From Asticcacaulis taihuensis (GTDB taxonomy: Bacteria; Pseudomonadota; Alphaproteobacteria; Caulobacterales; Caulobacteraceae): a DNA stretch of 64,000 bases. Below are positions 1 through 64,000 of this stretch, piece after piece. The stretch lies in contig NZ_FMTS01000001.1 of the NCBI RefSeq assembly GCF_900100255.1, positions 682,001 through 746,000 on the forward strand. The letters are read 5' to 3'. Below the pieces are notes generated by a model, which was not told the origin of the DNA, ran no database searches, and worked only from the letters and a program-made list of their open reading frames with translations. Positions within the stretch are counted from its first letter, which is position 1, and every line of letters starts with the position of its first letter. The position numbers were made by a program, and so were the translations under genes.

Positions 1-1
1 T

Positions 2-1342
2 GCCAGCCGTCCGCACGAACTGACGCCCGATCTCGAACGCCTGATGCTGGAACGCATGCCGGCCGTCGGCCAATGGACGCGCCTGTTCGACGAGACCCTG
101 ACCCGCCTGCGCGCCAAGGTTGGGAAAGAGTCGCTAACACTCAACGAAGCTCTTACACGCCTTTCTGCTCCGCAAGCCAGTGTCCGAAAGGCAGCCGCTC
201 AAGGGTTGAGCGTAGCGCTGAAAGAAAACGCGCCCGTGCTGGCCCTGGCGCTCAATACCCTGGCCTTTGAAAAGCAGGTCGAAGACCGCTGGCGCAAGTA
301 CGAAGACCCGGCCGCTTCGCGGCACCTGGCCAATGAGGTCGACAAGGATGCGGTTGACGCCATGGCAGAGGCCGTGAGCGAATCTTACGCCAACCTGTCG
401 CACCGCTATTACAAGGTCAAGGCGAAGGTGCTCGGCAAGAAGCAGCTCGACTACTGGGACCGCAACGCCCCCCTGACTCAGGACGTGCAGAAACTCTACA
501 CCTGGGCTGAAGCGAAAAAGATCGTGCTCGACAGCTTCGCCCAGATGGGACCGGAATTCGCCGAACGCGCCGAACGTTTCTTTGACCAACCATGGATCGA
601 TGCCGCCCCGCGGCCCGGCAAGTCCTCCGGTGCCTACGCCCATCCGGTGACCGCCAACCGCCATCCCTATGTCATGCTCAACTTCACCGGCGACCGCCGC
701 GAAGTCCTGACGCTAGCACACGAACTGGGGCACGCCGTCCACCAGACCCTGTGCCAGCCGCTCGGTTCCATACTGGCCGACACGCCGCTCACCCTGGCTG
801 AAACGGCCTCGATCTTCGCCGAGGGGCTGGTATTCGAGCATCTCGTCGCCACCGCCTCGCTGGAAGAAAAGAAGGCTCTGCTGGCCGGCAAGATCGAGGA
901 CGGTCTCAACTCAGTCATCCGCCAGATCGCCTTCCATCGCTTCGAGGAAAAGTTCCACGCCGCCCGTCTCGAAGGCGAGGTCGCGCTCGACCAGATCAAT
1001 GCCCTGTGGCTGGAGGTTATGGGCGAAAGCTTAGGTCCGGCGATCAAGCTGAATGATGGCTATGATGTTTACTGGGCCTATGTCAGCCACTTCGTTCACT
1101 CGCCGTTTTATGTCTATGCCTATGCCTTCGGTGACCTGCTCGTCTCGGCCCTGATGGAGAAGCGCCGCGAAAATCCGGAAGCTTTCACGCCGCTTTACCG
1201 CGAACTTCTGGCCGGGGGCGGCACGAAGACCTATGTCGAGGCGCTGGCGCCTTTCGGCATGAACCCGCGCGACAAGGCGTTCTGGAAGATGGGCTGCGCC
1301 CGTCTGGAAGGGCTGATCGAAGCGTTTGAAGCACTGGTTTGA
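2..1342 (+). CDS. M3 family oligoendopeptidase, 3' part (5' end outside window)
   Basis: Zinc metallopeptidase of family M3 (oligoendopeptidase F / thimet oligopeptidase group) that cleaves short cytoplasmic peptides. The reading frame is open from base 2 with no stop upstream, and the family is usually about 600 residues, so the 446 residues here are the C-terminal three quarters. The zinc-binding HELGH is encoded at 719-733, and a downstream glutamate within LAETASIFAE supplies the third metal ligand. An internal ATG at 44 is unlikely to be the true start because the frame continues upstream with family-like sequence. The last 43 bases are imperfectly duplicated just after the stop (1375-1417). 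Confidence 0.93.
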   Translation, partial: ASRPHELTPDLERLMLERMPAVGQWTRLFDETLTRLRAKVGKESLTLNEALTRLSAPQASVRKAAAQGLSVALKENAPVLALALNTLAFEKQVEDRWRKYEDPAASRHLANEVDKDAVDAMAEAVSESYANLSHRYYKVKAKVLGKKQLDYWDRNAPLTQDVQKLYTWAEAKKIVLDSFAQMGPEFAERAERFFDQPWIDAAPRPGKSSGAYAHPVTANRHPYVMLNFTGDRREVLTLAHELGHAVHQTLCQPLGSILADTPLTLAETASIFAEGLVFEHLVATASLEEKKALLAGKIEDGLNSVIRQIAFHRFEEKFHAARLEGEVALDQINALWLEVMGESLGPAIKLNDGYDVYWAYVSHFVHSPFYVYAYAFGDLLVSALMEKRRENPEAFTPLYRELLAGGGTKTYVEALAPFGMNPRDKAFWKMGCARLEGLIEAFEALV

Positions 1343-1417
1343 AGACGGTAAGCCTTACAGACAAATGAAAAAATGTCTGGGAGGGCTGATCGAGGCGTTT
1401 GAGGCGCTGGTTTGAAG
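1302..1417 (+). repeat. Imperfect 43-bp direct duplication of a gene 3' end
   Basis: Bases 1302-1344, which include the last codons and stop of the M3 peptidase, recur at 1375-1417, 73 bases downstream. I count 4 differences in 43. In the peptidase frame three are synonymous and one changes Glu to Gly. The second copy therefore looks like a leftover gene tail rather than random sequence. Confidence 0.8.
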
Positions 1418-1518
1418 CGTCATTTCGCCCCATTGACCAAACGGGCGGGCTTTTGTAAGACCGGTACAGGAAACACTGTTTGCAGGGACACATCACCTGC
1501 CCGTTAAAGGATATGAGC

Positions 1519-1764
1519 ATGGCCGACCATCACGACGATTCCGACTACGTACACGGCCACATGGATGTCCATCAGCAGCAGCATTCCTACGAACTGTTCG
1601 CCAGCCTGACCAAATGGGTCAGCCTGCACCTCGCCGTCGTGCTGGTTTTCCTCGTCATTCTCACCTGCACCCAGATGGGCTGGCTGACCGCTCTGATCGC
1701 CGCTATCGTTGTGGCTGCTCTTGGCTGGTTCATGCTGAAAAAGAAACCTGACGCGGCCCATTAG
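1519..1764 (+). CDS. aa3-type cytochrome c oxidase subunit IV
   Basis: Small (81 residue) accessory subunit of the alphaproteobacterial aa3-type cytochrome c oxidase in the inner membrane. The N-terminus is hydrophilic and rich in His and Asp. It is followed by the family core YELFASLTKW and a hydrophobic region of about 40 residues that can form one or two membrane segments, ending in a KKK anchor. The ATG at 1519 is preferred to those at 1480 and 1513, because AAAGGA at 1506-1511 lies 7 bases before it. The main oxidase genes are not in this window. Confidence 0.85.
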   Translation: MADHHDDSDYVHGHMDVHQQQHSYELFASLTKWVSLHLAVVLVFLVILTCTQMGWLTALIAAIVVAALGWFMLKKKPDAAH

Positions 1765-1778
1765 GGTGCGAGGGTGTC

Positions 1779-2342
1779 ATGATCAACCTGACACCCAAGC
1801 AGGAAGCTTACTTTAAGGCCCTTACCGTCAGCCTTGAACACGACACGGGGAAATCCCTTGCGTCTTGGATAGATCTCGTCCGCGACGAATGCCCCGAAAC
1901 CACCCGTCAAGGCCGCGCCGCCTGGCTTAAAGCGCATCACGGCCTGAGTCAGACGCGCATCCGTCAGATCCTCAATGAATTTCTGCCTCCCGACGCCGGC
2001 TGGACCAATCCCGAAGCCCTGCGCACCGCCCTGTGGAAAACGCCGGCCTCAGTCGCCCTATTGACCGCCTTTGAATCACTGATCACACATTTGCCGGATG
2101 TCGTGCCGACCCAGAGAAAGGGATACAGCGCCTTCAGCCGCGATTATCAGTTCGCTGCCCTTAAGCCCATAAAAGGCGGGGTCCGCATCGGTCTGGCCCT
2201 GCCGGTGGAGAGCGATTCGCGCTTGATGCCAGCGCACCGGGAAAAGTGGTCCGAACGTTTGCAGTCAAGCCTTATCGTGACATCAACCGCCGCCATTTTA
2301 CAGCTCAAGCCACTTGTGGACCGCGCGCACAAGAATTCATGA
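1779..2342 (+). CDS. DUF4287/DUF5655 domain protein
   Basis: Conserved 187-residue cytoplasmic protein. Residues 1 to about 70 match the DUF4287 pattern, with LTPKQEAYFKAL, a TGKSLASW core and a later HGLS segment. The C-terminal half matches DUF5655, with the RKGYSAFSRDYQFAAL and RIGLALP blocks. No enzymatic function is established for either domain. The start is the first ATG after the oxidase subunit gene, 14 bases downstream, so co-transcription is possible. No signal peptide or membrane segment is visible. Confidence 0.8.
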   Translation: MINLTPKQEAYFKALTVSLEHDTGKSLASWIDLVRDECPETTRQGRAAWLKAHHGLSQTRIRQILNEFLPPDAGWTNPEALRTALWKTPASVALLTAFESLITHLPDVVPTQRKGYSAFSRDYQFAALKPIKGGVRIGLALPVESDSRLMPAHREKWSERLQSSLIVTSTAAILQLKPLVDRAHKNS

Positions 2343-2500
2343 CACCGGTGGCAATTTAGTGTAGGTAACGATTAGCACGATCATAAATCGCGCAACAAGA
2401 CTTTGACTCGCAGTCCGTTTGACCTTTACAAACAGAGTAACGCAGTTACGACTTCAGGTCGCAGCAAATACAAATACGCAGCCGTTCAGAGGGAAACACA

Positions 2501-3637
2501 GTGGGCCTAACCCTTGCCGTCACCACGGAACAAACCGCCGGGGAAACGCGCGTCGCCGCGACCCCGGATACCGTAAAAAAATGGACCACCGCCGGTCTCA
2601 CCGTCAATATCCAGTCTGGCGCAGGTCTTGGCGCCTCGGTCCCTGACGACGCCTTTACAGCGGCCGGCGCCACGATCGTCAAGACGGCGAAAGAGGCGCT
2701 CAAGGCAGCCGATATCGTACTCAAGGTGCGCGGCCCGGCGAAGGACGAAATCGCGGCGCTGAAAGACGGCGCCATCGTCATTGCCACGCTCGATCCTTAC
2801 CGCGAGAAAGACACACTGAACGCCCTGGCGGCCAAAGGCGCTTCGGCCTACGCCATGGAATTCGTGCCGCGCATCACTCGCGCCCAAGTCATGGATGTGC
2901 TGTCCTCCCAGGCCAATCTCGCCGGCTATCGCGCCGTCATCGAAGCCGCCAGCGCCTATGGCAAGGCCTTCCCGATGATGATGACCGCCGCCGGCACGGT
3001 GGCGCCCGCCAAGGCATTCATCATGGGTGTCGGCGTTGCCGGTTTGCAGGCCATCGCCACCGCCAGGCGCTTAGGCGCGGTCGTCACCGCCACCGATGTC
3101 CGCCCGGCCACCAAGGAACAGGTGGAATCCCTGGGCGCCAAGTTCCTGGCTGTCGAGGACGAGGAATTCAAAAACGCGCAGACCGCCGGCGGCTATGCAA
3201 AGGAGATGTCGGCGGAATATAAGGCCAAGCAGGCGGCGCTGACCGCCTCGCATATCGCCAAGCAGGATATCGTCATCACCACGGCCCTGATCCCCGGTCG
3301 GCAGGCACCGATCCTGGTCACAAAGGAAATGGTGGCCAGCATGAAGCCCGGTTCGGTGCTGATCGATCTCGCAGCACCTCAGGGCGGCAATGTCGAGGGC
3401 TGCGTCGCCGACAAGGTGGTGGACGTGGGTGGTGTCAAGATCATTGGCTTCTCCAATATAGTGGCCGCCATCGCCGCCGACGCGTCGGCGCTCTACGCCA
3501 AGAACCTGCAAGCTTTTGTCGGTCTGCTGATCGATAAGGACGGCAATCTGGCGCCGGACGCGGAAGACGAAATCCTCAAGGCTGCACTGGTCACCGCCGG
3601 TGGCGCTGTCGTGCATCCCAATCTGAAAGGCGCCTGA
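2501..3637 (+). CDS. pntAA: NAD(P) transhydrogenase subunit alpha part 1 (dI, NAD(H)-binding)
   Basis: Soluble NAD(H)-binding component of the proton-translocating transhydrogenase, which drives NADPH formation from NADH. At 378 residues without membrane segments it is the short split form typical of alphaproteobacteria; the membrane part is a separate gene downstream. The sequence has the alanine-dehydrogenase-like N-terminal domain and the nucleotide-binding GVGVAGLQAIATARRLGA segment. The start is GTG at 2501, supported by AGAGGG at 2488-2493, 7 bases upstream. The stop overlaps the ATG of the next gene (TGATG), indicating translational coupling within a four-gene operon to 5758. Confidence 0.95.
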   Translation: MGLTLAVTTEQTAGETRVAATPDTVKKWTTAGLTVNIQSGAGLGASVPDDAFTAAGATIVKTAKEALKAADIVLKVRGPAKDEIAALKDGAIVIATLDPYREKDTLNALAAKGASAYAMEFVPRITRAQVMDVLSSQANLAGYRAVIEAASAYGKAFPMMMTAAGTVAPAKAFIMGVGVAGLQAIATARRLGAVVTATDVRPATKEQVESLGAKFLAVEDEEFKNAQTAGGYAKEMSAEYKAKQAALTASHIAKQDIVITTALIPGRQAPILVTKEMVASMKPGSVLIDLAAPQGGNVEGCVADKVVDVGGVKIIGFSNIVAAIAADASALYAKNLQAFVGLLIDKDGNLAPDAEDEILKAALVTAGGAVVHPNLKGA

Positions 3638-4023
3638 TGGCCATTAATTATGAACAGCAGGCCGCCGACTGGTACGAGGCGTGGAATTCGCGCGACGCGC
3701 AGAATATCTGCGATCTCTACGCCGATGATCTGGTCTTCACCTCGCCTTTCATTCGCAAGCTTGGCCTGTCCGAAGACGGCGCCCTGACCGATATTCAAGC
3801 ATTTTACGCCTATGTTTCCAATATGTTGCCGCGTATCCCTAATCTGAGATTTGAACCTGTTGCCAATTGCATCGGCGTACAGGGGCACACCCTCGTCTAC
3901 CGCAACCAGTCAAGCCATATCGTGACCGAAACCTTTGAATATAACGACCTGGGACTGATCCGCCTGGCAAATGCCGCCTTTTCGACGGCGCCGATCAAGA
4001 GGAAAAACTATGGAAGCCGTTGA
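3637..4023 (+). CDS. NTF2-like (SnoaL-type) protein inside the pnt operon
   Basis: A 128-residue protein with the NTF2/SnoaL-like pattern: an N-terminal helix containing WYEAWNSRDAQNICDLYADD, then alternating strands ending in a DLGLIRLANAAF segment. This fold occurs in small hydrolases, isomerases and binding proteins, so no reaction can be assigned. Its ATG overlaps the pntAA stop by one base, and its 3' end overlaps the start of pntAB by 14 bases, so it is translated as an integral member of the transhydrogenase operon. An NTF2-like gene is not a usual member of that operon. Confidence 0.8.
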   Translation: MAINYEQQAADWYEAWNSRDAQNICDLYADDLVFTSPFIRKLGLSEDGALTDIQAFYAYVSNMLPRIPNLRFEPVANCIGVQGHTLVYRNQSSHIVTETFEYNDLGLIRLANAAFSTAPIKRKNYGSR

Positions 4024-4339
4024 CCCCACCATCTTCCGTCTGGCCATTTTCGTGCTGGCCATTTTTGTTGGCTACTACGTGGTGTGGAGCGTCACACCGG
4101 CCCTGCACACACCATTGATGGCGGTCACCAACGCCATTTCCTCGGTCATCATCGTCGGCGCCCTGATCGCCGCCGCGGCCCATGCCGATGGCGCGGGAAT
4201 CGGTGTCTGGGTGTCGAAAGGCGCGGGCGGCATCGCCTCTGCGCTGGCCGCGGTCAATATCTTCGGCGGCTTCATGGTCACGCGCCGGATGCTGGCCATG
4301 TACAAGAAGAAAGAAAAGCCTGCTGGGGAGAAGAAGTAA
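4010..4339 (+). CDS. pntAB: NAD(P) transhydrogenase subunit alpha part 2 (membrane dII part)
   Basis: Short integral-membrane subunit (109 residues) of the transhydrogenase, corresponding to the C-terminal membrane part of fused PntA. It has three hydrophobic segments and a basic C-terminus ending in a run of Lys and Glu. The start at 4010 is chosen over 3971 because an AGAGGA-type ribosome-binding site lies at 3998-4003 and the upstream codons encode an arginine-rich stretch unlike the family. It overlaps the NTF2-like gene by 14 bases, and its TAA directly abuts the ATG of pntB. Confidence 0.92.
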   Translation: MEAVDPTIFRLAIFVLAIFVGYYVVWSVTPALHTPLMAVTNAISSVIIVGALIAAAAHADGAGIGVWVSKGAGGIASALAAVNIFGGFMVTRRMLAMYKKKEKPAGEKK

Positions 4340-5758
4340 ATGGATTTCGCCAATATCTCCGCCCTCGCCTATCTCGTTTCGGGCGTCCTGTTCATTCTGG
4401 CCTTGCGCGGGCTGTCTTCGCCGGAAACCAGCCGCAAGGGCAATCTCTACGGTATGGTCGGCATGGCCATCGCTATCGGCGTCACCCTGTTGTCGCTCCT
4501 TGGCAAGGGTGATCTCGATCCGGTCACCATCGTCATCATCCTGTGCGGCATCGCGGTCGGCGGCATTATCGGCATGACCATCGCGCAGAAGGTCTCCATG
4601 ACCTCCATGCCGCAGCTCGTGGCCGCCTTCCACTCGCTGGTGGGTATGGCCGCGTGCATGGTCGCCATCGGTGCCCTCTATGCGCCTCAGGCTTTCGGCA
4701 TCGATGACGGCGCTGGCGGTATAAAAGCGCAATCATTGATCGAACTGTCGCTCGGCGTGGCCATCGGCGCCATCACCTTCACCGGCTCAGTCATCGCCTT
4801 CGCCAAACTCAATGGCAACATGTCCGGTGCGCCGATCATCCTGCCGGCCCGCCATCTGATCAACATTGCTTTGGGCGTTGCGGTCGTGGTGCTGATTGTC
4901 ACCCTGATCATCACCCACGGCCTGGCCACCTGGGCTTTCTGGGGTATCTTCATCCTGGCTCTGGTGCTCGGCATCACCCTGATCATCCCCATCGGCGGCG
5001 CCGATATGCCGGTGGTCGTCTCCATGCTCAACTCCTATTCGGGCTGGGCGGCGGCGGCGCTAGGCTTCACGCTGGAAAACATCGCCCTGATCATTACCGG
5101 CGCCCTGGTTGGCTCCTCCGGCGCCATCCTCAGCTACATCATGTGCAAGGGCATGAACCGTAATTTCTTCAGCGTCATCATGGGCGGTTTCGGCGGGGAT
5201 ACCGCCGCGGCCGGCGGCGGCGCGGTCGAGACGCGCCCGGTCAAGCAGGGCTCGGCCGACGATGCCGCCTTCATCATGAAGAACGCCTCCAAGGTCATCA
5301 TCGTGCCCGGCTACGGCATGGCGGTGGCCCAGGCCCAGCACGCCCTGCGCGAAATGGCCGACAAGCTCAAGGAAGAAGGCGTGGAAGTGAAGTACGCCAT
5401 CCACCCGGTCGCCGGACGGATGCCGGGCCACATGAACGTGCTGCTGGCCGAGGCCAATGTACCTTACGATGAGGTGTTCGAACTGGAGGACATCAATTCT
5501 GAGTTCGCCACGGCGGATGTCGCCTTCGTCATCGGCGCCAATGACGTCACCAACCCGGCGGCCAAGACCGATCCGTCCTCGGCCATCTTCGGAATGCCGA
5601 TTCTGGAAGTGGAAAAGGCCCGCACCATACTCTTCATCAAGCGCGGCATGTCGGCAGGCTATGCCGGCGTGGAAAACGAACTGTTCTTCAAGGACAACAC
5701 CATGATGCTCTTCGGTGACGCCAAGAAGATGGTCGAAGGGATAGTGAAGGGGCTTTAA
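4340..5758 (+). CDS. pntB: NAD(P) transhydrogenase subunit beta (dII membrane part and dIII NADP(H)-binding)
   Basis: Last gene of the transhydrogenase operon, 472 residues. The N-terminal two thirds carry about nine membrane segments that form the proton channel with PntAB. The C-terminal third is the NADP(H)-binding domain dIII, visible as VPGYGMAVAQAQ, the HPVAGRMPGHMNVLLAEA block and the IGANDVTNPAA block. It starts immediately after the pntAB stop. A hairpin at 5785-5816 follows and probably ends the transcript. Confidence 0.96.
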   Translation: MDFANISALAYLVSGVLFILALRGLSSPETSRKGNLYGMVGMAIAIGVTLLSLLGKGDLDPVTIVIILCGIAVGGIIGMTIAQKVSMTSMPQLVAAFHSLVGMAACMVAIGALYAPQAFGIDDGAGGIKAQSLIELSLGVAIGAITFTGSVIAFAKLNGNMSGAPIILPARHLINIALGVAVVVLIVTLIITHGLATWAFWGIFILALVLGITLIIPIGGADMPVVVSMLNSYSGWAAAALGFTLENIALIITGALVGSSGAILSYIMCKGMNRNFFSVIMGGFGGDTAAAGGGAVETRPVKQGSADDAAFIMKNASKVIIVPGYGMAVAQAQHALREMADKLKEEGVEVKYAIHPVAGRMPGHMNVLLAEANVPYDEVFELEDINSEFATADVAFVIGANDVTNPAAKTDPSSAIFGMPILEVEKARTILFIKRGMSAGYAGVENELFFKDNTMMLFGDAKKMVEGIVKGL

Positions 5759-5784
5759 AGGTACGCTCCCGCCCCGAAATTATC

Positions 5785-5816
5785 AACGCCTCTTCGTTAT
5801 CCGACGGAGAGGCGTT
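5785..5816 (+). terminator. Probable intrinsic terminator of the pnt operon
   Basis: A perfect 9-bp inverted repeat (5785-5793 with 5808-5816) and a 14-base loop sit 27 bases after the pntB stop. The T-run after it is short, so efficiency may be modest. Confidence 0.55.
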
Positions 5817-5900
5817 TCCATTCAGATACGGTTCAGCCTTAATTTTTTACAATGGCGGACGTTATGATAGGTTCATAACAAAACTGTAGTGATGGTGACT

Positions 5901-6623
5901 ATGTTGAAGCTGATGAAATCCGTGTCGAAATCTTCTGCCGCGTTGCTGGCCCTGGGCCTCCTGAGTGCGCCCCTGGCCTCGCCAGCCCTGGCGCAAACCA
6001 CCAATAACGGCATCACCACCCAGGAAGCGTCCGCTTCGGACGCTTTTCCGGGCCTCAAGGGTTTCCTCAACCTGCCGGCGGCCGATCGCAGCCAGATCAA
6101 TGTCTATTACGCCGTGCGCATCAAACACGCCGATCCTGCAGCGGTGAAAATCATCATGACGCATAATGGCCAGAGCCAGCCGCTGCGCGTCGGGCCTGAC
6201 GGCCGCATCACGCCATTGCCGACCCGCGATCAGTTGAACAGCGGCGCCAGGATCAGGATCAGCGGCCCTGCCAGCGGCAGCTATGCCATGAAACTGCATG
6301 TCTTCTCGACCCAGCCGAACGGGAAAACCTATGATGCCACCGGCCTCGCCACCGGTGTCAGGCAGGCCAATTCGGCCATGAGCAGGATCGCCGGTCCCTT
6401 GGCCCTGATGCTGCCAAAGCTCGATCGCGTTTATTTTGTCGGCGGTGGCAATGGCGAGGCGGAATTCGCCAACGGCCAGAAGAAGCCCCTGCCGAAGACA
6501 ACCTCAGCCGGCGAATATCCGGCCGGCACGCCCTATTTCGTGCCGTCCCAGATGAACGGCGCCACCCGCCTGACCTTCAGCAATACGGTCAGCCTGGCGC
6601 ATTACGACAATCCGCCAAAATAA
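5901..6623 (+). CDS. Secreted protein of unknown function
   Basis: About 240 residues with a clear Sec signal peptide: a basic N-terminus, a hydrophobic core of Ala and Leu, and a probable cleavage after PALA. The mature part is rich in Thr, Asn and Gly without cysteines or a recognisable catalytic motif, and I do not recognise the family. Upstream in-frame starts at 5889 (GTG) and 5892 (ATG) are possible, but the ATG at 5901 gives a compact signal peptide. The 3' end carries an 18-bp tandem repeat that reiterates the final PPK-stop. Confidence 0.7.
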   Translation: MLKLMKSVSKSSAALLALGLLSAPLASPALAQTTNNGITTQEASASDAFPGLKGFLNLPAADRSQINVYYAVRIKHADPAAVKIIMTHNGQSQPLRVGPDGRITPLPTRDQLNSGARIRISGPASGSYAMKLHVFSTQPNGKTYDATGLATGVRQANSAMSRIAGPLALMLPKLDRVYFVGGGNGEAEFANGQKKPLPKTTSAGEYPAGTPYFVPSQMNGATRLTFSNTVSLAHYDNPPK

Positions 6624-6665
6624 GATTGGCCGCCAAAGTAAGATTGTTCGCCGAAGTGTTAAACC
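6612..6665 (+). repeat. 18-bp tandem repeat spanning a stop codon
   Basis: Three adjacent 18-base units (6612-6629, 6630-6647 and a decayed 6648-6665). Units 1 and 2 differ at about two positions. Because 18 is a multiple of three, each of the first two units encodes Pro-Pro-Lys-stop in the frame of the secreted protein gene. The third unit overlaps the stop codon of the convergent gene. Confidence 0.7.
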
Positions 6666-7165
6666 TCGGCCTGCTGGGATTTGACCGCCTTCTGCGCCGT
6701 CATGTACATGCCCAGCCAGCCACTGGCAAAGGCGCAGATCCCGACGATCACCGGACACAGGATGAACAGGGTTGTCGTGTTCGGCAGGTGCAGCAGGTCG
6801 ATCCAGAAATAGGTCGTCAGCAGGATTCCCGTCAGCCAGGCGGGAAACTGCCCGACCTTGCCCAGCAGTGTGGCGAAATAACCGCCGACCAGCGTGCCAA
6901 CCGCCCAGGTCATCGGAATAATGATAAAGACCTGCCCCGCCACAGTCTTCATCAGTTCGGCCTTCTGCTCGGCATCCACCATGTAAATGCCAGGCGGAAA
7001 AGGGAAGAGTTGATCGAGCACATATTTGGCAATCGTATAGACCAGCATACCCAGCAGCAGACCGGACAGCACGACCAGGACGACCATGAGCGTCTGGCGC
7101 GTCTTCCCGTCATCCCACTCGCTGATCCAGTCCTGAAAGCGGCCGACAAACGACGATTTGGCCAT
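6659..7165 (-). CDS. Integral membrane protein of unknown function, four membrane segments
   Basis: A 168-residue inner-membrane protein. After a charged N-terminus with two Trp residues come four hydrophobic segments, the first in LMVVLVVLSGLLLGML. A loop with PFPPGIYMVD separates the first two. The start at 7165 (MAKSSF) is preferred to the upstream ATG at 7198 because GAGGGG lies about 8 bases before it. I do not recognise a named family. It converges on the secreted protein gene with 36 bases between the stop codons. Confidence 0.7.
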   Translation of the reverse strand: MAKSSFVGRFQDWISEWDDGKTRQTLMVVLVVLSGLLLGMLVYTIAKYVLDQLFPFPPGIYMVDAEQKAELMKTVAGQVFIIIPMTWAVGTLVGGYFATLLGKVGQFPAWLTGILLTTYFWIDLLHLPNTTTLFILCPVIVGICAFASGWLGMYMTAQKAVKSQQAEV

Positions 7166-7280
7166 ATGGATACCCCTCATCCCTGTTACATGACGCATTG
7201 ATGTCCCGATCAGGCCATCCGGTCAATGCCTTATTATTAACACAATCCGGCCGGGCCTGACAAATGCCGGTTTAGAGACC

Positions 7281-7685
7281 TCAGCCGCCGGCCACCGGGC
7301 GTGGTTTTCCATTGTCATCTATGGCTACGAAGGTAAAGATCGCTTCGGTCACGCGCACCTTGTCCTCACCTTCCCGCGGACGGCGATAGGCGTCGACCTT
7401 CATTTTCATTGAGGTGCGCCCGACAGATATGACCTTGGCGTAGACCGTCACCTCGTCCCCCACCTGCACCGGTGTCAGAAAGACCATGCCATCAACCGCG
7501 ATGGTGGCCACACGCCCTTTTGACAGGCGCGCCGCGATATTGCCGGCCGCGAGGTCCATCTGCGACATCAGCCAGCCGCCGAAGATATCGCCCGAAGGGT
7601 TGGTATCGGCCGGCATGGCGGTAGTCAGTATGCCGAGGTCTGCCGGGTCCGGCAATTCGGAATGGTCGTGCGGGCTGTTGGCCAT
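7281..7685 (-). CDS. Acyl-CoA thioesterase, YciA-type hotdog fold
   Basis: A 134-residue hotdog-fold thioesterase that hydrolyses acyl-CoA to free acid and CoA. The active-site region PSGDIFGGWLMSQMDLA, with the family Asp on the central helix, and the later VDGMVFLTPVQVGD strand are both present. This matches the YciA/ACOT group in length and pattern. A strong AGGAG ribosome-binding site precedes the ATG. It lies downstream of rpsU on the same strand but is separated from it by two hairpins, so it is probably transcribed independently. Confidence 0.88.
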   Translation of the reverse strand: MANSPHDHSELPDPADLGILTTAMPADTNPSGDIFGGWLMSQMDLAAGNIAARLSKGRVATIAVDGMVFLTPVQVGDEVTVYAKVISVGRTSMKMKVDAYRRPREGEDKVRVTEAIFTFVAIDDNGKPRPVAGG

Positions 7686-7714
7686 GAAAATATCTCCTGC
7701 GGCACAGGCAGCAA

Positions 7715-7745
7715 AAAGCGCTGAAAGCCGGGCTTTCAGCGCTTT
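7715..7745 (-). terminator. Intrinsic terminator downstream of rpsU
   Basis: A perfect 14-bp stem (7715-7728 with 7732-7745) with a 3-base loop. Read on the minus strand it is followed by a run of five T residues. It lies between rpsU and the thioesterase gene. Confidence 0.85.
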
Positions 7746-7758
7746 AAAACATTATGCC

Positions 7759-7784
7759 TGTCCGTTCAAATCTCTAAACGGACA
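7759..7784 (-). other. Hairpin just after the rpsU stop
   Basis: A perfect 8-bp inverted repeat (7759-7766 with 7777-7784) and a 10-base loop, directly between the rpsU stop and the stronger terminator. It has no T-run of its own and may protect the 3' end of the short rpsU message. Confidence 0.5.
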
Positions 7785-7790
7785 AATAAA

Positions 7791-8027
7791 CTAGGCGCGA
7801 ACCGGACGCGGCGTGGCGGGGGCGCCACCTTCACGTTGCAGGCGCTTGCGGGCCAGCTTGCGGGCGCGGCGAACGGCTTCAGCCTGCTGGCGGGCGCGCT
7901 TTTCGGAGGGCTTTTCGTAATGTACGTGACGCTTCATTTCGCGGAAGGAACCTTCGCGCTGCATCTTCTTCTTCAGGGCCTTCAGAGCCTGGTCGACATT
8001 GTTGTCACGGACGAAAATCTGTACCAA
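7791..8027 (-). CDS. rpsU: 30S ribosomal protein S21
   Basis: Small basic protein of the 30S subunit, 78 residues from the proposed start. The conserved N-terminus [20 protein letters not shown] is immediately recognisable and the C-terminal half is a basic helix rich in Arg, Lys and Gln. The true start is most likely TTG at 8027, giving MVQIFV as in other alphaproteobacteria. A GGAGAG ribosome-binding site lies 7 bases before this TTG, and the ATG at 8042 that would add five residues overlaps that very site. Two hairpins follow the gene. Confidence 0.93.
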
Positions 8028-8341
8028 AAGGTATCTCTCCATTCAGAGTTCGAGGACCAGGGAGGACATGCGCCAGATATACCGGCAGCGGCCCCTCGGC
8101 CAATTGTGAAAAAGAAACTTACGCCCGCAAACCAAAGGCGTGCAGGAAGATCGGCCTTGCCCATACATGAGGCGAACTGCCTTGTCCAGACAAAGCCTGC
8201 TTCAAAAGGGATTTTTGATCGCTTTTTGCCGATTTTCTGAATGACTGCGACCTTTGCAGCATTCGCAGATGCGACATTTTGTTGCCGTAACGACTGACTT
8301 CTCCCCTTGGCGGAAAGCCCGGCAGCGCCTATTGTAACCAT
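8028..8341. other. Intergenic region between divergent rpsU and COQ9 genes
   Basis: About 314 bases that must hold the promoters of two divergent genes. On the minus strand a TTGGCC / TATATC pair with 16-base spacing (around 8080-8110) is a weak sigma-70 candidate for rpsU. A short GGCC-flanked palindrome lies in the same place. No convincing gene is visible on either strand. Confidence 0.35.
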
Positions 8342-9016
8342 ATGACCCTGTCCGCGCCCCTTTCCGGTCTTAAGGCCGCCGAATCCCGCCTGGCGAAGGC
8401 CGTGGCCGCCTTTGTGCCCGAACTCGGCCTGAACCGGCAGAGCGTGGAAGCCGGGGCGCGCAGCTTGGGGCTAAGCGAAGGCGAGCGCGACCTGATCGCG
8501 CCGCATGGCGCCGCCGATATCGCCGCCATCCTGTGGCGCGAGCACGATGAGAACTTGCTTCGCCCGGAAACAGCCGAATCGCTGGCTGGCATGAAGATCC
8601 GCGAAAAAATCGCCTTCCTCCTCAATACCCGGCTCGACGCCGCCGCTCATGACGAAAAGCTGGCCCGGCGCCTGATGGGCTATTTCGCCCTGCCCCACCA
8701 TGCCGCGCTCTACCATCGCCTGCTCTGGCAAACCGCCGACATCATCTGGCGGCTGGCCGGTGACACGGCGCTGGACGAAAATCACTACTCCAAGCGCATG
8801 ATCGTTTCCGGCATCATCACCACCGCGATGATGACCCGCCTGTCGCTTGGTGGTTCTTTGGGCAGGGAAGCTCAGCTTGAACAGATCGACCGCAATATCG
8901 AACAGGTCATGCAGTTCGAGAAATTCAAGGCGAAGCTGCCGGTCAAGCCGGAAGAGATCGCGCTCAATCTCGCGCGCACCCTGGGGCGCCTGAGATTCGG
9001 ACAAAACGCCGCATGA
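8342..9016 (+). CDS. COQ9 family ubiquinone biosynthesis protein
   Basis: A 224-residue COQ9 homologue. In mitochondria and alphaproteobacteria COQ9 binds lipids and supports hydroxylation steps of ubiquinone synthesis, together with COQ7. The N-terminal half is helical and resembles a TetR fold. The C-terminal COQ9 core is recognisable by IIWRLAGDTALDENHYSKR. The protein is presumably cytoplasmic or membrane-associated. Its stop overlaps the start of the next gene (ATGA at 9013-9016), so a small secreted metal-binding-type protein is translationally coupled to it, which is unexpected. Confidence 0.85.
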   Translation: MTLSAPLSGLKAAESRLAKAVAAFVPELGLNRQSVEAGARSLGLSEGERDLIAPHGAADIAAILWREHDENLLRPETAESLAGMKIREKIAFLLNTRLDAAAHDEKLARRLMGYFALPHHAALYHRLLWQTADIIWRLAGDTALDENHYSKRMIVSGIITTAMMTRLSLGGSLGREAQLEQIDRNIEQVMQFEKFKAKLPVKPEEIALNLARTLGRLRFGQNAA

Positions 9017-9342
9017 CGGCCGTGCGCGCCCTGCTCGCCTGCGTCTGGCTGCTGTTCTCAATGACGGCGACCATGGCAGCGCCGGCAGTGGCCAGCGACA
9101 TGTCCTGCCATATGGATCATATGGAAATGACCGGCAAGCCGGCGCCGCACCACAAACCGGATACGCCTGCGACGCCCCAGACGGTCATGCCCTGTTGCAG
9201 CCAGCCGGTGCTGGCGGCCGGTACTGAGCCGGTGCCGCTTCTGTCTCGCCCCTATCAAAGGGCCCGCTTGCTTCCCGCACGGTCTATGCCCTTGTCCGAT
9301 CTGCCCGCCCGCCTGGAGCCGCGTCCGCCGAAAATCACTTGA
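9013..9342 (+). CDS. Small secreted His/Met/Cys-rich protein, probably copper-related
   Basis: A 109-residue protein with an N-terminal signal peptide (cleavage probably after the Ala-rich stretch near residue 25). It is followed by a cluster of Cys, His and Met residues (CHMDHMEM), a His-His pair and a PCCSQP motif. These are soft-metal ligands typical of periplasmic copper-handling proteins. The C-terminal half is Pro/Arg-rich and low in complexity. The gene is coupled to COQ9 by a 4-base overlap and followed 43 bases later by a Met-rich outer-membrane candidate. The copper role is inference from composition. Confidence 0.65.
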   Translation: MTAVRALLACVWLLFSMTATMAAPAVASDMSCHMDHMEMTGKPAPHHKPDTPATPQTVMPCCSQPVLAAGTEPVPLLSRPYQRARLLPARSMPLSDLPARLEPRPPKIT

Positions 9343-9385
9343 TGGAATAAACTCTTTTTCATCAAATATTTTCAGGAGACAGCTT

Positions 9386-10735
9386 ATGTCTTATCTAAAG
9401 TCGACAACCGCCCTGGCGGTGCTTTTTGCGTTGTCCGCCGCGTCGGCCTTCGCCCAAAACATGCCCAATATGGATATGCCGGCACAAACCGCCGCGCCTG
9501 ATCATGGGGCAGACCACACACAGGATCAGAAGCCGCCTGCCACCTCGTCCCAAACCGTGGATCATGACATGTCCGGCATGGATATGTCCAATATGGACAT
9601 GTCGCACATGGATCATATGAACATGAGCCATATGGGGGACGCCTCGAAATCCGGCTGGCAGGTCATGTCACATGCCGTGCTGAACTTTGTGGCGGATAAT
9701 CAGGAAGGCCCGCGCGGCGGTTCGAAAAACTTCGTCGAAGGCATGGCCATGATCATGGCGTCGCGCGAGCTGGACAATCGCAATACGCTCGACCTCAACC
9801 TGATGCTGTCGCCTGACGCCTTCATGGGCAAGGGTGGCTATCCCCTGCTGCTGCAAACCGGCGAAACGGCGGATGGCGTGCATCATCTGGTCGATGCCCA
9901 GCATCCGCACGACCTTTTCATGGGTGCTACCGCCAAACTGACGCACCGTTTCGATGGTAACGCCAAAGCCTTCGTCCTCATCGGCTGGCCGGGTGAATTC
10001 GGCTTCGGCCCGACCGCCTTCATGCACCGGGCGTCCGGCGAAAACTTTCCGACCGCACCGATCACCCATCACTGGCTCGATTCCGGCCATATCACCATGG
10101 GCGTAGTCACCGCCGGTGTCGCCAAGGGGCCATTACAGCTTGAGGTGACGCAGTTCACCGGCCGCGAACCGGATCAATACCGCTTCAACCTCGATACGCC
10201 GAAGCTGGATTCCACGGCGGTTCGCCTCACCTGGCAGGTCAGCGATCGCCTGACAGCGCAAGCTTCGTGGGCGCACCAGGTCAGCCCCGAACAACTCGCG
10301 CCGGATGAAGACCTCCAACGGCGATCGGTGAGCTTCGATTACAATCGCGCCTTCAGGGCCGGGACGCTCTATTCAACCCTGGCCTGGGGGCGGAAAGAGA
10401 TTGAGCATAGTAGCGAAAAGCCTTCCGACGGATACCTGTTCGAGAATACCTTCAAATTCAACGAAAAATGGATGGCGTTGGGCCGTCATGAGCGCGTCTA
10501 TAATGACGAACTGGTCCATGACGGCGCTTACTGGGTGAGCAAGACCGAGATCGGCGCCATCCGCACGTTCGATCTGGGACATGACATGACGCTCGGCCTT
10601 GGGCTGGTGCGCCAGTTCAATGAAGTGCCCGATGTCCTGAAGCCGGTTTATAGCGATCACCCCAACGGCACGGTCGGCTTTTTACAGCTCAAGATCCACC
10701 CGATGTCTGGCTCAATGACTGGCATGAAGATGTAA
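9386..10735 (+). CDS. Met/His-rich putative outer-membrane protein, probable copper resistance
   Basis: A 449-residue exported protein with a signal peptide cleaved around residue 23. An N-terminal segment of about 60 residues follows, dominated by repeats of Met, Asp, His and Ser (for example MDMSNMDMSHMDHMNM). The rest, from about residue 90, alternates polar and hydrophobic residues with many aromatic turns, as in outer-membrane beta-barrels. Met/His repeats of this kind bind copper or silver in CopA/CopB-like proteins. A strong ribosome-binding site (CAGGAGA) precedes the ATG. I cannot assign a named family; CopB-like function is inference. Confidence 0.65.
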   Translation: MSYLKSTTALAVLFALSAASAFAQNMPNMDMPAQTAAPDHGADHTQDQKPPATSSQTVDHDMSGMDMSNMDMSHMDHMNMSHMGDASKSGWQVMSHAVLNFVADNQEGPRGGSKNFVEGMAMIMASRELDNRNTLDLNLMLSPDAFMGKGGYPLLLQTGETADGVHHLVDAQHPHDLFMGATAKLTHRFDGNAKAFVLIGWPGEFGFGPTAFMHRASGENFPTAPITHHWLDSGHITMGVVTAGVAKGPLQLEVTQFTGREPDQYRFNLDTPKLDSTAVRLTWQVSDRLTAQASWAHQVSPEQLAPDEDLQRRSVSFDYNRAFRAGTLYSTLAWGRKEIEHSSEKPSDGYLFENTFKFNEKWMALGRHERVYNDELVHDGAYWVSKTEIGAIRTFDLGHDMTLGLGLVRQFNEVPDVLKPVYSDHPNGTVGFLQLKIHPMSGSMTGMKM

Positions 10736-10739
10736 CAAA

Positions 10740-10776
10740 AAATCTCCGTCGAAGGTGATAACTTCGGCGGGGATTT
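10740..10776. terminator. Bidirectional terminator between convergent genes
   Basis: A 15-bp stem (10740-10754 with 10762-10776) with two T/G wobbles and a 7-base loop. It is flanked by A-rich sequence on the left and T-rich sequence on the right, and lies between the stop codons of the Met-rich protein and the Sel1 gene. Confidence 0.7.
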
Positions 10777-12011
10777 CATTGTGTCTTGGCTACGACCTCA
10801 TAATCATGAGCAATCCAACTACAAGCTTCCTCCTGATAAGGTTCAAGCTTGTCGCCTCGCAAATAATGTAGTCGGCACTCAGCCTCTGATCCATCACCAC
10901 CTGACGCATTATTCTTTTTGTAATTAGCGATGACGCGGTCGTACAAACTCATGGCCGCCGGCAGGTTTTGAGCGACAATGTCGCCGCGCTCATATTGCTT
11001 CGCCAATAACATCATAGCCTCCGGCACATCATCTTCTGACGCCTTAAGCAGAAAAGATATTGCACCTGTCGGATCCACTGCTTGTCCCAGCAAGCGCATC
11101 ATGTCAGACTGAAGAAGTGCCGCTCCCCATAAATATTGCGCCCAATTATTTCCATCCTCCGCAGCTTGCCTGATAACAAGAAGTGCCTGACGCTTGTCTT
11201 CATCTGAACAAGGAAGTGTTTTGATTTGCGCGCATATCAGTACCTGTTCCGCAGCATTTATACGACCATACAAACGCGCTTCAGCTAGCCCTTCAGGTGT
11301 AAGCTCTTGAAAGCGGACTATATCCTGCGGCAAGCCCCATCCGGCTTCGATTGCTTTCTTCATCCATGCAACAGCTTCATCGATTGTGGCCTGAGGTGAG
11401 AGATCAAGCGCCACCTTATCTGACGATACTAATAACTGCGCGATAGCGTACATTGATGTCGCATCGCCTTGAGCGGCTGCTCTTTTATACCATGCAAAAG
11501 CCTGAACATCATTTTGTTCAAAACCCTCCAAGCCCTGTTCATAATTTTGCGCTACGTTTTTTTGCGCTTCCAAGTCTCCCGACTGTGCTTGTGCCAGAAG
11601 TTCGCGGGTTTGATCTTCTGCTACCTGCCGAAGGTGCTCATCGACAAATGCGTATTTTTCAGGATGCAGCATAGTATCCACAACATATTTGTCGGCTTCT
11701 TCAGCATAGTGCTTTCCCTTTTCCGGGTCTTTTTTGACGCCATCTCCACTCAGATACATTTCCGACAACAGGCCAGCCGCCCAGGGCAACCCACCGTCCA
11801 CGGACTTTTCAAACCATTCAGCGGCTTTTCCCTTATCTATCGGAACGCCCTGCCCATAATAGTAGTTTAGCCCCGTCTGATATTGCGCGAAAACGTCACC
11901 TTTTTCAGCAGTACTCAGACTCTCCTGGAAAGATTGCGCGAAGCTTGTACCTCCCAGTAGAAGTAGCAAGGCACTTGAAATCAAGATACAAATATACCGA
12001 GCTATACGCAT
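10776..12011 (-). CDS. Secreted Sel1-repeat (TPR-like) protein, atypical composition
   Basis: A 411-residue protein with a signal peptide (hydrophobic core of Leu and Ser, cleavage near SFA) and several Sel1-like repeats. Examples are the AQYQTGLNYYYGQGVPIDKGKAAEWF unit, described by its AxYxLGxxYxxGxGVxxDxxKA pattern, and AWYKRAAAQGDATSMYAIAQ. Sel1 proteins act as scaffolds for protein interaction in the periplasm. The start at 12011 follows a GGGGGGA stretch; the upstream ATG at 12074 would place non-secretory residues before the signal. The DNA is visibly more AT-rich and uses different codons from the neighbours, suggesting acquisition by transfer. Confidence 0.8.
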   Translation of the reverse strand: MRIARYICILISSALLLLLGGTSFAQSFQESLSTAEKGDVFAQYQTGLNYYYGQGVPIDKGKAAEWFEKSVDGGLPWAAGLLSEMYLSGDGVKKDPEKGKHYAEEADKYVVDTMLHPEKYAFVDEHLRQVAEDQTRELLAQAQSGDLEAQKNVAQNYEQGLEGFEQNDVQAFAWYKRAAAQGDATSMYAIAQLLVSSDKVALDLSPQATIDEAVAWMKKAIEAGWGLPQDIVRFQELTPEGLAEARLYGRINAAEQVLICAQIKTLPCSDEDKRQALLVIRQAAEDGNNWAQYLWGAALLQSDMMRLLGQAVDPTGAISFLLKASEDDVPEAMMLLAKQYERGDIVAQNLPAAMSLYDRVIANYKKNNASGGDGSEAECRLHYLRGDKLEPYQEEACSWIAHDYEVVAKTQ

Positions 12012-12076
12012 GATCCCCCCAAAATTTGAGGTATAGCATATCCTGGCAGCGGCAGTTTGGACAGAATATAACAAAA

Positions 12077-12107
12077 AAGCCCCGCCGGAGATGCTCCGGC
12101 GGGGCTT
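12077..12107 (-). terminator. Strong intrinsic terminator downstream of the YciI gene
   Basis: A perfect 14-bp GC-rich stem (12077-12090 with 12094-12107), a 3-base loop and, read on the minus strand, a run of six T residues. It lies 20 bases after the stop codon at 12128. Confidence 0.9.
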
Positions 12108-12127
12108 GATTAGAACTCACAGGCAGC

Positions 12128-12430
12128 TTAAGCGGCCAGTTCTGCCTTCGCCTTGAGCCCTTCCAGGCCCGGCGCGGTCGAGGTGATATTGACTTCGGAA
12201 ATGACATATTCCGAGACGCCGTTGATATGGAACGGATCGCGGCGCAGCATGGCTTCGACCGTCTCGCGGTTACCTTCGGCGAAGATCATCCCGCCGGTGC
12301 GCGGTACGCGACGGCCAGCCGCCAGGAACAGGCCGCTGGCATAGCCTTCCTTGAGCCACGCCATGTGGGCTTCGAGGTGACGATCGACTTCGTCATTGGG
12401 GACCGTATAGGTCAGGGTGACAATAAACAT
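12128..12430 (-). CDS. YciI family protein
   Basis: A 100-residue ferredoxin-like-fold protein of the YciI family. It shows MFIVTLTY at the start, the RHLEAHMAWL helix with the conserved His, and an RRDPFHINGV segment with the conserved Asp and Phe. The His/Asp pair is thought to form an active site in relatives such as chloro-muconolactone dehalogenases, but YciI substrates are generally unknown. The ATG at 12430 is preceded by AAAGGAA at a normal distance; an upstream start at 12463 would only add sequence containing this site. It is a single-gene transcript ended by the terminator at 12077-12107. Confidence 0.85.
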   Translation of the reverse strand: MFIVTLTYTVPNDEVDRHLEAHMAWLKEGYASGLFLAAGRRVPRTGGMIFAEGNRETVEAMLRRDPFHINGVSEYVISEVNITSTAPGLEGLKAKAELAA

Positions 12431-12526
12431 GGGTAATTCCTTTAGCTGGGGAGAGCCTTGCAAAGAGAGTGGCCGGCCGGACGATCAAAAGTCAATTCGC
12501 AACTGCAAAAAGCGTGCCTTGCGTGA

Positions 12527-13603
12527 CTAAGCCTTGATGCGGTTGATATGTCCCATTTTGCGACCGGGACGCGGCTCATCCTTGCCATAGACATAGAGGC
12601 GCGACTGCGCCTCAGCGGCCAGGGTGGGCCATTCGAGGATATCCGGTCCCAGAAGGTTGGTCATTTCGACCGTGCAGCGGGCCGATGTATCGCCCAGCGG
12701 CCAGCCTGTCACAGCGCGGATATGCTGCTCGAACTGGTCGCACAGGCAGCCATCCTGCGTCCAGTGACCGGAATTATGCACACGCGGGGCAATCTCGTTC
12801 AGGAGCAGTTCGTCACCCGGCAAAACGAACAGTTCGACCGCCAGGACACCTACATAGTCCAGCCCTTCCAGCACCTTGCGCGCGATTTCATGCGCCGCCG
12901 CCGTCACCGCTTCCGAGACCTGGGCCGGCGCCAGGGTGGTCGAGAGGATACCCCCGACATGATGGTTTTCACCGATCGGGAAGGTCTTGACCTCGCCGTT
13001 CCAGCCGCGCGCCGCCACCACCGAGATTTCACGGGTAAAGCTGGCCTTTGCTTCCAGGATAGACGGACGGCCATTCAGGCTGTCATAGGCGGCCAGTGCC
13101 TCTTCCAGGCTTTTGATCCATACCTGCCCCTTGCCGTCATAACCTTCGCGGCGCGTCTTCAGAAGAGCCGGCAGGCCGGAACTTTTCAGCACGCCCTGCA
13201 AATCCGACAGGCTGTTGATCTCATAGAAATCGACCGTGCCGATACCGGCCTCACGCGCAAAACTCTTTTCCAGAACACGATCCTGGGTGATGCGCAGGGC
13301 CTTGGAGGACGGCGCCACCACGGCGCCCCTGCCGGTCAGGAAATCGAGGCTGGCGGCGGGAACGTTCTCGAACTCGAAGGTAATGACATCGCAGCTTTCA
13401 GCCAGGCGGGCCAGCACGGCCTCGTCGGTATAGGCCGCCACTTTCGAGGCCAGAGACACCTGTGCGGCGGGCGAACCGGCATCCGGTCCGAAGGTCACGA
13501 CCTTGAAGCCAAGCCGCGAAGCGGCCTGAGACAGCATCCGTCCCAACTGGCCATCACCGAGAATACCGATCGTGCTGCCCAGCGGCAGGGGTTCTTTCAA
13601 CAT
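12527..13603 (-). CDS. purK: 5-(carboxyamino)imidazole ribonucleotide synthase
   Basis: ATP-grasp enzyme of purine biosynthesis that carboxylates aminoimidazole ribonucleotide with bicarbonate and ATP to form N5-CAIR. The 358 residues are full length. The N-terminal GILGDGQLGRMLSQAASRLG nucleotide-like fold, the LKTRREGYDGKGQ ATP-grasp loop and the LLNEIAPRVHNSGHWT metal/substrate block are all present. It lies one base downstream of the purE stop on the same strand, forming the classic purEK pair, whose product is converted to CAIR by PurE. Confidence 0.96.
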   Translation of the reverse strand: MLKEPLPLGSTIGILGDGQLGRMLSQAASRLGFKVVTFGPDAGSPAAQVSLASKVAAYTDEAVLARLAESCDVITFEFENVPAASLDFLTGRGAVVAPSSKALRITQDRVLEKSFAREAGIGTVDFYEINSLSDLQGVLKSSGLPALLKTRREGYDGKGQVWIKSLEEALAAYDSLNGRPSILEAKASFTREISVVAARGWNGEVKTFPIGENHHVGGILSTTLAPAQVSEAVTAAAHEIARKVLEGLDYVGVLAVELFVLPGDELLLNEIAPRVHNSGHWTQDGCLCDQFEQHIRAVTGWPLGDTSARCTVEMTNLLGPDILEWPTLAAEAQSRLYVYGKDEPRPGRKMGHINRIKA

Positions 13604-13604
13604 C

Positions 13605-14096
13605 TTAATCTTCTACTGTATCGGGAACGCTGTCGGTCTGGGCCTGGCGCAGGGCTTCGATGCGTTCGGCCAGAGCCGGATCGTTCAGCGCCAGAATTTG
13701 CGCCGCCAGAAGGCCGGCATTCTTCGCCCCCGCCTCGCCGACCGCCAGCGTGCCGACCGGCACGCCCCCCGGCATCTGGACGATGGAGAGCAGCGAATCA
13801 ATCCCCTTCAGGCCATCACGCACCGGCACCGGCACACCCAGTACCGGCAGGGTGGTCATGGAAGCAGTCATGCCCGGCAGGTGTGCTGCGCCGCCGGCGC
13901 CGGCGATGATGACCTTGTAACCCGCCGCCCTGGCCCCCGTGGCGAATTCATAAAGCCTTTGCGGTGTACGGTGCGCCGAGACGACACGCGACATATAGCT
14001 GACGCCCAGTTGGTCGAGCGCGGTGGCGGCGGCCTTCATCACGCTCCAGTCGGAACGGGAGCCCATGATGATGGCAACCTGCGGCGTGTCAGCCAT
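13605..14096 (-). CDS. purE: 5-(carboxyamino)imidazole ribonucleotide mutase
   Basis: Class I PurE, 163 residues, which moves the carboxylate of N5-CAIR to C4 to give CAIR. The signature [15 protein letters not shown] near the N-terminus and the [12 protein letters not shown] catalytic loop with its His are intact. The gene precedes purK with a one-base gap, so the two consecutive purine steps are co-expressed. The promoter must lie in the 192 bases separating it from the divergent GGDEF gene. Confidence 0.97.
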
Positions 14097-14288
14097 GTGA
14101 AAGTCCTTGAAAAACGGGCCCTTTGAGAAAGGCGCGGAGTATAGTCAGAAGCGTTCGCACTGCAACCCCCTTCCTGCTGATCTCAAATTGTTGGTTTTAG
14201 CGCACGGTTGTTCCCTGGCAGCCCATGGCAGCCCATGGAAAATGCTGTGTGAATATGTGCTCCCTTGCATTGCGCATAGCCCGCTTCC

Positions 14289-15209
14289 ATGCTTTCATAT
14301 GTCACTCAAATGACCAGCGCCACCATCATAAAACTCTCGGAAAGAATGGGCCTAGATTCGCATCATCAAGAGATGACGCCCTCTCCCGCACAGACGCCGG
14401 AGAGCCCCGTGGAAAAGCCGGCGCGCGCCACCACCGCCTCGATGCAGAGCCTGCTTGCCCATTATTTTGAGAGCAATGCCCCGGATGCATCGGCGATTTC
14501 CGCCCCCGATGCCGGTTCAGTTGCCGGGGCTCCCCGCGCTCTGAGCACGCCGCATAGCGAAACCCGCGCGAAAAGTCCGGAAACGGCTGTCCCGCTCACC
14601 GCCTCACCGTCTTCTCTGGTCGCCCAGCCCGACTGGCCGCCAGCGGCGCGGGCGCTGATCGATTCGCTGATGCGGGAAAACGAGTCCCTGCGCGAACAGC
14701 TCCAGCAGCAGGCCCTGCACCTGCAAAGCGCCCAGGGCCAGGCTGACAGCGATGTCCTGACCCCTACCCTCAATCGCCGTGCCTTCCTGCGCGAGGTACA
14801 TCGCGCCATGGCCGATTGCCGACGCTATGGCGAAGACGCCTGCCTGCTCTATCTCGACATGGACGGCTTCAAGGGCATTAATGACGCCTACGGCCATTCA
14901 GCCGGTGATGCGGCCCTGATCTATGTTGCCGAAACGCTCAATGCCAGCGTCCGCGAAGGCGACAGTGTCGGCCGTATCGGCGGAGATGAATTCGCCATTC
15001 TGCTGCGCCATGCCGACCTAAAATCATCCCGCATCAAGGCCATGCGGCTTGAGGCCGAACTGATGATGGGCACATTTGAATATGGCGGCCTGTATCTCAA
15101 GACCGGCGGGTCTTTTGGCGTCCGCGCCTATGCCGCCCAAGCCTCGGCCGAAGCCTGGCTGAGTGAAGCGGACGCCGCCATGTTCCTGGTCAAAAAATCC
15201 TCACGCTGA
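14289..15209 (+). CDS. GGDEF domain protein, probable diguanylate cyclase
   Basis: A protein of up to 306 residues with a disordered Pro/Ala/Ser-rich N-terminal third and a short coiled coil around residues 120-155 (RENESLREQLQQQALHLQ). A GGDEF domain occupies the C-terminus. The catalytic motif is intact as RIGGDEFAILL at about residue 230, preceded by LYLDMDGFKGINDAYGH, so c-di-GMP synthesis from two GTP is expected. No RxxD inhibitory site is obvious and no membrane segment is present. Starts at 14310 or 14346 are equally possible, since none has a convincing ribosome-binding site. Confidence 0.85.
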   Translation: MLSYVTQMTSATIIKLSERMGLDSHHQEMTPSPAQTPESPVEKPARATTASMQSLLAHYFESNAPDASAISAPDAGSVAGAPRALSTPHSETRAKSPETAVPLTASPSSLVAQPDWPPAARALIDSLMRENESLREQLQQQALHLQSAQGQADSDVLTPTLNRRAFLREVHRAMADCRRYGEDACLLYLDMDGFKGINDAYGHSAGDAALIYVAETLNASVREGDSVGRIGGDEFAILLRHADLKSSRIKAMRLEAELMMGTFEYGGLYLKTGGSFGVRAYAAQASAEAWLSEADAAMFLVKKSSR

Positions 15210-15267
15210 TCTTCATATTGAAAGCCATGCTTGGTGGCTACCCGCCGGATTTCATAAAGGCCGAGTA

Positions 15268-16431
15268 TTAGCCATCGAAGGAAAAAAGCCGGCGCTGCTC
15301 GTCGATGGCGAAGGCATCGGTCATGCCGGCGATGTAGTCGCAGATCACCCGCGCACGCGCCGCTTCGGTATCCTTGGCGCACACCCGCTGGAACCACTCG
15401 GTCGGCAGGGTGTCGGGTTCGATCATGAACAGGTCGAACATTTCTTTCAGTGTCCGTTTGGCATGGCTGCGCGTGCGGTTGAGTTTGTAGTGCTTGTACA
15501 TGCGCTCGAACAGGAAGCCGCGCAGGCGGGAAAGATCGTCATAGACCGGCTTTGAGAAGGCCACCATCTGCCGGCGCGCCGTGCGAACATCCTCACCGGT
15601 CTCCACACCGTCTGCCTTCAGGCGGCGCGCGGTCTCGCCCAGCACATCGGCCATCATCGTGCCGATCATCCGCCGCACGCCTTCCAGGCGCAGAAGGCGG
15701 CTGTCGATCGATGGCCAGTCCTTCTGGACCGAAGCCAGGGCGGGGCCGATCAGCGGCACAGTCATCAGGTCTTCGATGGTGAAAAGCTCGGCGCGAAGGC
15801 CGTCATCGACATCGTGATTGTTGTAGGCGATATCATCGGCAAGCGCCGCGCACTGGGCTTCCATCGAGGCAAAAGTATCGGTACGCAAGTCCCATTGATT
15901 ATTGAAATCAACGATGGATTTCCATGACGGCGCCTGCATGTGATGGCTCACGGGACCATTGTGCTTGATGATACCTTCAAGCGTCTCCCAGGTCAGGTTC
16001 AGGCCGTCGAACGCCGGATAGCGTACTTCCAGCCGGGTGATGACCCGAAAGGTCTGGACATTGTGATCGAAGCCGCCCCACGGTTTCATGCACTCGTGCA
16101 ACTGGTCCTCGCCAGCATGGCCGAAAGGCGGATGCCCCAGATCGTGCGACAGGGCGATGGTCTCGGCCAGGTCTTCGTTCAGACCCAGGGAATGGGCCAG
16201 AGACCTGGCGATCTGCGCCACCTCCAGGCTATGGGTCAGGCGGGTGCGGAAATAGTCCCCCTCATTGGCGACGAACACCTGCGTCTTGCCCTTCAGGCGG
16301 CGGAACGCGGTCGAATGAATGATGCGGTCACGGTCGCGCGCGAAGGCGGTGCGCGTCGGGCTTTCCGCCTCGGGATAGAGGCGGCCGAGGCTCTTTTCGA
16401 CGTCAGACGCAAAGGGGGCCAGGGGCTTCAT
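15268..16431 (-). CDS. dgt: Deoxyguanosinetriphosphate triphosphohydrolase-like protein
   Basis: HD-domain dNTP triphosphohydrolase, 387 residues, that hydrolyses dGTP (or other dNTPs) to the nucleoside and triphosphate. The HD metal site is visible as [17 protein letters not shown], with the upstream [14 protein letters not shown] histidine and a later [16 protein letters not shown] aspartate pair. The ATG at 16431 is preferred to 16614, since GGAGAGATC lies just before it and the upstream extension lacks family similarity. It is divergent from erpA. In alphaproteobacteria this gene is often next to erpA and xthA, as here. Confidence 0.93.
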
Positions 16432-16542
16432 GATCTCTCCGCAAGCTAGTTTCCCTGTCGCTATACTGATTTTCCTAAAAAATCTTTGGGAAATATGGCG
16501 CGAGGGGCTGATTTTGCCGGCGAATGCGCCCATATTGCCGCC

Positions 16543-16872
16543 ATGAGCCACAATATCACCCTCACCGCCTCCGCCGCGAAACATCTCAATGCCCTGAGCA
16601 ATGAAGCCGGCCATCCGGTCATGCTGCGCGTCATGGTCGAGGGCGGCGGCTGTTCGGGCTTCCAGTACGTGCTTGATTTGACCGACACGGCCAATCCGGA
16701 CGAGAGCCGTATCGAATATGAGGGCGCCACGGCCCTGGTCGATGAAGTCTCCGCCCCCCTGATGGCGGGTTCAATGATTGACTATGTCGAGGAACTGGTC
16801 GGTTCCCAGTTCAAGATCCTGAACCCACTGGCCGTGGCCTCCTGCGGCTGCGGCACCAGTTTCTCTCTTTAA
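16543..16872 (+). CDS. erpA: Iron-sulfur cluster insertion protein ErpA
   Basis: A-type carrier of 109 residues that delivers [4Fe-4S] clusters to apoproteins. The three conserved cysteines are present: Cys37 in GGGCSGFQY, and Cys101 and Cys103 in SCGCGTSF near the C-terminus. The ATG at 16543 gives the standard length; an upstream in-frame ATG at 16486 lies in the divergent promoter region. A branched palindrome begins at the stop codon (16871), separating it from xthA. Confidence 0.95.
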
Positions 16873-17040
16873 GCAAGTAAGAAACCCCACCACCAACGCG
16901 CAAGCGCGTCGGTCCCCCTCCCCGGTAAACCGGGGAGATACAAGATGTTTGCCTCACAATTGTACCTCCCCAACTTGTTGGGGAGGGGGACCGCGCCTCA
17001 CTTGAGGCGTGGTGGTGGGGGTTCTTGCTTTCTTTCTCTT
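16871..17040. repeat. Branched palindromic repeat, copy 1
   Basis: A 170-bp element filling most of the erpA-xthA gap. Outer arms 16871-16877 and 17034-17040 are perfect complements. Inside them lie a CCCCACCACC / GGTGGTGGGG pair and a GGTCCCCCTCCCC / GGGGAGGGGGACC pair. Each arm also contains its own hairpin (for example the CCCCGGTAAACCGGGG and CCCCAACTTGTTGGGG units). The predicted fold is a long stem with side hairpins, like a cruciform. Copies 2 and 3 are at 42060-42208 and 44889-45042. Confidence 0.85.
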
Positions 17041-17074
17041 GCCCTCACCTGCGACGCTGGCTAAACCTTTGCAC

Positions 17075-17893
17075 ATGAAACTCGCCACCTGGAACGTCAA
17101 CTCCGTCAATGCCCGCCTGCCCCTCCTGCTGGAATGGTTCCGCGAGGCGCAGCCCGATGTCTGCGGCCTGCAGGAAATCAAGTGCATCGACGAGAAGTTT
17201 CCCATCGAAGCGTTTGAATCACTTGGCTATAATTGCGCCGTCCACGGCCAGAAAACCTACAACGGCGTGGCCATCCTTTCGAAATTTCCGATGAGCGACA
17301 TCCGGCGCGGGCTGCCGAAAGCGGACGACGATCAGGACGATCATTCGCGCTATATCGAGGCCGTGATCGAGGCGCCGGAGCCGGTGCGTTTTGGCTGCCT
17401 CTACCTGCCCAACGGCAATCCGGTTCATACCGACAAATATGCCTACAAGCTGCGCTGGCTGGAGCGCCTGCACAGCCATGCCGAAGCGCTGCTGAAACTT
17501 GAAGAAATGACCGTTTTAGCGGGTGATTTCAACATTATACCGACAAAAGCCGACCTGTGGAAGGAAGGGCCATGGCTTGATGACGCCCTCTATCAGCCGG
17601 CGGTGCGCCGCGCCTATCAGGGCCTGAAAAACCTCGGCTATACCGATGCCTTCGAGGCCCACTCCACCTTTTCCGGATCGCCTGAAGACAACCGCTACAC
17701 CTTCTGGGATTATCAGGCCGGCGCCTGGCCGAAAAACGAGGGCATCCGCATCGATCATCACCTGCTCTCCCCGCAGGCCGCCGACCGCCTGGCAGATGTG
17801 GTCATCCACAAGGACACGCGCGGCCGCACGCATGACGAGGCCAAGCCTTCGGACCATGTGCCCGTTGTCGTTGAATTGACAACAAAATCTTAA
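17075..17893 (+). CDS. xth: Exodeoxyribonuclease III
   Basis: Mg-dependent AP endonuclease and 3'-5' exonuclease of base excision repair, 272 residues. All family motifs are visible: KLATWNVNSVNARL with the metal-binding Asn, GLQEIKC with the catalytic Glu, LAGDFNIIP with Asp and Asn, RIDHHLLS, and SDHVPVV with the catalytic His near the end. The start at 17075 is preferred to 17009 because the upstream extension would lie within the palindromic repeat and lacks similarity. A weak hairpin follows at 17910-17933. Confidence 0.95.
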   Translation: MKLATWNVNSVNARLPLLLEWFREAQPDVCGLQEIKCIDEKFPIEAFESLGYNCAVHGQKTYNGVAILSKFPMSDIRRGLPKADDDQDDHSRYIEAVIEAPEPVRFGCLYLPNGNPVHTDKYAYKLRWLERLHSHAEALLKLEEMTVLAGDFNIIPTKADLWKEGPWLDDALYQPAVRRAYQGLKNLGYTDAFEAHSTFSGSPEDNRYTFWDYQAGAWPKNEGIRIDHHLLSPQAADRLADVVIHKDTRGRTHDEAKPSDHVPVVVELTTKS

Positions 17894-17909
17894 CCCACCC
17901 GCGACACAA

Positions 17910-17933
17910 TAAGGGTTTGTTACCCATAACCCT
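17910..17933 (+). terminator. Possible terminator after xth
   Basis: A 7-bp stem (17910-17916 with 17927-17933) and a 10-base loop, followed by only two more T residues. It lies 17 bases after the stop codon. The stem is AT-containing and short, so this is tentative. Confidence 0.4.
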
Positions 17934-17951
17934 TTTGGCGTGATCTGTCCG

Positions 17952-18656
17952 ATGGCCCATGCCGCGCGTATACTGTTATATTTCCTGTTCGCCGGCATCG
18001 GACTGACCCTGATCGCGTCGGGCCTGATGTGGTGGTTTGAAGCGTCGCGCCGCCTCGCCCGCGCCCTCAATACAGCCCTCGGGAAAACCGCCGACGCCGT
18101 GGTCTACGATCTCGGCGGCCAGAAGGCGGCGGGGCTGGACTTCACCGCCGGCGACCTCGCCATCATGTGGAAGACGGGTGCGCAAGGGCTGGTTTTCGCT
18201 TTTGACGAGATTGAAGGCGCCGAACTGATCGTCGATGAACGCGTGGTCGCCCGTGCGCAGAAAGGCGAAAGCCGCCGTGTGCTGAATGAAACCCACGCCC
18301 AGGCATCGAAAGTCACCCTGCGCCTGATGTTCAATGACGTGGAGACGCCGGAATTCGAGGTGAACCTGTTCGGCGATGTCAGCCACAACCCGGTTCATGC
18401 CCAGACCGCGGCCGAGGCCGTGCGTATCGGTCGAAAGTGGCTGTCGCATATAGATGCCGTCATCAAGCGTATGCCGGTCGATGATCGCGCGCCCTACCCT
18501 GAAGACGCGGGAAAAACCGCCGAGCCCGTGCGAAAGCCTGCCCCGCAGGTGAACGCCAGACCGTCTTTCAATGACCTGCCGCCCTGGGAAGACACGACAG
18601 AGAATATGGCGGAAGACGATGACACAAACGACACTTATAATGATGAAAAGCGGTAG
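17952..18656 (+). CDS. Membrane-anchored protein of unknown function, paralogue 1
   Basis: A 234-residue protein with one N-terminal membrane segment (ILLYFLFAGIGLTLIASGLMWW) followed by a soluble domain of about 150 residues and an acidic, disordered tail. The core contains ELIVDERVVAR, a VTLRLMFND strand and a final RKWLSHIDAVIKR helix. The next gene encodes the same layout with matching blocks, so the two are tandem paralogues. I do not recognise the domain. The start at 17952 is chosen; GTG at 17940 is an alternative. Confidence 0.7.
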   Translation: MAHAARILLYFLFAGIGLTLIASGLMWWFEASRRLARALNTALGKTADAVVYDLGGQKAAGLDFTAGDLAIMWKTGAQGLVFAFDEIEGAELIVDERVVARAQKGESRRVLNETHAQASKVTLRLMFNDVETPEFEVNLFGDVSHNPVHAQTAAEAVRIGRKWLSHIDAVIKRMPVDDRAPYPEDAGKTAEPVRKPAPQVNARPSFNDLPPWEDTTENMAEDDDTNDTYNDEKR

Positions 18657-18742
18657 TCCCCGCGGTTAAAGACTTAACGCGCCACGAAAATCGTGGTTAA
18701 CTTCCTGTAGATAAATCAATAGCCGCTACAGGTAACCTCGCC

Positions 18743-19480
18743 TTGCCGACCTATTTGCCCACAATTATCATTCTGTCAGCGGCCGTGCTGGCCATTCTGG
18801 TCGTGCTGTACCGCGTCTATGACTCGCGCGTCGAGCAGCCCAGGAAATTGGAAGACGAACTGCGTGACGGGCTGGAGACCTATAAGGCCGATGTCATGGT
18901 GCTGGAACCGGTCCGCAAGGCGGCGGCCGCCAGTTCCTTCGCCGGCGACCGCCTGATCATTGTCGAAGATTTCGGCAAGAAGCCGCACCGCCCTTACAAG
19001 ATGTCGCAGCTCATGGGCATGGAGGTCATTGTCGACGACAAGGTGATCGGTCGGGTGATGCGCAGCGGCCCGCATATGATGCTGGACGACATCGCTCCCA
19101 CCGTACATCGCGTCACCATGCGGCTGGTGCTGGATGATCCCGCCTTCCCCAGTTTCGAACTGGTTGTCTGGGATCCGAACGACACACTGACGGCCCGCGC
19201 CGAAGGGCCGCGCGCCGCCATCAACAATGTCCGCAAATGGTTCTACCATGTCGAGGCGGTCCTGCGCCGCACGATCAGCGCCCCCCAGCCGGTCATCGGC
19301 GCACCGGCGGCCGCGGCGCCTGTGCGGATACCCGACTTCGTGCCGGCGCCATCGCTTACCCCGCCGCCGGCACCGCCACCCATGGCGACGGCGGCAAGCC
19401 CGGCCCTGCCGCCGGCCTCCGCGCCGCCGGCCAGACCGGAAGGTGATGTGCTGAACGCGCCGCTTATCCCCTATATCTGA
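18743..19480 (+). CDS. Membrane-anchored protein of unknown function, paralogue 2
   Basis: A 245-residue protein with an N-terminal membrane segment, then a domain clearly related to the preceding gene. It shows EVIVDDKVIGR, VTMRLVLDDPAFPSFEL and RKWFYHVEAVLRR in the same order and spacing. The C-terminal 60 residues are a Pro/Ala-rich low-complexity tail, where paralogue 1 has an acidic tail. The proposed start is TTG at 18743, because no ATG precedes the membrane segment; an AGG at 18730 is the only ribosome-binding candidate. An 86-base gap separates the two genes. Confidence 0.68.
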   Translation: MPTYLPTIIILSAAVLAILVVLYRVYDSRVEQPRKLEDELRDGLETYKADVMVLEPVRKAAAASSFAGDRLIIVEDFGKKPHRPYKMSQLMGMEVIVDDKVIGRVMRSGPHMMLDDIAPTVHRVTMRLVLDDPAFPSFELVVWDPNDTLTARAEGPRAAINNVRKWFYHVEAVLRRTISAPQPVIGAPAAAAPVRIPDFVPAPSLTPPPAPPPMATAASPALPPASAPPARPEGDVLNAPLIPYI

Positions 19481-19581
19481 TCAACCCGTTTTCCACCGCC
19501 TTGCGCGCTTGAGCATGGCCTTCCCCGTATCGCCATGTTAGGCGTAATGAATATTGAGACCGGTCGGAGACTTTAGACCTC

Positions 19582-20268
19582 ATGTGGACCCTGGCACTGG
19601 CGTGCGCCTTCTTCCTCTGCATCCATCTGATGATCAGCGGCACGACGATGAAAGACCAGATCATCGCCAGGATCGGCGGGGTCGCCTATTATGTGCTTTT
19701 CTCCCTGTTATCGACCGGCGGCCTGGCCTGGATGATCATCGCCTTCGGCATCGCCCTGAGCGACCCGATGAATGTGGTGCTATGGAAATCGGAAACCTTC
19801 CTGCGTGTCATCGGCCTGTTCGGTAATTTTCTGGCCTTCCTGCTCGTGGTGGTCGGCATTGTCACGCCTTCGCCCACCAACCTGATGGCCCTGCGCCAAC
19901 TGCCGGACAAGACCGTCTATGGCATCGTACGGATTTCGCGTCACCCGATCCTGGCCGGCATCGGCATCTGGGCCCTCACCCACATCATCTGCAATGGTAA
20001 TCTCGCGGCGTGGATTTTCTTCGGCTCCATGCTGGCCCTGTGCGCCCTGGGCGCCAATAATATCGACCGCAAGCGCATGGCACTCATGGGAGACACCTAT
20101 GCCTCGATCAAGCGCCGGACCTCGATCATCCCCTTCGTTGCCATCATCGAAGGCCGCACAGCTTTTGCGCCGGAAGAACTTGGTGTGGCCCGTATGCTGC
20201 TGGCCGTTTCGATGTTTTCGGCTGTGACGGTACTGCACGAACTGCTTTTCACCGCCAAGGCGATCTGA
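19582..20268 (+). CDS. NnrU family protein
   Basis: A 228-residue integral membrane protein of the NnrU family, with about six membrane segments. The family hallmark RISRHPILAGIGIWALTHI, related to isoprenylcysteine methyltransferase-like membrane proteins, is present at about residues 115-135. NnrU was first linked to nitrite/nitric oxide reduction, but most alphaproteobacterial members have no established role, and no denitrification genes are nearby. It starts with ATG at 19582 and has no close operon partner. Confidence 0.85.
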   Translation: MWTLALACAFFLCIHLMISGTTMKDQIIARIGGVAYYVLFSLLSTGGLAWMIIAFGIALSDPMNVVLWKSETFLRVIGLFGNFLAFLLVVVGIVTPSPTNLMALRQLPDKTVYGIVRISRHPILAGIGIWALTHIICNGNLAAWIFFGSMLALCALGANNIDRKRMALMGDTYASIKRRTSIIPFVAIIEGRTAFAPEELGVARMLLAVSMFSAVTVLHELLFTAKAI

Positions 20269-20371
20269 GCGTCAAGATTATTGCGGCAGCGCACCCAACT
20301 TGGGTTAATTTGCCATTGATCTTATCACAATTGTTTGAACAAATAGGCGTATAGCGATCTGAATAAATCAG

Positions 20372-20569
20372 ATGGGTGGGTTCGCGTCGGTTATGAAGCT
20401 CTCGGCTTTTACCTTGTTGCTGTTTTTCATCGCCGTGGCGCTGGTCATGGCCAGCCTGATCGGCCATTTCCGCCCCGTACCCCATATAAGCGAATATGCC
20501 TACTGGCTGATGACCGCCGCCTTCGGCGTCCTCACCTTCGGCATTATATTCAAAGGCCGAACTCAGTAG
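20372..20569 (+). CDS. Small membrane protein with two membrane segments
   Basis: A 65-residue (58 from the internal ATG at 20393) hydrophobic protein. The first segment (FTLLLFFIAVALVMASLIG) is followed by a short HFRPVPHISEY loop and a second segment, then a basic end (FKGRTQ). The gene-like codon use and the positive-inside pattern support it as real. It converges with an oxidoreductase gene, and the two coding regions overlap by 7 bases at their 3' ends. No function is known to me. Confidence 0.65.
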   Translation: MGGFASVMKLSAFTLLLFFIAVALVMASLIGHFRPVPHISEYAYWLMTAAFGVLTFGIIFKGRTQ

Positions 20570-21525
20570 ACGCTGTACTCGCTGGGCTCCGGCGCCACTT
20601 CCTCATCAATCGAAAGCGCCAGTATCAGGGCCTTCAGGGCATCCTTGCCAGTGCACAGCGGCGTTGCGCGCACGCCCCTGACCGTATCCAGAAAACGGAA
20701 CACGCTGGTGCCCAGCGGGTCTTTGGCAATATCCGCCTCGGCGAAATCGGCATTCAGGCGAAACGGCGTATTGTTCTCGAACTTGCGGTTCAAGAGGTCG
20801 ATATTGACCTCACCGCTGGGATAGACGATCCGCATGGTGCGTTCGCGGGCCTCGGCCATGCGGGAAGCCCGGAAATGCGCCATCATGCCGTTCTCGAATT
20901 CCACCTCGGCTGTAACCTCATCCGCACCGACTGCCTTGTAGCCTTCATCCGTGCGATAGCGGGCGGTCGCCCGCATTCCGCCCGGTCCGGCGCCGGCCAG
21001 GCTCTGGGCCAGGTCGAGATCGTGGATCATCAGGTCGAGCACGACGGACACATCGAGATTGCGCGTCGAGGCCGTGCCATTGCGCACCGCCTCCAGGCGC
21101 AGGGGTATTTCCGGCACATCATAAAGACCCATGGCCTCGAAAACCGCGCGCTCCTGGTGCCCGCAGGCCAGGACCAGCCCCTTTTCCGCCGCCAGATCGA
21201 CCATGGCGTGACCATCCGCAATAGTAATCGCCAGCGGCTTTTCGCTATAGACATGAACCCCGGCTTCCAGCGCCTTGAGCGCGACAGCGGCATGGGCAAA
21301 GGCAGGCGTGGCGATGGTGACGGCATCGATCAGAGACAGGAATTCGGCCAGTTCATCGCCGCCGAATGCCCGGACGCCATGCTGTGCCGCCAGGGCCTCG
21401 GCCCGCGACTTGTCGAGATCATAAATACCGACAAACTCCACGGCCTCAGCCTGCTTGTATTTATTGGCATGATAGCCGCCAAAAACACCGGCGCCCACGA
21501 CGCCCACTCGCAAAACTTCAGCCAT
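20563..21525 (-). CDS. Gfo/Idh/MocA family oxidoreductase
   Basis: NAD(P)-dependent oxidoreductase of 320 residues. The Rossmann motif GVVGAGVFGGYHANKY lies at the N-terminus and the family EKP motif appears in VYSEKPLAI, where the Lys contacts substrate and cofactor. The substrate is typically a sugar, inositol or sugar derivative, but it cannot be deduced here. The ATG at 21525 (MAEVLRV) is preferred to 21618, because the upstream extension lacks similarity and the Rossmann strand would start too late. It stands alone and its 3' end overlaps the small membrane protein gene by 7 bases. Confidence 0.9.
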   Translation of the reverse strand: MAEVLRVGVVGAGVFGGYHANKYKQAEAVEFVGIYDLDKSRAEALAAQHGVRAFGGDELAEFLSLIDAVTIATPAFAHAAVALKALEAGVHVYSEKPLAITIADGHAMVDLAAEKGLVLACGHQERAVFEAMGLYDVPEIPLRLEAVRNGTASTRNLDVSVVLDLMIHDLDLAQSLAGAGPGGMRATARYRTDEGYKAVGADEVTAEVEFENGMMAHFRASRMAEARERTMRIVYPSGEVNIDLLNRKFENNTPFRLNADFAEADIAKDPLGTSVFRFLDTVRGVRATPLCTGKDALKALILALSIDEEVAPEPSEYSVY

Positions 21526-21730
21526 GACAATCTCTTCTGTCGTTAATGGGTATCTGCTTAAACCGCTTCGCGGCAAAAATGGAATACAATTTACGCTACA
21601 TAAATTGTGCAAAGCCACATAAACCGCTTTTTCGCCACGCTTATCGGGTCTAAACAGGGCGAACTTTTTACCGCTCGCACTTGCCGGATGTCGGTGAACC
21701 GACCTCTGGATGGACTGGGAGATTTTGCCT

Positions 21731-22639
21731 GTGACACGTTTGTTTGGCGCCTATGTAATTGTTGACTACAGCGCCGCCGAAGGCAAGAAGACCGGCGAAT
21801 CCTCGGTATGGATTGGCGTGATGAAGCGCGATATCCGCTTCCGTCTTTCCTATGAAGCTCATAATCCGGCCACCCGCGCCGAAGCCATCACCCTGCTGAA
21901 GACAATCCTGGGCGATCTCCACAAGCGCGGCGATCGCGTCTTCCTGGGCCTCGATTTCGCACTCGGCTTCCCGCGCGGCACGGCGTCACGCCTTCAGGTG
22001 AAGGACGGAGACTGGCAAGGCATGTGGGCGTTCCTGGCCAAAAACATTGTCGACAAGCCCGACAACAAGAATAATCGCTTCCAGGTGGCGGCCAAGATGA
22101 ACCGCCTGATGACCGATGAAGCCTGGCCCTTCTGGGGCTGCCCGAAGAGCGACGCACAGAAGTGGCTTTCCACGCTCAAGCCGGAGAGCCTTGGCGATTT
22201 CCCCGAATTTCGCCTGACCGAAGAGGCCGCCCGCAAGGCGCACAAGAAGGCCCAGGCCACCAAGAGCCTGTGGCAGATGCACGGCGCCGGCGTGGTGGCC
22301 GGCCAGACCATGCTGGGCATCCCCGCCTTCAAGGCGCTGGCGGAAGGTTTGGGCGACAGTGCGAAAATCTGGCCCTTCCAGACGGGTTTCGGTGCGCTCG
22401 ACGAGGCCGCGCTGGACGGGCTTTCCACCCTGATCGCCGAGGTCTATCCGGCGGTGTTCGAGGGCGAGGCCGAACCCGGCGAAGTCAAGGACGCCACCGG
22501 CGTGCGTGTGGCGGCGCAGGCCCTGGCCGAGGCCGACGACAAGGGGCAACTGGGTGCCCTGTTCGCCGCGCCGAAAGGCTTGAGCGAAAGCGATCTGGCC
22601 ACCGCCGCCACCGAGGAAGGCTGGATTCTGGGTGCTTAA
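21731..22639 (+). CDS. Conserved protein of unknown function
   Basis: About 302 residues. The N-terminus ([15 protein letters not shown], then SSVWIGV and a later [12 protein letters not shown]) has acidic residues on consecutive strands, as in RNase H-like folds such as DUF429, but I cannot confirm membership. Later blocks include [15 protein letters not shown] and [20 protein letters not shown]. The proposed start is GTG at 21731, with GGGAG at 21716-21720 upstream; the ATG at 21710 has no ribosome-binding site and overlaps it. The stop lies within ynfA, suggesting co-translation. Function is unknown; cobalamin or molybdopterin names sometimes attached to such proteins have no support here. 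Confidence 0.72.
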
Positions 22640-22961
22640 GCCCCTCGTCGTCTATATCCTCGCCGCCATCGCCGAAATCGCCGGCTGTTACAGCCTGTGG
22701 GCCGTGCTCAAGCTGGGGAAATCGCCATTGTGGCTGGTCCCCGGCGCGCTGTCCCTTTGTGCTTTCGCCTGGCTCCTGACGCTCATCGATACACCGGCCG
22801 CCGGGCGCGCCTATGCGGCCTATGGCGCCATCTATATCGCTGCCTCGATCGGCTGGCTGTGGTGGGTGGAAAAACAGCGCCCGGACCTGTGGGACCTTGC
22901 CGGTCTTATGCTTTGCCTGGCCGGTTCGGCGGTCATATTATTCGCTCCACGCCCTACATAA
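22632..22961 (+). CDS. ynfA: YnfA family membrane protein
   Basis: A 109-residue inner-membrane protein of the YnfA (UPF0060) family, with four membrane segments. It carries the family blocks [35 protein letters not shown] and a final [12 protein letters not shown]. Relatives resemble small multidrug resistance transporters, but a transport function is only suggested. The start is GTG at 22632, overlapping the end of the preceding gene by 8 bases. A DUF1330 gene follows after 11 bases, so the three probably form one transcript. Confidence 0.9.
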
Positions 22962-22972
22962 AAGGACACTAC

Positions 22973-23272
22973 ATGACCGCTTATGTCATCATGATCCGCG
23001 ACCGCATCACTGATCCGGCCGAAATGGCGATCTACGCCGAACTGGCCCGCAAGGCCCGCGGCGACAATCCACCCCGGCAACTGGCTTTTTATGGCGCCCA
23101 TGAAGCCCTGGAAGGGCCGGGAGCCGACGGCATCGTCATTCTCGAATTCGACGACATGGACCACGCCCGCGCCTGGCATGGATCACCGGCCTATCAGGAA
23201 GCCATGAAACACCGGCAGCTTGGCGCCGATTATCGCGTGCTGCTGGTTGATGGCGTCAAGCCGCAGGCATAA
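22973..23272 (+). CDS. DUF1330 family protein
   Basis: A 99-residue dimeric alpha/beta-barrel (ferredoxin-like) protein of the DUF1330 family. It shows the typical MTAYVIMIRDRITDP start, a mid-protein GIVILEFDDMDHARAWHGSPAYQEA block and an RVLLVDGV end. No catalytic role is established for the family. AAAGGA lies 7 bases before the ATG. The 3' end overlaps the convergent MATE gene by 17 bases. Confidence 0.87.
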   Translation: MTAYVIMIRDRITDPAEMAIYAELARKARGDNPPRQLAFYGAHEALEGPGADGIVILEFDDMDHARAWHGSPAYQEAMKHRQLGADYRVLLVDGVKPQA

Positions 23273-24632
23273 CGGCCGCGCGCCGGTCAAGCCACAGGAA
23301 GCGGGCTGTCTGGAAGGTGCCGGAAATCAGCGAGGCCGCCACCACGGCCCAGACGAGCCCGGCAACGCCCCAGCCAAAGACGATGCTGAACACGAAGCCC
23401 AGCGGCAGCATGATCGCCCCGTAGGAGACATAGTGGATGACCGTCGGCGCCAGTATGTCCCTGCGCGCGCGCAGGGCCTGGGCCGCCACCACCTGCAGGC
23501 CATCGGGGATAAAGAAGAAGCACGACAGCAACAGGCCCATCTTCACATTGGGCAGCAAATGCGGATCATGGCTGTAGAAGCGCGATATCGTGCCAGCAAA
23601 TAGCGCGGTAAAAATCACCACGGCCGTCGTGAAGGCGCCGGCTGAAATAAAGCTGACCCGTCCCATGCGCGCCAGGGCGGCAAAATCACCGGCGCCAAAC
23701 GCCTTGCCGACCAGAACTGAACAGCCGGCGGAAAGCCCCATCGGCACCATGAAGACGACGCTGGCATAGTTGAGCACTATGGTCCAGCTCGCCACTTCGA
23801 TCTCGCCAATATGGCCAGCAAACATCGTCATACCGGCAAAAGCGCCAACCTCGATGAAATAGGCCGCGCCCGTGGCATAGCCGACATGGCGTTGCTCGGC
23901 GGCGCCATGATGATCCTTTTCCTGGCGTCCCAGAAGGTCGAACGGCTTTGTTTCCTTCAGGCGCAGGATATGGATCAGCAGACCCGCGGATTGCAGGCCA
24001 CGTGCGATCAGGGTGGCGGTCGCCGCTCCCATGGCCCCCTCGAAATGGATGCCGAACAGGGTAACATGTCCCGGCACCAGCAGCAAAAGCAGAGCGACAT
24101 TCAGTGCATTGGCAATCAATGTGGCTATCAGGGTATCGCGTGTGCGGCCGAGGGCTTCGAGAAATAGCGAACCGACCTGCCCCGGCAGGAAGACCGGGAT
24201 CGAACAGGCGAACAGGATCAGCGGCAAGTGCGCGCCCGCCACCATGTCGGGCTTCACGACCAGCCCCAGGAAATGCGTGCCACCCAGAAGCAGGAGCGCC
24301 ATGAAGCCGATACCGAGCATCAGGGCATAGCCGATGCCGCGCTGGAAGACTGCCCCCACGCGGTGCAGGTCGCCGGCGCCGATAAAATGCGAGGTCTTGA
24401 CTTGTACGCCCATCAACAACCCCATCGAGGTCAGGGCCGGCACCCAGTGCAGCGCCTGGGCCAGGGTCAGGTAACCGAGTTGCGCCGAGCTATGCTGGCC
24501 GACGATGATGGTATCCATCAGCGCCATCAGCATGACGCCGACTCGCGAGGCAATCACCGGCCACGACAGTCGAAAAAGGGCGGCAAACGCCGCCCTCGTT
24601 TGAGGCTCAATCCGGGAGATCAGGGTTGTCAT
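23256..24632 (-). CDS. MATE family efflux transporter
   Basis: Multidrug and toxin extrusion transporter of about 458 residues with twelve predicted membrane segments in two related halves. The typical N-terminal SWPVIASRVGVMLMALMDTIIVG segment, with the Asp that couples Na+ or H+, and the GALGAATA-like EGAMGAATATLIAR segment are visible. It exports cationic drugs or dyes in known members; the substrate here is unknown. The ATG at 24632 is preferred to a GTG at 24662. Its 3' end overlaps the DUF1330 gene on the other strand. Confidence 0.9.
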   Translation of the reverse strand: MTTLISRIEPQTRAAFAALFRLSWPVIASRVGVMLMALMDTIIVGQHSSAQLGYLTLAQALHWVPALTSMGLLMGVQVKTSHFIGAGDLHRVGAVFQRGIGYALMLGIGFMALLLLGGTHFLGLVVKPDMVAGAHLPLILFACSIPVFLPGQVGSLFLEALGRTRDTLIATLIANALNVALLLLLVPGHVTLFGIHFEGAMGAATATLIARGLQSAGLLIHILRLKETKPFDLLGRQEKDHHGAAEQRHVGYATGAAYFIEVGAFAGMTMFAGHIGEIEVASWTIVLNYASVVFMVPMGLSAGCSVLVGKAFGAGDFAALARMGRVSFISAGAFTTAVVIFTALFAGTISRFYSHDPHLLPNVKMGLLLSCFFFIPDGLQVVAAQALRARRDILAPTVIHYVSYGAIMLPLGFVFSIVFGWGVAGLVWAVVAASLISGTFQTARFLWLDRRAAVMPAA

Positions 24633-24683
24633 GCCCGGCTCTGTAGCCGATTTTGTGATCACGGTCCACGCACCGCCAATAAA

Positions 24684-24707
24684 AAACCCGGACCGGGGGC
24701 CGGGTTT
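24684..24707 (-). terminator. Intrinsic terminator downstream of the DAHP synthase gene
   Basis: An 8-bp stem (24684-24691 with 24700-24707) with an 8-base loop. On the minus strand it runs into six T residues. It lies 22 bases after the stop codon at 24730 and just upstream of the MATE gene. Confidence 0.8.
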
Positions 24708-24729
24708 GATATTCGGGCCAGGCGGCGGA

Positions 24730-26103
24730 TCAGGCCGCCTTGCTGGCCGCCGATTTCAGGCTGTGCAGGCGCTCGGCCACCAGGAAGCTGAGTTCCAGCG
24801 CCTGATCGGCATTGAGGCGCGGATCGCAATGCGTATGATAGCGGTCCTGCAGGTCTTCCTCGCTGAGCGCAAAGGCGCCGCCGGTGCATTCCGTCACGTT
24901 CTGACCGGTCATTTCCAGGTGCATACCGCCGGGGTGAACGCCTTCCGATGCCGCAATATCGACGAAGGACCGCACTTCCGCAAGGATGCGGTCGAACGGG
25001 CGCGTCTTGTAGCCGTTATTGGCCTTGACGACATTGCCGTGCATCGGATCGATCGACCAGATGACCGGCGAGCCATGCTTCTTGGTGGCCGCCATCAGAC
25101 GCGGCAGGCGTTCGCCCACCTTGTCGGAACCAAAGCGGCCGATCACAGTCAGGCGGCCCGGAATGCCCTCCGGATTGAGCGTATCGATCAGCCGCAACAG
25201 GTCATCGGGCTCGATGGTCGGGCCGGCCTTGACGCCGATCGGGTTCTTGATGCCCTTCATGTAGTTGACGTGGGCGCCATCGAGCTGACGAGTACGCTCG
25301 CCGATCCACAGCATGTGGGCCGAGGTGTCGTACCAGTCACCCGAAGTGGAATCGACGCGGGTCATGGCCTGCTCGTAATTGAGCAGCAGGGCTTCATGCG
25401 AGGTGAAGAAATCGACCTGACGGATTTCCGGTTGGCGGTCCGGCGTGATGCCGATGGCCGACATGAAGCTCAGGGTCTCGGAAATCTTGTCGGCCAGGGC
25501 GCGATACCGCTCACCCTGCGGCGAACCGGCAACAAACCCAAGCGTCCACTTATGAATATTATACAGGTCGGCATAGCCGCCTTGCGCGAAGGCGCGCAGC
25601 AGGTTCAGCGTGGCCGAGGACTGATGATATGCCTTGATCAGACGCGACGGATCGGGAATGCGCGCCTCAGGCGTGAATTCCATGCCATTGATATTGTCGC
25701 CGCGATAGGATGGCAGGGTGATGCCATCAATCGTCTCGATGGCCGAAGAGCGCGGCTTGCCAAACTGACCGGCGATGCGGCCAACCTTGACCACCGGCTT
25801 GCCGCCGGCAAAGGTCAGGATAACCGCCATCTGCAGGATCAGCCGGAAGGTATCGCGGATATTGTCGGCGGAAAATTCCTTGAAGGATTCAGCGCAGTCC
25901 CCGCCTTGCAGCAGGAAGCCATTGCCTTCGGCCACCTTGCCGAGCGCCGAGGTCAGGCGACGGGCTTCACCGGCAAAAACCAGCGGCGGCAGGTGCGACA
26001 GCTCGCTTTCAACAGCTTTGAGAGCCTGAGCATCCGGATAATCATCCGGAATATGCAGGGCTGGCAGGGAACGCCAGTCTTGGGGGGACCATGTCTTTTT
26101 CAT
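24730..26103 (-). CDS. Class II 3-deoxy-7-phosphoheptulonate synthase
   Basis: Plant-type (class II, AroF/AroH-unrelated) DAHP synthase, 457 residues, which condenses phosphoenolpyruvate and erythrose 4-phosphate in the first step of the shikimate pathway. Hallmarks include [11 protein letters not shown] with the metal-binding Cys, [34 protein letters not shown] and the HGNVV metal/substrate block. The length matches the family. It is expressed alone, ended by the terminator at 24684-24707. The 97 bases upstream, before the O-antigen-ligase-like gene end, are AT-rich and probably hold its promoter. Confidence 0.95.
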
Positions 26104-26200
26104 TGTTCTATTTAAACTCTAAACCGGCCAAACTCAACACTGAAACCGGACGAGATACATATAGGGCTGAAATTTTGTCTGTAAAGTCCGGCACTTGTAG

Positions 26201-27580
26201 TTAAATTCGTAACTTTATGCTTTGCCGCGCTGCCTTTACCGCCAGGATTGCCGCCATGACGGCGAAAGCGCCCAGGCAATAGAACCACGCCCGCCACAAC
26301 CCGTAACTGATGGTGCCGATAACCAGGAAGCACGTCGCCTGAGCCATCAGGTAAGGCCGGAAGCGCAGGGCGAGATTGCCCTCGGCGGGAGCATGGCTCT
26401 TGTGATCCAAGGCTCGCAATCCGTCGGCCCGCGCTTCTTCCTCAACCACTTCCCCCCGCACATCCATGCTCCAGAACAGCCAGAACCAGAAGGCAGCCAG
26501 CAGAACCAACCCCGGAAGCCCCAGTTCCAGCCAGGCTTGTAGGGCCATGTCATGCGGGTGGTTGGGGATCATCGGGTCGAAGCGGCGCGAGGTCTCGTAT
26601 CCCCAGCCCCAGATCGGCTTTTCCAGCGCGCGGGAGACAGCAAAGGTCCAGATATCGATACGCGCCGCCCACGATGGCAGCAGGTCGGTCTTGATCTTCT
26701 GCGCCAGGCCGCTCTGCATCAGGCCATATATAATAGCCGGAAACAGCAGCATGGGGATCAGGCTCAAGACGGCCATCACCCGCTCCGGCGCAAGGCCCTT
26801 CAAAGCCCTTGGCCAGTATTTCACGGCGAAGAATACCGCCGCCGAGGCCGCCAGGGCCAGCAGTTGCGCGTTCGTGTCACTGGCAAAGCCCGCGGCGATC
26901 AGGGCCACAGCCGTCACAGCGACTGTTACGGGCTTGCCGCGTGCCATCTGGATCATGACCAGCGGCCAGAACATCATCAAAAGCGCACAATTGGTATTGG
27001 CGAAGCCGACGATCAGCATATTGTCGCGGCTTTTCGACACATTGGCGCTCAACATCTGGCGCAGTCCGAAATGGCTCACCGCCTCCATGAACTGAACCAC
27101 GGCCAGGGCCGTCAGAACATAGGCGAACCACTTGAAAAGTGCGTAGGCACGGGCATCACTCAGCGACCGGGCGCCAAAAATGCTTGCCCAGGCAATCACC
27201 CACAGCACCATGGGCACGGTGATGGTGACATCGCCGGTAATGACCAGTTGTGAGCCCTTATATGCCTCAGCCAAAGGCACACCCCGCATAACCGCCTCGG
27301 CAAAATCCGAACGCAGCAGGCCCAGCAGGAGCAATAAGGCGGTCAGCGCGATAAAGGGCGCGAAGGTTCTCCACGAGCCGTGCGACCGGAACAGATGTCC
27401 CAGGCTCAGCAGACCGATCAGCAAAAGCAGCGCCGGAAGGCCAGTTGTCGAAACATAGGCCCACAGGCCGAAGATCGTCAGGCCGCCATAAAGCACCCAT
27501 GACATATAGCCTTCACGGGTCCGCCGCCAGAGGCTCTTGTTCCGATCGGCGCTCAACAGCCCCAGCTTGTCCTGCGTCAT
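26201..27580 (-). CDS. O-antigen ligase / Wzy-type polymerase family protein
   Basis: A 459-residue polytopic membrane protein with about ten to twelve segments. The large periplasmic loop carries the Wzy_C hallmark NHPHDMALQAWLELGLPG and a preceding GWGYETSRR. Members join or polymerise surface glycans (O-antigen, capsule, holdfast-like polysaccharide) using lipid-linked substrates. The ATG at 27580 is preferred, because it overlaps the gor stop in an ATGA arrangement; 27649 would lie inside gor. It is the last gene of an operon glmU-rpiA-gor-this gene. No other glycan genes are nearby apart from glmU, which makes UDP-GlcNAc. Confidence 0.88.
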   Translation of the reverse strand: MTQDKLGLLSADRNKSLWRRTREGYMSWVLYGGLTIFGLWAYVSTTGLPALLLLIGLLSLGHLFRSHGSWRTFAPFIALTALLLLLGLLRSDFAEAVMRGVPLAEAYKGSQLVITGDVTITVPMVLWVIAWASIFGARSLSDARAYALFKWFAYVLTALAVVQFMEAVSHFGLRQMLSANVSKSRDNMLIVGFANTNCALLMMFWPLVMIQMARGKPVTVAVTAVALIAAGFASDTNAQLLALAASAAVFFAVKYWPRALKGLAPERVMAVLSLIPMLLFPAIIYGLMQSGLAQKIKTDLLPSWAARIDIWTFAVSRALEKPIWGWGYETSRRFDPMIPNHPHDMALQAWLELGLPGLVLLAAFWFWLFWSMDVRGEVVEEEARADGLRALDHKSHAPAEGNLALRFRPYLMAQATCFLVIGTISYGLWRAWFYCLGAFAVMAAILAVKAARQSIKLRI

Positions 27581-28965
27581 GCCCTTTTGTCTTTCAGCGT
27601 CACCAGTTCCTCGGCCGCTGTCGGGTGAACGGCACAGGTGGCGTCCCATTGCGCCTTGGTCAGCCTGGCTTTCACGGCGATACCGGCCAACTGGATAATT
27701 TCACCCGCCTCGCCGCCAACAATATGGACACCCAAAACGATATCGCTTTTCTGTTCGACGATCAGTTTCATGAAGACCCGGCTTTCGCCCTGCACAAAGG
27801 CTGTTTTCATCGGCCGGAAGCGAGTCTGGAAGACATCGTATTTGAGCCCCTGCTCGATCGCTTCTGCCTCGGTCAGGCCCACCGTGCCGATCTGCGGCTG
27901 CGAGAAAACGGCCGTCGGGATATTTTCGTAATCGAACGCCGTCGGATTGTCCTTGAACGCCGTCTCGACAAAGGCGATGGCCTCGCGGATGGCTACCGGG
28001 GTCAGGTTGGCGCGGTTGGTGACATCGCCGATGGCATAGATATGCTTGTGGCTGGTGCGTGAATATTTATCGACCGGCACGGCGCCATGCACGTCCGGCG
28101 TGATACCGATGGCGTCGAGGTTCAGGCCCTCGGTCTTCGGTTTGCGGCCAGACGCATAGAGCACCTGGTCGGCCAGCATGGTCGTGCCGTCATTCAGGCT
28201 GATTTCCATTTGGCTTTTTGGGCCAGAATCGATCTTTTTCAGCGCCACCGGATCAAGCTGGGTGCGGATCTTGATGCCGCGCAGGGCCATTTCGCTGGCC
28301 AGGTGATCGCGCACATCGTCATCGAAGCCGCGCAGGATTTTCTGGCCGCGATAAAGGAGCGTCACGTCGACGCCCAGGCCGTGCATGATGCCGGCAAATT
28401 CAACCGCGATGTAGCCGCCGCCGACAATAGCCAGCGACTTCGGCAATTCCGGCAGGTTGAACATGTCGTTGGAAGTCAGGCCGTGTTCGGCCACGCCGGG
28501 GCAGTGCTGCGGCAGGAACGGCCAGCCGCCAACGGCGATCAAAATATTCCTTGCCGAAACAACACGTTCCCCGCCCTGCTTGGTGGTCAGGATGAGGTGA
28601 TGCTCGTCCCTGAAGGCCGCATGGGCCGCGATCACTTCGACCCCGGCCTTGACGAGGTTGGCGGTATAGATCTGCGACAGACGCGTCAGCTCGGCATTGT
28701 TGGTGTCCTTGAATTTCTGCCAGTCGAAAGCGCCGATCGACGCATCGTTCCAGCCGAAGCCCTTGGCATAATGGACCTGTTCGGAAAACTCCGAGGCATA
28801 GACCATGAACTTTTTCGGCACGCAGCCGCGCAGCACGCAGGTGCCACCGGGGCGATCCTCCTCGGCCACGGCCACCTTCAGCCCAAGTTGCGCCGCCAGA
28901 CGCGCCGCGCGCACCCCGCCTGAACCGGCGCCGATAACAAACAGATCGTAGTCGTACTTTGTCAT
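27577..28965 (-). CDS. gor: Glutathione-disulfide reductase
   Basis: FAD- and NADPH-dependent flavoenzyme of 462 residues that keeps glutathione reduced. The N-terminal FAD motif is FVIGAGSGGVRAAR. The redox-active disulfide is in GGTCVLRGCVPKK, with four residues between the two Cys. A second nucleotide motif is VGGGYIAVEFAG, and the C-terminal dimer/active-site histidine is in CAVHPTAAEE. It starts 33 bases after rpiA and its stop overlaps the next ATG, so it is translationally coupled to the glycan ligase gene. Confidence 0.96.
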   Translation of the reverse strand: MTKYDYDLFVIGAGSGGVRAARLAAQLGLKVAVAEEDRPGGTCVLRGCVPKKFMVYASEFSEQVHYAKGFGWNDASIGAFDWQKFKDTNNAELTRLSQIYTANLVKAGVEVIAAHAAFRDEHHLILTTKQGGERVVSARNILIAVGGWPFLPQHCPGVAEHGLTSNDMFNLPELPKSLAIVGGGYIAVEFAGIMHGLGVDVTLLYRGQKILRGFDDDVRDHLASEMALRGIKIRTQLDPVALKKIDSGPKSQMEISLNDGTTMLADQVLYASGRKPKTEGLNLDAIGITPDVHGAVPVDKYSRTSHKHIYAIGDVTNRANLTPVAIREAIAFVETAFKDNPTAFDYENIPTAVFSQPQIGTVGLTEAEAIEQGLKYDVFQTRFRPMKTAFVQGESRVFMKLIVEQKSDIVLGVHIVGGEAGEIIQLAGIAVKARLTKAQWDATCAVHPTAAEELVTLKDKRA

Positions 28966-28998
28966 ATCGATACTTTCGGCGGAGCACCCGCGATAATG

Positions 28999-29691
28999 TT
29001 ACGGATGCAGGACCGTTACGCCGTCCTCGCCGCCGATCAGGGCAATATCCGCCAGATCGAGGAACAGGCCGTGATCCACAACCCCGGTCAGCGATTTCAG
29101 TTCATGCGCCAGCCCGGCCGGCTCATGGATTGCCCCACAAGCCACGTCAAAGATAAGGTTACCACCGTCCGTAATCCAGTGGCTCTCTCCTTTCATACGC
29201 ACCTTCGGCATCATATTGATGTCGAAATCGACCAGCACATCGGAAATCCGGTTGACCGTGCCCTTCCAGGCGAACGGTTCGACCTCGATCGGCAAGGGAA
29301 ACTTGCCCAGCAACGGCACATTCTTGGCGGCGTCGGCGATGACGATACAGGACTTCGCCTGCTCCCAGATCAGCTTCTCGCGCAGCAGGGCCGCACCGCC
29401 GCCCTTGATCAGGGCCAGGCCAGGCCCGACTTCATCCGCACCATCAACACAGAGGTCCAACACCCCGACATCATTGATATCCTTGATCACCAACCCCAGG
29501 CTTTCGGCCAGTTGCGTCGTCTGGATCGAGGTTGAAACCAGGGTCAGTTTCATGCCGGCCTTGACCTTCTCGGCCAGCGCCTTGACGAACCAGGCGGCCG
29601 TCGAACCGGTGCCGAGGCCGACCTTCATGCCGTCTTTCACATACTCGGCGGCAGCATCACCAACCTGTTTCTTCTGTTCGTCTGCTGTCAT
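28999..29691 (-). CDS. rpiA: Ribose-5-phosphate isomerase A
   Basis: Isomerase of the pentose phosphate pathway (ribose 5-phosphate to ribulose 5-phosphate), about 230 residues. The phosphate-binding GLGTGSTAAWFV loop, the catalytic DGADEV and the KGGGAALLREK segment are intact. The ATG at 29691 overlaps the glmU stop (TGATG) by one base; a GTG at 29694 is the only alternative. It is the second gene of the glmU operon. Confidence 0.96.
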   Translation of the reverse strand: MTADEQKKQVGDAAAEYVKDGMKVGLGTGSTAAWFVKALAEKVKAGMKLTLVSTSIQTTQLAESLGLVIKDINDVGVLDLCVDGADEVGPGLALIKGGGAALLREKLIWEQAKSCIVIADAAKNVPLLGKFPLPIEVEPFAWKGTVNRISDVLVDFDINMMPKVRMKGESHWITDGGNLIFDVACGAIHEPAGLAHELKSLTGVVDHGLFLDLADIALIGGEDGVTVLHP

Positions 29692-31043
29692 CACTTCTTA
29701 CCTTTTGCCGCCTTTTCAGCGGCCTTGCGTTCACGGAAGGCCGTCGACCAGCCTGCCTTTTCAATTTGTTGCGCCCGTTCAAACGCCAAAGCGCCCGGCG
29801 CGACATCGGCGGTGATCACAGAGCCGGAACCGGTCATGGCGCCGTCGCCGATGGTCACCGGCGCCACCAGCGAAGTATTGGAACCGATAAAGGCGCGTTC
29901 ACCGATGTTCGTCTTGTATTTGAAATAGCCATCATAGTTGCAGAAGATGGTGCCCGCACCGATGTTCGAGCCCGCACCAACGCTGCCATCGCCCAGATAG
30001 CTCAAATGATTGGCCTTGGCGCCGTCGCCAATCGTCACGTTCTTGACCTCGACAAAATTGCCGATATGGACGTGCCTGCCGATATCGGCGCCAGGCCGCA
30101 GACGGGCATAGGGGCCGATCAAAGCCCCCTCGCCCACCTTGGCGCCTTCGAGATGCGAGAAGGCCCGGATCACCGCCCCGGTCTCGACCGTCACGCCCTC
30201 GGCAAAGACGACATTGGGCTCTATGGTCACGCCCGCTGCAATCTCGGTGTCATACGAAAAGAAGACCGTTTCCGGCGCCGGCATATGGACACCATTATCC
30301 ATAAACGCCTTGCGGACCCCGTCCTGCCAGACCTTTTCGATCACCGCCAGTTCGGCCTGACTGTTGGCGCCCAGCACCTCGTTTTCCTCGGCGAAGGTCA
30401 CACGCGGCTGCAAGCCCCGCGCCCGCGCCAGACCCACAATATCGGTCAGGTAATATTCGCCCTTGGAGTTTTCGTTTTTCACCTCGGCCAGCAGCGAGAA
30501 CAGCAGTTCGCGGTCACAGGCGATGACGCCAGAATTGCAGGCCCTGATCTTCAGTTGCTCCGGCGTGCATTCGCGCATCTCGACAATGGCGTTCAATTTA
30601 TCGCCATCGAGCACCAGACGGCCATAGGCCGCCGGATCAACCGCTTCAAAGCCCAGGACCGCCATGTCGGCCTCAAGCGCAAAAACCGGTTCCAGCACCC
30701 TGGCCGCCATCAGAGGAGAGTCCGCATAGGTGACGATCACCTTGCCGTCGAATCCGGCCAGGGCTTCACGCGCCACATTGACCGCGTGTGCAGTCCCCAT
30801 CGGCGGGTCCTGCGTGACGATATTGTCCGCGCCCACGCGCCTTGTCGCCGTTTCGCGCACCGCCGGGCTGTGATTGCCGACGACCACTATGACCTTTTCG
30901 CACCCGACCTCATAGGCCGCATCAATAGCCCGATCGAGCATGGTCCGGCCGCCGATCTTATGCAGCACCTTGGGGAGCGGACTCTTCATCCGTGTGCCCT
31001 GCCCCGCCGCCAGAATGACCGCCGCGCGCCTTGTAACACTCAT
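29691..31043 (-). CDS. glmU: Bifunctional UDP-N-acetylglucosamine pyrophosphorylase / glucosamine-1-phosphate N-acetyltransferase
   Basis: Bifunctional cytoplasmic enzyme of 450 residues that makes UDP-GlcNAc for peptidoglycan, lipid A and surface glycans. The N-terminal uridyltransferase has [21 protein letters not shown]. The C-terminal half is a left-handed beta-helix with hexapeptide repeats and the acetyltransferase motifs ([24 protein letters not shown] and [13 protein letters not shown]). The ATG at 31043 (MSVTRRAAV) is preferred to 31067, with AAAGAG in front. It heads the operon with rpiA, gor and the glycan ligase, and is divergent from gph with an 82-base gap. Confidence 0.96.
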
Positions 31044-31125
31044 TTGACGACTCTTTTCGTTTGCCACTCAGGCCGATTTAGCCCAAAGCGAACCCGAACG
31101 AAACGACAAAACGGCTTTGGATAAA

Positions 31126-31809
31126 ATGAATCTCGACGGTTACATTCTGGCTTTCGATCTCGACGGCACGCTGGTGGACAGCGCGCCCGATATCATCAAT
31201 GCCCTGAACGTCGTTTTGCAGGAACAAGGCGTGAAGCCCTACCATCTCGACGAGGCCCGCCCGCTGATCGGCCGCGGCGCCATGGAGCTTCTGCGCCGCG
31301 GGTTCGCGCTGGCCGGCGCCCCCCTGGCCGCCGAGCAGGAAAAGCCCCTGCTGAACCGCCTTCTGGAGCATTACGAGCAGCATATCAATGACCACAGCGT
31401 CATCTATGACGGTTTGGTCGAGGCCCTGGATACGCTGGAAACCGCCGGTGCGCGCTTCGCCGTCTGCACCAACAAGCCCAACTATCTGGCGGTTAAGCTG
31501 ATCGAAACCATCGGCCTGTCGCATCGTTTCGGCTCGATCAAGGGCGCCGATGTCGTCCCCAACAAAAAGCCCGCCGCCGGTCACCTGCGCGCCTGCATCG
31601 ATGAGATGCGCGGCGATATGGCGCGCGCCATTATGATTGGCGACTCGGAAACCGACTTCCTGACGGCGAAAGCCGCAGATGTGCCCAGCATCCTCTTTAC
31701 CCACGGCTATAGCGAACGTCCCCTTACCGAACTGAACGCCGATGCCCTGCTCGATCATTACCGCGACCTGCCGGCGGCGGTGCAGGCTTGTCTCAAATCA
31801 CGGGCATAA
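31126..31809 (+). CDS. gph: Phosphoglycolate phosphatase (HAD family)
   Basis: HAD-superfamily hydrolase of 227 residues. Motif I is AFDLDGTLVDS with the nucleophile Asp, motif II is in AVCTNKPNYL, and motif IV is MIGDSETDFLTAKAA. A four-helix cap lies between. The Gph group dephosphorylates 2-phosphoglycolate, often formed from DNA 3'-phosphoglycolate ends. Related HAD phosphatases are hard to separate, so the substrate is probable rather than certain. The ATG at 31126 is preferred to a TTG at 31117. It is divergent from glmU and followed by tRNA-Val. Confidence 0.9.
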   Translation: MNLDGYILAFDLDGTLVDSAPDIINALNVVLQEQGVKPYHLDEARPLIGRGAMELLRRGFALAGAPLAAEQEKPLLNRLLEHYEQHINDHSVIYDGLVEALDTLETAGARFAVCTNKPNYLAVKLIETIGLSHRFGSIKGADVVPNKKPAAGHLRACIDEMRGDMARAIMIGDSETDFLTAKAADVPSILFTHGYSERPLTELNADALLDHYRDLPAAVQACLKSRA

Positions 31810-31871
31810 AATAGAAAAGCGCTTGCGCCGGGCGTTGACGCAGGCTAAGACGCCGCTCCCTGCATTGGTTC

Positions 31872-31946
31872 GGACGCGTAGCTCAGCGGGAGAGCATTCG
31901 CTTCACACGCGAAGGGTCACAGGTTCAATCCCTGTCGCGTCCACCA
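31872..31946 (+). tRNA. tRNA-Val (anticodon CAC)
   Basis: A complete cloverleaf can be drawn: acceptor GGACGCG (31872-31878) pairs with CGCGTCC (31936-31942). The D stem is GCTC/GAGC, the anticodon stem TTCGC/GCGAA encloses loop TTCACAC, and the T arm is CAGGTTCAATCCCTG. The anticodon CAC reads GTG (Val). The discriminator is A and the CCA end is encoded. A palindromic element begins at the next base. Confidence 0.96.
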
Positions 31947-32028
31947 CCCTTCGCCAAGGCTTCGGGTGGCAAGCCACCCAGAAGGCTTCCTTCGGCGAAG
32001 GCGTGTCGCCCGAAGCTTTAGCGAAGGG
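31947..32028. repeat. Palindromic element between tRNA-Val and GIY-YIG gene
   Basis: Outer arms 31947-31966 and 32009-32028 form a 20-bp stem with one mismatch and one G-T pair. Inside lie a GGGTGGC/GCCACCC hairpin, which shares bases with the arm, and a CCTTCG/CGAAGG hairpin. It starts directly after the tRNA CCA and ends 12 bases before the GIY-YIG start codon. Confidence 0.8.
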
Positions 32029-32040
32029 GGACATTTTAAA

Positions 32041-32283
32041 ATGCACTATGTCTACCTGATCAGAAGCCTGTCATCGTCAGGTCAGACGTATGTTGGCCTT
32101 ACCGATGATTTGAAGCAACGCCTTGCCAAGCATAATAGTGGCGGGTCAACACATACGTCGAAATATGTCCCTTGGGAAATTGTGAGTTATCATGCCTTCG
32201 CGGACAAACAACGCGCTGTCGATTTCGAGAAATATTTGAAATCTGGTTCCGGCCAGGCATTTTCCAGAAAAAGATTCTGGTAA
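32041..32283 (+). CDS. GIY-YIG family endonuclease-like protein (UPF0213 type)
   Basis: An 80-residue single-domain GIY-YIG protein. The motif reads YVYLIRSL...QTYVGLTDDLKQRLAKHNSG, in which YVYL and YVG correspond to GIY and YIG, followed by the conserved Arg and by Glu in FEKYLKSG. Such stand-alone members (UPF0213) are common in alphaproteobacteria, often beside tRNAs or palindromic repeats, and their targets are unknown. The ATG at 32041 is preferred to 31966, since the upstream extension would translate the palindrome. Confidence 0.88.
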   Translation: MHYVYLIRSLSSSGQTYVGLTDDLKQRLAKHNSGGSTHTSKYVPWEIVSYHAFADKQRAVDFEKYLKSGSGQAFSRKRFW

Positions 32284-32469
32284 CTTTCGCATCTGTCTTG
32301 CCACACGGCATCAGATAAGTTGCATCGAGCCCTCTCTTTCACGAACAAGGAATAAGATAACACCTCTTCCTCCCGCATGGCTTTTGCCCGTGTCCCGGCC
32401 TTAGAATCAGTTCACAAAACAGATGCACATTCTAAGCGAGTGCGGCGGCATCGGGGTGCATCAGGGGTC

Positions 32470-34108
32470 ATGGTCGCGTTCAGTCGGATCAGGCAATATC
32501 GGAAACTGCCGCTGATTGTCGCTGCCCTTTGCGCTCCCCTGCTCCTGCTGGCGGTCCTGTTCGCCAACCAAAGCTTCAAGGCCATTCATTTCACCGACCA
32601 GGAACGCCTGGGCGTTGCCTACCTGCGCCCGGTCCGGGAGCTGCTTTCGGCGATTGACGCCGGCAAGCCGCCCGAAGGCAATACACTCGCCGCCGCCGCT
32701 GAACGGCTGAACCGAAAACTCGCCCTTCAGGCTGATTATGAAGCCTTCATGCAGGTTCTGGACGACAGGTCGGCAGGCCGCGCCCAGACCACAGCCGCCG
32801 GCCGCGCCTTCCTGACGCAGATCGCTGATGCCTCCAACCTGACCCTCGACCCGCATATCGACAGCTATTACCTTATGAATACGGCGGTGAACCTGCTGCC
32901 GGACACGGACGTTCACAGCGCGGCCGTCATGGACCTGCTGGCGAAGACCGCAACCGGGGGGCTCACTGAAAACGCCGCCAGCCTCAATAGCGAAATCGCC
33001 CTGCTTGACCTGGCAGCCAGTAACAGCCGCAGTTCGATTGCCTCAGCCATCCGCGGCAATCCGGATGGCAAGGTATCGGCGGCAGTCACACCTGATCTGA
33101 CCCGGTTCAATGCGGCGGAGAATGCTTTCCACGATCAGGCTGAGAGAATGGCCAGCCAAATTGCCGCTGGCAATCGGCCCACGGCCGCCGACCTCGGCAA
33201 GCTCAAAGCCACTCATGCCGCGCTCATGTCTTCGACGGACGCCCTGTGGCACGCCACGACGGATGAACTGGAGCGACTGCTGAAAGCCAGGAGCCATGCC
33301 GACCTGGCACGCCTGTGGCTGCTGCTCGGACTGTCCGCCATCATCGCCTTGGCGGCCATCGGCCTGACCTTCTATTTCGACCTCTATATCCAGCATGACG
33401 AGGTTCTGAAGCTCAACGCCACTCTCAGGCAGTCCAATGAGGAACTGGAGCGTTTCGCCTTCATCTGCTCGCACGACCTCCAGGAACCGGTCCGCATGAT
33501 GAACCTCTATGCCAGTTTTCTGGCCGAGGCCGAAAGCGTGCTGTCTGACAACGAAGCCATGCGTTATGTCGGCAAGATCCGCGACAGCGCGGAACACATG
33601 CGCCGGATGATCAGCGATATCCTGACATTTTCACAGATCGGCCGTGAGCCGGTCGAGACGGAGGCTGTCGACTGCAATGCCGTGCTGCAATCGGTCCTGG
33701 CGGAATTTGCCGATACCATCATCCGCACCTCCGCCACCGTAAACACCGGCCCACTGCCGGTCCTCATCACCAGCCCTACCCTCGTTCAGTCTGTTGCAGA
33801 ACCTTATCGGCAATGCGCTGAAATTCCAGGACGGCCATCGGCCGCCCAAGGTCGATATTTCGGCGATACGCGACGGCCAGATGTGGCGGTTTCTCATCCG
33901 TGACAATGGTATCGGCATGGATGAAGCCCATACCGAACAGGTCTTTACCCTGTTCCGGCGCCTCAACCGCAAGGAAAACTATCCCGGCACCGGCATCGGC
34001 CTGGCCATCTGCCGGAAATTTGTCCGGATGGCTGGCGGCGATATAGGCTTTACGTCGCGGCCCGGAGAAGGCACCCTCTTCTTCTTTACACTTCCGGTGA
34101 GAGAGTAA
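32470..34108 (+). pseudogene. Phytochrome-type histidine kinase broken by a one-base frameshift
   Basis: Sensor kinase with an N-terminal membrane segment, a periplasmic region of about 260 residues, a second membrane segment (around 33310-33380), and a HisKA domain with the H-box SHDLQEPVRMM (near residue 334). After codon LVQ the first frame degenerates and stops at 33903. The ATPase domain continues in the next frame from 33791 as LLQNLIGNALKFQ, with DNGIGMDE and GTGIGLAICRKF, to 34108. Removing one base near 33790 restores the family sequence LVQLLQNLIGNALKF. No slippery heptamer is visible, so mutation or sequencing error is more likely than recoding. The start at 32470 is preferred to 32377. 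Confidence 0.85.
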
Positions 34109-34111
34109 CCC

Positions 34112-34540
34112 ATGCGCGACACACTCGAAATTCTCCTGGTCGAAGACAATGAGGGCGATATCGAGATGACCCGCCGCGCCCTGAAAAACGTCAGTCCCGC
34201 CTGTCATCTGTCTATTGCCCACAACGGCGATCAGGCGCTGGAATTTCTGCAGGGCCAAGTTCAGACGGATGGCAAGTCGCCGACACAACTCATCCTGCTC
34301 GATATCAATATGCCACGCATGGACGGCAAGCAGTTCCTCAGCCGCGTCAAGGCCGAAGCCGCCCTGAAAGCCATTCCCGTCGTCATGTTCACCTCATCCC
34401 AGTCACCGGCCGATATCCGGGACTGCTATGAGCGTCACGCCAACAATTATGTGGTCAAGCCGTTCGATATGCGTGAATACGCCGCCGCCCTGCAGCAACT
34501 TGTCGGCTTCTGGGGAGACCTCAGCGAATTGCCAGGCTGA
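34112..34540 (+). CDS. Rcp1-type single-domain response regulator
   Basis: Stand-alone receiver of 142 residues without an output domain. The acidic pocket is LLVEDNEGD, the phosphoacceptor Asp is in LILLDINMPRMDG, the Thr is in VVMFTSSQ and the Lys is in YVVKPFD. The VEDNEGDIEMTRRAL pattern and the insertion before the Asp are typical of Rcp1-like regulators that partner phytochrome-type kinases with SHDLQEP H-boxes, exactly the kind encoded 3 bases upstream. If that kinase is truly broken, this regulator would lack its cognate donor. Confidence 0.92.
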   Translation: MRDTLEILLVEDNEGDIEMTRRALKNVSPACHLSIAHNGDQALEFLQGQVQTDGKSPTQLILLDINMPRMDGKQFLSRVKAEAALKAIPVVMFTSSQSPADIRDCYERHANNYVVKPFDMREYAAALQQLVGFWGDLSELPG

Positions 34541-34552
34541 TCCGGCACGACA

Positions 34553-34735
34553 TTACAGGGTCAGGCTGCGCCAGATTGTATGTGGTTTCATGGGATGGAT
34601 AGCATTATCCGCATGGCTGCGCATCATCAGACCGATCTCCAGAACCAGCAGGACCAGGCAGACCATGATGAAGCCGCTGAGGGCGGCAATGGCGGGAGAG
34701 ACCTCCGGCAGGTCTTCGGCGATGGCGGTGCGCAT
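34553..34735 (-). CDS. Small single-pass membrane protein
   Basis: A 60-residue protein with an acidic N-terminus, one hydrophobic segment (GFIMVCLVLLVLEIGLMM) and a basic, His-containing C-terminus. A strong ribosome-binding site (CAGGAG) lies 7 bases before the ATG at 34735, supporting translation. It converges on the response regulator gene with 12 bases between the stop codons. I do not recognise a family. Confidence 0.6.
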   Translation of the reverse strand: MRTAIAEDLPEVSPAIAALSGFIMVCLVLLVLEIGLMMRSHADNAIHPMKPHTIWRSLTL

Positions 34736-34829
34736 GGGATACTCCTGTTACTGAACCACCATATATCATAGCGACATTGCCGCCTTTTTAAGACAGACGG
34801 TTAACAGGCGGGTAACGCCACAAGCCGGA

Positions 34830-35867
34830 TTAAGGCAGGGCCCGCGGTGATACGCCTTCATTGGTCATCACCACCGGCCGGATATGGCCATCGGACTCGA
34901 AAACCATCCGGTCAATGGCCAGTTCGCGGTGATTGCCGTCGGTCTCTCCCAGAGGCCGGCGGTGATAGACGATATACCAGTCGTCGGTGCCGGGAATGTT
35001 GACCACCGAATGATGCCCGGCGCCGCGCGCGATCCGCATATCCTGCTGGAGAATCTTGCCTTCGCTTTTGAAAGGACCAAACGGCGTATCGCTCATCGCA
35101 TAGGCCACGCTGTAATCCGGTCCGGTCCACTCGCCTTCCGACCACATCAGGTAATAGACGCCCTTGCGCTTGATCATGAACGAACCCTCGACATAGTCCG
35201 GATCGGGCGTGATTTCCTTGTAGGTCTCGCCATCGGGAAACGGCACGATGCCTTTCAGGTCAGGCGCCAGCTTCACCACATTGCAATGCTTCCAGCCGCC
35301 GTAATACATGTAGTACTGGCCGTCATCGTCGCGGAAGACCATTTGATCGATCGGCTGGGCGCCATTATGGATATCGCCGATCAGCGGGTGGCCCAGCGCA
35401 TCCCGGAATGGTCCTTCCGGACGATCAGAAACCGCCACGCCGATGCCGCCCAGTTCACCGGCATGGACGTCATTGGCGCCGAAGAAGAGATAATACCTGC
35501 CGTCCTTTTCAATCGCCGAAGGCGCCCACAGCGCATAGGCCGCCCAACTGACATCCTTCACGTCCAGCACACGGGCGTGCTTCTGCCAGTGAACCAGATC
35601 ACCCGAGGAAAAGGCGTCCATGAAGGTCTGTTTGAGGAAAGGCGCCCAGACATTCGGATTGGTCCGCAGTTTTTTCTGTACATCGCTCAGATCGGCGGGC
35701 GCGACAGGCGTGGTCTCGGCCGAAAACGTTGGGTAAATCCAGTATTGGTGATCGAAAATACGGATTTCCGGATCGGCATACCAGCCCGGCACGATCGGAT
35801 TGCCGGCCTGCGCCGAAAAAGCCGCCAATACTGAGAATGCCAGCGCCATTATTGCCGTTTTGTACAT
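34830..35867 (-). CDS. Secreted glycoside hydrolase family 43 protein
   Basis: A 345-residue five-bladed beta-propeller hydrolase of family GH43 with a signal peptide (cleavage near AQAG). GH43 members are alpha-L-arabinofuranosidases or beta-xylosidases acting on arabinan, xylan or arabinoxylan. Three acidic catalytic positions are visible: Asp in GWYADPEIRIF, Asp in the IEKDGRYYLFFGA region, and Glu in DYVEGSFMIKRKG. The ATG at 35867 is preferred to 35948, because GGGAGA lies upstream at the right distance and the signal peptide then starts normally. It sits between signalling genes; the exact substrate cannot be read from sequence. Confidence 0.9.
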   Translation of the reverse strand: MYKTAIMALAFSVLAAFSAQAGNPIVPGWYADPEIRIFDHQYWIYPTFSAETTPVAPADLSDVQKKLRTNPNVWAPFLKQTFMDAFSSGDLVHWQKHARVLDVKDVSWAAYALWAPSAIEKDGRYYLFFGANDVHAGELGGIGVAVSDRPEGPFRDALGHPLIGDIHNGAQPIDQMVFRDDDGQYYMYYGGWKHCNVVKLAPDLKGIVPFPDGETYKEITPDPDYVEGSFMIKRKGVYYLMWSEGEWTGPDYSVAYAMSDTPFGPFKSEGKILQQDMRIARGAGHHSVVNIPGTDDWYIVYHRRPLGETDGNHRELAIDRMVFESDGHIRPVVMTNEGVSPRALP

Positions 35868-36003
35868 CCATATTCTCCCTGTTCCAAAGACAATAGGCAG
35901 GGCCACTCCTGTTGACAAGTCACCGACAATGCAGGGCTTTATCCTCATTGATCCCTTATCCGCCCTGACGCACCCTTGTTATATCGACTCGCACAAGGTT
36001 CGG

Positions 36004-36657
36004 ATGATGTCTGACAGACAACCGCTGCAAGATACCACCATTGATCCTGGCCTTGCCCACGATATCCGGTCGCCGATGAATGCCGTGCTGGGACTTTGCG
36101 ACCTGCTGGCCAAAAGCGAGCCCCTGACGGACAGGCAAAGGGAATTCATTAGGGCGCTGCAGACCTCGACCGGCGCACTGATGGACCAGGTCAACCGGTT
36201 GCTGGAAAGCCATGGCTATATCCCAGCCGACATGTCTCGGCCGGAACCGGAACTGCCGCACGCGCCACCACCAGACGACACCAGACCCAAGGTTCTGCTG
36301 GTCGATGATTACGCTCCCAATGCGCTGGTGGTCGCCACCTATCTCGAAAAATTCGGCTACGATTATGATGTCGCCGACAATGGCGTCGAGGCCGTCACCC
36401 TGGCACGGCGCAATCGCTATATCGCCTGCCTGATGGACGTGCAGATGCACGACATGGACGGCATAGAGGCCACCATGGCCATCCGCGATTTCGAGCGTCA
36501 GGAACGGCGCCCGCATCTGCCGATAATCGGCGTCACGGCCCATGCACTTTCCGGCGACCGCGAACGGTGCCTCGATGCCGGCATGGACGAATATGTTGCC
36601 AAGCCTTTCAACCCCACTGAGTTGGAAAACCGGCTGGCTGCCATCGCCTCTGCTTAA
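36004..36657 (+). CDS. HisKA (DHp) - receiver protein lacking a kinase ATPase domain
   Basis: A 217-residue soluble protein. Residues 10-75 form a HisKA-like helical hairpin with an H-box (LAHDIRSPMNAVLG, His19). A Pro-rich linker at about 76-96 follows. From about residue 97 there is a receiver domain (VLLVDDYAPNALV, phosphoacceptor Asp145 in CLMDVQMHDMDG, Lys in YVAKPFN). No HATPase domain lies between or after them, although hybrid kinases normally have one. It could serve as a phosphotransfer or docking partner in a relay. The start at 36004 is preferred, since the upstream frame runs into the divergent GH43 gene. Confidence 0.82.
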   Translation: MMSDRQPLQDTTIDPGLAHDIRSPMNAVLGLCDLLAKSEPLTDRQREFIRALQTSTGALMDQVNRLLESHGYIPADMSRPEPELPHAPPPDDTRPKVLLVDDYAPNALVVATYLEKFGYDYDVADNGVEAVTLARRNRYIACLMDVQMHDMDGIEATMAIRDFERQERRPHLPIIGVTAHALSGDRERCLDAGMDEYVAKPFNPTELENRLAAIASA

Positions 36658-36668
36658 AGGCTGATTGA

Positions 36669-36785
36669 AAATGCGTCAGGCTGAGGCGAAGCGGGCTGAT
36701 TTCGAGTACCGGAGCACAGCGTACTCATGTACGTGAGCACCGGAAGCGCAGAAGGCAGCCCGTTGCAGCCCAGCATCACGCATTT
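36669..36785. repeat. 117-bp interrupted palindrome
   Basis: Outer arms AAATGCGT (36669-36676) and ACGCATTT (36778-36785) are complementary. Further inside, CGGGCTG (36692-36698) pairs with CAGCCCG (36756-36762). The centre contains CCGG twice and a GTACTCATGTAC core. It lies between the DHp-receiver gene and the convergent antiporter gene, so it can act as a bidirectional RNA 3'-end structure. It is unrelated to the branched repeat family at 16871. Confidence 0.7.
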
Positions 36786-36795
36786 GCAACAGTCT

Positions 36796-38610
36796 CTAGG
36801 CGTCCTGCTGATCCTCGCGCAGGATACCTTCCAGTTCCTCGCGTGACAGCCGGGCGAAGTTGATCATGTCCGGCTCGCTCTCGAAAAAGGCGAAGGACCG
36901 CCTGAGCGTTTCGATGTCGTGATTGCGGAACTTCTTCGCCCGGCGTTCTATATCGGCCTTGGGATAACCCAGAGCGATCATGGCGTCGCGTGCCATGGTG
37001 AGCGATGAATCCAGCAGTTCGCGGTGATAATAATCGGCGCCGGCCCGATCGAGATCGAAGGCATGACGGCGATTGCGCGCCCTGGCGAAAACCTTGAGAT
37101 GCGGAAAGTTCTGTCTGGCCAGCTTGACGATTTCCACCGCGCTGTCGGCGTCATCGACCGCCACCACCAGCAGACGTGCCTCCTCGGCGCCGGCCGACCG
37201 CAGCAGGTCCAGCCGCGTGGCATCGCCGAAATAGGCTTTCGAGCCGAACTTGCGGAGCAATTCCACCTGTTCCGGACTCTTCTCCAGAACGGTAATCTCG
37301 ACGCCCTGGCTGACCATGAAACGGCCGACAATCTGGCCGAAGCGGCCGAAGCCGGCAATGATCACACCATTATGCTCGTCGATTTCATCATAATGCGCCG
37401 GCAGTGTACTCATGAACATCGGCTGGATGAACCGGCCATAGATGGCGACCAGGATCGGCGTCAGGGCAATCGACAGCGCCACCAGCAGGACCAGGAACTT
37501 CTGGATTTCGGGATTGATCAGTTTCAACCCGCCGATCATCTGAAGCAGGACAAAGGCGAACTCCCCGCCCTGGCAGAGACCGAAGGCCAGCCCCAGGGCC
37601 GGGGCCGTATCCAGCCGGAACAGCCGCCCCAGTCCGAACAGCAGAAGCCCCTTCACCACCATGACACAGATTACGGCGGCGATCAGCCCGACCGGATGCG
37701 CCATCAGGACGGTGAAATCCATGCCCATGCCGACACTGATGAAGAACAGGCCGAGCAGCAACCCCTTGAAGGGCTCGATATCGGTCTCGATGGTTCGGCG
37801 GTATTCCGAATTGGCCAGAACCACCCCGGCAATAAAGGCCCCCAGTGCCGGGGAAACGCCGACCAGTTCCATCAGGATGGTGACGCCGATGACCAGGGCC
37901 AGAGACGCGGCGGTAAAGACCTCGCGCAGGTTGGCACGGGCAATAGCGCCGAAGATATAGCGCGACAGATATTTACCGCTAAAGATGACACCCGCGATGA
38001 CTGCCACCACCGCGACCGGCTGCAGCCAGGCCGGCCAGTGGGCGATCAGGCTGGTACTGTGCTCGCCGGCCGATGGCAGAACACTGAGATGCAGGCTTGA
38101 TGCCAGCAGGGGGATGATGATCAGGATCGGGATGACAGCGATATCCTGGAACAGCAGGATGGCGAAGGAGGTTTCCCCCACCTGCGTATGGGTCAGGTTC
38201 TTTTCCCGCAGCATCTGCATGACAAGAGCTGTGGAGGAAAGCGAAAGCGCCATGCCGACAGCGAGCGACGCCTGCCATGAATGGCCCAGCAGCACGCCGG
38301 TCACCATCAGGGCCAGGGCAGTCACGACAACCTGAAGCCCGCCCAGACCGACAATCTGTTTGCGTAACCGCCAGAGAATGGCCGGTTCCAGTTCCATGCC
38401 GATCAGGAACATCATCATGATGACGCCGAATTCGGCGAAGTGCATGACCTTTTCCGCCTCGCCGATCAGGCCGAGGGCGAAGGGGCCAATGATGATGCCG
38501 GCGATCAGATAACCGAGCACCGATCCGAGCCGGAAACGCTGCGCCAGCGGCACGACCACACAGCCCGCCAGCAGGAAGACGAACACGTTGAGTAAAAGAT
38601 GTATGTCCAT
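36796..38610 (-). CDS. Kef-type monovalent cation:proton antiporter (CPA2)
   Basis: A 604-residue inner-membrane transporter. About the first 390 residues form the CPA2 exchanger with twelve to thirteen membrane segments. A cytoplasmic TrkA-N/RCK domain follows (VIIAGFGRFGQIVGR at about residue 410, ending in a YFGDATRLDLL block). This is the KefB/KefC layout: glutathione-regulated K+ efflux coupled to H+ entry that protects against electrophiles. Whether glutathione regulates this member cannot be told. No KefF/KefG ancillary oxidoreductase gene is adjacent. Confidence 0.93.
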   Translation of the reverse strand: MDIHLLLNVFVFLLAGCVVVPLAQRFRLGSVLGYLIAGIIIGPFALGLIGEAEKVMHFAEFGVIMMMFLIGMELEPAILWRLRKQIVGLGGLQVVVTALALMVTGVLLGHSWQASLAVGMALSLSSTALVMQMLREKNLTHTQVGETSFAILLFQDIAVIPILIIIPLLASSLHLSVLPSAGEHSTSLIAHWPAWLQPVAVVAVIAGVIFSGKYLSRYIFGAIARANLREVFTAASLALVIGVTILMELVGVSPALGAFIAGVVLANSEYRRTIETDIEPFKGLLLGLFFISVGMGMDFTVLMAHPVGLIAAVICVMVVKGLLLFGLGRLFRLDTAPALGLAFGLCQGGEFAFVLLQMIGGLKLINPEIQKFLVLLVALSIALTPILVAIYGRFIQPMFMSTLPAHYDEIDEHNGVIIAGFGRFGQIVGRFMVSQGVEITVLEKSPEQVELLRKFGSKAYFGDATRLDLLRSAGAEEARLLVVAVDDADSAVEIVKLARQNFPHLKVFARARNRRHAFDLDRAGADYYHRELLDSSLTMARDAMIALGYPKADIERRAKKFRNHDIETLRRSFAFFESEPDMINFARLSREELEGILREDQQDA

Positions 38611-38779
38611 GCCACGCCCTCAGAATCTGCAAGGGCTACTATCTAGGAAGCCGCCCGGATATGGCAAGCTCTTCCTGTCCTGCGTCACGCCTCTCTGCGC
38701 GGCTATATCCGGCACTTGCGGATATCTCTGAAACATCGGAGAGTGGCCGGACCATAAAAATAAAATTTGAGAGGATACC

Positions 38780-40204
38780 ATGACCAATATCAACAGGCGT
38801 CAACTGGGATACGGGCTTGCTACGGGCTTGGCGGGCGCGGGGCTGATCGGCTCCGCGAAAGCCGCCCCCATTGACCTGAGCTTCCCGAAAGATTTCCGCT
38901 GGGGCGTCGCCACCGCTGCCTATCAGATCGAAGGCGCCGTGCATGAAGACGGCCGCGGCCAGACCAACTGGGACGTGTTCAGCCACACGCCCGGCAAGGT
39001 CGCCAATGGCGACAATGGAGATGTGGCCTGCGACAGCTATCATCGCTATGCCGATGATATTCAGTTGATGAAGAACCTCGGCGTCGGCACCTACCGCATG
39101 TCACTCGCCTGGTCGCGCATCTTCCCGGAAGGCCGCGGCAAGCCCAATCAAAAAGGCATCGACTACTATAATCGTGTGGTAGATACGCTGCTCGCGGCCG
39201 GGATCGAGCCCTACGTCACCCTCTTCCACTGGGATTTGCCGCAGGCCCTGCCGGGCGGCTGGCAGAACCGCGACACAGCCTTGGCTTTCGCCGACTATGC
39301 CGGTTTCATGGCGGGCAAGCTTTCGGACCGCGTACACAATTTCATGACGGTCAACGAACTGCGCTGTTTTACCGACCTCGGCCACCAGGTCGGCATCCAT
39401 GCGCCAGGCCTGAAACTGGACGCCGCCGGCGTCAATCAGGTGCGCCACCACGGGACGCTGGCGCATGGCCTCGGCGTGCAGGCCATCCGCGCCCAGGCGA
39501 AACCAGGCACCCAGGTGGGACTGGCCGACAACACTGTCTTCTACTGCCCGGTTATGGAAACACCGGAACATATCGCCGCCGCCAAGAAGGCGACACGCGA
39601 GAAGAACGCCATGTTCCTGACCGCCATCATGGAAGGCCGCTATATCGACGAATACCTGACCGAACAGGGCGCCGCCGCACCGAAGGTCCAGGCCGGCGAT
39701 ATGGCCGCCATCTCCAGCCCGCTCGATTTCGTGGCGCTCAATATCTACACGCCCGAATGGGTGCGCGCCGATGATGGCCCCGCGGGCTACGTCACCATCC
39801 CGCATATCGCTTCATCACCGCGCATGGCCTCGCCCTGGCTGGTGGTCGGCCCCGAAGTCGCCTACTGGGGACCGCGCATGGTCAGCGAACTGTGGGGCCC
39901 GAAGACGCTCTATATTTCCGAAAATGGCGCCTCTGCCGACGATCCGGTCATCAACGGCCATATCGACGATGTCGACCGGGTCATGTACCTGCGCAACTAT
40001 TTCGGCAATTTCCGTCGCCTGGTCGCTGAGGGCTATCCGCTCAAGGGCTATTTCCTGTGGAGCCTGATGGACAATTTTGAATGGGCCGATGGCTATGGCA
40101 AGCGCTTCGGCATCCACTATGTCGATTTCGCCACTCAAGTGCGCACCCCCAAGCTCAGCGCGCTGTGGTATCGGGAAGTCATTCGCCAGGGCCGCATCGT
40201 CTAG
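38780..40204 (+). CDS. Tat-exported family 1 beta-glucosidase
   Basis: GH1 beta-glucosidase of 474 residues, which releases glucose from cellobiose and related beta-glucosides. The N-terminus has a twin-arginine signal (NINRRQLGYGLATG, then a hydrophobic stretch ending near AKAA), so the enzyme is exported folded to the periplasm. The acid/base is Glu193 in TVNELR, which replaces the usual NEP with NEL, and the nucleophile is Glu381 in ISENGAS. Substrate-binding FRWGVATAAYQIEGA and LWSLMDNFEWADGYGKRFG are intact. It is divergent from the antiporter gene. Confidence 0.94.
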   Translation: MTNINRRQLGYGLATGLAGAGLIGSAKAAPIDLSFPKDFRWGVATAAYQIEGAVHEDGRGQTNWDVFSHTPGKVANGDNGDVACDSYHRYADDIQLMKNLGVGTYRMSLAWSRIFPEGRGKPNQKGIDYYNRVVDTLLAAGIEPYVTLFHWDLPQALPGGWQNRDTALAFADYAGFMAGKLSDRVHNFMTVNELRCFTDLGHQVGIHAPGLKLDAAGVNQVRHHGTLAHGLGVQAIRAQAKPGTQVGLADNTVFYCPVMETPEHIAAAKKATREKNAMFLTAIMEGRYIDEYLTEQGAAAPKVQAGDMAAISSPLDFVALNIYTPEWVRADDGPAGYVTIPHIASSPRMASPWLVVGPEVAYWGPRMVSELWGPKTLYISENGASADDPVINGHIDDVDRVMYLRNYFGNFRRLVAEGYPLKGYFLWSLMDNFEWADGYGKRFGIHYVDFATQVRTPKLSALWYREVIRQGRIV

Positions 40205-40304
40205 GCCGCATCATCTGATTTAATGGCCGGGTCAGGGCAATGTCGCTGGTCCAGCCTTTCCCCCGCTCTTGACAGCCCCGGCTGGCATAGGTTCAACTGA
40301 AACC

Positions 40305-41117
40305 ATGCCAGCCGCCCCTCAGACAACGAACCACCCCGTCTTCGCTTTCCATGAAGGCACCTCGCCGCTCGTCATCGCCGCGCCGCATGTCGGCACCCAT
40401 ATCCCCCCCGATATCGCCGCCAAGCTGAACGACACCGGACGGGCGGTGCGTGAGACGGATTTCCATGTTCACAGGCTGTTTGATTTCGCCCGTGAACTGG
40501 GCGCCACGACGCTTTTCGCCACCCATTCGCGCTATGTCGTCGATCTCAACCGCGATCCCGCCGGCGCCAACCTCTATCCCGGCCAGTTCGAGACCGGCCT
40601 GTGCCCGGTCAGCGATTTCGACCAGAACCCGATCTATCCGGAGGCCCATAACCCGTGCGCCGCCGAGATCGAATTCCGGCGCGAGACCTACTGGCAGCCC
40701 TATCATGACCAGCTCAAGGCCGCGCTCGATGCCGCCGTGGCGCGCCATGGCAAGGCGCTGCTGATCGACGCCCATTCGATTCGCGGCGTGATCCCCAGCC
40801 TGTTTGAGGGCCGCCTGCCCGACCTCAATTTCGGCACCAACAGCGGCCAGACCCTGCGCGGCGGTACGCTCAAGGCATTACAGGATTGGCGAGTAAAAAC
40901 AGACACCTACAGCCATGTGCTCGATGGTCGCTTCAAGGGCGGCTACACCACGCGCCATTACGGGGCCTTGGCGGAAGAGATTCAGGCCCTCCAGATTGAA
41001 ATTGTTCAGGATACTTACCTAGACTCCAAGACGCCGCACCTGTATGACGCAGGCATCGCCGCCCCGTTGAGTCAGACCCTGCGCCCGCTGATCGAGGCGC
41101 TTGTGGCGGCCCTCTAG
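40305..41117 (+). CDS. N-formylglutamate amidohydrolase
   Basis: Zinc-dependent amidohydrolase (HutG/FGase family) of about 270 residues. It hydrolyses N-formyl-L-glutamate to formate and glutamate, the last step of one histidine degradation route. Family blocks include PLVIAAPHVGTHIP, THSRYVVDLNRDP, DAHSIRGVIP and GYTTRHYG. The ATG at 40305 is preferred to an in-frame TTG at 40269, which adds a low-complexity stretch. No other hut genes are visible nearby; folD follows after 15 bases, and both concern one-carbon metabolism through formate, which may explain the pairing. Confidence 0.9.
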   Translation: MPAAPQTTNHPVFAFHEGTSPLVIAAPHVGTHIPPDIAAKLNDTGRAVRETDFHVHRLFDFARELGATTLFATHSRYVVDLNRDPAGANLYPGQFETGLCPVSDFDQNPIYPEAHNPCAAEIEFRRETYWQPYHDQLKAALDAAVARHGKALLIDAHSIRGVIPSLFEGRLPDLNFGTNSGQTLRGGTLKALQDWRVKTDTYSHVLDGRFKGGYTTRHYGALAEEIQALQIEIVQDTYLDSKTPHLYDAGIAAPLSQTLRPLIEALVAAL

Positions 41118-41132
41118 TTCACAGGTGCGCCC

Positions 41133-42056
41133 ATGACCGCTTTCCACCAGATCACCGCCCCGCGTGGCAATATCATCGACGGCGCCGGTTACGCCAAGGC
41201 CCTGCGCGACCGCCTGGCCGCCCACGTCGCCAATCTGAAAAACGCCCACGGCCTGACGCCCTGTCTCGTTGTCGTTATCGTCGGCGAAGACCCGGCCAGC
41301 CAGGTCTATGTCAAGTCGAAGGGCGAGATGACCCAGGCGATCGGCATGGAATCGCGCACCATCCGCCTGCCCGACACCACCTCCGAAGACGAGCTGCTGA
41401 AGCTGATCGACGACCTGAACCGCGATCCCGTGGTCAATGGCATACTGGTGCAGTTGCCGCTGCCAAAGCAGATGTCGTCGCTGAAGGTGATCGACGCCAT
41501 CAATCCGGATAAGGATGTTGATGGCTTCCACGTCTCCAATGCCGGCAAGCTGGCCGTCGGCCTCGATGGTATCGTGCCTTGCACGCCGCTGGGTTCTCTG
41601 ATGCTGCTGAAAGACGCCGCTGCCGCCCATGGCGATACTCTGGCCGGCAAAAATGCCGTCATCGTTGGCCGCTCCAACATCGTCGGCAAGCCGATGGCGC
41701 AATTGCTGCTCAATCAGGATTGCACCGTCACCATTGCGCATTCGAAGACGAAGAACCTGGCCGAGGTCTGCCGCGGCGCCGATATCCTGGTGGCTGCCGT
41801 CGGCCGCCCGAAGTTCATTGCTGGTGACTGGGTCAAGGACGGCGCCTATTTGATCGATGTCGGCATCAACCGCATTGAGATAGACGGTAAAGGCAAGCTG
41901 GTCGGCGATGTCGATTTCGACGGCGCCAAGGATCGCGCTCTGGCTATCACGCCGGTGCCGAAGGGCGTCGGCCCCATGACCATCGCCTGTCTGCTCAATA
42001 ACACGATCAAGGCGTTCTGCCTGCAAAACCTCTTCCCGGTGCCGGAAGGCGTGTAA
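41133..42056 (+). CDS. folD: Bifunctional methylenetetrahydrofolate dehydrogenase / cyclohydrolase
   Basis: Cytoplasmic FolD, 307 residues, interconverting 5,10-methylene-, 5,10-methenyl- and 10-formyl-tetrahydrofolate with NADP. The catalytic Lys lies in SQVYVKSKG, and signature blocks [13 protein letters not shown] and [16 protein letters not shown] are present. It is slightly longer at the C-terminus than typical members. It follows the N-formylglutamate amidohydrolase gene by 15 bases. A branched palindrome (42060-42208) separates it from the next gene. Confidence 0.96.
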
Positions 42057-42059
42057 TTT

Positions 42060-42208
42060 AAGTAAGATACCCAACCACCACGCCCTCCGGGCGCGGTCCC
42101 CCTCCCCGGCATAGCCGGGGAGGTACAAGTAAAGCAAAATTGTACCTCCCCACCTCTGGTGGGGAGGGGGACCATGAGCGAAGCGAATGGTGGTGGGGTT
42201 TCTTACTT
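42060..42208. repeat. Branched palindromic repeat, copy 2
   Basis: A 149-bp element beginning 4 bases after the folD stop. Terminal arms 42060-42067 and 42201-42208 are perfect complements. The inner GGTCCCCCTCCCC / GGGGAGGGGGACC pair and the CCCCGGCATAGCCGGGG hairpin match the other copies closely. It ends 17 bases before the start codon of the ferredoxin reductase gene, so it also forms part of that gene's leader. Confidence 0.85.
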
Positions 42209-42224
42209 TCTCCTGAGAGATCAT

Positions 42225-43445
42225 ATGTCTGGAATTGTCATCATAGGGGCCGGACATGCCGGTGGATCGGCGGCGGGTTTCCTGCGCCAGTATGGCTACA
42301 CAGGACATATCACCCTAATCGGCGCCGAACCTTACCTGCCTTATCAGCGCCCGCCACTTTCAAAGGCGTGGCTGAAAGGCGAAGCCTCACTCGATGACCT
42401 CTATCTGCGTGGCGACACCTTCTACACCGACCAGAACATCGATGCCCACGTCAACACGCAGGCGGTTTCGATCGACCGCATCGGTAAGACCGTTACCTTG
42501 CTGGGCGGCATCACCCTGCCCTATGACCATCTGATCCTCGCCACCGGCTCCAAGGCGCGCCCTTTCCCCGCCCCCGGCGCCGATCGCGTGCCGCACCACC
42601 TCCTGCGCACGCTCGATGACGCCGAAGCGCTCAAAAATGCGCTCCATCCAGGGCACCGCATCGGCCTGATCGGCGCCGGCTATGTCGGGCTGGAAGTCGC
42701 CGCTTCGGCGCGTCATCTCGGCTGCGAAGTGACGGTCTTCGAGCGCGAAAGCCGTATCCTGGCGCGCGTCGCCTCTCCTGCCCTGTCGAATTTCTTCACC
42801 GAAATGCACATGGGGCGCGGCGTCGGCATCTTTACCGAAGCGGCGATTACCGAGCTTTCACTCGGCCAGGGCGATAAAAAAGTGGTCCATCTTGCCGATG
42901 GCCGCACGCATGAATTCGATCTGCTGCTGGTCGGCATCGGCGCCCTGGCAAATGACGATCTGGCGCAGGCGGCAGGGCTCGAATGCGCAAATGGCATTGT
43001 GGTTGATGCCGAGGCCCGCGCCAGCGATGAACACATCTTTGCCATCGGCGATGTGACCTCGCGCACCCTGCCCGTCTATGAGGGCCGCTTCCGTCTGGAA
43101 AGCGTGCCCAATGCGCTCGAACAGGCGAAACAGGCCGCCGCCGCCATTACCGGCTACAAGGCACCGATGGTGGAAACGCCCTGGTTCTGGTCGGATCAGT
43201 ACGAATTCAAGCTCCAGATCGCCGGGCTTTTACGTCCCGATTGTCGCACCATTGTTCGTGGCGATCCAGCCGGGGGTGCCTTCAGCGTCTTCCATCTGGA
43301 CGGCCAAAACCGCCTGATGACCGCCGAATGCATCAGCAAGCCTGCCGACTTCATGGCTGCCAAGCTGCTAATCGCCAAGGGGGTAGCGCTTGATGACGCT
43401 ATCGCCGATCCGGAGGTTTCACTGAAACCTTACTTGCAAAAGTAA
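42225..43445 (+). CDS. FAD-dependent ferredoxin/rubredoxin reductase
   Basis: A 406-residue NAD(P)H:ferredoxin reductase of the class that feeds electrons to [2Fe-2S] ferredoxins for P450s, ring-hydroxylating dioxygenases or other oxygenases. The N-terminal FAD motif is VIIGAGHAGGSAAGFLR, the NADH motif is IGLIGAGYVGLEVAASA, and the second FAD block is IFAIGDVTS. A reductase C-terminal domain (ETPWFWSDQYEFKLQIAGL) follows. The ATG at 42225 is preferred to 42159, which lies inside the palindrome. No ferredoxin or oxygenase gene is adjacent. Confidence 0.93.
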   Translation: MSGIVIIGAGHAGGSAAGFLRQYGYTGHITLIGAEPYLPYQRPPLSKAWLKGEASLDDLYLRGDTFYTDQNIDAHVNTQAVSIDRIGKTVTLLGGITLPYDHLILATGSKARPFPAPGADRVPHHLLRTLDDAEALKNALHPGHRIGLIGAGYVGLEVAASARHLGCEVTVFERESRILARVASPALSNFFTEMHMGRGVGIFTEAAITELSLGQGDKKVVHLADGRTHEFDLLLVGIGALANDDLAQAAGLECANGIVVDAEARASDEHIFAIGDVTSRTLPVYEGRFRLESVPNALEQAKQAAAAITGYKAPMVETPWFWSDQYEFKLQIAGLLRPDCRTIVRGDPAGGAFSVFHLDGQNRLMTAECISKPADFMAAKLLIAKGVALDDAIADPEVSLKPYLQK

Positions 43446-43532
43446 CCATCTGGCAGCGCACAATTTGAAGTGACATTTGCTGGCATTTGCGCTTAGGTCA
43501 CGGCACAAACACACCTCACCAAAGAGGATTCG

Positions 43533-44246
43533 ATGTCCAGTTCCCCCAAAGTTTTCCCCGACGCCAAAAGTGCGCTTGAAGGCTTTACCTTCGACGGCAT
43601 GACCGTCATGTCCGGCGGTTTCGGCCTGTGCGGCATCCCTGAAAACCTGATCGCGGCCCTGCGTGATTCCAGCGTCAAGGGGATCACCGTCATCTCCAAC
43701 AATGCCGGCGTCGATGGCTTCGGTCTTGGCCAGTTGCTCGAAACGCGCCAGATCAAAAAGATGATCAGTTCCTATGTCGGCGAGAACAAGGAATTCGAGC
43801 GGCAGTATCTGGCCGGCGAACTGGAACTGGAGTTCAATCCGCAAGGCACCCTGGCCGAGCGCATCCGTGCTGGCGGGGCGGGCATCCCCGGCTTCTACAC
43901 CGCTACCGGCGTCGGCACCATTGTGGCCGATGGCAAGGAGATCAAGCGCTTCGGTGACCGTGACTATGTGCTGGAAACCGGCTTGGTCGCCGACCTCTCC
44001 ATCATCAAAGCGTGGAAGGGCGACGCCCGTGGCAACCTGATCTTCCGCAAGACCGCGCGCAACTTCAACCCGATGATGGCAACGGCCGGCAAGGTGTGCA
44101 TCGCCGAGGTCGAGGAAATCGTGCCGGTCGGTGCGCTCGATCCGGACAACATCCACACGCCCGGCATCTATGTCGATCGCATCGTGCAGGGCACATTTGA
44201 AAAGCGCATAGAACAGCGCACCGTGCGCGTAAGGGAGGCTGTGTAA
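43533..44246 (+). CDS. scoA: 3-oxoacid CoA-transferase subunit A
   Basis: Alpha subunit (237 residues) of succinyl-CoA:3-ketoacid CoA transferase, which activates acetoacetate or similar acids with CoA from succinyl-CoA. The CoA-binding-type glycine loop [15 protein letters not shown] and [15 protein letters not shown] are family signatures. Its stop overlaps the ATG of scoB by one base (TAATG), giving the usual coupled A-B pair. It starts 87 bases after the ferredoxin reductase gene. Confidence 0.95.
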
Positions 44247-44887
44247 TGCCCTGGAACAGAGATGATCTCGCCAAGCGCGCCGCCAGGGAATTGCAGGACG
44301 GCTTCTACGTCAATCTCGGTATCGGCATCCCGACCCTGGTGGCCAACCATATCCCCGAAGGCATGACGGTTACCCTGCAATCGGAAAACGGTATGTTGGG
44401 CATGGGCCCGTTCCCCTATGAGGACGAGATCGACGCCGATCTGATCAATGCCGGTAAGCAGACCATCACCGAACTGGACGAGACCTCTTACTTCTCGTCA
44501 TCGGATAGCTTCGCCATGATCCGCGGCGGCCATATCAACCTGACCATCCTGGGCGCCATGGAAGTGGCCGAAAACGGAGACATCGCCAACTGGATGATCC
44601 CCGGCAAGCTGGTCAAGGGCATGGGCGGGGCGATGGACCTGGTGGCCGGCGTCAAGCGCGTGGTCGTGGTCATGGACCATGCCAACAAGCACGGCGAGTC
44701 GAAGGTGCTGAAGGCCTGTACCCTGCCATTGACCGGCACCCGCGTAGTCAATCTGATCATCACCAATCTCGGCGTGTTCGAGGTCAAGCCGGATGGCTCG
44801 GGCCTGAAGCTGATCGAACTGGCGCCGGACGTGACGCTGGAAGAGATCGCCGAAAAGACTGAAGCCGCTTATGAAGTGGCGATTTAA
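44246..44887 (+). CDS. scoB: 3-oxoacid CoA-transferase subunit B
   Basis: Beta subunit (213 residues) of the CoA transferase. The active-site Glu that forms the acyl and CoA thioester intermediates is in LQSENGMLGMGPFP. The YVNLGIGIPTLVANH and GGAMDLVAGVKRVVVVMDH blocks are also present. It is coupled to scoA. The stop is directly followed by a branched palindrome that fills the gap to the convergent MCE operon. Confidence 0.95.
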   Translation: MPWNRDDLAKRAARELQDGFYVNLGIGIPTLVANHIPEGMTVTLQSENGMLGMGPFPYEDEIDADLINAGKQTITELDETSYFSSSDSFAMIRGGHINLTILGAMEVAENGDIANWMIPGKLVKGMGGAMDLVAGVKRVVVVMDHANKHGESKVLKACTLPLTGTRVVNLIITNLGVFEVKPDGSGLKLIELAPDVTLEEIAEKTEAAYEVAI

Positions 44888-44888
44888 G

Positions 44889-45042
44889 CGAGAAACCCCA
44901 CCACCACATCTCACCGCTTCGCGGTTCGTGCGGTCCCCCTCCCCGGCATAGCCGGGGAGGTACAAGATACGGAGCTTATACCTCCCCAACTCATTGGGGA
45001 GGGGGACCGCGCCCATTCTTCATGGGCGTGGTGGTGGGGTAT
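44889..45042. repeat. Branched palindromic repeat, copy 3
   Basis: A roughly 154-bp element starting 2 bases after the scoB stop and ending 8 bases before the stop of the convergent lipoprotein gene. CCCCACCACCAC (44896-44907) pairs perfectly with GTGGTGGTGGGG (45028-45039). Inside is the same GGTCCCCCTCCCC / GGGGAGGGGGACC pair with a CCCCGGCATAGCCGGGG hairpin as in copy 2. Side hairpins (ACCGCTTCGCGGT and CGCCCATTCTTCATGGGCG) differ from the other copies. Confidence 0.85.
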
Positions 45043-45050
45043 CTGACTTC

Positions 45051-45761
45051 CTACAGCCCCTCAACCTTCTGCGTCGCCGACGGTTTCGCCATCTCCTGCG
45101 GCGTCGCTGTCTGGGCATAGTTGGCCAGCGCGTCCTCGCTGAAATCGATCAGACTGGTCACCACCTGCGTGGTGGCCTGGTTATAGCCGTCCGCCATCAG
45201 AGACATATCACTCTTGCGAACGGGAATATCGGCGCTGATGAACTTCTGCCCGACAACCACACGGTCCGACAGGCGGATCAGCCGGGCATCGAGCGCCACC
45301 GATACCGTCGGACGATTGCGTTTATAATCCGTCTCGAACTTGCGCACGCTGATATCCAGACGGAAATTCGCCGCCGTCGGGCCACGCGGCTCCAGCGTTA
45401 CCGTCTGGCTACCACGGGCGAAACCGGTCGAGATCGCGTCCTTGAACAGGCCGGAGGCCGCCGAGGTCCAGCGCGCTTCGGCCACATAGGCGACCTCACT
45501 GCCCTCTACCGTGACGATGCGGTCACCGGCGCTGTCCTGCGGGAAGGTGACTGTTCCGAACACAATGCCCGTAGGCGCCATGCCGACCGCACGCCCGGCG
45601 GTGCCCGCGGCCTCGGCCTTCTGTTCCACCAGTTCCGGCGTATAGCCGAAGCGGTAAAGCTGGGCCGGCTTGGTCTTGGGCAGCAGGGTCACGCAGCCGC
45701 TCAAGGCCAGGGCGGCGCTCGCAAGGGCAGCGACCTTCACGGTCTTCATAAGCGCACTCAT
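45051..45761 (-). CDS. ABC-type transport auxiliary lipoprotein of an MCE system
   Basis: A 236-residue lipoprotein with a type II signal: the lipobox LSGC places the lipidated Cys at 23. The mature domain belongs to the PqiC-like auxiliary lipoprotein group found with MCE (MlaD) transporters. Such proteins are thought to sit at the outer membrane and help move phospholipids across the periplasm. It is the last gene of the operon permease-ATPase-MlaD-lipoprotein, and its start overlaps the MlaD stop by 4 bases (ATGA). A start at Met5 is also possible. Confidence 0.86.
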   Translation of the reverse strand: MSALMKTVKVAALASAALALSGCVTLLPKTKPAQLYRFGYTPELVEQKAEAAGTAGRAVGMAPTGIVFGTVTFPQDSAGDRIVTVEGSEVAYVAEARWTSAASGLFKDAISTGFARGSQTVTLEPRGPTAANFRLDISVRKFETDYKRNRPTVSVALDARLIRLSDRVVVGQKFISADIPVRKSDMSLMADGYNQATTQVVTSLIDFSEDALANYAQTATPQEMAKPSATQKVEGL

Positions 45762-46693
45762 TGGCTCACCTTTCTTTCCTTGGCGACGGGCTTGTTGATC
45801 AGTCCCTGAGGGCTGGCCTGCACGGAATCGACGAGATCTTTCACCGATTCCGAGGCGTCATTGAGATTGCGCAGGCTTTCCTGCAATTCCGGCAGGGTGG
45901 TCGAATTCAACTGATCAGCCGGCGCCTTCATGGCGTCCGCCAGGGTCGCCACATGATCGGCGGCATCGGCCAGCTTTTTGGTGGCGGCGTTAATCTGGTC
46001 GAGCGTCTGCGGCAGCTTGTCCGAAGCCACGCCATTGGTCGAATTGGCCAGGCGCGTCACGGCATCGGCCGCCTCGCCGGCACTAACGATGGCCGCATGG
46101 GCGTCATCGATCATCTGCTCGCGGCCCTTCAGTTCGGCGGTGATGGCTTCCAGATTGTTCAGGCTGTCCGAGAAGGTCTTGATATTCTGGTCCGACAGCA
46201 GGCGGTTGACGCGGTTCAGGCTCTCATAGGTATTTTCAATCACCGAACCGGAGCCAGACAGCAGCTTTGAGAGCGCGCTTTCCTGGCTGTGGATCAGCGG
46301 CGGCGGCGCGCCGGGCTTGTGTTTCAGCAGCGGCGCATTGGCCGAACCCGGCGAAATCTGCATATAAAACAGGCCGGTAATGCCCTGTGGCTCCAATGAG
46401 GCGACGGAATCGACGCGCACCGGCGTACCCTCATCGAGTTGCACCGTGGCAATGACCTGGTGGGTATTGGCATTGCCCAGGCGCAGGCCAGTCACTTCGC
46501 CGACCTTGATGCCGTTGAAGTGGACTTCCGCCCCCTTTGTCAGGCCGTCGACCGGCGTATTGAACTCGACCTCATACGTCCCGAAGCTCTTGTTGAAGTC
46601 GAACTGGATGAACCAGAAGGCAAAGACGGTCAGCACAAGTGCGAGGGCAAATGTGGCGAGACCGACCAGAGCATAATGGGCTTGACGTTCCAT
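45758..46693 (-). CDS. MCE family (MlaD) substrate-binding protein
   Basis: A 311-residue protein with one N-terminal membrane segment (VGLATFALALVLTVFAFWF), then an MCE domain recognisable by VDGLTKGAEVHFNGIKVGEVTGL-type residues and PQGITGLFYMQIS. A long helical region to the C-terminus can form a coiled coil or the hydrophobic needle of MCE hexamers. It binds lipid and links the inner-membrane ABC transporter to the auxiliary lipoprotein. It lies 9 bases after the ATPase gene. Confidence 0.92.
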   Translation of the reverse strand: MERQAHYALVGLATFALALVLTVFAFWFIQFDFNKSFGTYEVEFNTPVDGLTKGAEVHFNGIKVGEVTGLRLGNANTHQVIATVQLDEGTPVRVDSVASLEPQGITGLFYMQISPGSANAPLLKHKPGAPPPLIHSQESALSKLLSGSGSVIENTYESLNRVNRLLSDQNIKTFSDSLNNLEAITAELKGREQMIDDAHAAIVSAGEAADAVTRLANSTNGVASDKLPQTLDQINAATKKLADAADHVATLADAMKAPADQLNSTTLPELQESLRNLNDASESVKDLVDSVQASPQGLINKPVAKERKVSQ

Positions 46694-46702
46694 ATCGTGT
46701 TC

Positions 46703-47491
46703 CTACTTCTTCACCCGTCCGCGTGGGCCGTGGAAATATTGGTGTATCCACGGATGCGAAGATTTTTCCAGTTGCGAGACAGGCCCCTTCTCCACCACAT
46801 GCCGATCCGCCAGCACGGCGATTTCGTCACAGATGGCGTAGAGACTATCAAGATCGTGCGTAATCATAAAGACCGTCAGGTCGAGACTGCCCGCCAGTTC
46901 GCGGATCAGCGTATCGAAGGCGGCCGCCCCGATCGGGTCCAGGCCCGCGGTCGGTTCATCGAGAAACAGTAGCTGGGCATCGAGCGCGAGCGCCCGCGCC
47001 AGGGCTGTGCGCTTGATCATGCCGCCGGAAAGCTCGGAAGGCGCCAGGTCGGCGGCAGTCAGCGGCAGCCCCGCCATGGACATTTTCAACAGCGCTACGG
47101 CGCGCGCCTCACGCCGGCTCAGGCGGGTAAACTCCATCATCGGCGCCATGATATTTTCCGCCACGGTGAGCGTTGAAAACAGCGCGCCGCTCTGGAACAG
47201 CACACCGGTCTTGGCCTGGATCTGGCGGGTCTTTTCGTCACTGCCTTCATAGAGGCGATGACCAAACAGATGAATGTCGCCGGAGGTCGGCTTTTGCAGG
47301 CCGAGGATTGACCGCAGCAACACCGTCTTGCCGGAGCCGGAGCCACCGACAATGCCCAGAATCTCGCCGCGTTTTACGGTCAGGTCGAGGTTTTCATGGA
47401 CGACATTACTGCCAAAGCTGTTGTTCAGGCCCGTGATAACGATCGGGTCTTCGCATTCTTCTTTCAGCGGGGGAACGACCTGTCTTTTCAT
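46703..47491 (-). CDS. MCE/Mla-type ABC transporter ATP-binding protein
   Basis: A 262-residue ATPase (MlaF group) that powers the MCE lipid transporter. Walker A is GGSGSGKT, the signature is LSGGMIKR, Walker B is LLFLDEPTAGLDP, and the switch His is in MITHDLDS. The Met after LSGG is typical of the MlaF subgroup. Its ATG shares its first base with the last base of the permease stop at 47491. Confidence 0.94.
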   Translation of the reverse strand: MKRQVVPPLKEECEDPIVITGLNNSFGSNVVHENLDLTVKRGEILGIVGGSGSGKTVLLRSILGLQKPTSGDIHLFGHRLYEGSDEKTRQIQAKTGVLFQSGALFSTLTVAENIMAPMMEFTRLSRREARAVALLKMSMAGLPLTAADLAPSELSGGMIKRTALARALALDAQLLFLDEPTAGLDPIGAAAFDTLIRELAGSLDLTVFMITHDLDSLYAICDEIAVLADRHVVEKGPVSQLEKSSHPWIHQYFHGPRGRVKK

Positions 47492-48660
47492 CAGAATGTA
47501 AACCCGTTGAAAAGCATGGCAAAAATGGCATCGATCATGAAGATCAGGAAGATGGATTGCACCACGGCCTTGGTCACCTGGCGGCCCAGGCTGATCACAT
47601 CATCCTTCACCGACATGCCGAGACGGCAGCCAACCACGGCGATGGTGACGGCGAAAACCGGCGTGCGGATCATGCCGACGAACAGGTTGACGGTCGGCAC
47701 ATAATCATAAAGGCGCTGGACGAAATATTGCGGACCGAGACCCAGCGAGCCCCAGATGGCGAGAGACCCGCCCAGCATACCGGCCAGGGCGCCGATAAAG
47801 GTCACCAGCGGAGTCATGATAACGAGCGCCACGACGCGCGGCAGAACCAGGGCTTCGTAGGGGTCAATGCCCATGACCCGCATGGCGTCGATTTCCTGGT
47901 TCATTTTCATGGACCCGATCTCGGCGGCAAAGCCAGAGGCCGAGCGCCCGGCGATCAGCACGGCGGCGATCACCGGCGCAAATTCACGCATGACACCTAT
48001 GGAAACGAAATCGATGGAAAAGACCGCCCCGCCATAGGCTTTCAGCGACAGCACCATCAGGAAGGCCAGCACGGCGCCGACAAACAGATTGGTAACCGCC
48101 ACGATCGGCAGGGCCTCAAGCCCGGCGCGCTGCATGATGTTGAACAACGGCGCCCAACGCACGCGCGACGGTCTGGCGATCGACAGCATGATCAGGGTCA
48201 TGACATGACCCATGAATACCGACTGGGCGATGAAGCCGCGCCAGAAACCCGACATTAACTGACCGAGATGGACCAGACCGTAATAGATCGGGTGCAGCCA
48301 GAACTTTCTGACCTCCGGGTTTTCCCGGTTGTAGGTATCCATGGTCGGACGATTTGCCCCTACCAGGGCATAGAGCCGGGCGTAGTTTTCGTTGTCAGAG
48401 AATATCTCGCCGTCAAGCTTGTCGGTCAGGGCGTAATGCAGGGCAAAAGCCCCGGCACTGTCCAGCGCCTCCAGGCCGTCGGTTGTAACATGCACCCGAT
48501 CATATTTTTTGAGCGCCGACTGCATACGCGCGACTATGCCTTCAAGGCGCGTAATGATCCACTGGCCGCTCAGATTGAGCACAGCCACACTGTCGCCACC
48601 CTTGGCGGGCGCCGTGATGGTAAACTCAGCCTTGATCGGTTTGGAGGTCGCCCTGGACAT
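47491..48660 (-). CDS. MlaE-type ABC permease with N-terminal STAS-like domain
   Basis: A 389-residue permease of the MCE lipid transporter. Residues 1 to about 115 resemble a STAS domain (VLNLSGQWIITRLEG and GLEALDSAGAFALHYAL), in front of the MlaE integral domain with five to six membrane segments (GRSASGFAAEIGSMKMNQEIDAMRVMGIDP is the coupling helix region). In enteric bacteria the STAS protein MlaB is separate, whereas fusions like this are known in other groups. The start at 48660 is chosen; ATG at 48711 and 48738 are alternatives without clear ribosome-binding sites. It is the first gene of the operon. Confidence 0.88.
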   Translation of the reverse strand: MSRATSKPIKAEFTITAPAKGGDSVAVLNLSGQWIITRLEGIVARMQSALKKYDRVHVTTDGLEALDSAGAFALHYALTDKLDGEIFSDNENYARLYALVGANRPTMDTYNRENPEVRKFWLHPIYYGLVHLGQLMSGFWRGFIAQSVFMGHVMTLIMLSIARPSRVRWAPLFNIMQRAGLEALPIVAVTNLFVGAVLAFLMVLSLKAYGGAVFSIDFVSIGVMREFAPVIAAVLIAGRSASGFAAEIGSMKMNQEIDAMRVMGIDPYEALVLPRVVALVIMTPLVTFIGALAGMLGGSLAIWGSLGLGPQYFVQRLYDYVPTVNLFVGMIRTPVFAVTIAVVGCRLGMSVKDDVISLGRQVTKAVVQSIFLIFMIDAIFAMLFNGFTF

Positions 48661-48775
48661 AGGTATGGATGGCGGTCTTTTCGTTCTGATCGCGCGTAAA
48701 TGCCCGATCATACATGCCGCATATTGATAAAATGGCAATAGTGAAGGCGAAAAAACCGTACAGCACTGTTCACTT

Positions 48776-49036
48776 TTATACAGACTGTGTTTCGTTCTGA
48801 GCTAGCCGCACCCGATAAACACCTTTGAAACCTTCAGGTTCGATCGGCTTACCCTTGCGCAAAACGTCCAGCCGGCCCTGACGCGCCAGGCCGATGATCA
48901 CCGCACGCACCTTCGGCAATTCACGCCGCCAGTTGACGGCATCTATTGCCTTGGCCACCTCATTGGGGCTAATGGAGTCACCTGTTCGCACCTGCGATAA
49001 AAGATCGAACAGGGTCTCTTCGACCAGTTGGGACAT
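48776..49036 (-). CDS. DUF3253 domain protein
   Basis: An 86-residue helical protein matching the DUF3253 pattern: an N-terminal LFDLLSQVRTGDSISPNEVAKAI, a WRRELPKVRAVIIGLARQGRLDVLRKGKPI core and a short YRVRL strand. This looks like a small winged-helix fold, so DNA binding is possible but unproven. It is divergent from the thioesterase gene, with 23 bases between the two start codons, so their promoters must overlap each other or the coding regions. Confidence 0.85.
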   Translation of the reverse strand: MSQLVEETLFDLLSQVRTGDSISPNEVAKAIDAVNWRRELPKVRAVIIGLARQGRLDVLRKGKPIEPEGFKGVYRVRLAQNETQSV

Positions 49037-49059
49037 GAGTCATTCTCCGGAGTAAAATA

Positions 49060-49518
49060 ATGAGCGCCGACGCCAGTCAGTACGAAAAAATAACCGAAGG
49101 CGAATTTGCCGGCTGGCTGCGGGCGCCCGAAAGCGACACCTTCAATGGCCTGGTCGGGCCCTATTACTACCAGTCGGACGATCCCGCCAACGTCAAAGTG
49201 GCTTTCAAGGCGGAAAAGCGACATCTCAATGGCGGCGGCACGGTGCATGGCGGCTGTTTGCTGACCCTGGCTGATACTTCGCTGTTCGTCTTCGCCCTGC
49301 CCCACCTGGCCGATGGCGGCGCGGTCACCCTGCAACTCGACTCGCAGTTCCTGAGCCCCGGTCGTGAAGGCGATATCATCGTGGCGACGGGTGAAATAAC
49401 CCGCGTCGGCAAGTCGGTCATTTTCGGCCGCGGACAACTGACCTGCGGCGATCGTATCCTGCTGAGCTATTCCGGCATCATGTCGCGCCTGGCCGCCAAG
49501 CCTTCCGGAGATGCCTGA
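49060..49518 (+). CDS. PaaI family hotdog thioesterase
   Basis: A 152-residue hotdog-fold acyl-CoA thioesterase of the PaaI group. The active-site region LNGGGTVHGGCLLTLADTSLF has the HGG motif and the acidic residue on the central helix. The later VTLQLDSQFLSPGREGDI strand is also typical. The acyl substrate is unknown. It is divergent from the DUF3253 gene. Downstream lies a long inverted repeat (49554-49668). Confidence 0.88.
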   Translation: MSADASQYEKITEGEFAGWLRAPESDTFNGLVGPYYYQSDDPANVKVAFKAEKRHLNGGGTVHGGCLLTLADTSLFVFALPHLADGGAVTLQLDSQFLSPGREGDIIVATGEITRVGKSVIFGRGQLTCGDRILLSYSGIMSRLAAKPSGDA

Positions 49519-49551
49519 GTTGGCCTGAGTTCGTGTTATCTGTCGTAAGGT

Positions 49552-49668
49552 TTATCCACAGATTGCACAGATTACGCAGATTTCAGAGCCTTGACGTCGA
49601 AGTCTATCCACGGGCCTTCCTGAAAGCCGCGCAGCGGCTAATCTGCGTAATCTGTGTAATCTGTGGAT
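49552..49668. repeat. 29-bp inverted repeat made of CACAGATT-like units, with a DnaA-box match
   Basis: Arms 49554-49582 and 49640-49668 are complementary over 29 bases with a single G-T mismatch, around a 57-base spacer. Each arm consists of short direct repeats (CACAGATT, CACAGATT, CGCAGATT). The left edge, 49552-49560, reads TTATCCACA, a perfect match to the enterobacterial DnaA box. It lies between the thioesterase gene and the convergent CNT transporter gene. Confidence 0.8.
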
Positions 49669-49712
49669 TCCCTTAAAGCGGCTCGACATATACACTAACA
49701 CCTCAGCTAAAC

Positions 49713-50999
49713 TTACAGCCCATACACCGCGTTCGGCAAGGCGCCGACAATGGCGGCTGACAGGCAGGTGGCCAGGAAAGCCGCGGCCAGCCCCTTCCAG
49801 ATCAGGCTGATGATTTCCTGACGGCGATCCGGCATCAGCGCACCGAAACCGGCTACCGTGATGCCTACCGAACCGATATTGGCAAAGCCGCAGGTGGCGT
49901 AGGTCAGGAGGATGCGTGTGCGCGGAGTCATGTCTGCCAGCGGTATGGCCGCGAGCTTCAGGAAGGCGACAAATTCGGTCAGCACCATCTTGATGCCAAG
50001 AATTTCCCCGCCCTTGGCCGCCTCATTCCACGGCACGCCGATCAGCCAGGCCAGGGGCGTGAAGATCAGGCCCAGTATGCGTTCGACCGTCACAGGCTGG
50101 CCATCGATCGGCGGAATGACCGTCAGGATCGCATTGGCCAATGCCGCCAAGGCCACCATGACCACAAGAATGGCGGCGATATTCATGGCCACCGTCATGC
50201 CGTCCACCGTTCCCTTGGAAACGGCATCGATGGCGGAGTCGTATTTCAGTTCGCTGCCGTAATCGAGTTTCTCGACCTTGTGGTTGATCAGGTCCGGCAC
50301 GATAATCCGCGCCAGCAGGACACCCGCCGGCGCCGAGACTACGGCCGCCGCCAGAATATGGCCCGCCGCATCGGGAAGGACATTTTGCAGGATCAGCACA
50401 TAGGCCACCATGGTCGAGCCGGAGACATTGGCCATGCCGATGACCACCAGAACGAACAGTTCCGAGCGGGTCAGCTTGTCGAGATAGCCCTTGATGATGA
50501 TCATGCTCTCGACATTGCCGACGAAAATCCCCGACGCCACCCCCAGCGAGGTGGCGCCGCCCAGGCCGATCGTCTTTTCAAAGATATAGCCCAGGCCGCG
50601 AATGATGATTTTGAGCAAACCAATATGCCACAGCAGCGCTGACAGGGCGGAAATGACCAGGATCAGCGGCAAGACCTTGAGAGCGAAGACGAACAGCGCC
50701 CCGGAATTGGTCACCGGATAGGGCTGATCACCGCCGCCCATATAGCCGAAGACGAACTGCATCCCCTGATCGGTGGCATCAGACAAGGCGCTCATGCCAT
50801 TGGCGACGCCACCCAGCAGAACATGAGACTGCGGAACAGCGAACAGCGCCAGGATCAGCACCACCTGAATGGCGATGGCGCCGATCGTCAGGCGGATCGG
50901 GAATTTACGGCGGTTCTCCGACAGCCCCCAGCATAACAGAATGATGACCACAATGCCTGCCAGGCTTTGCAGGTTTTCCAGACCGTAATGAAAGGGCAA
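49713..50999 (-). CDS. CNT/NupC family nucleoside transporter
   Basis: A 428-residue inner-membrane concentrative nucleoside transporter driven by H+ or Na+. About ten membrane segments are visible. Family blocks include GVASGIFVGNVESMIIIKGYL, ANVSGSTMVAYV and LLTYATCGFANIGSVGI. It lies downstream of a TonB-dependent receptor gene on the same strand, but a hairpin at 51072-51105 separates them. The placement suggests, without proving, that the receptor brings nucleosides or nucleotides across the outer membrane. Confidence 0.94.
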   Translation of the reverse strand: MPFHYGLENLQSLAGIVVIILLCWGLSENRRKFPIRLTIGAIAIQVVLILALFAVPQSHVLLGGVANGMSALSDATDQGMQFVFGYMGGGDQPYPVTNSGALFVFALKVLPLILVISALSALLWHIGLLKIIIRGLGYIFEKTIGLGGATSLGVASGIFVGNVESMIIIKGYLDKLTRSELFVLVVIGMANVSGSTMVAYVLILQNVLPDAAGHILAAAVVSAPAGVLLARIIVPDLINHKVEKLDYGSELKYDSAIDAVSKGTVDGMTVAMNIAAILVVMVALAALANAILTVIPPIDGQPVTVERILGLIFTPLAWLIGVPWNEAAKGGEILGIKMVLTEFVAFLKLAAIPLADMTPRTRILLTYATCGFANIGSVGITVAGFGALMPDRRQEIISLIWKGLAAAFLATCLSAAIVGALPNAVYGL

Positions 51000-51071
51000 G
51001 GCGTTCTTCCTTCAGAAGGATAAAGCTCTCGAATACAATCTGATCTTACAGGTTTTGTGACAATGGAAACA

Positions 51072-51105
51072 AAAAAAGCGGACGCTTTTGACGCCCGCTC
51101 TTTTT
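51072..51105 (-). terminator. Intrinsic terminator downstream of the TonB receptor gene
   Basis: Stem 51077-51084 with 51092-51099 (one A-C mismatch) around a short T-rich loop. On the minus strand it is followed by seven T residues. It lies 15 bases after the stop codon at 51120. Confidence 0.7.
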
Positions 51106-51119
51106 GCCATCTATAAAAA

Positions 51120-53717
51120 CTAGAACTTGGATCCCAGCCTCAATCCAATCGTGCGCGGCGTATTGGTGACAATATAGGGCCGTTGGTAACAGGAGCCGCA
51201 TTCCTGATAACGCGAAAGCTGATCGCGTTCGTCGGTCAGGTTGCGGATATAGAATTCCGCCGTCCAGGTATCCCATTGGGTGCCCAGGGCCAGATCGATA
51301 TTGGTGAAGCCTTTGAGCTCGCCGGTCAGCGCCGCCGGATTGACATGGTCACCGGTGCCGGTTTCTATCACGTTGGTCCGCAGGTCGGACGAAGCCTTGC
51401 TCTGGCTGGTAACGGCGACCTGCCAGTACGGTGCATACTTGCCCATTTCCCAGTGATAGCGCACCGAACCGGCGAACTTGAATTTCGGCGTGATCGGCAG
51501 GCGTGTGCCCTTCGGCGCCGAGATAAAGTCCTGATTGTCGGTGCCGACCAGTTCGGGCGTCTGAGTCGGATTGTCGTAGTGGGTCTCATAGGTCGTGACA
51601 ATGCCCGAACAGTCAGGCGTCGTATCACCGTCAAAGGCGCAGAGATTGTTCTGCGTGGTGGCATCCGTATAGGCGCCATTGGCCGAAATGATGAGATGAT
51701 CCGTCGGCGTCCAGCTTATATCCGCCTCTATCCCCTTGATGGTGGCATCAGGGCCATTGTGAATTTCGGTAAAGCTGTTCGGTCCCAGAAAAGCGAACTG
51801 GAAGCTTTCCCATTTCTGGTCGTAAATGGCGCCGTTGAAATGCATTTTCCTGTCGAGCAGGCTGGCCTTCCAGCCCAGTTCGATATTGGTCAGGTAATCC
51901 GGTGCATAATCGCCGACAGACCCCCGGCGATTGATACCGCCCGGACGGAAGCCCTTGGACCAGGTGCCGTAAACCATCAGATCAGGTGTGGCCTTCCAGG
52001 AGAGGTTCAGCTTCGGCGAGAAGCCGCTGCCTTCGGCGCGCTTGGGTGAAATGCTGCCGTCGGCATTCTGAACGCCCAGATCAGTACAGGGGCTGCCCGC
52101 CACCGATGCCGGAAGCTTGGTGCCTGGCGGATCCTTGGGATTGATGGCGCCGAGCGTAGCGGTTGTCAGGCAGCGGCGTTCGCCCGAACTGGCGCCGGCG
52201 CCATTGGCCGGTTCCGTGCCGGCGTCATAGCCGGGGCTTTCACCAAAGCCGAAGAAGCCGATCAGGCTGTTGTCATAAGTGAAGGAACGCCCGCCGGCCG
52301 TAACCGTCAGGGTCGGGGTGATATCGAAGCTGATTTCCCCGAAGATGGCGGCATCACGGTCGATCCGGCTTTGCTGGGTCAGCCACAGCGTACCCGGATG
52401 GCCGGTGACGGACAGGTCGGTCGCCAGACCCGCCACCTGGTAATCCTGATGTATGAAGTGAGTCTGGCGCTGCTCGAACACGCCGGCGACGAAACGCAGC
52501 CGATCTGTCGAAGGCGACGCGATACGCAGTTCGTGGCTTTGCTTGGTGAAGTGGTCCGCCCCTATGATCAATTGCTGCGAGGAGATCGGATCGCCGGCAT
52601 CATTGGAGAAGTAGAAATAGCCGGCCACACCGCCGGAACCGGCATAAAGCTGGTCATAGGCTTCGGCGTAATCGGTATAGTCGGCCGCCGTATCCAGCTT
52701 GCGGTCCATATAGGCGCCGGCATAGGTGATGTCGAAATTGCCGATTTTACCCTGAACCGTGAGCGATGCCTGGGCAAAACGGTCATGGCCATGTTCGGGC
52801 AGGAAATGCTGGACCTCCAGGTCTCCGACCTGTGGATCATAACCGCCACTGCCATTGCTTCTCTGGTCCTGGGCAATGATGCCGGCATCCACGGTCCAGT
52901 TGTCGTCAAGATCGATCTTCAGCGCCGCGCGGCCGCCGTAGATATCGATGTCGTTGTAATTCTTCTTGACGAAGTCGTTGTTGTTGACCGTCAGGCCGCC
53001 GATAAAACTGCGCGTGCCCGGCACATTGTCGATAAAGCCGGCCTGATGATCCGTCCAGCCAACGAAGCGCGCCGCCACGCGGTCACTGATCGGCACATTG
53101 AGCATCCCCTCAAGCTTGCCACCCGTGCCGCCATTGCTGACCAGATTGACGTCGGCATCGAAGCGTCCATAGAAGCCCGAATGGTCAGGCTTGTTGGTGA
53201 TCAGGCGGATCGTGCCGGCTTCCGATGAGGCGCCATAAAGCGTGCCTTGCGGACCCGCAAGGGATTCAATGCGCGCCATGTCATATATATGGACGTCAAG
53301 CGGCCCGCCAATCGTGGTGACCGCCTGTTCATCGAGATAGACGCCGGCGCTGGGCTGCGGCCCGGAGTGGTTGCCATCCCCGCCCGAAGCCACGCCGCGG
53401 AAATAGACGCTGCTGCCTTGATAGGGGCTGTTCTGGAAGGATACGCTGGGCAATTGCGCCGCATAGTCGCTGAAGCTTGAAATATTAAGCTGATCGAGTT
53501 TTTTGGTGCCGAGCACCTGGATGCTAACAGGCACGTCCTGGAGCTTCTGGCTTCGCTTCTGGGCAGTGACGATGACTTCGATGCCCTTGTCATCCGTGCC
53601 GGTGGCGACGGTCGTGGGCGCTTCCTGCGCCTGGACCTGCTGTGTCAGGACAAGAGCGGGAAAGGTGGCGAGCATGGTGCTCGTCAGCAAGGTGGTGGTT
53701 AAGCGACGCGCATTCAT
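51120..53717 (-). CDS. TonB-dependent outer-membrane receptor
   Basis: An 865-residue receptor with a signal peptide (cleavage near VQAQ), a plug domain (IEVIVTAQKRSQKLQDVP is the start and TonB box region) and a 22-strand barrel that ends in the outer-membrane signature GLRLGSKF with a terminal Phe. The plug motif GTLYGASSEAGTIRLITNKP is typical of the Caulobacter/Sphingomonas receptors for carbohydrates or other organic nutrients rather than of siderophore receptors. It is flanked upstream on the same strand by a TPR-sulfotransferase and downstream by a CNT transporter. The ligand is unknown. Confidence 0.94.
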   Translation of the reverse strand: MNARRLTTTLLTSTMLATFPALVLTQQVQAQEAPTTVATGTDDKGIEVIVTAQKRSQKLQDVPVSIQVLGTKKLDQLNISSFSDYAAQLPSVSFQNSPYQGSSVYFRGVASGGDGNHSGPQPSAGVYLDEQAVTTIGGPLDVHIYDMARIESLAGPQGTLYGASSEAGTIRLITNKPDHSGFYGRFDADVNLVSNGGTGGKLEGMLNVPISDRVAARFVGWTDHQAGFIDNVPGTRSFIGGLTVNNNDFVKKNYNDIDIYGGRAALKIDLDDNWTVDAGIIAQDQRSNGSGGYDPQVGDLEVQHFLPEHGHDRFAQASLTVQGKIGNFDITYAGAYMDRKLDTAADYTDYAEAYDQLYAGSGGVAGYFYFSNDAGDPISSQQLIIGADHFTKQSHELRIASPSTDRLRFVAGVFEQRQTHFIHQDYQVAGLATDLSVTGHPGTLWLTQQSRIDRDAAIFGEISFDITPTLTVTAGGRSFTYDNSLIGFFGFGESPGYDAGTEPANGAGASSGERRCLTTATLGAINPKDPPGTKLPASVAGSPCTDLGVQNADGSISPKRAEGSGFSPKLNLSWKATPDLMVYGTWSKGFRPGGINRRGSVGDYAPDYLTNIELGWKASLLDRKMHFNGAIYDQKWESFQFAFLGPNSFTEIHNGPDATIKGIEADISWTPTDHLIISANGAYTDATTQNNLCAFDGDTTPDCSGIVTTYETHYDNPTQTPELVGTDNQDFISAPKGTRLPITPKFKFAGSVRYHWEMGKYAPYWQVAVTSQSKASSDLRTNVIETGTGDHVNPAALTGELKGFTNIDLALGTQWDTWTAEFYIRNLTDERDQLSRYQECGSCYQRPYIVTNTPRTIGLRLGSKF

Positions 53718-53930
53718 TCTGTTAGCCCCCGTTGTCGGTTACGACAGTGAGACTGTGCCTGACTTGAAATATCGTCAACGGACATTTATTGCGTTGCAAA
53801 ATTGCGATCACAAATGTGTCGCAATTATCACGTTTGTAAGTCACCCTCAGAAACAAATGTTCAGGCGGCATTGTTTTATAAGAAGATTTTACAGCCTCTC
53901 AAAAACGGCTACGGCCAGGCTTACCTAAGG

Positions 53931-55556
53931 TTACCAGCCGGCGGGCGCATCCGGATAAGCGTTCAAGACCGGTCCGAGCGCCTGTTTTAGGGGGGCAAGC
54001 CAGGAATCGTATCCTTGCCAGCCTTCCGTCCCCTCGCGGAAGATTGGCCGGCGCACCTGTTCGCTGGAAGCTGTGCGCACGGCCCGTTCGGTTTCATGAA
54101 AACGCAGACAGGCATCTTCAAATTCGAGCCTGCAGGCGGCCAGCAGCGCCCTGACCTCGGTTTCGGTGTCATCAACCATGCGTTCATAAAGGACGCGATG
54201 GACACGTCCCGGCAGGACGGTATCGACATGGTGCATCAACCGGACATAGTCGGCGTAGTAGCGGCCCATGTCATCGAGACTGTAGGTAAATGCCTGCCCC
54301 TTGGCGAAATGCTGCTTGAAGTTCGAGACACAACAGCCGAGCGGATGCCGGCGCGCATCGATGATGATGGCGTTCGGCAGGATCAGATGGATAAAGGGCA
54401 CATGCGCCCAGTTATTCGGCAGCTTATCGATAAACAGTGGCCGTTCCGTCCGCCGCTGAACCCGCGTCCGCGACAGATAGCTTTCACCAAGCGCGCGCAG
54501 GCGTTCCGCAGATAGCCCGGCGATGCGTGCCGGATAATCGCCGCCGTCACGCGCCAGGGCCGGAATATCCGGCAGTTCCGATGTGCCTTCGACCTGGCTG
54601 TGGCTGGAGAGAATTTGCTCAACCAGTGTGGAGCCGGCGCGCGGCATCCCCAGGATAAAGATCGGGTCGCGCGCGTCACATCCCTGCCCGGCCCGTTCGG
54701 CAAAGAATTCAGGCGTAAACAGGGCCAGGCTGCGATCGACAAAAGCGCTGGTTTCGTCTGCATCATAGTCTATGGCCTGACGACGCAGGGCATTTCCGGC
54801 GGCATAATGGGCAAAGGCGGTTTCATATGCCTTCTGGTCTTCGCGCGCCTTGCCCAGCGCGAAATCGAGGTGAAAACGGTCTTCATCACGCAGGCCCGGC
54901 TGCACCAGCGCCGCTTCCATGACGGTCATATCGCTTTCGCTAAAACGCACTGTCTTGAGATTGGCCAGGCTCCACCACACCTCGCCAAGCGTTGGCGTCA
55001 GCGCCAAGGCTTCACGATAGGCAGCAATACCCTCGTCCTGCCGTCCCACGGTCTTGAGCATATGTCCCAGGCTCATCCACACCTTCGGCTGGTTCGGCGC
55101 CTTTTCCAGCACGCTTTGATAGAGGCCGATGGCTTCGTCGAAACCGCCGATCTTGCTGAGCGCCGCCGCCTTGAGATTGTTCAGCCCCAGGTTTTCGCTG
55201 CCTGCATCGATCAGCAGGTCCAGTTCGGCAATGGCCTCCGGCGCCCGATGCTGCTTGTAAAGAACGCTGGCCAGATTGGCGCGCGCAGCCCCGAAGCCCG
55301 GCGCCAGTTCCAGCGCACGGCGCAGCAGCGTCTCGGAATCGCGGTAACGACCGATCCGCGCGGCGACCTCAGCCAGCATACGGATGGCCGCCACATCGAA
55401 AGGATCCTGCTTGAGGTGACGGCGTAACAGAGGTTCGGCGACTTCCAGCCGGTTATCATAAAGCGCCAGGGCCGCGTTCATCACATCGGCATTTTGCAAT
55501 CCCTGCCGGATAGATATCTGTTCAGGGCTTGTGGAATTTTCAGGACTGGGGCTCAT
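53931..55556 (-). CDS. TPR-repeat sulfotransferase family protein
   Basis: A 541-residue two-domain protein. Residues of about 25-230 form tetratricopeptide repeats (for example RDSETLLRRALELAPGFGAA). From about residue 295 there is a sulfotransferase domain: the 5'-phosphosulfate loop is FILGMPRAGSTLVEQIL at about residue 300, with a later IIDARRHPLGCCVSNFKQHF as the 3'-phosphate segment. Such proteins are often encoded beside TonB receptors in Caulobacterales and Sphingomonadales, but their acceptors are not known. No secretion signal is seen. The 213 bases to the receptor gene probably hold its promoter. Confidence 0.9.
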   Translation of the reverse strand: MSPSPENSTSPEQISIRQGLQNADVMNAALALYDNRLEVAEPLLRRHLKQDPFDVAAIRMLAEVAARIGRYRDSETLLRRALELAPGFGAARANLASVLYKQHRAPEAIAELDLLIDAGSENLGLNNLKAAALSKIGGFDEAIGLYQSVLEKAPNQPKVWMSLGHMLKTVGRQDEGIAAYREALALTPTLGEVWWSLANLKTVRFSESDMTVMEAALVQPGLRDEDRFHLDFALGKAREDQKAYETAFAHYAAGNALRRQAIDYDADETSAFVDRSLALFTPEFFAERAGQGCDARDPIFILGMPRAGSTLVEQILSSHSQVEGTSELPDIPALARDGGDYPARIAGLSAERLRALGESYLSRTRVQRRTERPLFIDKLPNNWAHVPFIHLILPNAIIIDARRHPLGCCVSNFKQHFAKGQAFTYSLDDMGRYYADYVRLMHHVDTVLPGRVHRVLYERMVDDTETEVRALLAACRLEFEDACLRFHETERAVRTASSEQVRRPIFREGTEGWQGYDSWLAPLKQALGPVLNAYPDAPAGW

Positions 55557-55720
55557 TCAGGGATTTGTTCAATACAAAAAGCGGCTTGTAAACCGAAATA
55601 TAGGCGCCACCGAGGGATTCAACTTATAGCCATCTTTACAAACTTCAACGAATAGTGATCAGCTAAACGTGACGCATCTGTTTAAAGTCCGCTTACAGAT
55701 AAACAGAAAGACATGATGAT

Positions 55721-56434
55721 ATGAGCCTGGCCGCAGGGCAATCCACACCCCAGAACGACGCGACCACCCGTCACCTGCTGGTGGTCGATGACGATGACCG
55801 CATCCGTACCCTGTTGAAGGAATTCCTGAGCCGGCAGGGTTTCCGCGTCACCGCCGCCGCCCATGCCGACGCCGCAAAGCGGATGCTGCAACTGCTCGAT
55901 TTCGACCTGCTGATCCTCGATGTCATGATGCCCGGCGAAGATGGCTTCTCACTGTCGAAATGGGTGCGCGCCAATTCCAACGTGCCGATCCTCATCCTGA
56001 CCGCGCGCGGCCTGCCCGATGACCGCATCATGGGACTTTCGATCGGCGCCGACGATTATCTGTCCAAACCGTTCGAGCCACAGGAACTGCTGCTGCGCAT
56101 CGAAGCCATCCTGCGCCGCACCGGCGTCAAGCCCGCCCTGCCGAAATCGATCAATATGGGCCCGTTCAGCTTCGACCTGGAGCGCTCGGAACTGAGCAAG
56201 AACGGCACGCTGGTTCGTCTGACCGAAGCTGAATCGCAACTGCTGAAATACCTGGCCGAGCGCGCCAATGTGCCGGTCGACCGCATGGACCTGGCCAAGG
56301 ACAGCGTCGACACCACCGGCCGCGCCGTTGATGTCCAGGTCACCCGCCTGCGCCGCAAGATCGAGCAGGATCCCAAGAACCCCCGCTATCTGCAAACCGT
56401 GCGCGGCAAGGGGTATATGCTGGCCCCGGACTAG
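55721..56434 (+). CDS. OmpR-family response regulator
   Basis: A 237-residue DNA-binding response regulator. The receiver has LLVVDDDDRIRTLL, the phosphoacceptor Asp in LLILDVMMPGEDGF and the Lys in DDYLSKPFEP. The C-terminal winged helix has VRLTEAESQLLKYLAERAN and VDVQVTRLRRKIEQDPKNPRYLQTVRGKGY, in OmpR style. The partner kinase gene follows after 3 bases. A weak GAAAG precedes the ATG. Confidence 0.95.
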   Translation: MSLAAGQSTPQNDATTRHLLVVDDDDRIRTLLKEFLSRQGFRVTAAAHADAAKRMLQLLDFDLLILDVMMPGEDGFSLSKWVRANSNVPILILTARGLPDDRIMGLSIGADDYLSKPFEPQELLLRIEAILRRTGVKPALPKSINMGPFSFDLERSELSKNGTLVRLTEAESQLLKYLAERANVPVDRMDLAKDSVDTTGRAVDVQVTRLRRKIEQDPKNPRYLQTVRGKGYMLAPD

Positions 56435-56437
56435 ACC

Positions 56438-57811
56438 TTGGCCTCCCCCAAGCGCAAATTGCCGAAGATCAAGTTCTGGCCCACCGTCCTGAAGCGCAAT
56501 TTCCCGCGCACCCTGATGGCGCGCGTCCTGCTGATCATCGTCCTGCCGATTGCCATCATGCAGATCGCCATCACCTGGGTGTTTTTCGACAAGCACTGGG
56601 AAACGGTCACGGCCAAACTTTCGGAGGGCCTGGCCGGCGACATCGCCTGGGCCGTGCGCGCCTATGAGGCCAACCCCACCGAAGCCAATCTCGAGCAGAT
56701 CAACGACCAGGCTGAGAAAAGCATGCAGTTGTCGATCAGCCTGCGCAAGGGCGACAAGCTGCCGCTCAACCGCCGGGAATCGATCTTCATCGCCCTCAAC
56801 CGCACCATAGACAAGGCGCTGGGCGATCAACTCGAAGAGGTCTACTGGTTCGATACCACGCGTTATCCCGGCTATGTTGATATCCGTGTGCAAGTCAAGG
56901 CAGGCGTGCTGCGCTTTATCGTTCCCAAGGACCGCGCCTTCGCCACCACCGGCTATATTTTCATCTTCTGGATGCTGGGCGCCACCATCATCCTGACCAC
57001 CATCGCCATGCTGTTCATCCGCAACCAGGTGCGCGCCATCGAGCGTCTGAGCCAGGCCGCCGAACGCTTCGGCCGCGGCGAGGAAGATGTCGGCTTCAAG
57101 CCCTATGGCGCCACCGAGGTGCGCGCCGCCGCCGAAGCCTTCCTCAAGATGAAGGCGCGCATCCAGCGCCAGATCGAGCAACGCACCACCCTGCTGGCCT
57201 CGGTCAGCCACGACCTGCGCACCCCCCTGACCCGCCTCAAGCTGGAATTGGCCATGGGTGAACAGGACGAGGCCAATACGCGGATGAAACAGGATGTCTC
57301 CGAGATGGCCTATATGATCGACGAATACCTGGCCTTTGCCCGCGGGGAAATGGCCGAGAATACCGATAGCGTGTCGGTCCGCGCCCTTATGGATGCCGTC
57401 ACCGACAGCGTGGCCCGCGCCGGCCACAGGCTGCAAACCGAACGCCTGGCCGAGGATCTGCGCGTCAATATCCGCGAAATGGCGGTGCAACGCGCCCTGA
57501 CCAACCTGGTGATGAACGGTTTCCATTACGGCAAGCATGTCCGTTTCCATGCCGAGGTTACGCCTGGCGAAAAGCTGTTTCTGATTATCGATGACGACGG
57601 CCCCGGCATCGCGCCGGAAAAGCGCGAGGAAGCCTTCAAGCCGTTCTCAAGGCTGGATGAGTCGCGCAACCAGAACATCAAAGGCGTGGGCCTGGGCCTA
57701 GCTATTGCGCGGGATATCGTGCGCAGCCATGGCGGCGAACTGACGCTCGACACAAGTCCGCAAGGCGGTCTGCGCGCGGTGATCAGTCTGCCGGTATCTC
57801 AACTCTCCTGA
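56438..57811 (+). CDS. EnvZ-type sensor histidine kinase
   Basis: A 457-residue membrane kinase. There are two membrane segments (VLLIIVLPIAIMQIAITWVFF and the one near residue 180), a periplasmic region of about 130 residues, and a HAMP domain (about 205-255). The HisKA has SVSHDLRTPLTRLKLEL, and the ATPase has LTNLVMNGFHYGKH, DDDGPGIAPE and GLGLAIARDIVRSHGG. The start is TTG at 56438, 4 bases after the regulator stop; the next in-frame ATG (56516) would delete the basic N-terminal segment common in EnvZ-like proteins. It forms an operon with the OmpR-type regulator. The signal is unknown; osmotic or envelope sensing is a guess from family. Confidence 0.92.
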   Translation: MASPKRKLPKIKFWPTVLKRNFPRTLMARVLLIIVLPIAIMQIAITWVFFDKHWETVTAKLSEGLAGDIAWAVRAYEANPTEANLEQINDQAEKSMQLSISLRKGDKLPLNRRESIFIALNRTIDKALGDQLEEVYWFDTTRYPGYVDIRVQVKAGVLRFIVPKDRAFATTGYIFIFWMLGATIILTTIAMLFIRNQVRAIERLSQAAERFGRGEEDVGFKPYGATEVRAAAEAFLKMKARIQRQIEQRTTLLASVSHDLRTPLTRLKLELAMGEQDEANTRMKQDVSEMAYMIDEYLAFARGEMAENTDSVSVRALMDAVTDSVARAGHRLQTERLAEDLRVNIREMAVQRALTNLVMNGFHYGKHVRFHAEVTPGEKLFLIIDDDGPGIAPEKREEAFKPFSRLDESRNQNIKGVGLGLAIARDIVRSHGGELTLDTSPQGGLRAVISLPVSQLS

Positions 57812-57860
57812 TGTCATAACACGGTCACCTTCCGTGTTTAGACCAGCCGTTAGGGGGGGG

Positions 57861-58247
57861 ATGAAAATGAAGAAACGCCTGATCTGGTGGCTGCCCTGTG
57901 TCACCCTCGTTCTGTCAGTGTTCTATCTCATGACGGCAAGGGTCTATCTTGAGGGCTCGCTCGGTGAAAGTTACATCATGCTTAAGCCATTCCCCTCCAT
58001 CGAAACCGACATTGGTGGTGGAGAAGACGGGGCCTGGGCACGGGCGCACCCTGGTCAGCCGACGCCTTGGTGGCAAAAGGAAGACTCAGTCAAACTCTTA
58101 TGGTGCGGAGACTGGGAAATGCCTAAATTCTGGCCGTTGATATACAGTTACGGCGCTTTCCTGCCACCGGTGCTGTGGTTGGCATTCGCTATCGTCCTGC
58201 TGAAACATTTGATCAGAAAGCCGCTCAGCCTTAATCCGGCCCCTTGA
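57861..58247 (+). CDS. Membrane protein of unknown function
   Basis: A 128-residue protein with two membrane segments, one at the N-terminus (WWLPCVTLVLSVFYLM) and one near the C-terminus (FLPPVLWLAFAIVLLKHLI), separated by a loop of about 65 residues with several Trp and Gly. A run of eight G residues (57853-57860) serves as a ribosome-binding site, so the start may be 57867 rather than 57861. I do not recognise the family. It lies after the kinase gene and converges on the FAD dehydrogenase gene. Confidence 0.6.
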   Translation: MKMKKRLIWWLPCVTLVLSVFYLMTARVYLEGSLGESYIMLKPFPSIETDIGGGEDGAWARAHPGQPTPWWQKEDSVKLLWCGDWEMPKFWPLIYSYGAFLPPVLWLAFAIVLLKHLIRKPLSLNPAP

Positions 58248-58260
58248 AGCACTCAGATAT

Positions 58261-59886
58261 TCAGGCCACTTCCACCAGTTCGCGCGCCACGGCTTCGGCG
58301 ATCTTGATACCGTCGATAGCGGCCGACAGGATGCCGCCGGCATAGCCTGCGCCCTCCCCCGCCGGATAAAGCCCTTGCGTATTCAGGCTTTGCAGATCCT
58401 TACCACGCGTGATGCGGATGGGCGACGAGGTGCGCGTCTCCACGCCGGTCAGCATGGCGTCTGGGTGGTCATAGCGCTTGATCTGCCGTCCGAAGACCGG
58501 CAGGGCCTCGCGCATCGCTTCGATAACGAACGCCGGCAGGCACTGATCGAGGTTGGTCAGGTGGACGCCCGGCTTGTAGGACGGCAGCACCTCGCCAAAT
58601 TCGGTGGACGCGCGACCGGCGAGGAAATCGCCAACCTTTTGCCCCGGCGCCTGATAGGTCGAGCCACCCGCCATAAAGGCCTGCGCTTCAAGCTTGCGCT
58701 GCAATTCAATCCCCGCCAGCGGATGGCCGGGATAGTCGCGCTCCGGATCGATACCGACGACAAAGCCAGCATTGGCGTTGAATTCCTTGCGGGAATACTG
58801 GCTCATGCCGTTGGTGACCACGCGGCCGGGTTCGGACGCCGCCGCCACCACGCGCCCGCCGGGGCACATGCAGAAGCTGTAAACCGTGCGGTCGTTCTTG
58901 CAGTGGTGCGACAGGCTATAGGCCGCCGCGCCCAAGTCCGGATGGCCGGCGCAATCGCCGAAGCGCGCCATGTCGATCCACGATTGCGGGTGCTCGATAC
59001 GCACGCCGATGGAAAACGGCTTGGCCTCGATAAAGACGCCGCGATCGTACAGCATCTCGAAGGTATCGCGGGCGCTGTGACCGACCGCCAGCACCACCTG
59101 ATCGGCTTCGAGATAACCGCCATCATGCAGGTGCAAGCCGCGCACCTGACGCGTGCCGTCCGGTGCCGTCTCGATATCGATATCGGTTACGCGGGTCTGC
59201 CAGCGATATTCACCGCCCAGGTCTTCAATGGTCTGGCGCATGTGCTCGACCATCGAGACCAGCCGGAAGGTGCCGATATGCGGATGGGCCTCAGTCAGGA
59301 TTTCCGGCGGCGCCCCGGCCTTGACGAACTCGGTCAGTACCTTGCGGCCGAGATGGCGCGGATCCTTGACCTGGCTGTAGAGCTTGCCGTCCGAGAACGT
59401 CCCCGCCCCGCCTTCACCGAACTGGACATTGGACTCCGGGTTCAGTTCGCTCCGGCGCCACAGCCCCCAGGTGTCTTTCGTGCGTTCGCGCACCACCTTG
59501 CCGCGCTCCAGGATGATGGGTTTCAACCCCATCTGGGCCAGGATCAGCGCCGCGAATAAGCCGCACGGTCCGGCACCAATCACCACCGGGCGGCGCTTTT
59601 GGCTAACCGCCGGCGCGTGGCCAATAAAACGGTATTCGGTATCCGGCGTCGGCCTGACAGACGGATCACCGGCCAGCCTTTCCAGAACGGCGGCTTCATC
59701 CTTCAGCACCATGTCCACCGAATAGATCAGCAGGATAGCCGACTTCTTACGCGCGTCATTGGCCCTTCGCGCGATCTCGAACGACACCAGTTCATCAGGC
59801 GTAATGCCCAGGCGTTCGCAGATAGCCGCAGGCAGGGCCTCGGGCGCATGATCGAGCGGCAGTTTCAATTCGGTGATACGAAGCAT
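58261..59886 (-). CDS. Uncharacterised FAD-dependent dehydrogenase (COG2509 type)
   Basis: A 541-residue flavoprotein of the NAD(P)/FAD-dependent oxidoreductase superfamily. A small N-terminal domain (residues 1-95, with ITELKLPLDHAPEAL) precedes the FAD motif VVIGAGPCGLFAALILAQMGLKPIILERG. Later blocks include SNVQFGEGGAGTFSDGKLYSQVKD, CMCPGGRVVAAASEPGRVVTNGMS and the C-terminal LYPAGEGAGYAGGI that contacts FAD. The group is widespread, but no substrate is known. The gene stands alone. Confidence 0.9.
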   Translation of the reverse strand: MLRITELKLPLDHAPEALPAAICERLGITPDELVSFEIARRANDARKKSAILLIYSVDMVLKDEAAVLERLAGDPSVRPTPDTEYRFIGHAPAVSQKRRPVVIGAGPCGLFAALILAQMGLKPIILERGKVVRERTKDTWGLWRRSELNPESNVQFGEGGAGTFSDGKLYSQVKDPRHLGRKVLTEFVKAGAPPEILTEAHPHIGTFRLVSMVEHMRQTIEDLGGEYRWQTRVTDIDIETAPDGTRQVRGLHLHDGGYLEADQVVLAVGHSARDTFEMLYDRGVFIEAKPFSIGVRIEHPQSWIDMARFGDCAGHPDLGAAAYSLSHHCKNDRTVYSFCMCPGGRVVAAASEPGRVVTNGMSQYSRKEFNANAGFVVGIDPERDYPGHPLAGIELQRKLEAQAFMAGGSTYQAPGQKVGDFLAGRASTEFGEVLPSYKPGVHLTNLDQCLPAFVIEAMREALPVFGRQIKRYDHPDAMLTGVETRTSSPIRITRGKDLQSLNTQGLYPAGEGAGYAGGILSAAIDGIKIAEAVARELVEVA

Positions 59887-59934
59887 GGCCGTGCTTTACC
59901 GGCAATGCCTCCGCCACGCAACCGCGGACAAAAA

Positions 59935-59957
59935 AAGCCCCGCGCATGGCGGGGCTT
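59935..59957 (-). terminator. Intrinsic terminator downstream of the second TonB receptor
   Basis: A perfect 9-bp GC-rich stem (59935-59943 with 59949-59957) and a 5-base loop. On the minus strand it is followed by seven T residues. It lies 24 bases after the stop codon at 59981. Confidence 0.9.
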
Positions 59958-59980
59958 CAGTTGAGCACAGGTTTAATACT

Positions 59981-62548
59981 TTAGAACTTCGCGGCGACCC
60001 CGACAGCCCAGGTCTTGCCGTAAACTTCGTTTTCGACCAGTTGGTTTGACGAGCCGATATAACGGCGCCAGGCGGCATCGTTCAGGTTCTTGCCCTGGAC
60101 GAAGACCTGCCAGTTCTTGTTGAGCGCGTAACCGACCTTGACGTCGATGCGACCACGCCCGGCGGTGTAGATGTCGGTGGCTGTATCTTCACCCAGGGTA
60201 TCGAGGAACTTGGAACGATACGAATAGGCGATACGAGCCGTCCAGTTATACTTCTCGTAAGTCAGTTCAGCGGTGCCGGTCAGGTCGGACGTATAGATCA
60301 GGCTGACCTTGTCGCTGCGGCCCGGCGCACCGTCCGCCTGAGACTTCTGCGAGGTGACATTGAACGAGGTGCCCAGACCGTCAAACGGCGACGGCAGCAT
60401 GTCATACTGCATGACGTAGTTGAATTCGACACCCGAAACGGTCGCCTTTTTCAGGTTCTTTGGCTGGCTGACGCTGATGTTGGCATAGGTCACGCCGCCC
60501 ACAGTCAGGTCGCCCGTGTATCCGGTCGTGAAGATCGGATCGTCGATGCTCTTATAGAAGGCCGAGACCGAGATCACACCGTGCTTGCCAAAATAGTACT
60601 CGTAGCCGGCATCGAGATTAACCGACCGGAGCGGATTCAGGTCCGGATTGCCAAGCTCGGCTTCTTCATCGCCCTTGCTGATATTGGCGTGCGGCGCCAG
60701 GTCGACATAGTTCGGACGGCCGATCGAGGTCGTGGCGGCAAAGCGCACCAGCGAGTTCGAATTGAAATCGTAACGACCGACCACCGACGGGAACAGGTCG
60801 GTATAGTCTTTCTTGCCGAAGCTGTTGAAGTCCATGTCGATCGACGAATCCTCGTCGAACGCCTTGGCTTTGGAGCTATTCTGGGTGTGCTCAATGCGCA
60901 GGCCCGGTGTGACGGTCAGGTTGCCAGCCTTGATAGTGGCTTGCGCATAGCCGGCGCTGACCGTTTCGCTGACGTCATAATCGTCCGCCAGTTCTCCGAC
61001 CAGTGTATCGGGCTGAACCAGATTGGCGTCCGTTAATACGCCGTTTGCCTCGGCATAATCCAGGGAAGACAGGAAGTCGACGGTTGGTCCGAAGTTATAC
61101 TTGCCATCATAAAGTGTAGCGCCTGTGTAGGACTGGAAGTTGTTCAGAGTCATACCCGCGCCCGACACGTCGTACAGACGGTAATTGACGTCGGAACGCT
61201 TGTGACGCTTGGCATATTTCGCCCCGAACTTGAAGGTGGTGTCACCACCAAACAGGCTTGTGGGCAAGGTGTAGTTAACCGATGCCTGGTTCAGGATTTC
61301 ACGATAATGATCGGCTTCCAGTTCAGCCTCATCAGCCTTAAAATTCGAGGCGTCGTAAACCTTGGCGCCCGGATCGACCGTGAAGAGTTCATCGGACAGA
61401 TCATAGGTGCCGCTGGCGTCTTTTTTGCCGGACACATAGGCAAAGTTGTAGCGCGGATCGTCATCCTTGATAGCGGTCGAATTGGTGATGTCAGCATCCA
61501 GCTTGCCCTGGCCCAACGTAAACTCACCGCCGAAGCTGACCGTCGAGATATGCTCATCTTCGAAACGGTACTTGGCATCGCGCTTGGCGGCCTTGGTGCT
61601 GGCAAAGGTGCCGGTGTCGTCGCCCGTTGCGGTCTGGCCCGCCAGCTTGACGCCAAACTGCTGGCGCTGCTCCATGTCAGTGAAGTGCGAGAACAGGGTA
61701 TGCGCATAGAGATGCACATCGTCATTCGGCCTGTAGTCGAAATTGACGGCGGCCCCTTGCCGATTGCGGATCACATAATAATCTCGCAGTTTCCAGTCGG
61801 ACGGCACGATTTGCGTGCCCGACTTGTCGTCGCCCCAGCTTTCCGAGCCCTGGAGGTTGTCGGACGCCTGCGGACGACGCGAGGCGTTGAGCGCGACCAC
61901 GACGCCGAACTGCTTGTTATCGCCGAAACGCGTACCGGCCGAAATGTCCGTGTCGTAAGAGGTCTTGTCATTCAGGTCGATGTGGCCGGCGGTATAGCGG
62001 GCGGTCAGGAAGGGCTTCCTGCGATCGAAGGCGGTCAGGGTCTTGACGTTCACGGCACCGGCGATAGCGTTGGCATCGTACTCGGCCGTCTGGTTCTTGA
62101 TCACTTCGACCGAACCAATCAGGCCGGTCGGAATGGTGTCGACCTTCACTTCGCGCGTGTCGGTTTCTGGGGCGGCAGCGTCCTGACCGTTGATGCGAAC
62201 GGCAGCCAGGGCCGGATCGAGACCACGGATAATGACATACCGCCCCTCGCCCTGATCGTCATCGACCGTAACGCCCGGCATACGTTGGACCGCTTCACCA
62301 ACGTTCTGATCCGGCAGCTTACCGGCGTCATTGGCGGTGACGACTTCCTTCTTGATCTGCGAATTGTGTTGCTGCTCCAGCGCCTCGCGCTCGGCGGCGC
62401 GGTGGCCGAAGACCACAACCTCGATCGGCGCCTCAGCGGCTGCCGCAGCCGTTGTCACGGTTTCCTGCGCCTGCGTCTGGCCGGCGGAAAGGGTGAATGC
62501 CAGAGGCGCCACGGCGGCGCCGGCAAGCAAATATTTCATTTTCGACAT
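59981..62548 (-). CDS. TonB-dependent receptor divergent from phytase
   Basis: An 855-residue outer-membrane receptor with a signal peptide (cleavage near TQAQ). It has a plug carrying IEVVVFGHRAAE, PDQNVGEAVQRMPGVTVDDDQGEGRYVIIRGLDP-type residues and VEVIKNQTAEYDANAIAGAVN, then a barrel ending in AVGVAAKF with a terminal Phe. The start at 62548 (MSKMKYLL) is preferred to 62560. It is divergent from a beta-propeller phytase gene, separated by 86 bases. TonB receptors are known neighbours of such phytases, so uptake of inositol phosphates or a metal-phytate complex is a reasonable inference. Confidence 0.94.
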   Translation of the reverse strand: MSKMKYLLAGAAVAPLAFTLSAGQTQAQETVTTAAAAAEAPIEVVVFGHRAAEREALEQQHNSQIKKEVVTANDAGKLPDQNVGEAVQRMPGVTVDDDQGEGRYVIIRGLDPALAAVRINGQDAAAPETDTREVKVDTIPTGLIGSVEVIKNQTAEYDANAIAGAVNVKTLTAFDRRKPFLTARYTAGHIDLNDKTSYDTDISAGTRFGDNKQFGVVVALNASRRPQASDNLQGSESWGDDKSGTQIVPSDWKLRDYYVIRNRQGAAVNFDYRPNDDVHLYAHTLFSHFTDMEQRQQFGVKLAGQTATGDDTGTFASTKAAKRDAKYRFEDEHISTVSFGGEFTLGQGKLDADITNSTAIKDDDPRYNFAYVSGKKDASGTYDLSDELFTVDPGAKVYDASNFKADEAELEADHYREILNQASVNYTLPTSLFGGDTTFKFGAKYAKRHKRSDVNYRLYDVSGAGMTLNNFQSYTGATLYDGKYNFGPTVDFLSSLDYAEANGVLTDANLVQPDTLVGELADDYDVSETVSAGYAQATIKAGNLTVTPGLRIEHTQNSSKAKAFDEDSSIDMDFNSFGKKDYTDLFPSVVGRYDFNSNSLVRFAATTSIGRPNYVDLAPHANISKGDEEAELGNPDLNPLRSVNLDAGYEYYFGKHGVISVSAFYKSIDDPIFTTGYTGDLTVGGVTYANISVSQPKNLKKATVSGVEFNYVMQYDMLPSPFDGLGTSFNVTSQKSQADGAPGRSDKVSLIYTSDLTGTAELTYEKYNWTARIAYSYRSKFLDTLGEDTATDIYTAGRGRIDVKVGYALNKNWQVFVQGKNLNDAAWRRYIGSSNQLVENEVYGKTWAVGVAAKF

Positions 62549-62634
62549 TAATAGCCCCACAATTTTAAAAATTTACAGTTTAATTTCTGCAAATTTTGGT
62601 ATTACCCGGATGTGATCGCTATTAAGGACAGCAG
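62549..62634. promoter_or_regulatory. AT-rich divergent promoter region between TonB receptor and phytase genes
   Basis: An 86-base region, much more AT-rich than the surroundings, that must hold both divergent promoters. I looked for a PhoB-type box, expected if phosphate controlled the pair, and did not see a convincing direct repeat. AAGGA at 62624-62628 is the ribosome-binding site of the phytase gene. Confidence 0.5.
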
Positions 62635-63753
62635 ATGATGAATTTCAGAACGTTTTACAACAGATTTATGACAACAAACTTAGCATTTATAAGTGTTGCT
62701 TGTTTATCATCATGCGCGCCTTTACATAGTGAATTGATTTCAGATTCTAAACTGATGCCACACGGGACTGGCACCCCGGTCATGGCGGCCGCCGAAACAC
62801 AGGCAGTGGCCACAAAAGCGCTCGACAGCGCCGACGATCCCGAAGTCTGGGTCGATGCCAGGGATTCCCGCCGCGCCCTGATCTATGCCACCGACAAGAA
62901 GGCCGGGCTTTATGTCTATGACCTGGCTGGCAAACAGGTGCAGTTCCTGCCCGTAGGCCCCATGAACAATGTCGACCTGCGCAGCGGCCTGGCGATTGAT
63001 GGTCTGCCGGAAACGGTGATTGCCGCCTCTGATCGTGTAAAGGGCGGCGCGGCCCTGTTCAGGCTTGATCTGGCAACCTTGCAAACGACTTTCTGGGGTT
63101 TCGTGCCCATGCCAACCAGCGAGGCTTACGGCTTCTGCATGGGCGTCACCAGGGACAACCAGCTTACCTTTGTCATGGTCGGCAAGGATGGCGACGTGAC
63201 GCAATCGGTCATCACCACTGAGAACGGCCAGCCCCAGGCCCGTATCGTCAGGCGATTCGCCGTCGGCACTCAGTCGGAAGGCTGCGTGGTCGATGACGCC
63301 ACAGGCCGCCTCTATATCGCCGAGGAAAACGTCGCCCTGTGGCAATATGGGCTTGATCCGGCGAGCGGCACGGCGCGCACGGCCGTGGAAACCCTGCCCT
63401 CGCAAAAGCTGGTGGCCGATATCGAGGGCCTGACCCTGCTGCGCGAGGGCGCGCACACCTTCCTGATCGCCTCTTCACAAGGCGATTCCGCCTTTGCGGT
63501 CTGGCGCGTCGAAGGCGAAACGCCAGCCTATCAGGGGCGCTTCTCGGTCTATGCCGGCAATGGCATAGACGCCGTCACCGGCACGGACGGTGTGGCGGCG
63601 CTGGGGGGGCAGGTCGGCCCCTACGGCAAGGGCGTCGTGGTTATGCAGGACGATTCCGACACCGATGGCGAAACGCCGGCCACCGCCCGCCAGCGCCAGA
63701 ACTTCAAGATCGTTGACTGGAACGAGATCGTGAAGGCCCTGAAAATGCAATAA
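62635..63753 (+). CDS. Lipoprotein beta-propeller phytase
   Basis: Beta-propeller phytase (3-phytase, BPP) of 372 residues that releases phosphate from myo-inositol hexakisphosphate in a calcium-dependent way. Metal- and phosphate-binding blocks are present: DDPEVWVD, GPMNNVDLR, SEGCVVDDATGRLYIAEEN and DIEGL. The N-terminus is a lipoprotein signal with lipobox LSSC (Cys27), so the enzyme is anchored to a membrane facing the periplasm or surface. The first 120 bases are strikingly AT-rich compared with the catalytic part. It is divergent from a TonB receptor and followed by a bidirectional terminator. Confidence 0.93.
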   Translation: MMNFRTFYNRFMTTNLAFISVACLSSCAPLHSELISDSKLMPHGTGTPVMAAAETQAVATKALDSADDPEVWVDARDSRRALIYATDKKAGLYVYDLAGKQVQFLPVGPMNNVDLRSGLAIDGLPETVIAASDRVKGGAALFRLDLATLQTTFWGFVPMPTSEAYGFCMGVTRDNQLTFVMVGKDGDVTQSVITTENGQPQARIVRRFAVGTQSEGCVVDDATGRLYIAEENVALWQYGLDPASGTARTAVETLPSQKLVADIEGLTLLREGAHTFLIASSQGDSAFAVWRVEGETPAYQGRFSVYAGNGIDAVTGTDGVAALGGQVGPYGKGVVVMQDDSDTDGETPATARQRQNFKIVDWNEIVKALKMQ

Positions 63754-63768
63754 GAAGAAATACAATCG

Positions 63769-63801
63769 AAAAAGGCGGCTGCGTCATGCTGCCGCCTTTT
63801 T
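63769..63801. terminator. Bidirectional terminator between phytase and proC
   Basis: A perfect 11-bp stem (63769-63779 with 63791-63801) starting with five A and ending with five T residues, and an 11-base loop. It lies 15 bases after the phytase stop and reaches the proC stop, so it can end both convergent transcripts. Confidence 0.9.
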
Positions 63802-63802
63802 C

Positions 63803-64000
63803 CTATCCCAACTCCCTGGAGCGTTTGTGGGCCGCATCGACCGACGCCAGGATCAGTTCGTCCAGTCCCTCACCCGGCTTGCACAAAATATTGAGGGCCG
63901 CTTCCGTCGTCCCGCCTGGAGAGGCCACTTTTTTGATCAGGGCTTCCGGGTCTTCGCCGGTTTCATCGAGCAGGCGCGCTGCCGAAATCAGCGTGCCGCG
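63803..64000 (-). CDS. proC: Pyrroline-5-carboxylate reductase, C-terminal part (continues outside window)
   Basis: The 65 codons present encode the C-terminal end of ProC, which reduces pyrroline-5-carboxylate to proline with NAD(P)H. The family signature KKVASPGGTTEAAL, with the conserved Ser-Pro-Gly-Gly-Thr-Thr at the dimer active site, is intact and followed by a helix (LDELILASVDAAHKRSREL) and a TAG stop at 63803-63805. The N-terminal Rossmann domain lies beyond the window edge. Confidence 0.88.
   Translation of the reverse strand, partial: RGTLISAARLLDETGEDPEALIKKVASPGGTTEAALNILCKPGEGLDELILASVDAAHKRSRELG

Follow-up and report, generated by a model that had tools for sequence, protein, structure and literature searches.

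Palindromic repeats of the REP, BIME and REPIN families (PU Y and Z of E. coli, REPINs of Pseudomonas) are short hairpin units that occur in more than 100 copies, lie outside genes and often form inverted doublets (PMC2817692, PMC3116915). REPs are targeted by IS110-type elements (PMC1525189). In E. coli, BIMEs combine different PUs, and Y and Z2 flank yafM. Alphaproteobacterial REPs tagged by CGTC have no dedicated transposase, are mostly head-to-head dimers and lie less than 20 bp from ORF 3′ ends; each has an unpaired CGTC tag, a stem of 8-9 bp opening with A-T pairs, a loop of 4-5 nt and a CCA tail (Di Nocera et al. 2013, PMC3733652). The CIR repeats of Caulobacter and Brucella (Chen and Shapiro 2003) are intergenic, with two stem-loops and GANTC methylation sites (as described in PMC2229807). 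Here we describe a repeat family of Asticcacaulis that behaves like REP, BIME and REPIN elements but departs from them in RAYT and in the GTAG tetranucleotide.

The window analysed is a stretch of 64,000 nucleotides of Asticcacaulis taihuensis (contig NZ_FMTS01000001.1, positions 682,001 to 746,000). A first-pass annotation, made from its letters alone, had proposed a dispersed family of branched palindromes with a common core and copies at 16871-17040, 42060-42208 and 44889-45042. All three were found at those positions, and the core is invariant in their alignment. Their folding energies of -105.5, -96.3 and -107.5 kcal/mol (copies 1, 2 and 3) are far lower than those of dinucleotide shuffles (z of -9.5, -8.5 and -11.7, respectively). 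At the gathering score, Rfam 15 matched none of the palindromes in the window, where it reported a single tRNA only.

What had been annotated as one palindrome is two separable units, a point that the annotation did not make. We defined the unit from an alignment of 26 sequences and a covariance model, after inspecting 30 loci, many of which were half-palindromes standing alone. It is about 75 bp long and consists of two consecutive hairpins, AAGnAAGAAACCCCACCACC-(variable tip)-GGTCCCCCTCCCC-loop-GGGGAGGTAyAAG. The outer end AAGnAAGAAACCCCACCACC and the GGTCCCCCTCCCC stem are conserved and the side hairpin is variable; a small inner hairpin closes on GGGGAGGTA, and the outer shoulder, TTTCTTRCTT, is T-rich at 7 of 10 positions (142 units). 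We distinguish four classes of tip: A (TTCGC..GCTCAT), B (CGCC..GGCG), C (CATCT..TCGTGC) and D (ATCCGG..). Two types of unit are distinguished below: type X, CCCCACCACC-tip-GGTCCCCCTCCCC-loop-GGGGAGG, and type Y, CCCCTCCGnC-tip-nACCTCCCC-loop-GGGGAGG. A second, Y-like unit type, CCCCTCCACC/CCCCTCCG-tip-ACCTCCCC-loop-GGGGAGGA, occurs at L003, L005, L024 and C9:122474-125141; it coexists with the main type and at times directly adjoins a main-type unit. Some units contain an insert, either GGTCCCC[GGCACCGGCCGCCCGG]CTCCCC or, alternatively, a hairpin GGTCCCATGGCTnGCGAA...TTCGCnnACGCCAAACCCC (loci of the two: C9:253408, C11:141586, C11:228146, C13:60542; C16:236099, C9:142359; L408-L410), and the hairpin insert recurs in gene-transfer-agent (GTA) clusters of related species.

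All three window copies are inward pairs of units, each unit matched by the covariance model on contig C8 of the source genome (G000). The left unit of copy 1 (16875-16945, + strand; match C8:698875-698945) has the tip AACGCGCAAGCGCGTC, of class B, and the inner loop GGTAAACC, and begins 2 bp 3′ of the TAA (16870-16872) of an Fe-S carrier gene (PF01521); a spacer of 12 bp separates it from the inverted right unit (16958-17030, - strand; match C8:698958-699030), whose tip ACGCCTCAAGTGAGGCGC is also of class B. The left unit of copy 2 (42060-42130, +; match C8:724060-724130; tip ACGCCCTCCGGGCGC, class B) has the stop codon of folD (PF02882) 3 bp upstream, and its inverted partner (42138-42208, -; match C8:724138-724208) carries the class A tip ATTCGCTTCGCTCAT. 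In copy 3, the left unit (44886-44967, +; match C8:726886-726967; tip ACATCTCACCGCTTCGCGGTTCGTGC, class C) overlaps the TAA of a CoA-transferase gene at 44246-44887 (PF01144), and the inverted right unit (44974-45049, -; match C8:726974-727049; tip ACGCCCATGAAGAATGGGCGC, class B) adjoins the stop of a convergent gene at 45051-45749 (-).

Across the source genome (3.97 Mb in 19 contigs), the core GGTCCCCCTCCCC with at most one mismatch has 151 matches, against 8 for the reversed pattern, and the covariance model gives 150 unit matches at E<=0.01. The family is thus dispersed, as annotated, and the forecast of scores to hundreds of copies held; the stems covary, as shown below, and only two of the elements overlap a called gene. 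The 150 units form 41 inward pairs, 6 outward pairs and 56 solos, and such a population of extragenic, often paired palindromes fits the 'REP-like unit' listed among the candidate identities. The spacer of an inward pair lies between -37 bp, where the two matches overlap, and 18 bp (n=41), and not one direct repeat of units was found within 200 bp among the 150.

Like REP, BIME and REPIN elements, then, the Asticcacaulis repeats are short hairpin units, above 100 in number, extragenic and often inverted doublets. A REP, however, is 20-40 bp long with one hairpin, whereas the Asticcacaulis unit has about 75 bp and two, and GTAG is absent from both hairpin feet in the unit alignment. With CGTC-tagged REPs they share the dimeric arrangement, the place near gene 3′ ends and the want of a dedicated transposase, but the unit consensus has neither the tag, the stem plan nor the tail, and its two-hairpin plan is longer. 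With CIR, as described above, they share an intergenic location and two stem-loops; CIR, compared by that description, was rejected as an identity because GANTC is depleted in the units (2 sites, 0.18 per kb vs 1.33 per kb). A text search of the literature with the cores of both unit types gave no relevant match.

Four contig ends of the assembly (C6:300, C6:35565, C11:300 and C17:167136; loci L061, L062, L088 and L108) cut through units, which are broken there by an identical sequence (at least 325 bp at three of the four ends). The break always falls between GGTCCCCCTT and GTAAGTT, in units with tip ACGCCTTCGGCGC. By eye, the invading sequence reads as the start of an IS110-type transposase (METLIYVGIDVSKDRLDV); Pfam gave no recognition of the 44 aa fragment. 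It seems to be an insertion sequence that targets this unit, a putative parallel to the targeting of REPs by IS110-type elements.

The two arms of a palindrome differ by rule, which had escaped the first-pass annotation. Among 149 units there are 121 distinct tips, and both tips belong to the same class in only 4 of the 41 inward pairs, against an expectation of 14.1±3.0 (p about 0.00015); scoring these pairs by alignment, without classes, leads to the same result (p 0.0007). Since the classes were drawn after the tips had been seen, we repeated the test with three further Asticcacaulis species, which supplied 41 pairs (31 from G137, 8 from G145 and 2 from G141; mainly A. aquaticus). Mixed pairs numbered 33 (20.5±3.2 expected), with a class-free p below 0.0002; for G145 alone, p was 0.43 by class and 0.02 class-free. 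Class D tips, found in 10 solos and one outward pair, are absent from inward pairs. Because paired units nearly always have unlike side hairpins, an arm is more apt to form its own fold than to extend one perfect palindrome. The mixed PUs of E. coli BIMEs recall this rule.

Unlike arms may simply be what survives: long perfect palindromes are generally unstable, and near-perfect 150 bp palindromes with like arms would be deleted, with no functional need for the arms to differ. We regard this as a serious contender that falls somewhat short of an even chance. The inner loops agree with it, as they add little length and are not anti-correlated between partners (2 identical of 30, 1.7 expected). 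Outward pairs argue the other way. In G137 pairs are mainly outward, and in 18 of 26 the centre measures exactly 49 bp; units held that far apart would be expected to be more stable; yet the rule is equally strong, with no pair of two class C tips among 26 against 5.4 expected. The 49 bp centre (L228-L247) is itself weakly conserved (TTACGACnGTGGnCGTTGAAnCnCCGCAAGATACC), which suggests that the outward pair may be a unit in its own right.

Inward pairs lie mostly directly behind stop codons, another feature new to this analysis. With genes called by a codon-model caller, and each element slid at random within its own gap as the null, the median distance between inward pairs and gene 3′ ends was 3 bp. 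Distances of 10 bp or less made up 38 of the 47 to 3′ ends (19.8±2.2 at random) and just one of the 35 to 5′ ends. Codirectional copies are closer to the 3′ end in 26 of 29 cases, and 5 of 93 elements lie between divergent genes. In many cases the stop codon comes from the end of the element (TTAAG, AAGTAAG). Between codirectional genes, solos show a weak orientation bias, 22 antisense vs 11 sense (p=0.08), and several of the sense solos lie in a phage-like (GTA) operon, immediately 5′ of a ribosome-binding site.

Comparison with the sister species G109, about 90% identical to G000 in nucleotide sequence, brought to light the occupied and empty orthologous sites that had been named as supporting evidence: G109 is empty at five, namely C8:724060 (window copy 2), C8:760843, C8:817281, C13:86764 and C13:237137. 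The solo unit at C8:760843 is a derived insertion in G000, as neither G109 nor the outgroups G133 and G145 have it. In these three the convergent genes overlap; G000 has gained about 76 bp exactly at the stop codon of the right-hand gene, and no target duplication is evident. The left gene has come to end in a TAA supplied by the element. At the site of window copy 2, G109 and G114 are empty, G133 is occupied by units with other tips and the gap of G145 contains a different repeat, rich in G+C. The site of window copy 3 is occupied in both G000 and G109, with tips exchanged, and in the G109 gap matching C13:75136 there is a long inverted repeat unrelated to the unit. Inverted repeats of this length but of other sequence (CCACAGAT.., CCACGGAAAACACGG.., CCACGAAAAGCACG..) stand at gene 3′ ends where relatives carry a unit or a plain terminator (site 3 in G145, G133, G099 and G029b; site 1 in G119; C13:75136 in G109).

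At four junctions of the GTA cluster (capsid and tail genes, compared with IMG/VR contigs), the site is kept and the unit changes. Between flanks 95% identical at junction S1, one contig has a type Y unit vs type X in G000, and another contig is empty. We rejected the IMG/VR matches as infecting phages; they are Asticcacaulis gene-transfer-agent clusters. IMG/VR lists such GTA-like clusters (L403-L411; G000 C9:121026-125141) as viral contigs, of which L404 is identical to G000 over 9,125 bp. Taken together, the comparisons show that units insert and that related species exchange them; they stand alone or in inverted pairs.

We think it probable that the palindromes are REP- or BIME-like short mobile hairpin units that lack RAYT and act at mRNA 3′ ends. 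Their likeliest function would be that of a hairpin at the mRNA 3′ end that shields or terminates transcripts, because they sit at stop codons, few copies lie between divergent genes, the shoulder is T-rich on both strands and other hairpins replace them at some sites. In a transcript, a pair is predicted to fold very stably, and for either strand the fold would have a 3′ shoulder rich in pyrimidines (GGGGTTTCTTRCTT). At mRNA 3′ ends it could block 3′-5′ decay, and it may separate adjacent genes as an insulator or as a terminator that works in both directions; copies away from mRNA 3′ ends would be purged. The spread of the units would depend on an enzyme, possibly one acting on single strands. 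A scan for consensus intrinsic terminators called none of the three window copies, and the T tract of the outer shoulder is broken by C and R. Against a terminator role count the 11 of 33 codirectional solos in sense orientation, several of them in the GTA operon, where termination would be harmful.

Ranked close behind action at 3′ ends is the possibility, which we hold to be appreciable but the lesser, that these are purely selfish REP-like repeats: they would insert or survive at gene 3′ ends, where they do least harm, and their hairpins would be recognised by the mobiliser and have no function for the host. The position at stop codons could then reflect target preference or purging and not function. 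Gain, loss and exchange are rapid between species about 90-95% alike, the strict copy number runs from 0 to 129 within one genus, and described REPs have the same 3′ bias (PMC3733652), all of which a selfish repeat would lead one to expect. However, at several orthologous sites (2-3, C13:75136, S1-S4) the unit has been replaced by another inverted repeat or a plain terminator hairpin. Replacement by other hairpins, and not by nothing, hints that a hairpin is wanted at those sites.

The hairpins stay paired while their sequences change. Within a copy, 78% of tip-arm positions pair, vs 52±2% with arms swapped between copies; the corresponding values for inner loops are 92% and 57±2%. In class C (30 distinct tips of 28 nt, drawn from G000 and several related species), the inner stem has 51 two-sided compensated cells vs 17.9±3.5 after shuffling, and pairing is lost on a slide of one column, no shifted register coming close. 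The arm-swap test and the two-sided changes thus bear out the compensating changes that had been annotated. The branching is only partly upheld: both tips form hairpins of their own in the minimum-free-energy fold of 19 of the 41 palindromes and not in the remainder, and in copy 2 the right tip (ATTCGCTTCGCTCAT) is imperfect and the fold is a straight arm. Selection on structure, likewise proposed, is plausible given the strong covariation, but much of this covariation sits in whole exchanged tips.

Hairpin-templated repair could also keep the stems paired. Template switching or strand-slippage repair in the hairpins, together with exchange of whole tips, would then account for the pairing in place of selection on RNA structure, an explanation that we consider unlikely, though it has points in its favour: the tips come in recognisable classes, differ as whole blocks at a site common to G000 and G109 and are as diverse as the census showed (121 among 149). 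It fits less well with class C, where length is fixed and four adjacent pairs of the inner stem vary, each with several two-sided changes.

No Y1 transposase (PF01797; RAYT) was matched in G000. Y1 is present in 24 of 149 genomes of the family, none of its 30 loci there has a core within about 1.5 kb, and its presence does not follow unit copy number, G042 having four Y1 matches and no strict unit. A RAYT-driven REPIN, with which the Asticcacaulis family is at variance in this respect too, was therefore rejected. Among the genes between neighbouring units, judged by eye, we found no transposase; they look like ordinary cell or phage-structure genes, three of the phage-like ones confirmed by Pfam. 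The 'MITE relic' of the first-pass annotation would descend from a DNA transposon bounded by terminal inverted repeats, and palindromes of 150-170 bp do look like such elements. We hold it to be very improbable: solo half-units are common and lack terminal inverted repeats, one was inserted alone (the polarised insertion above) with no target duplication in evidence, and the genes between neighbouring units included none recognised as a transposase.

Strict units occur in 22 of 23 Asticcacaulis genomes including G000, in 1 to 129 copies, G042 alone having none; in the family's other genera, counts are mostly zero or small and do not exceed 46. An exact gapped core of 25 bases, with a chance expectation of order 0.01 across the collection if uniform bases are assumed, also matches genomes of Sphingomonas, several Clostridia, Selenomonadaceae, Phascolarctobacterium and Thermoguttaceae. 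In nearly all of these out-of-family matches the tip is a hairpin and is followed by GGGGAGG or a near variant, neither of which the pattern requires. Most of the 16 out-of-family genomes tested carry multiple copies of the core, with genome-specific tips, and reversed controls are empty. Where inward partners were detected they are of type Y (9 X-Y pairs, 0 X-X), so that the arms are again unlike. Most of these genomes are metagenome bins; copies on many contigs with genome-specific tips argue against misbinning. Covariance search of 337 Alphaproteobacteria, with 14 candidates scored per genome, found nothing outside G000, which at that depth does not speak for absence; the Sphingomonas matches show that the repeat family does extend further. 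Plasmids gave one partial match, in Sphingomonas.

By these core matches, the unit occurs in other phyla too, which the annotation had not envisaged. Tentatively, the two-hairpin units X and Y may constitute one superfamily common to Pseudomonadota, Bacillota and Planctomycetota: inverted pairs of unlike units assembled by rule, moved by an enzyme other than RAYT, exchanged horizontally and serving as an interchangeable module of gene 3′ ends. Should the occurrence across phyla reflect descent and not convergence, comparison of those genomes ought to reveal a mobilising system that they have in common. The Asticcacaulis family bears on how REP repeats with no known transposase spread and on whether they are functional. 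It offers sites that are empty in one species and occupied in another about 90% alike, an insertion whose direction is known and whose ends are resolved to the base, conserved sites with swapped units and a simple, testable design rule, that of unlike arms.
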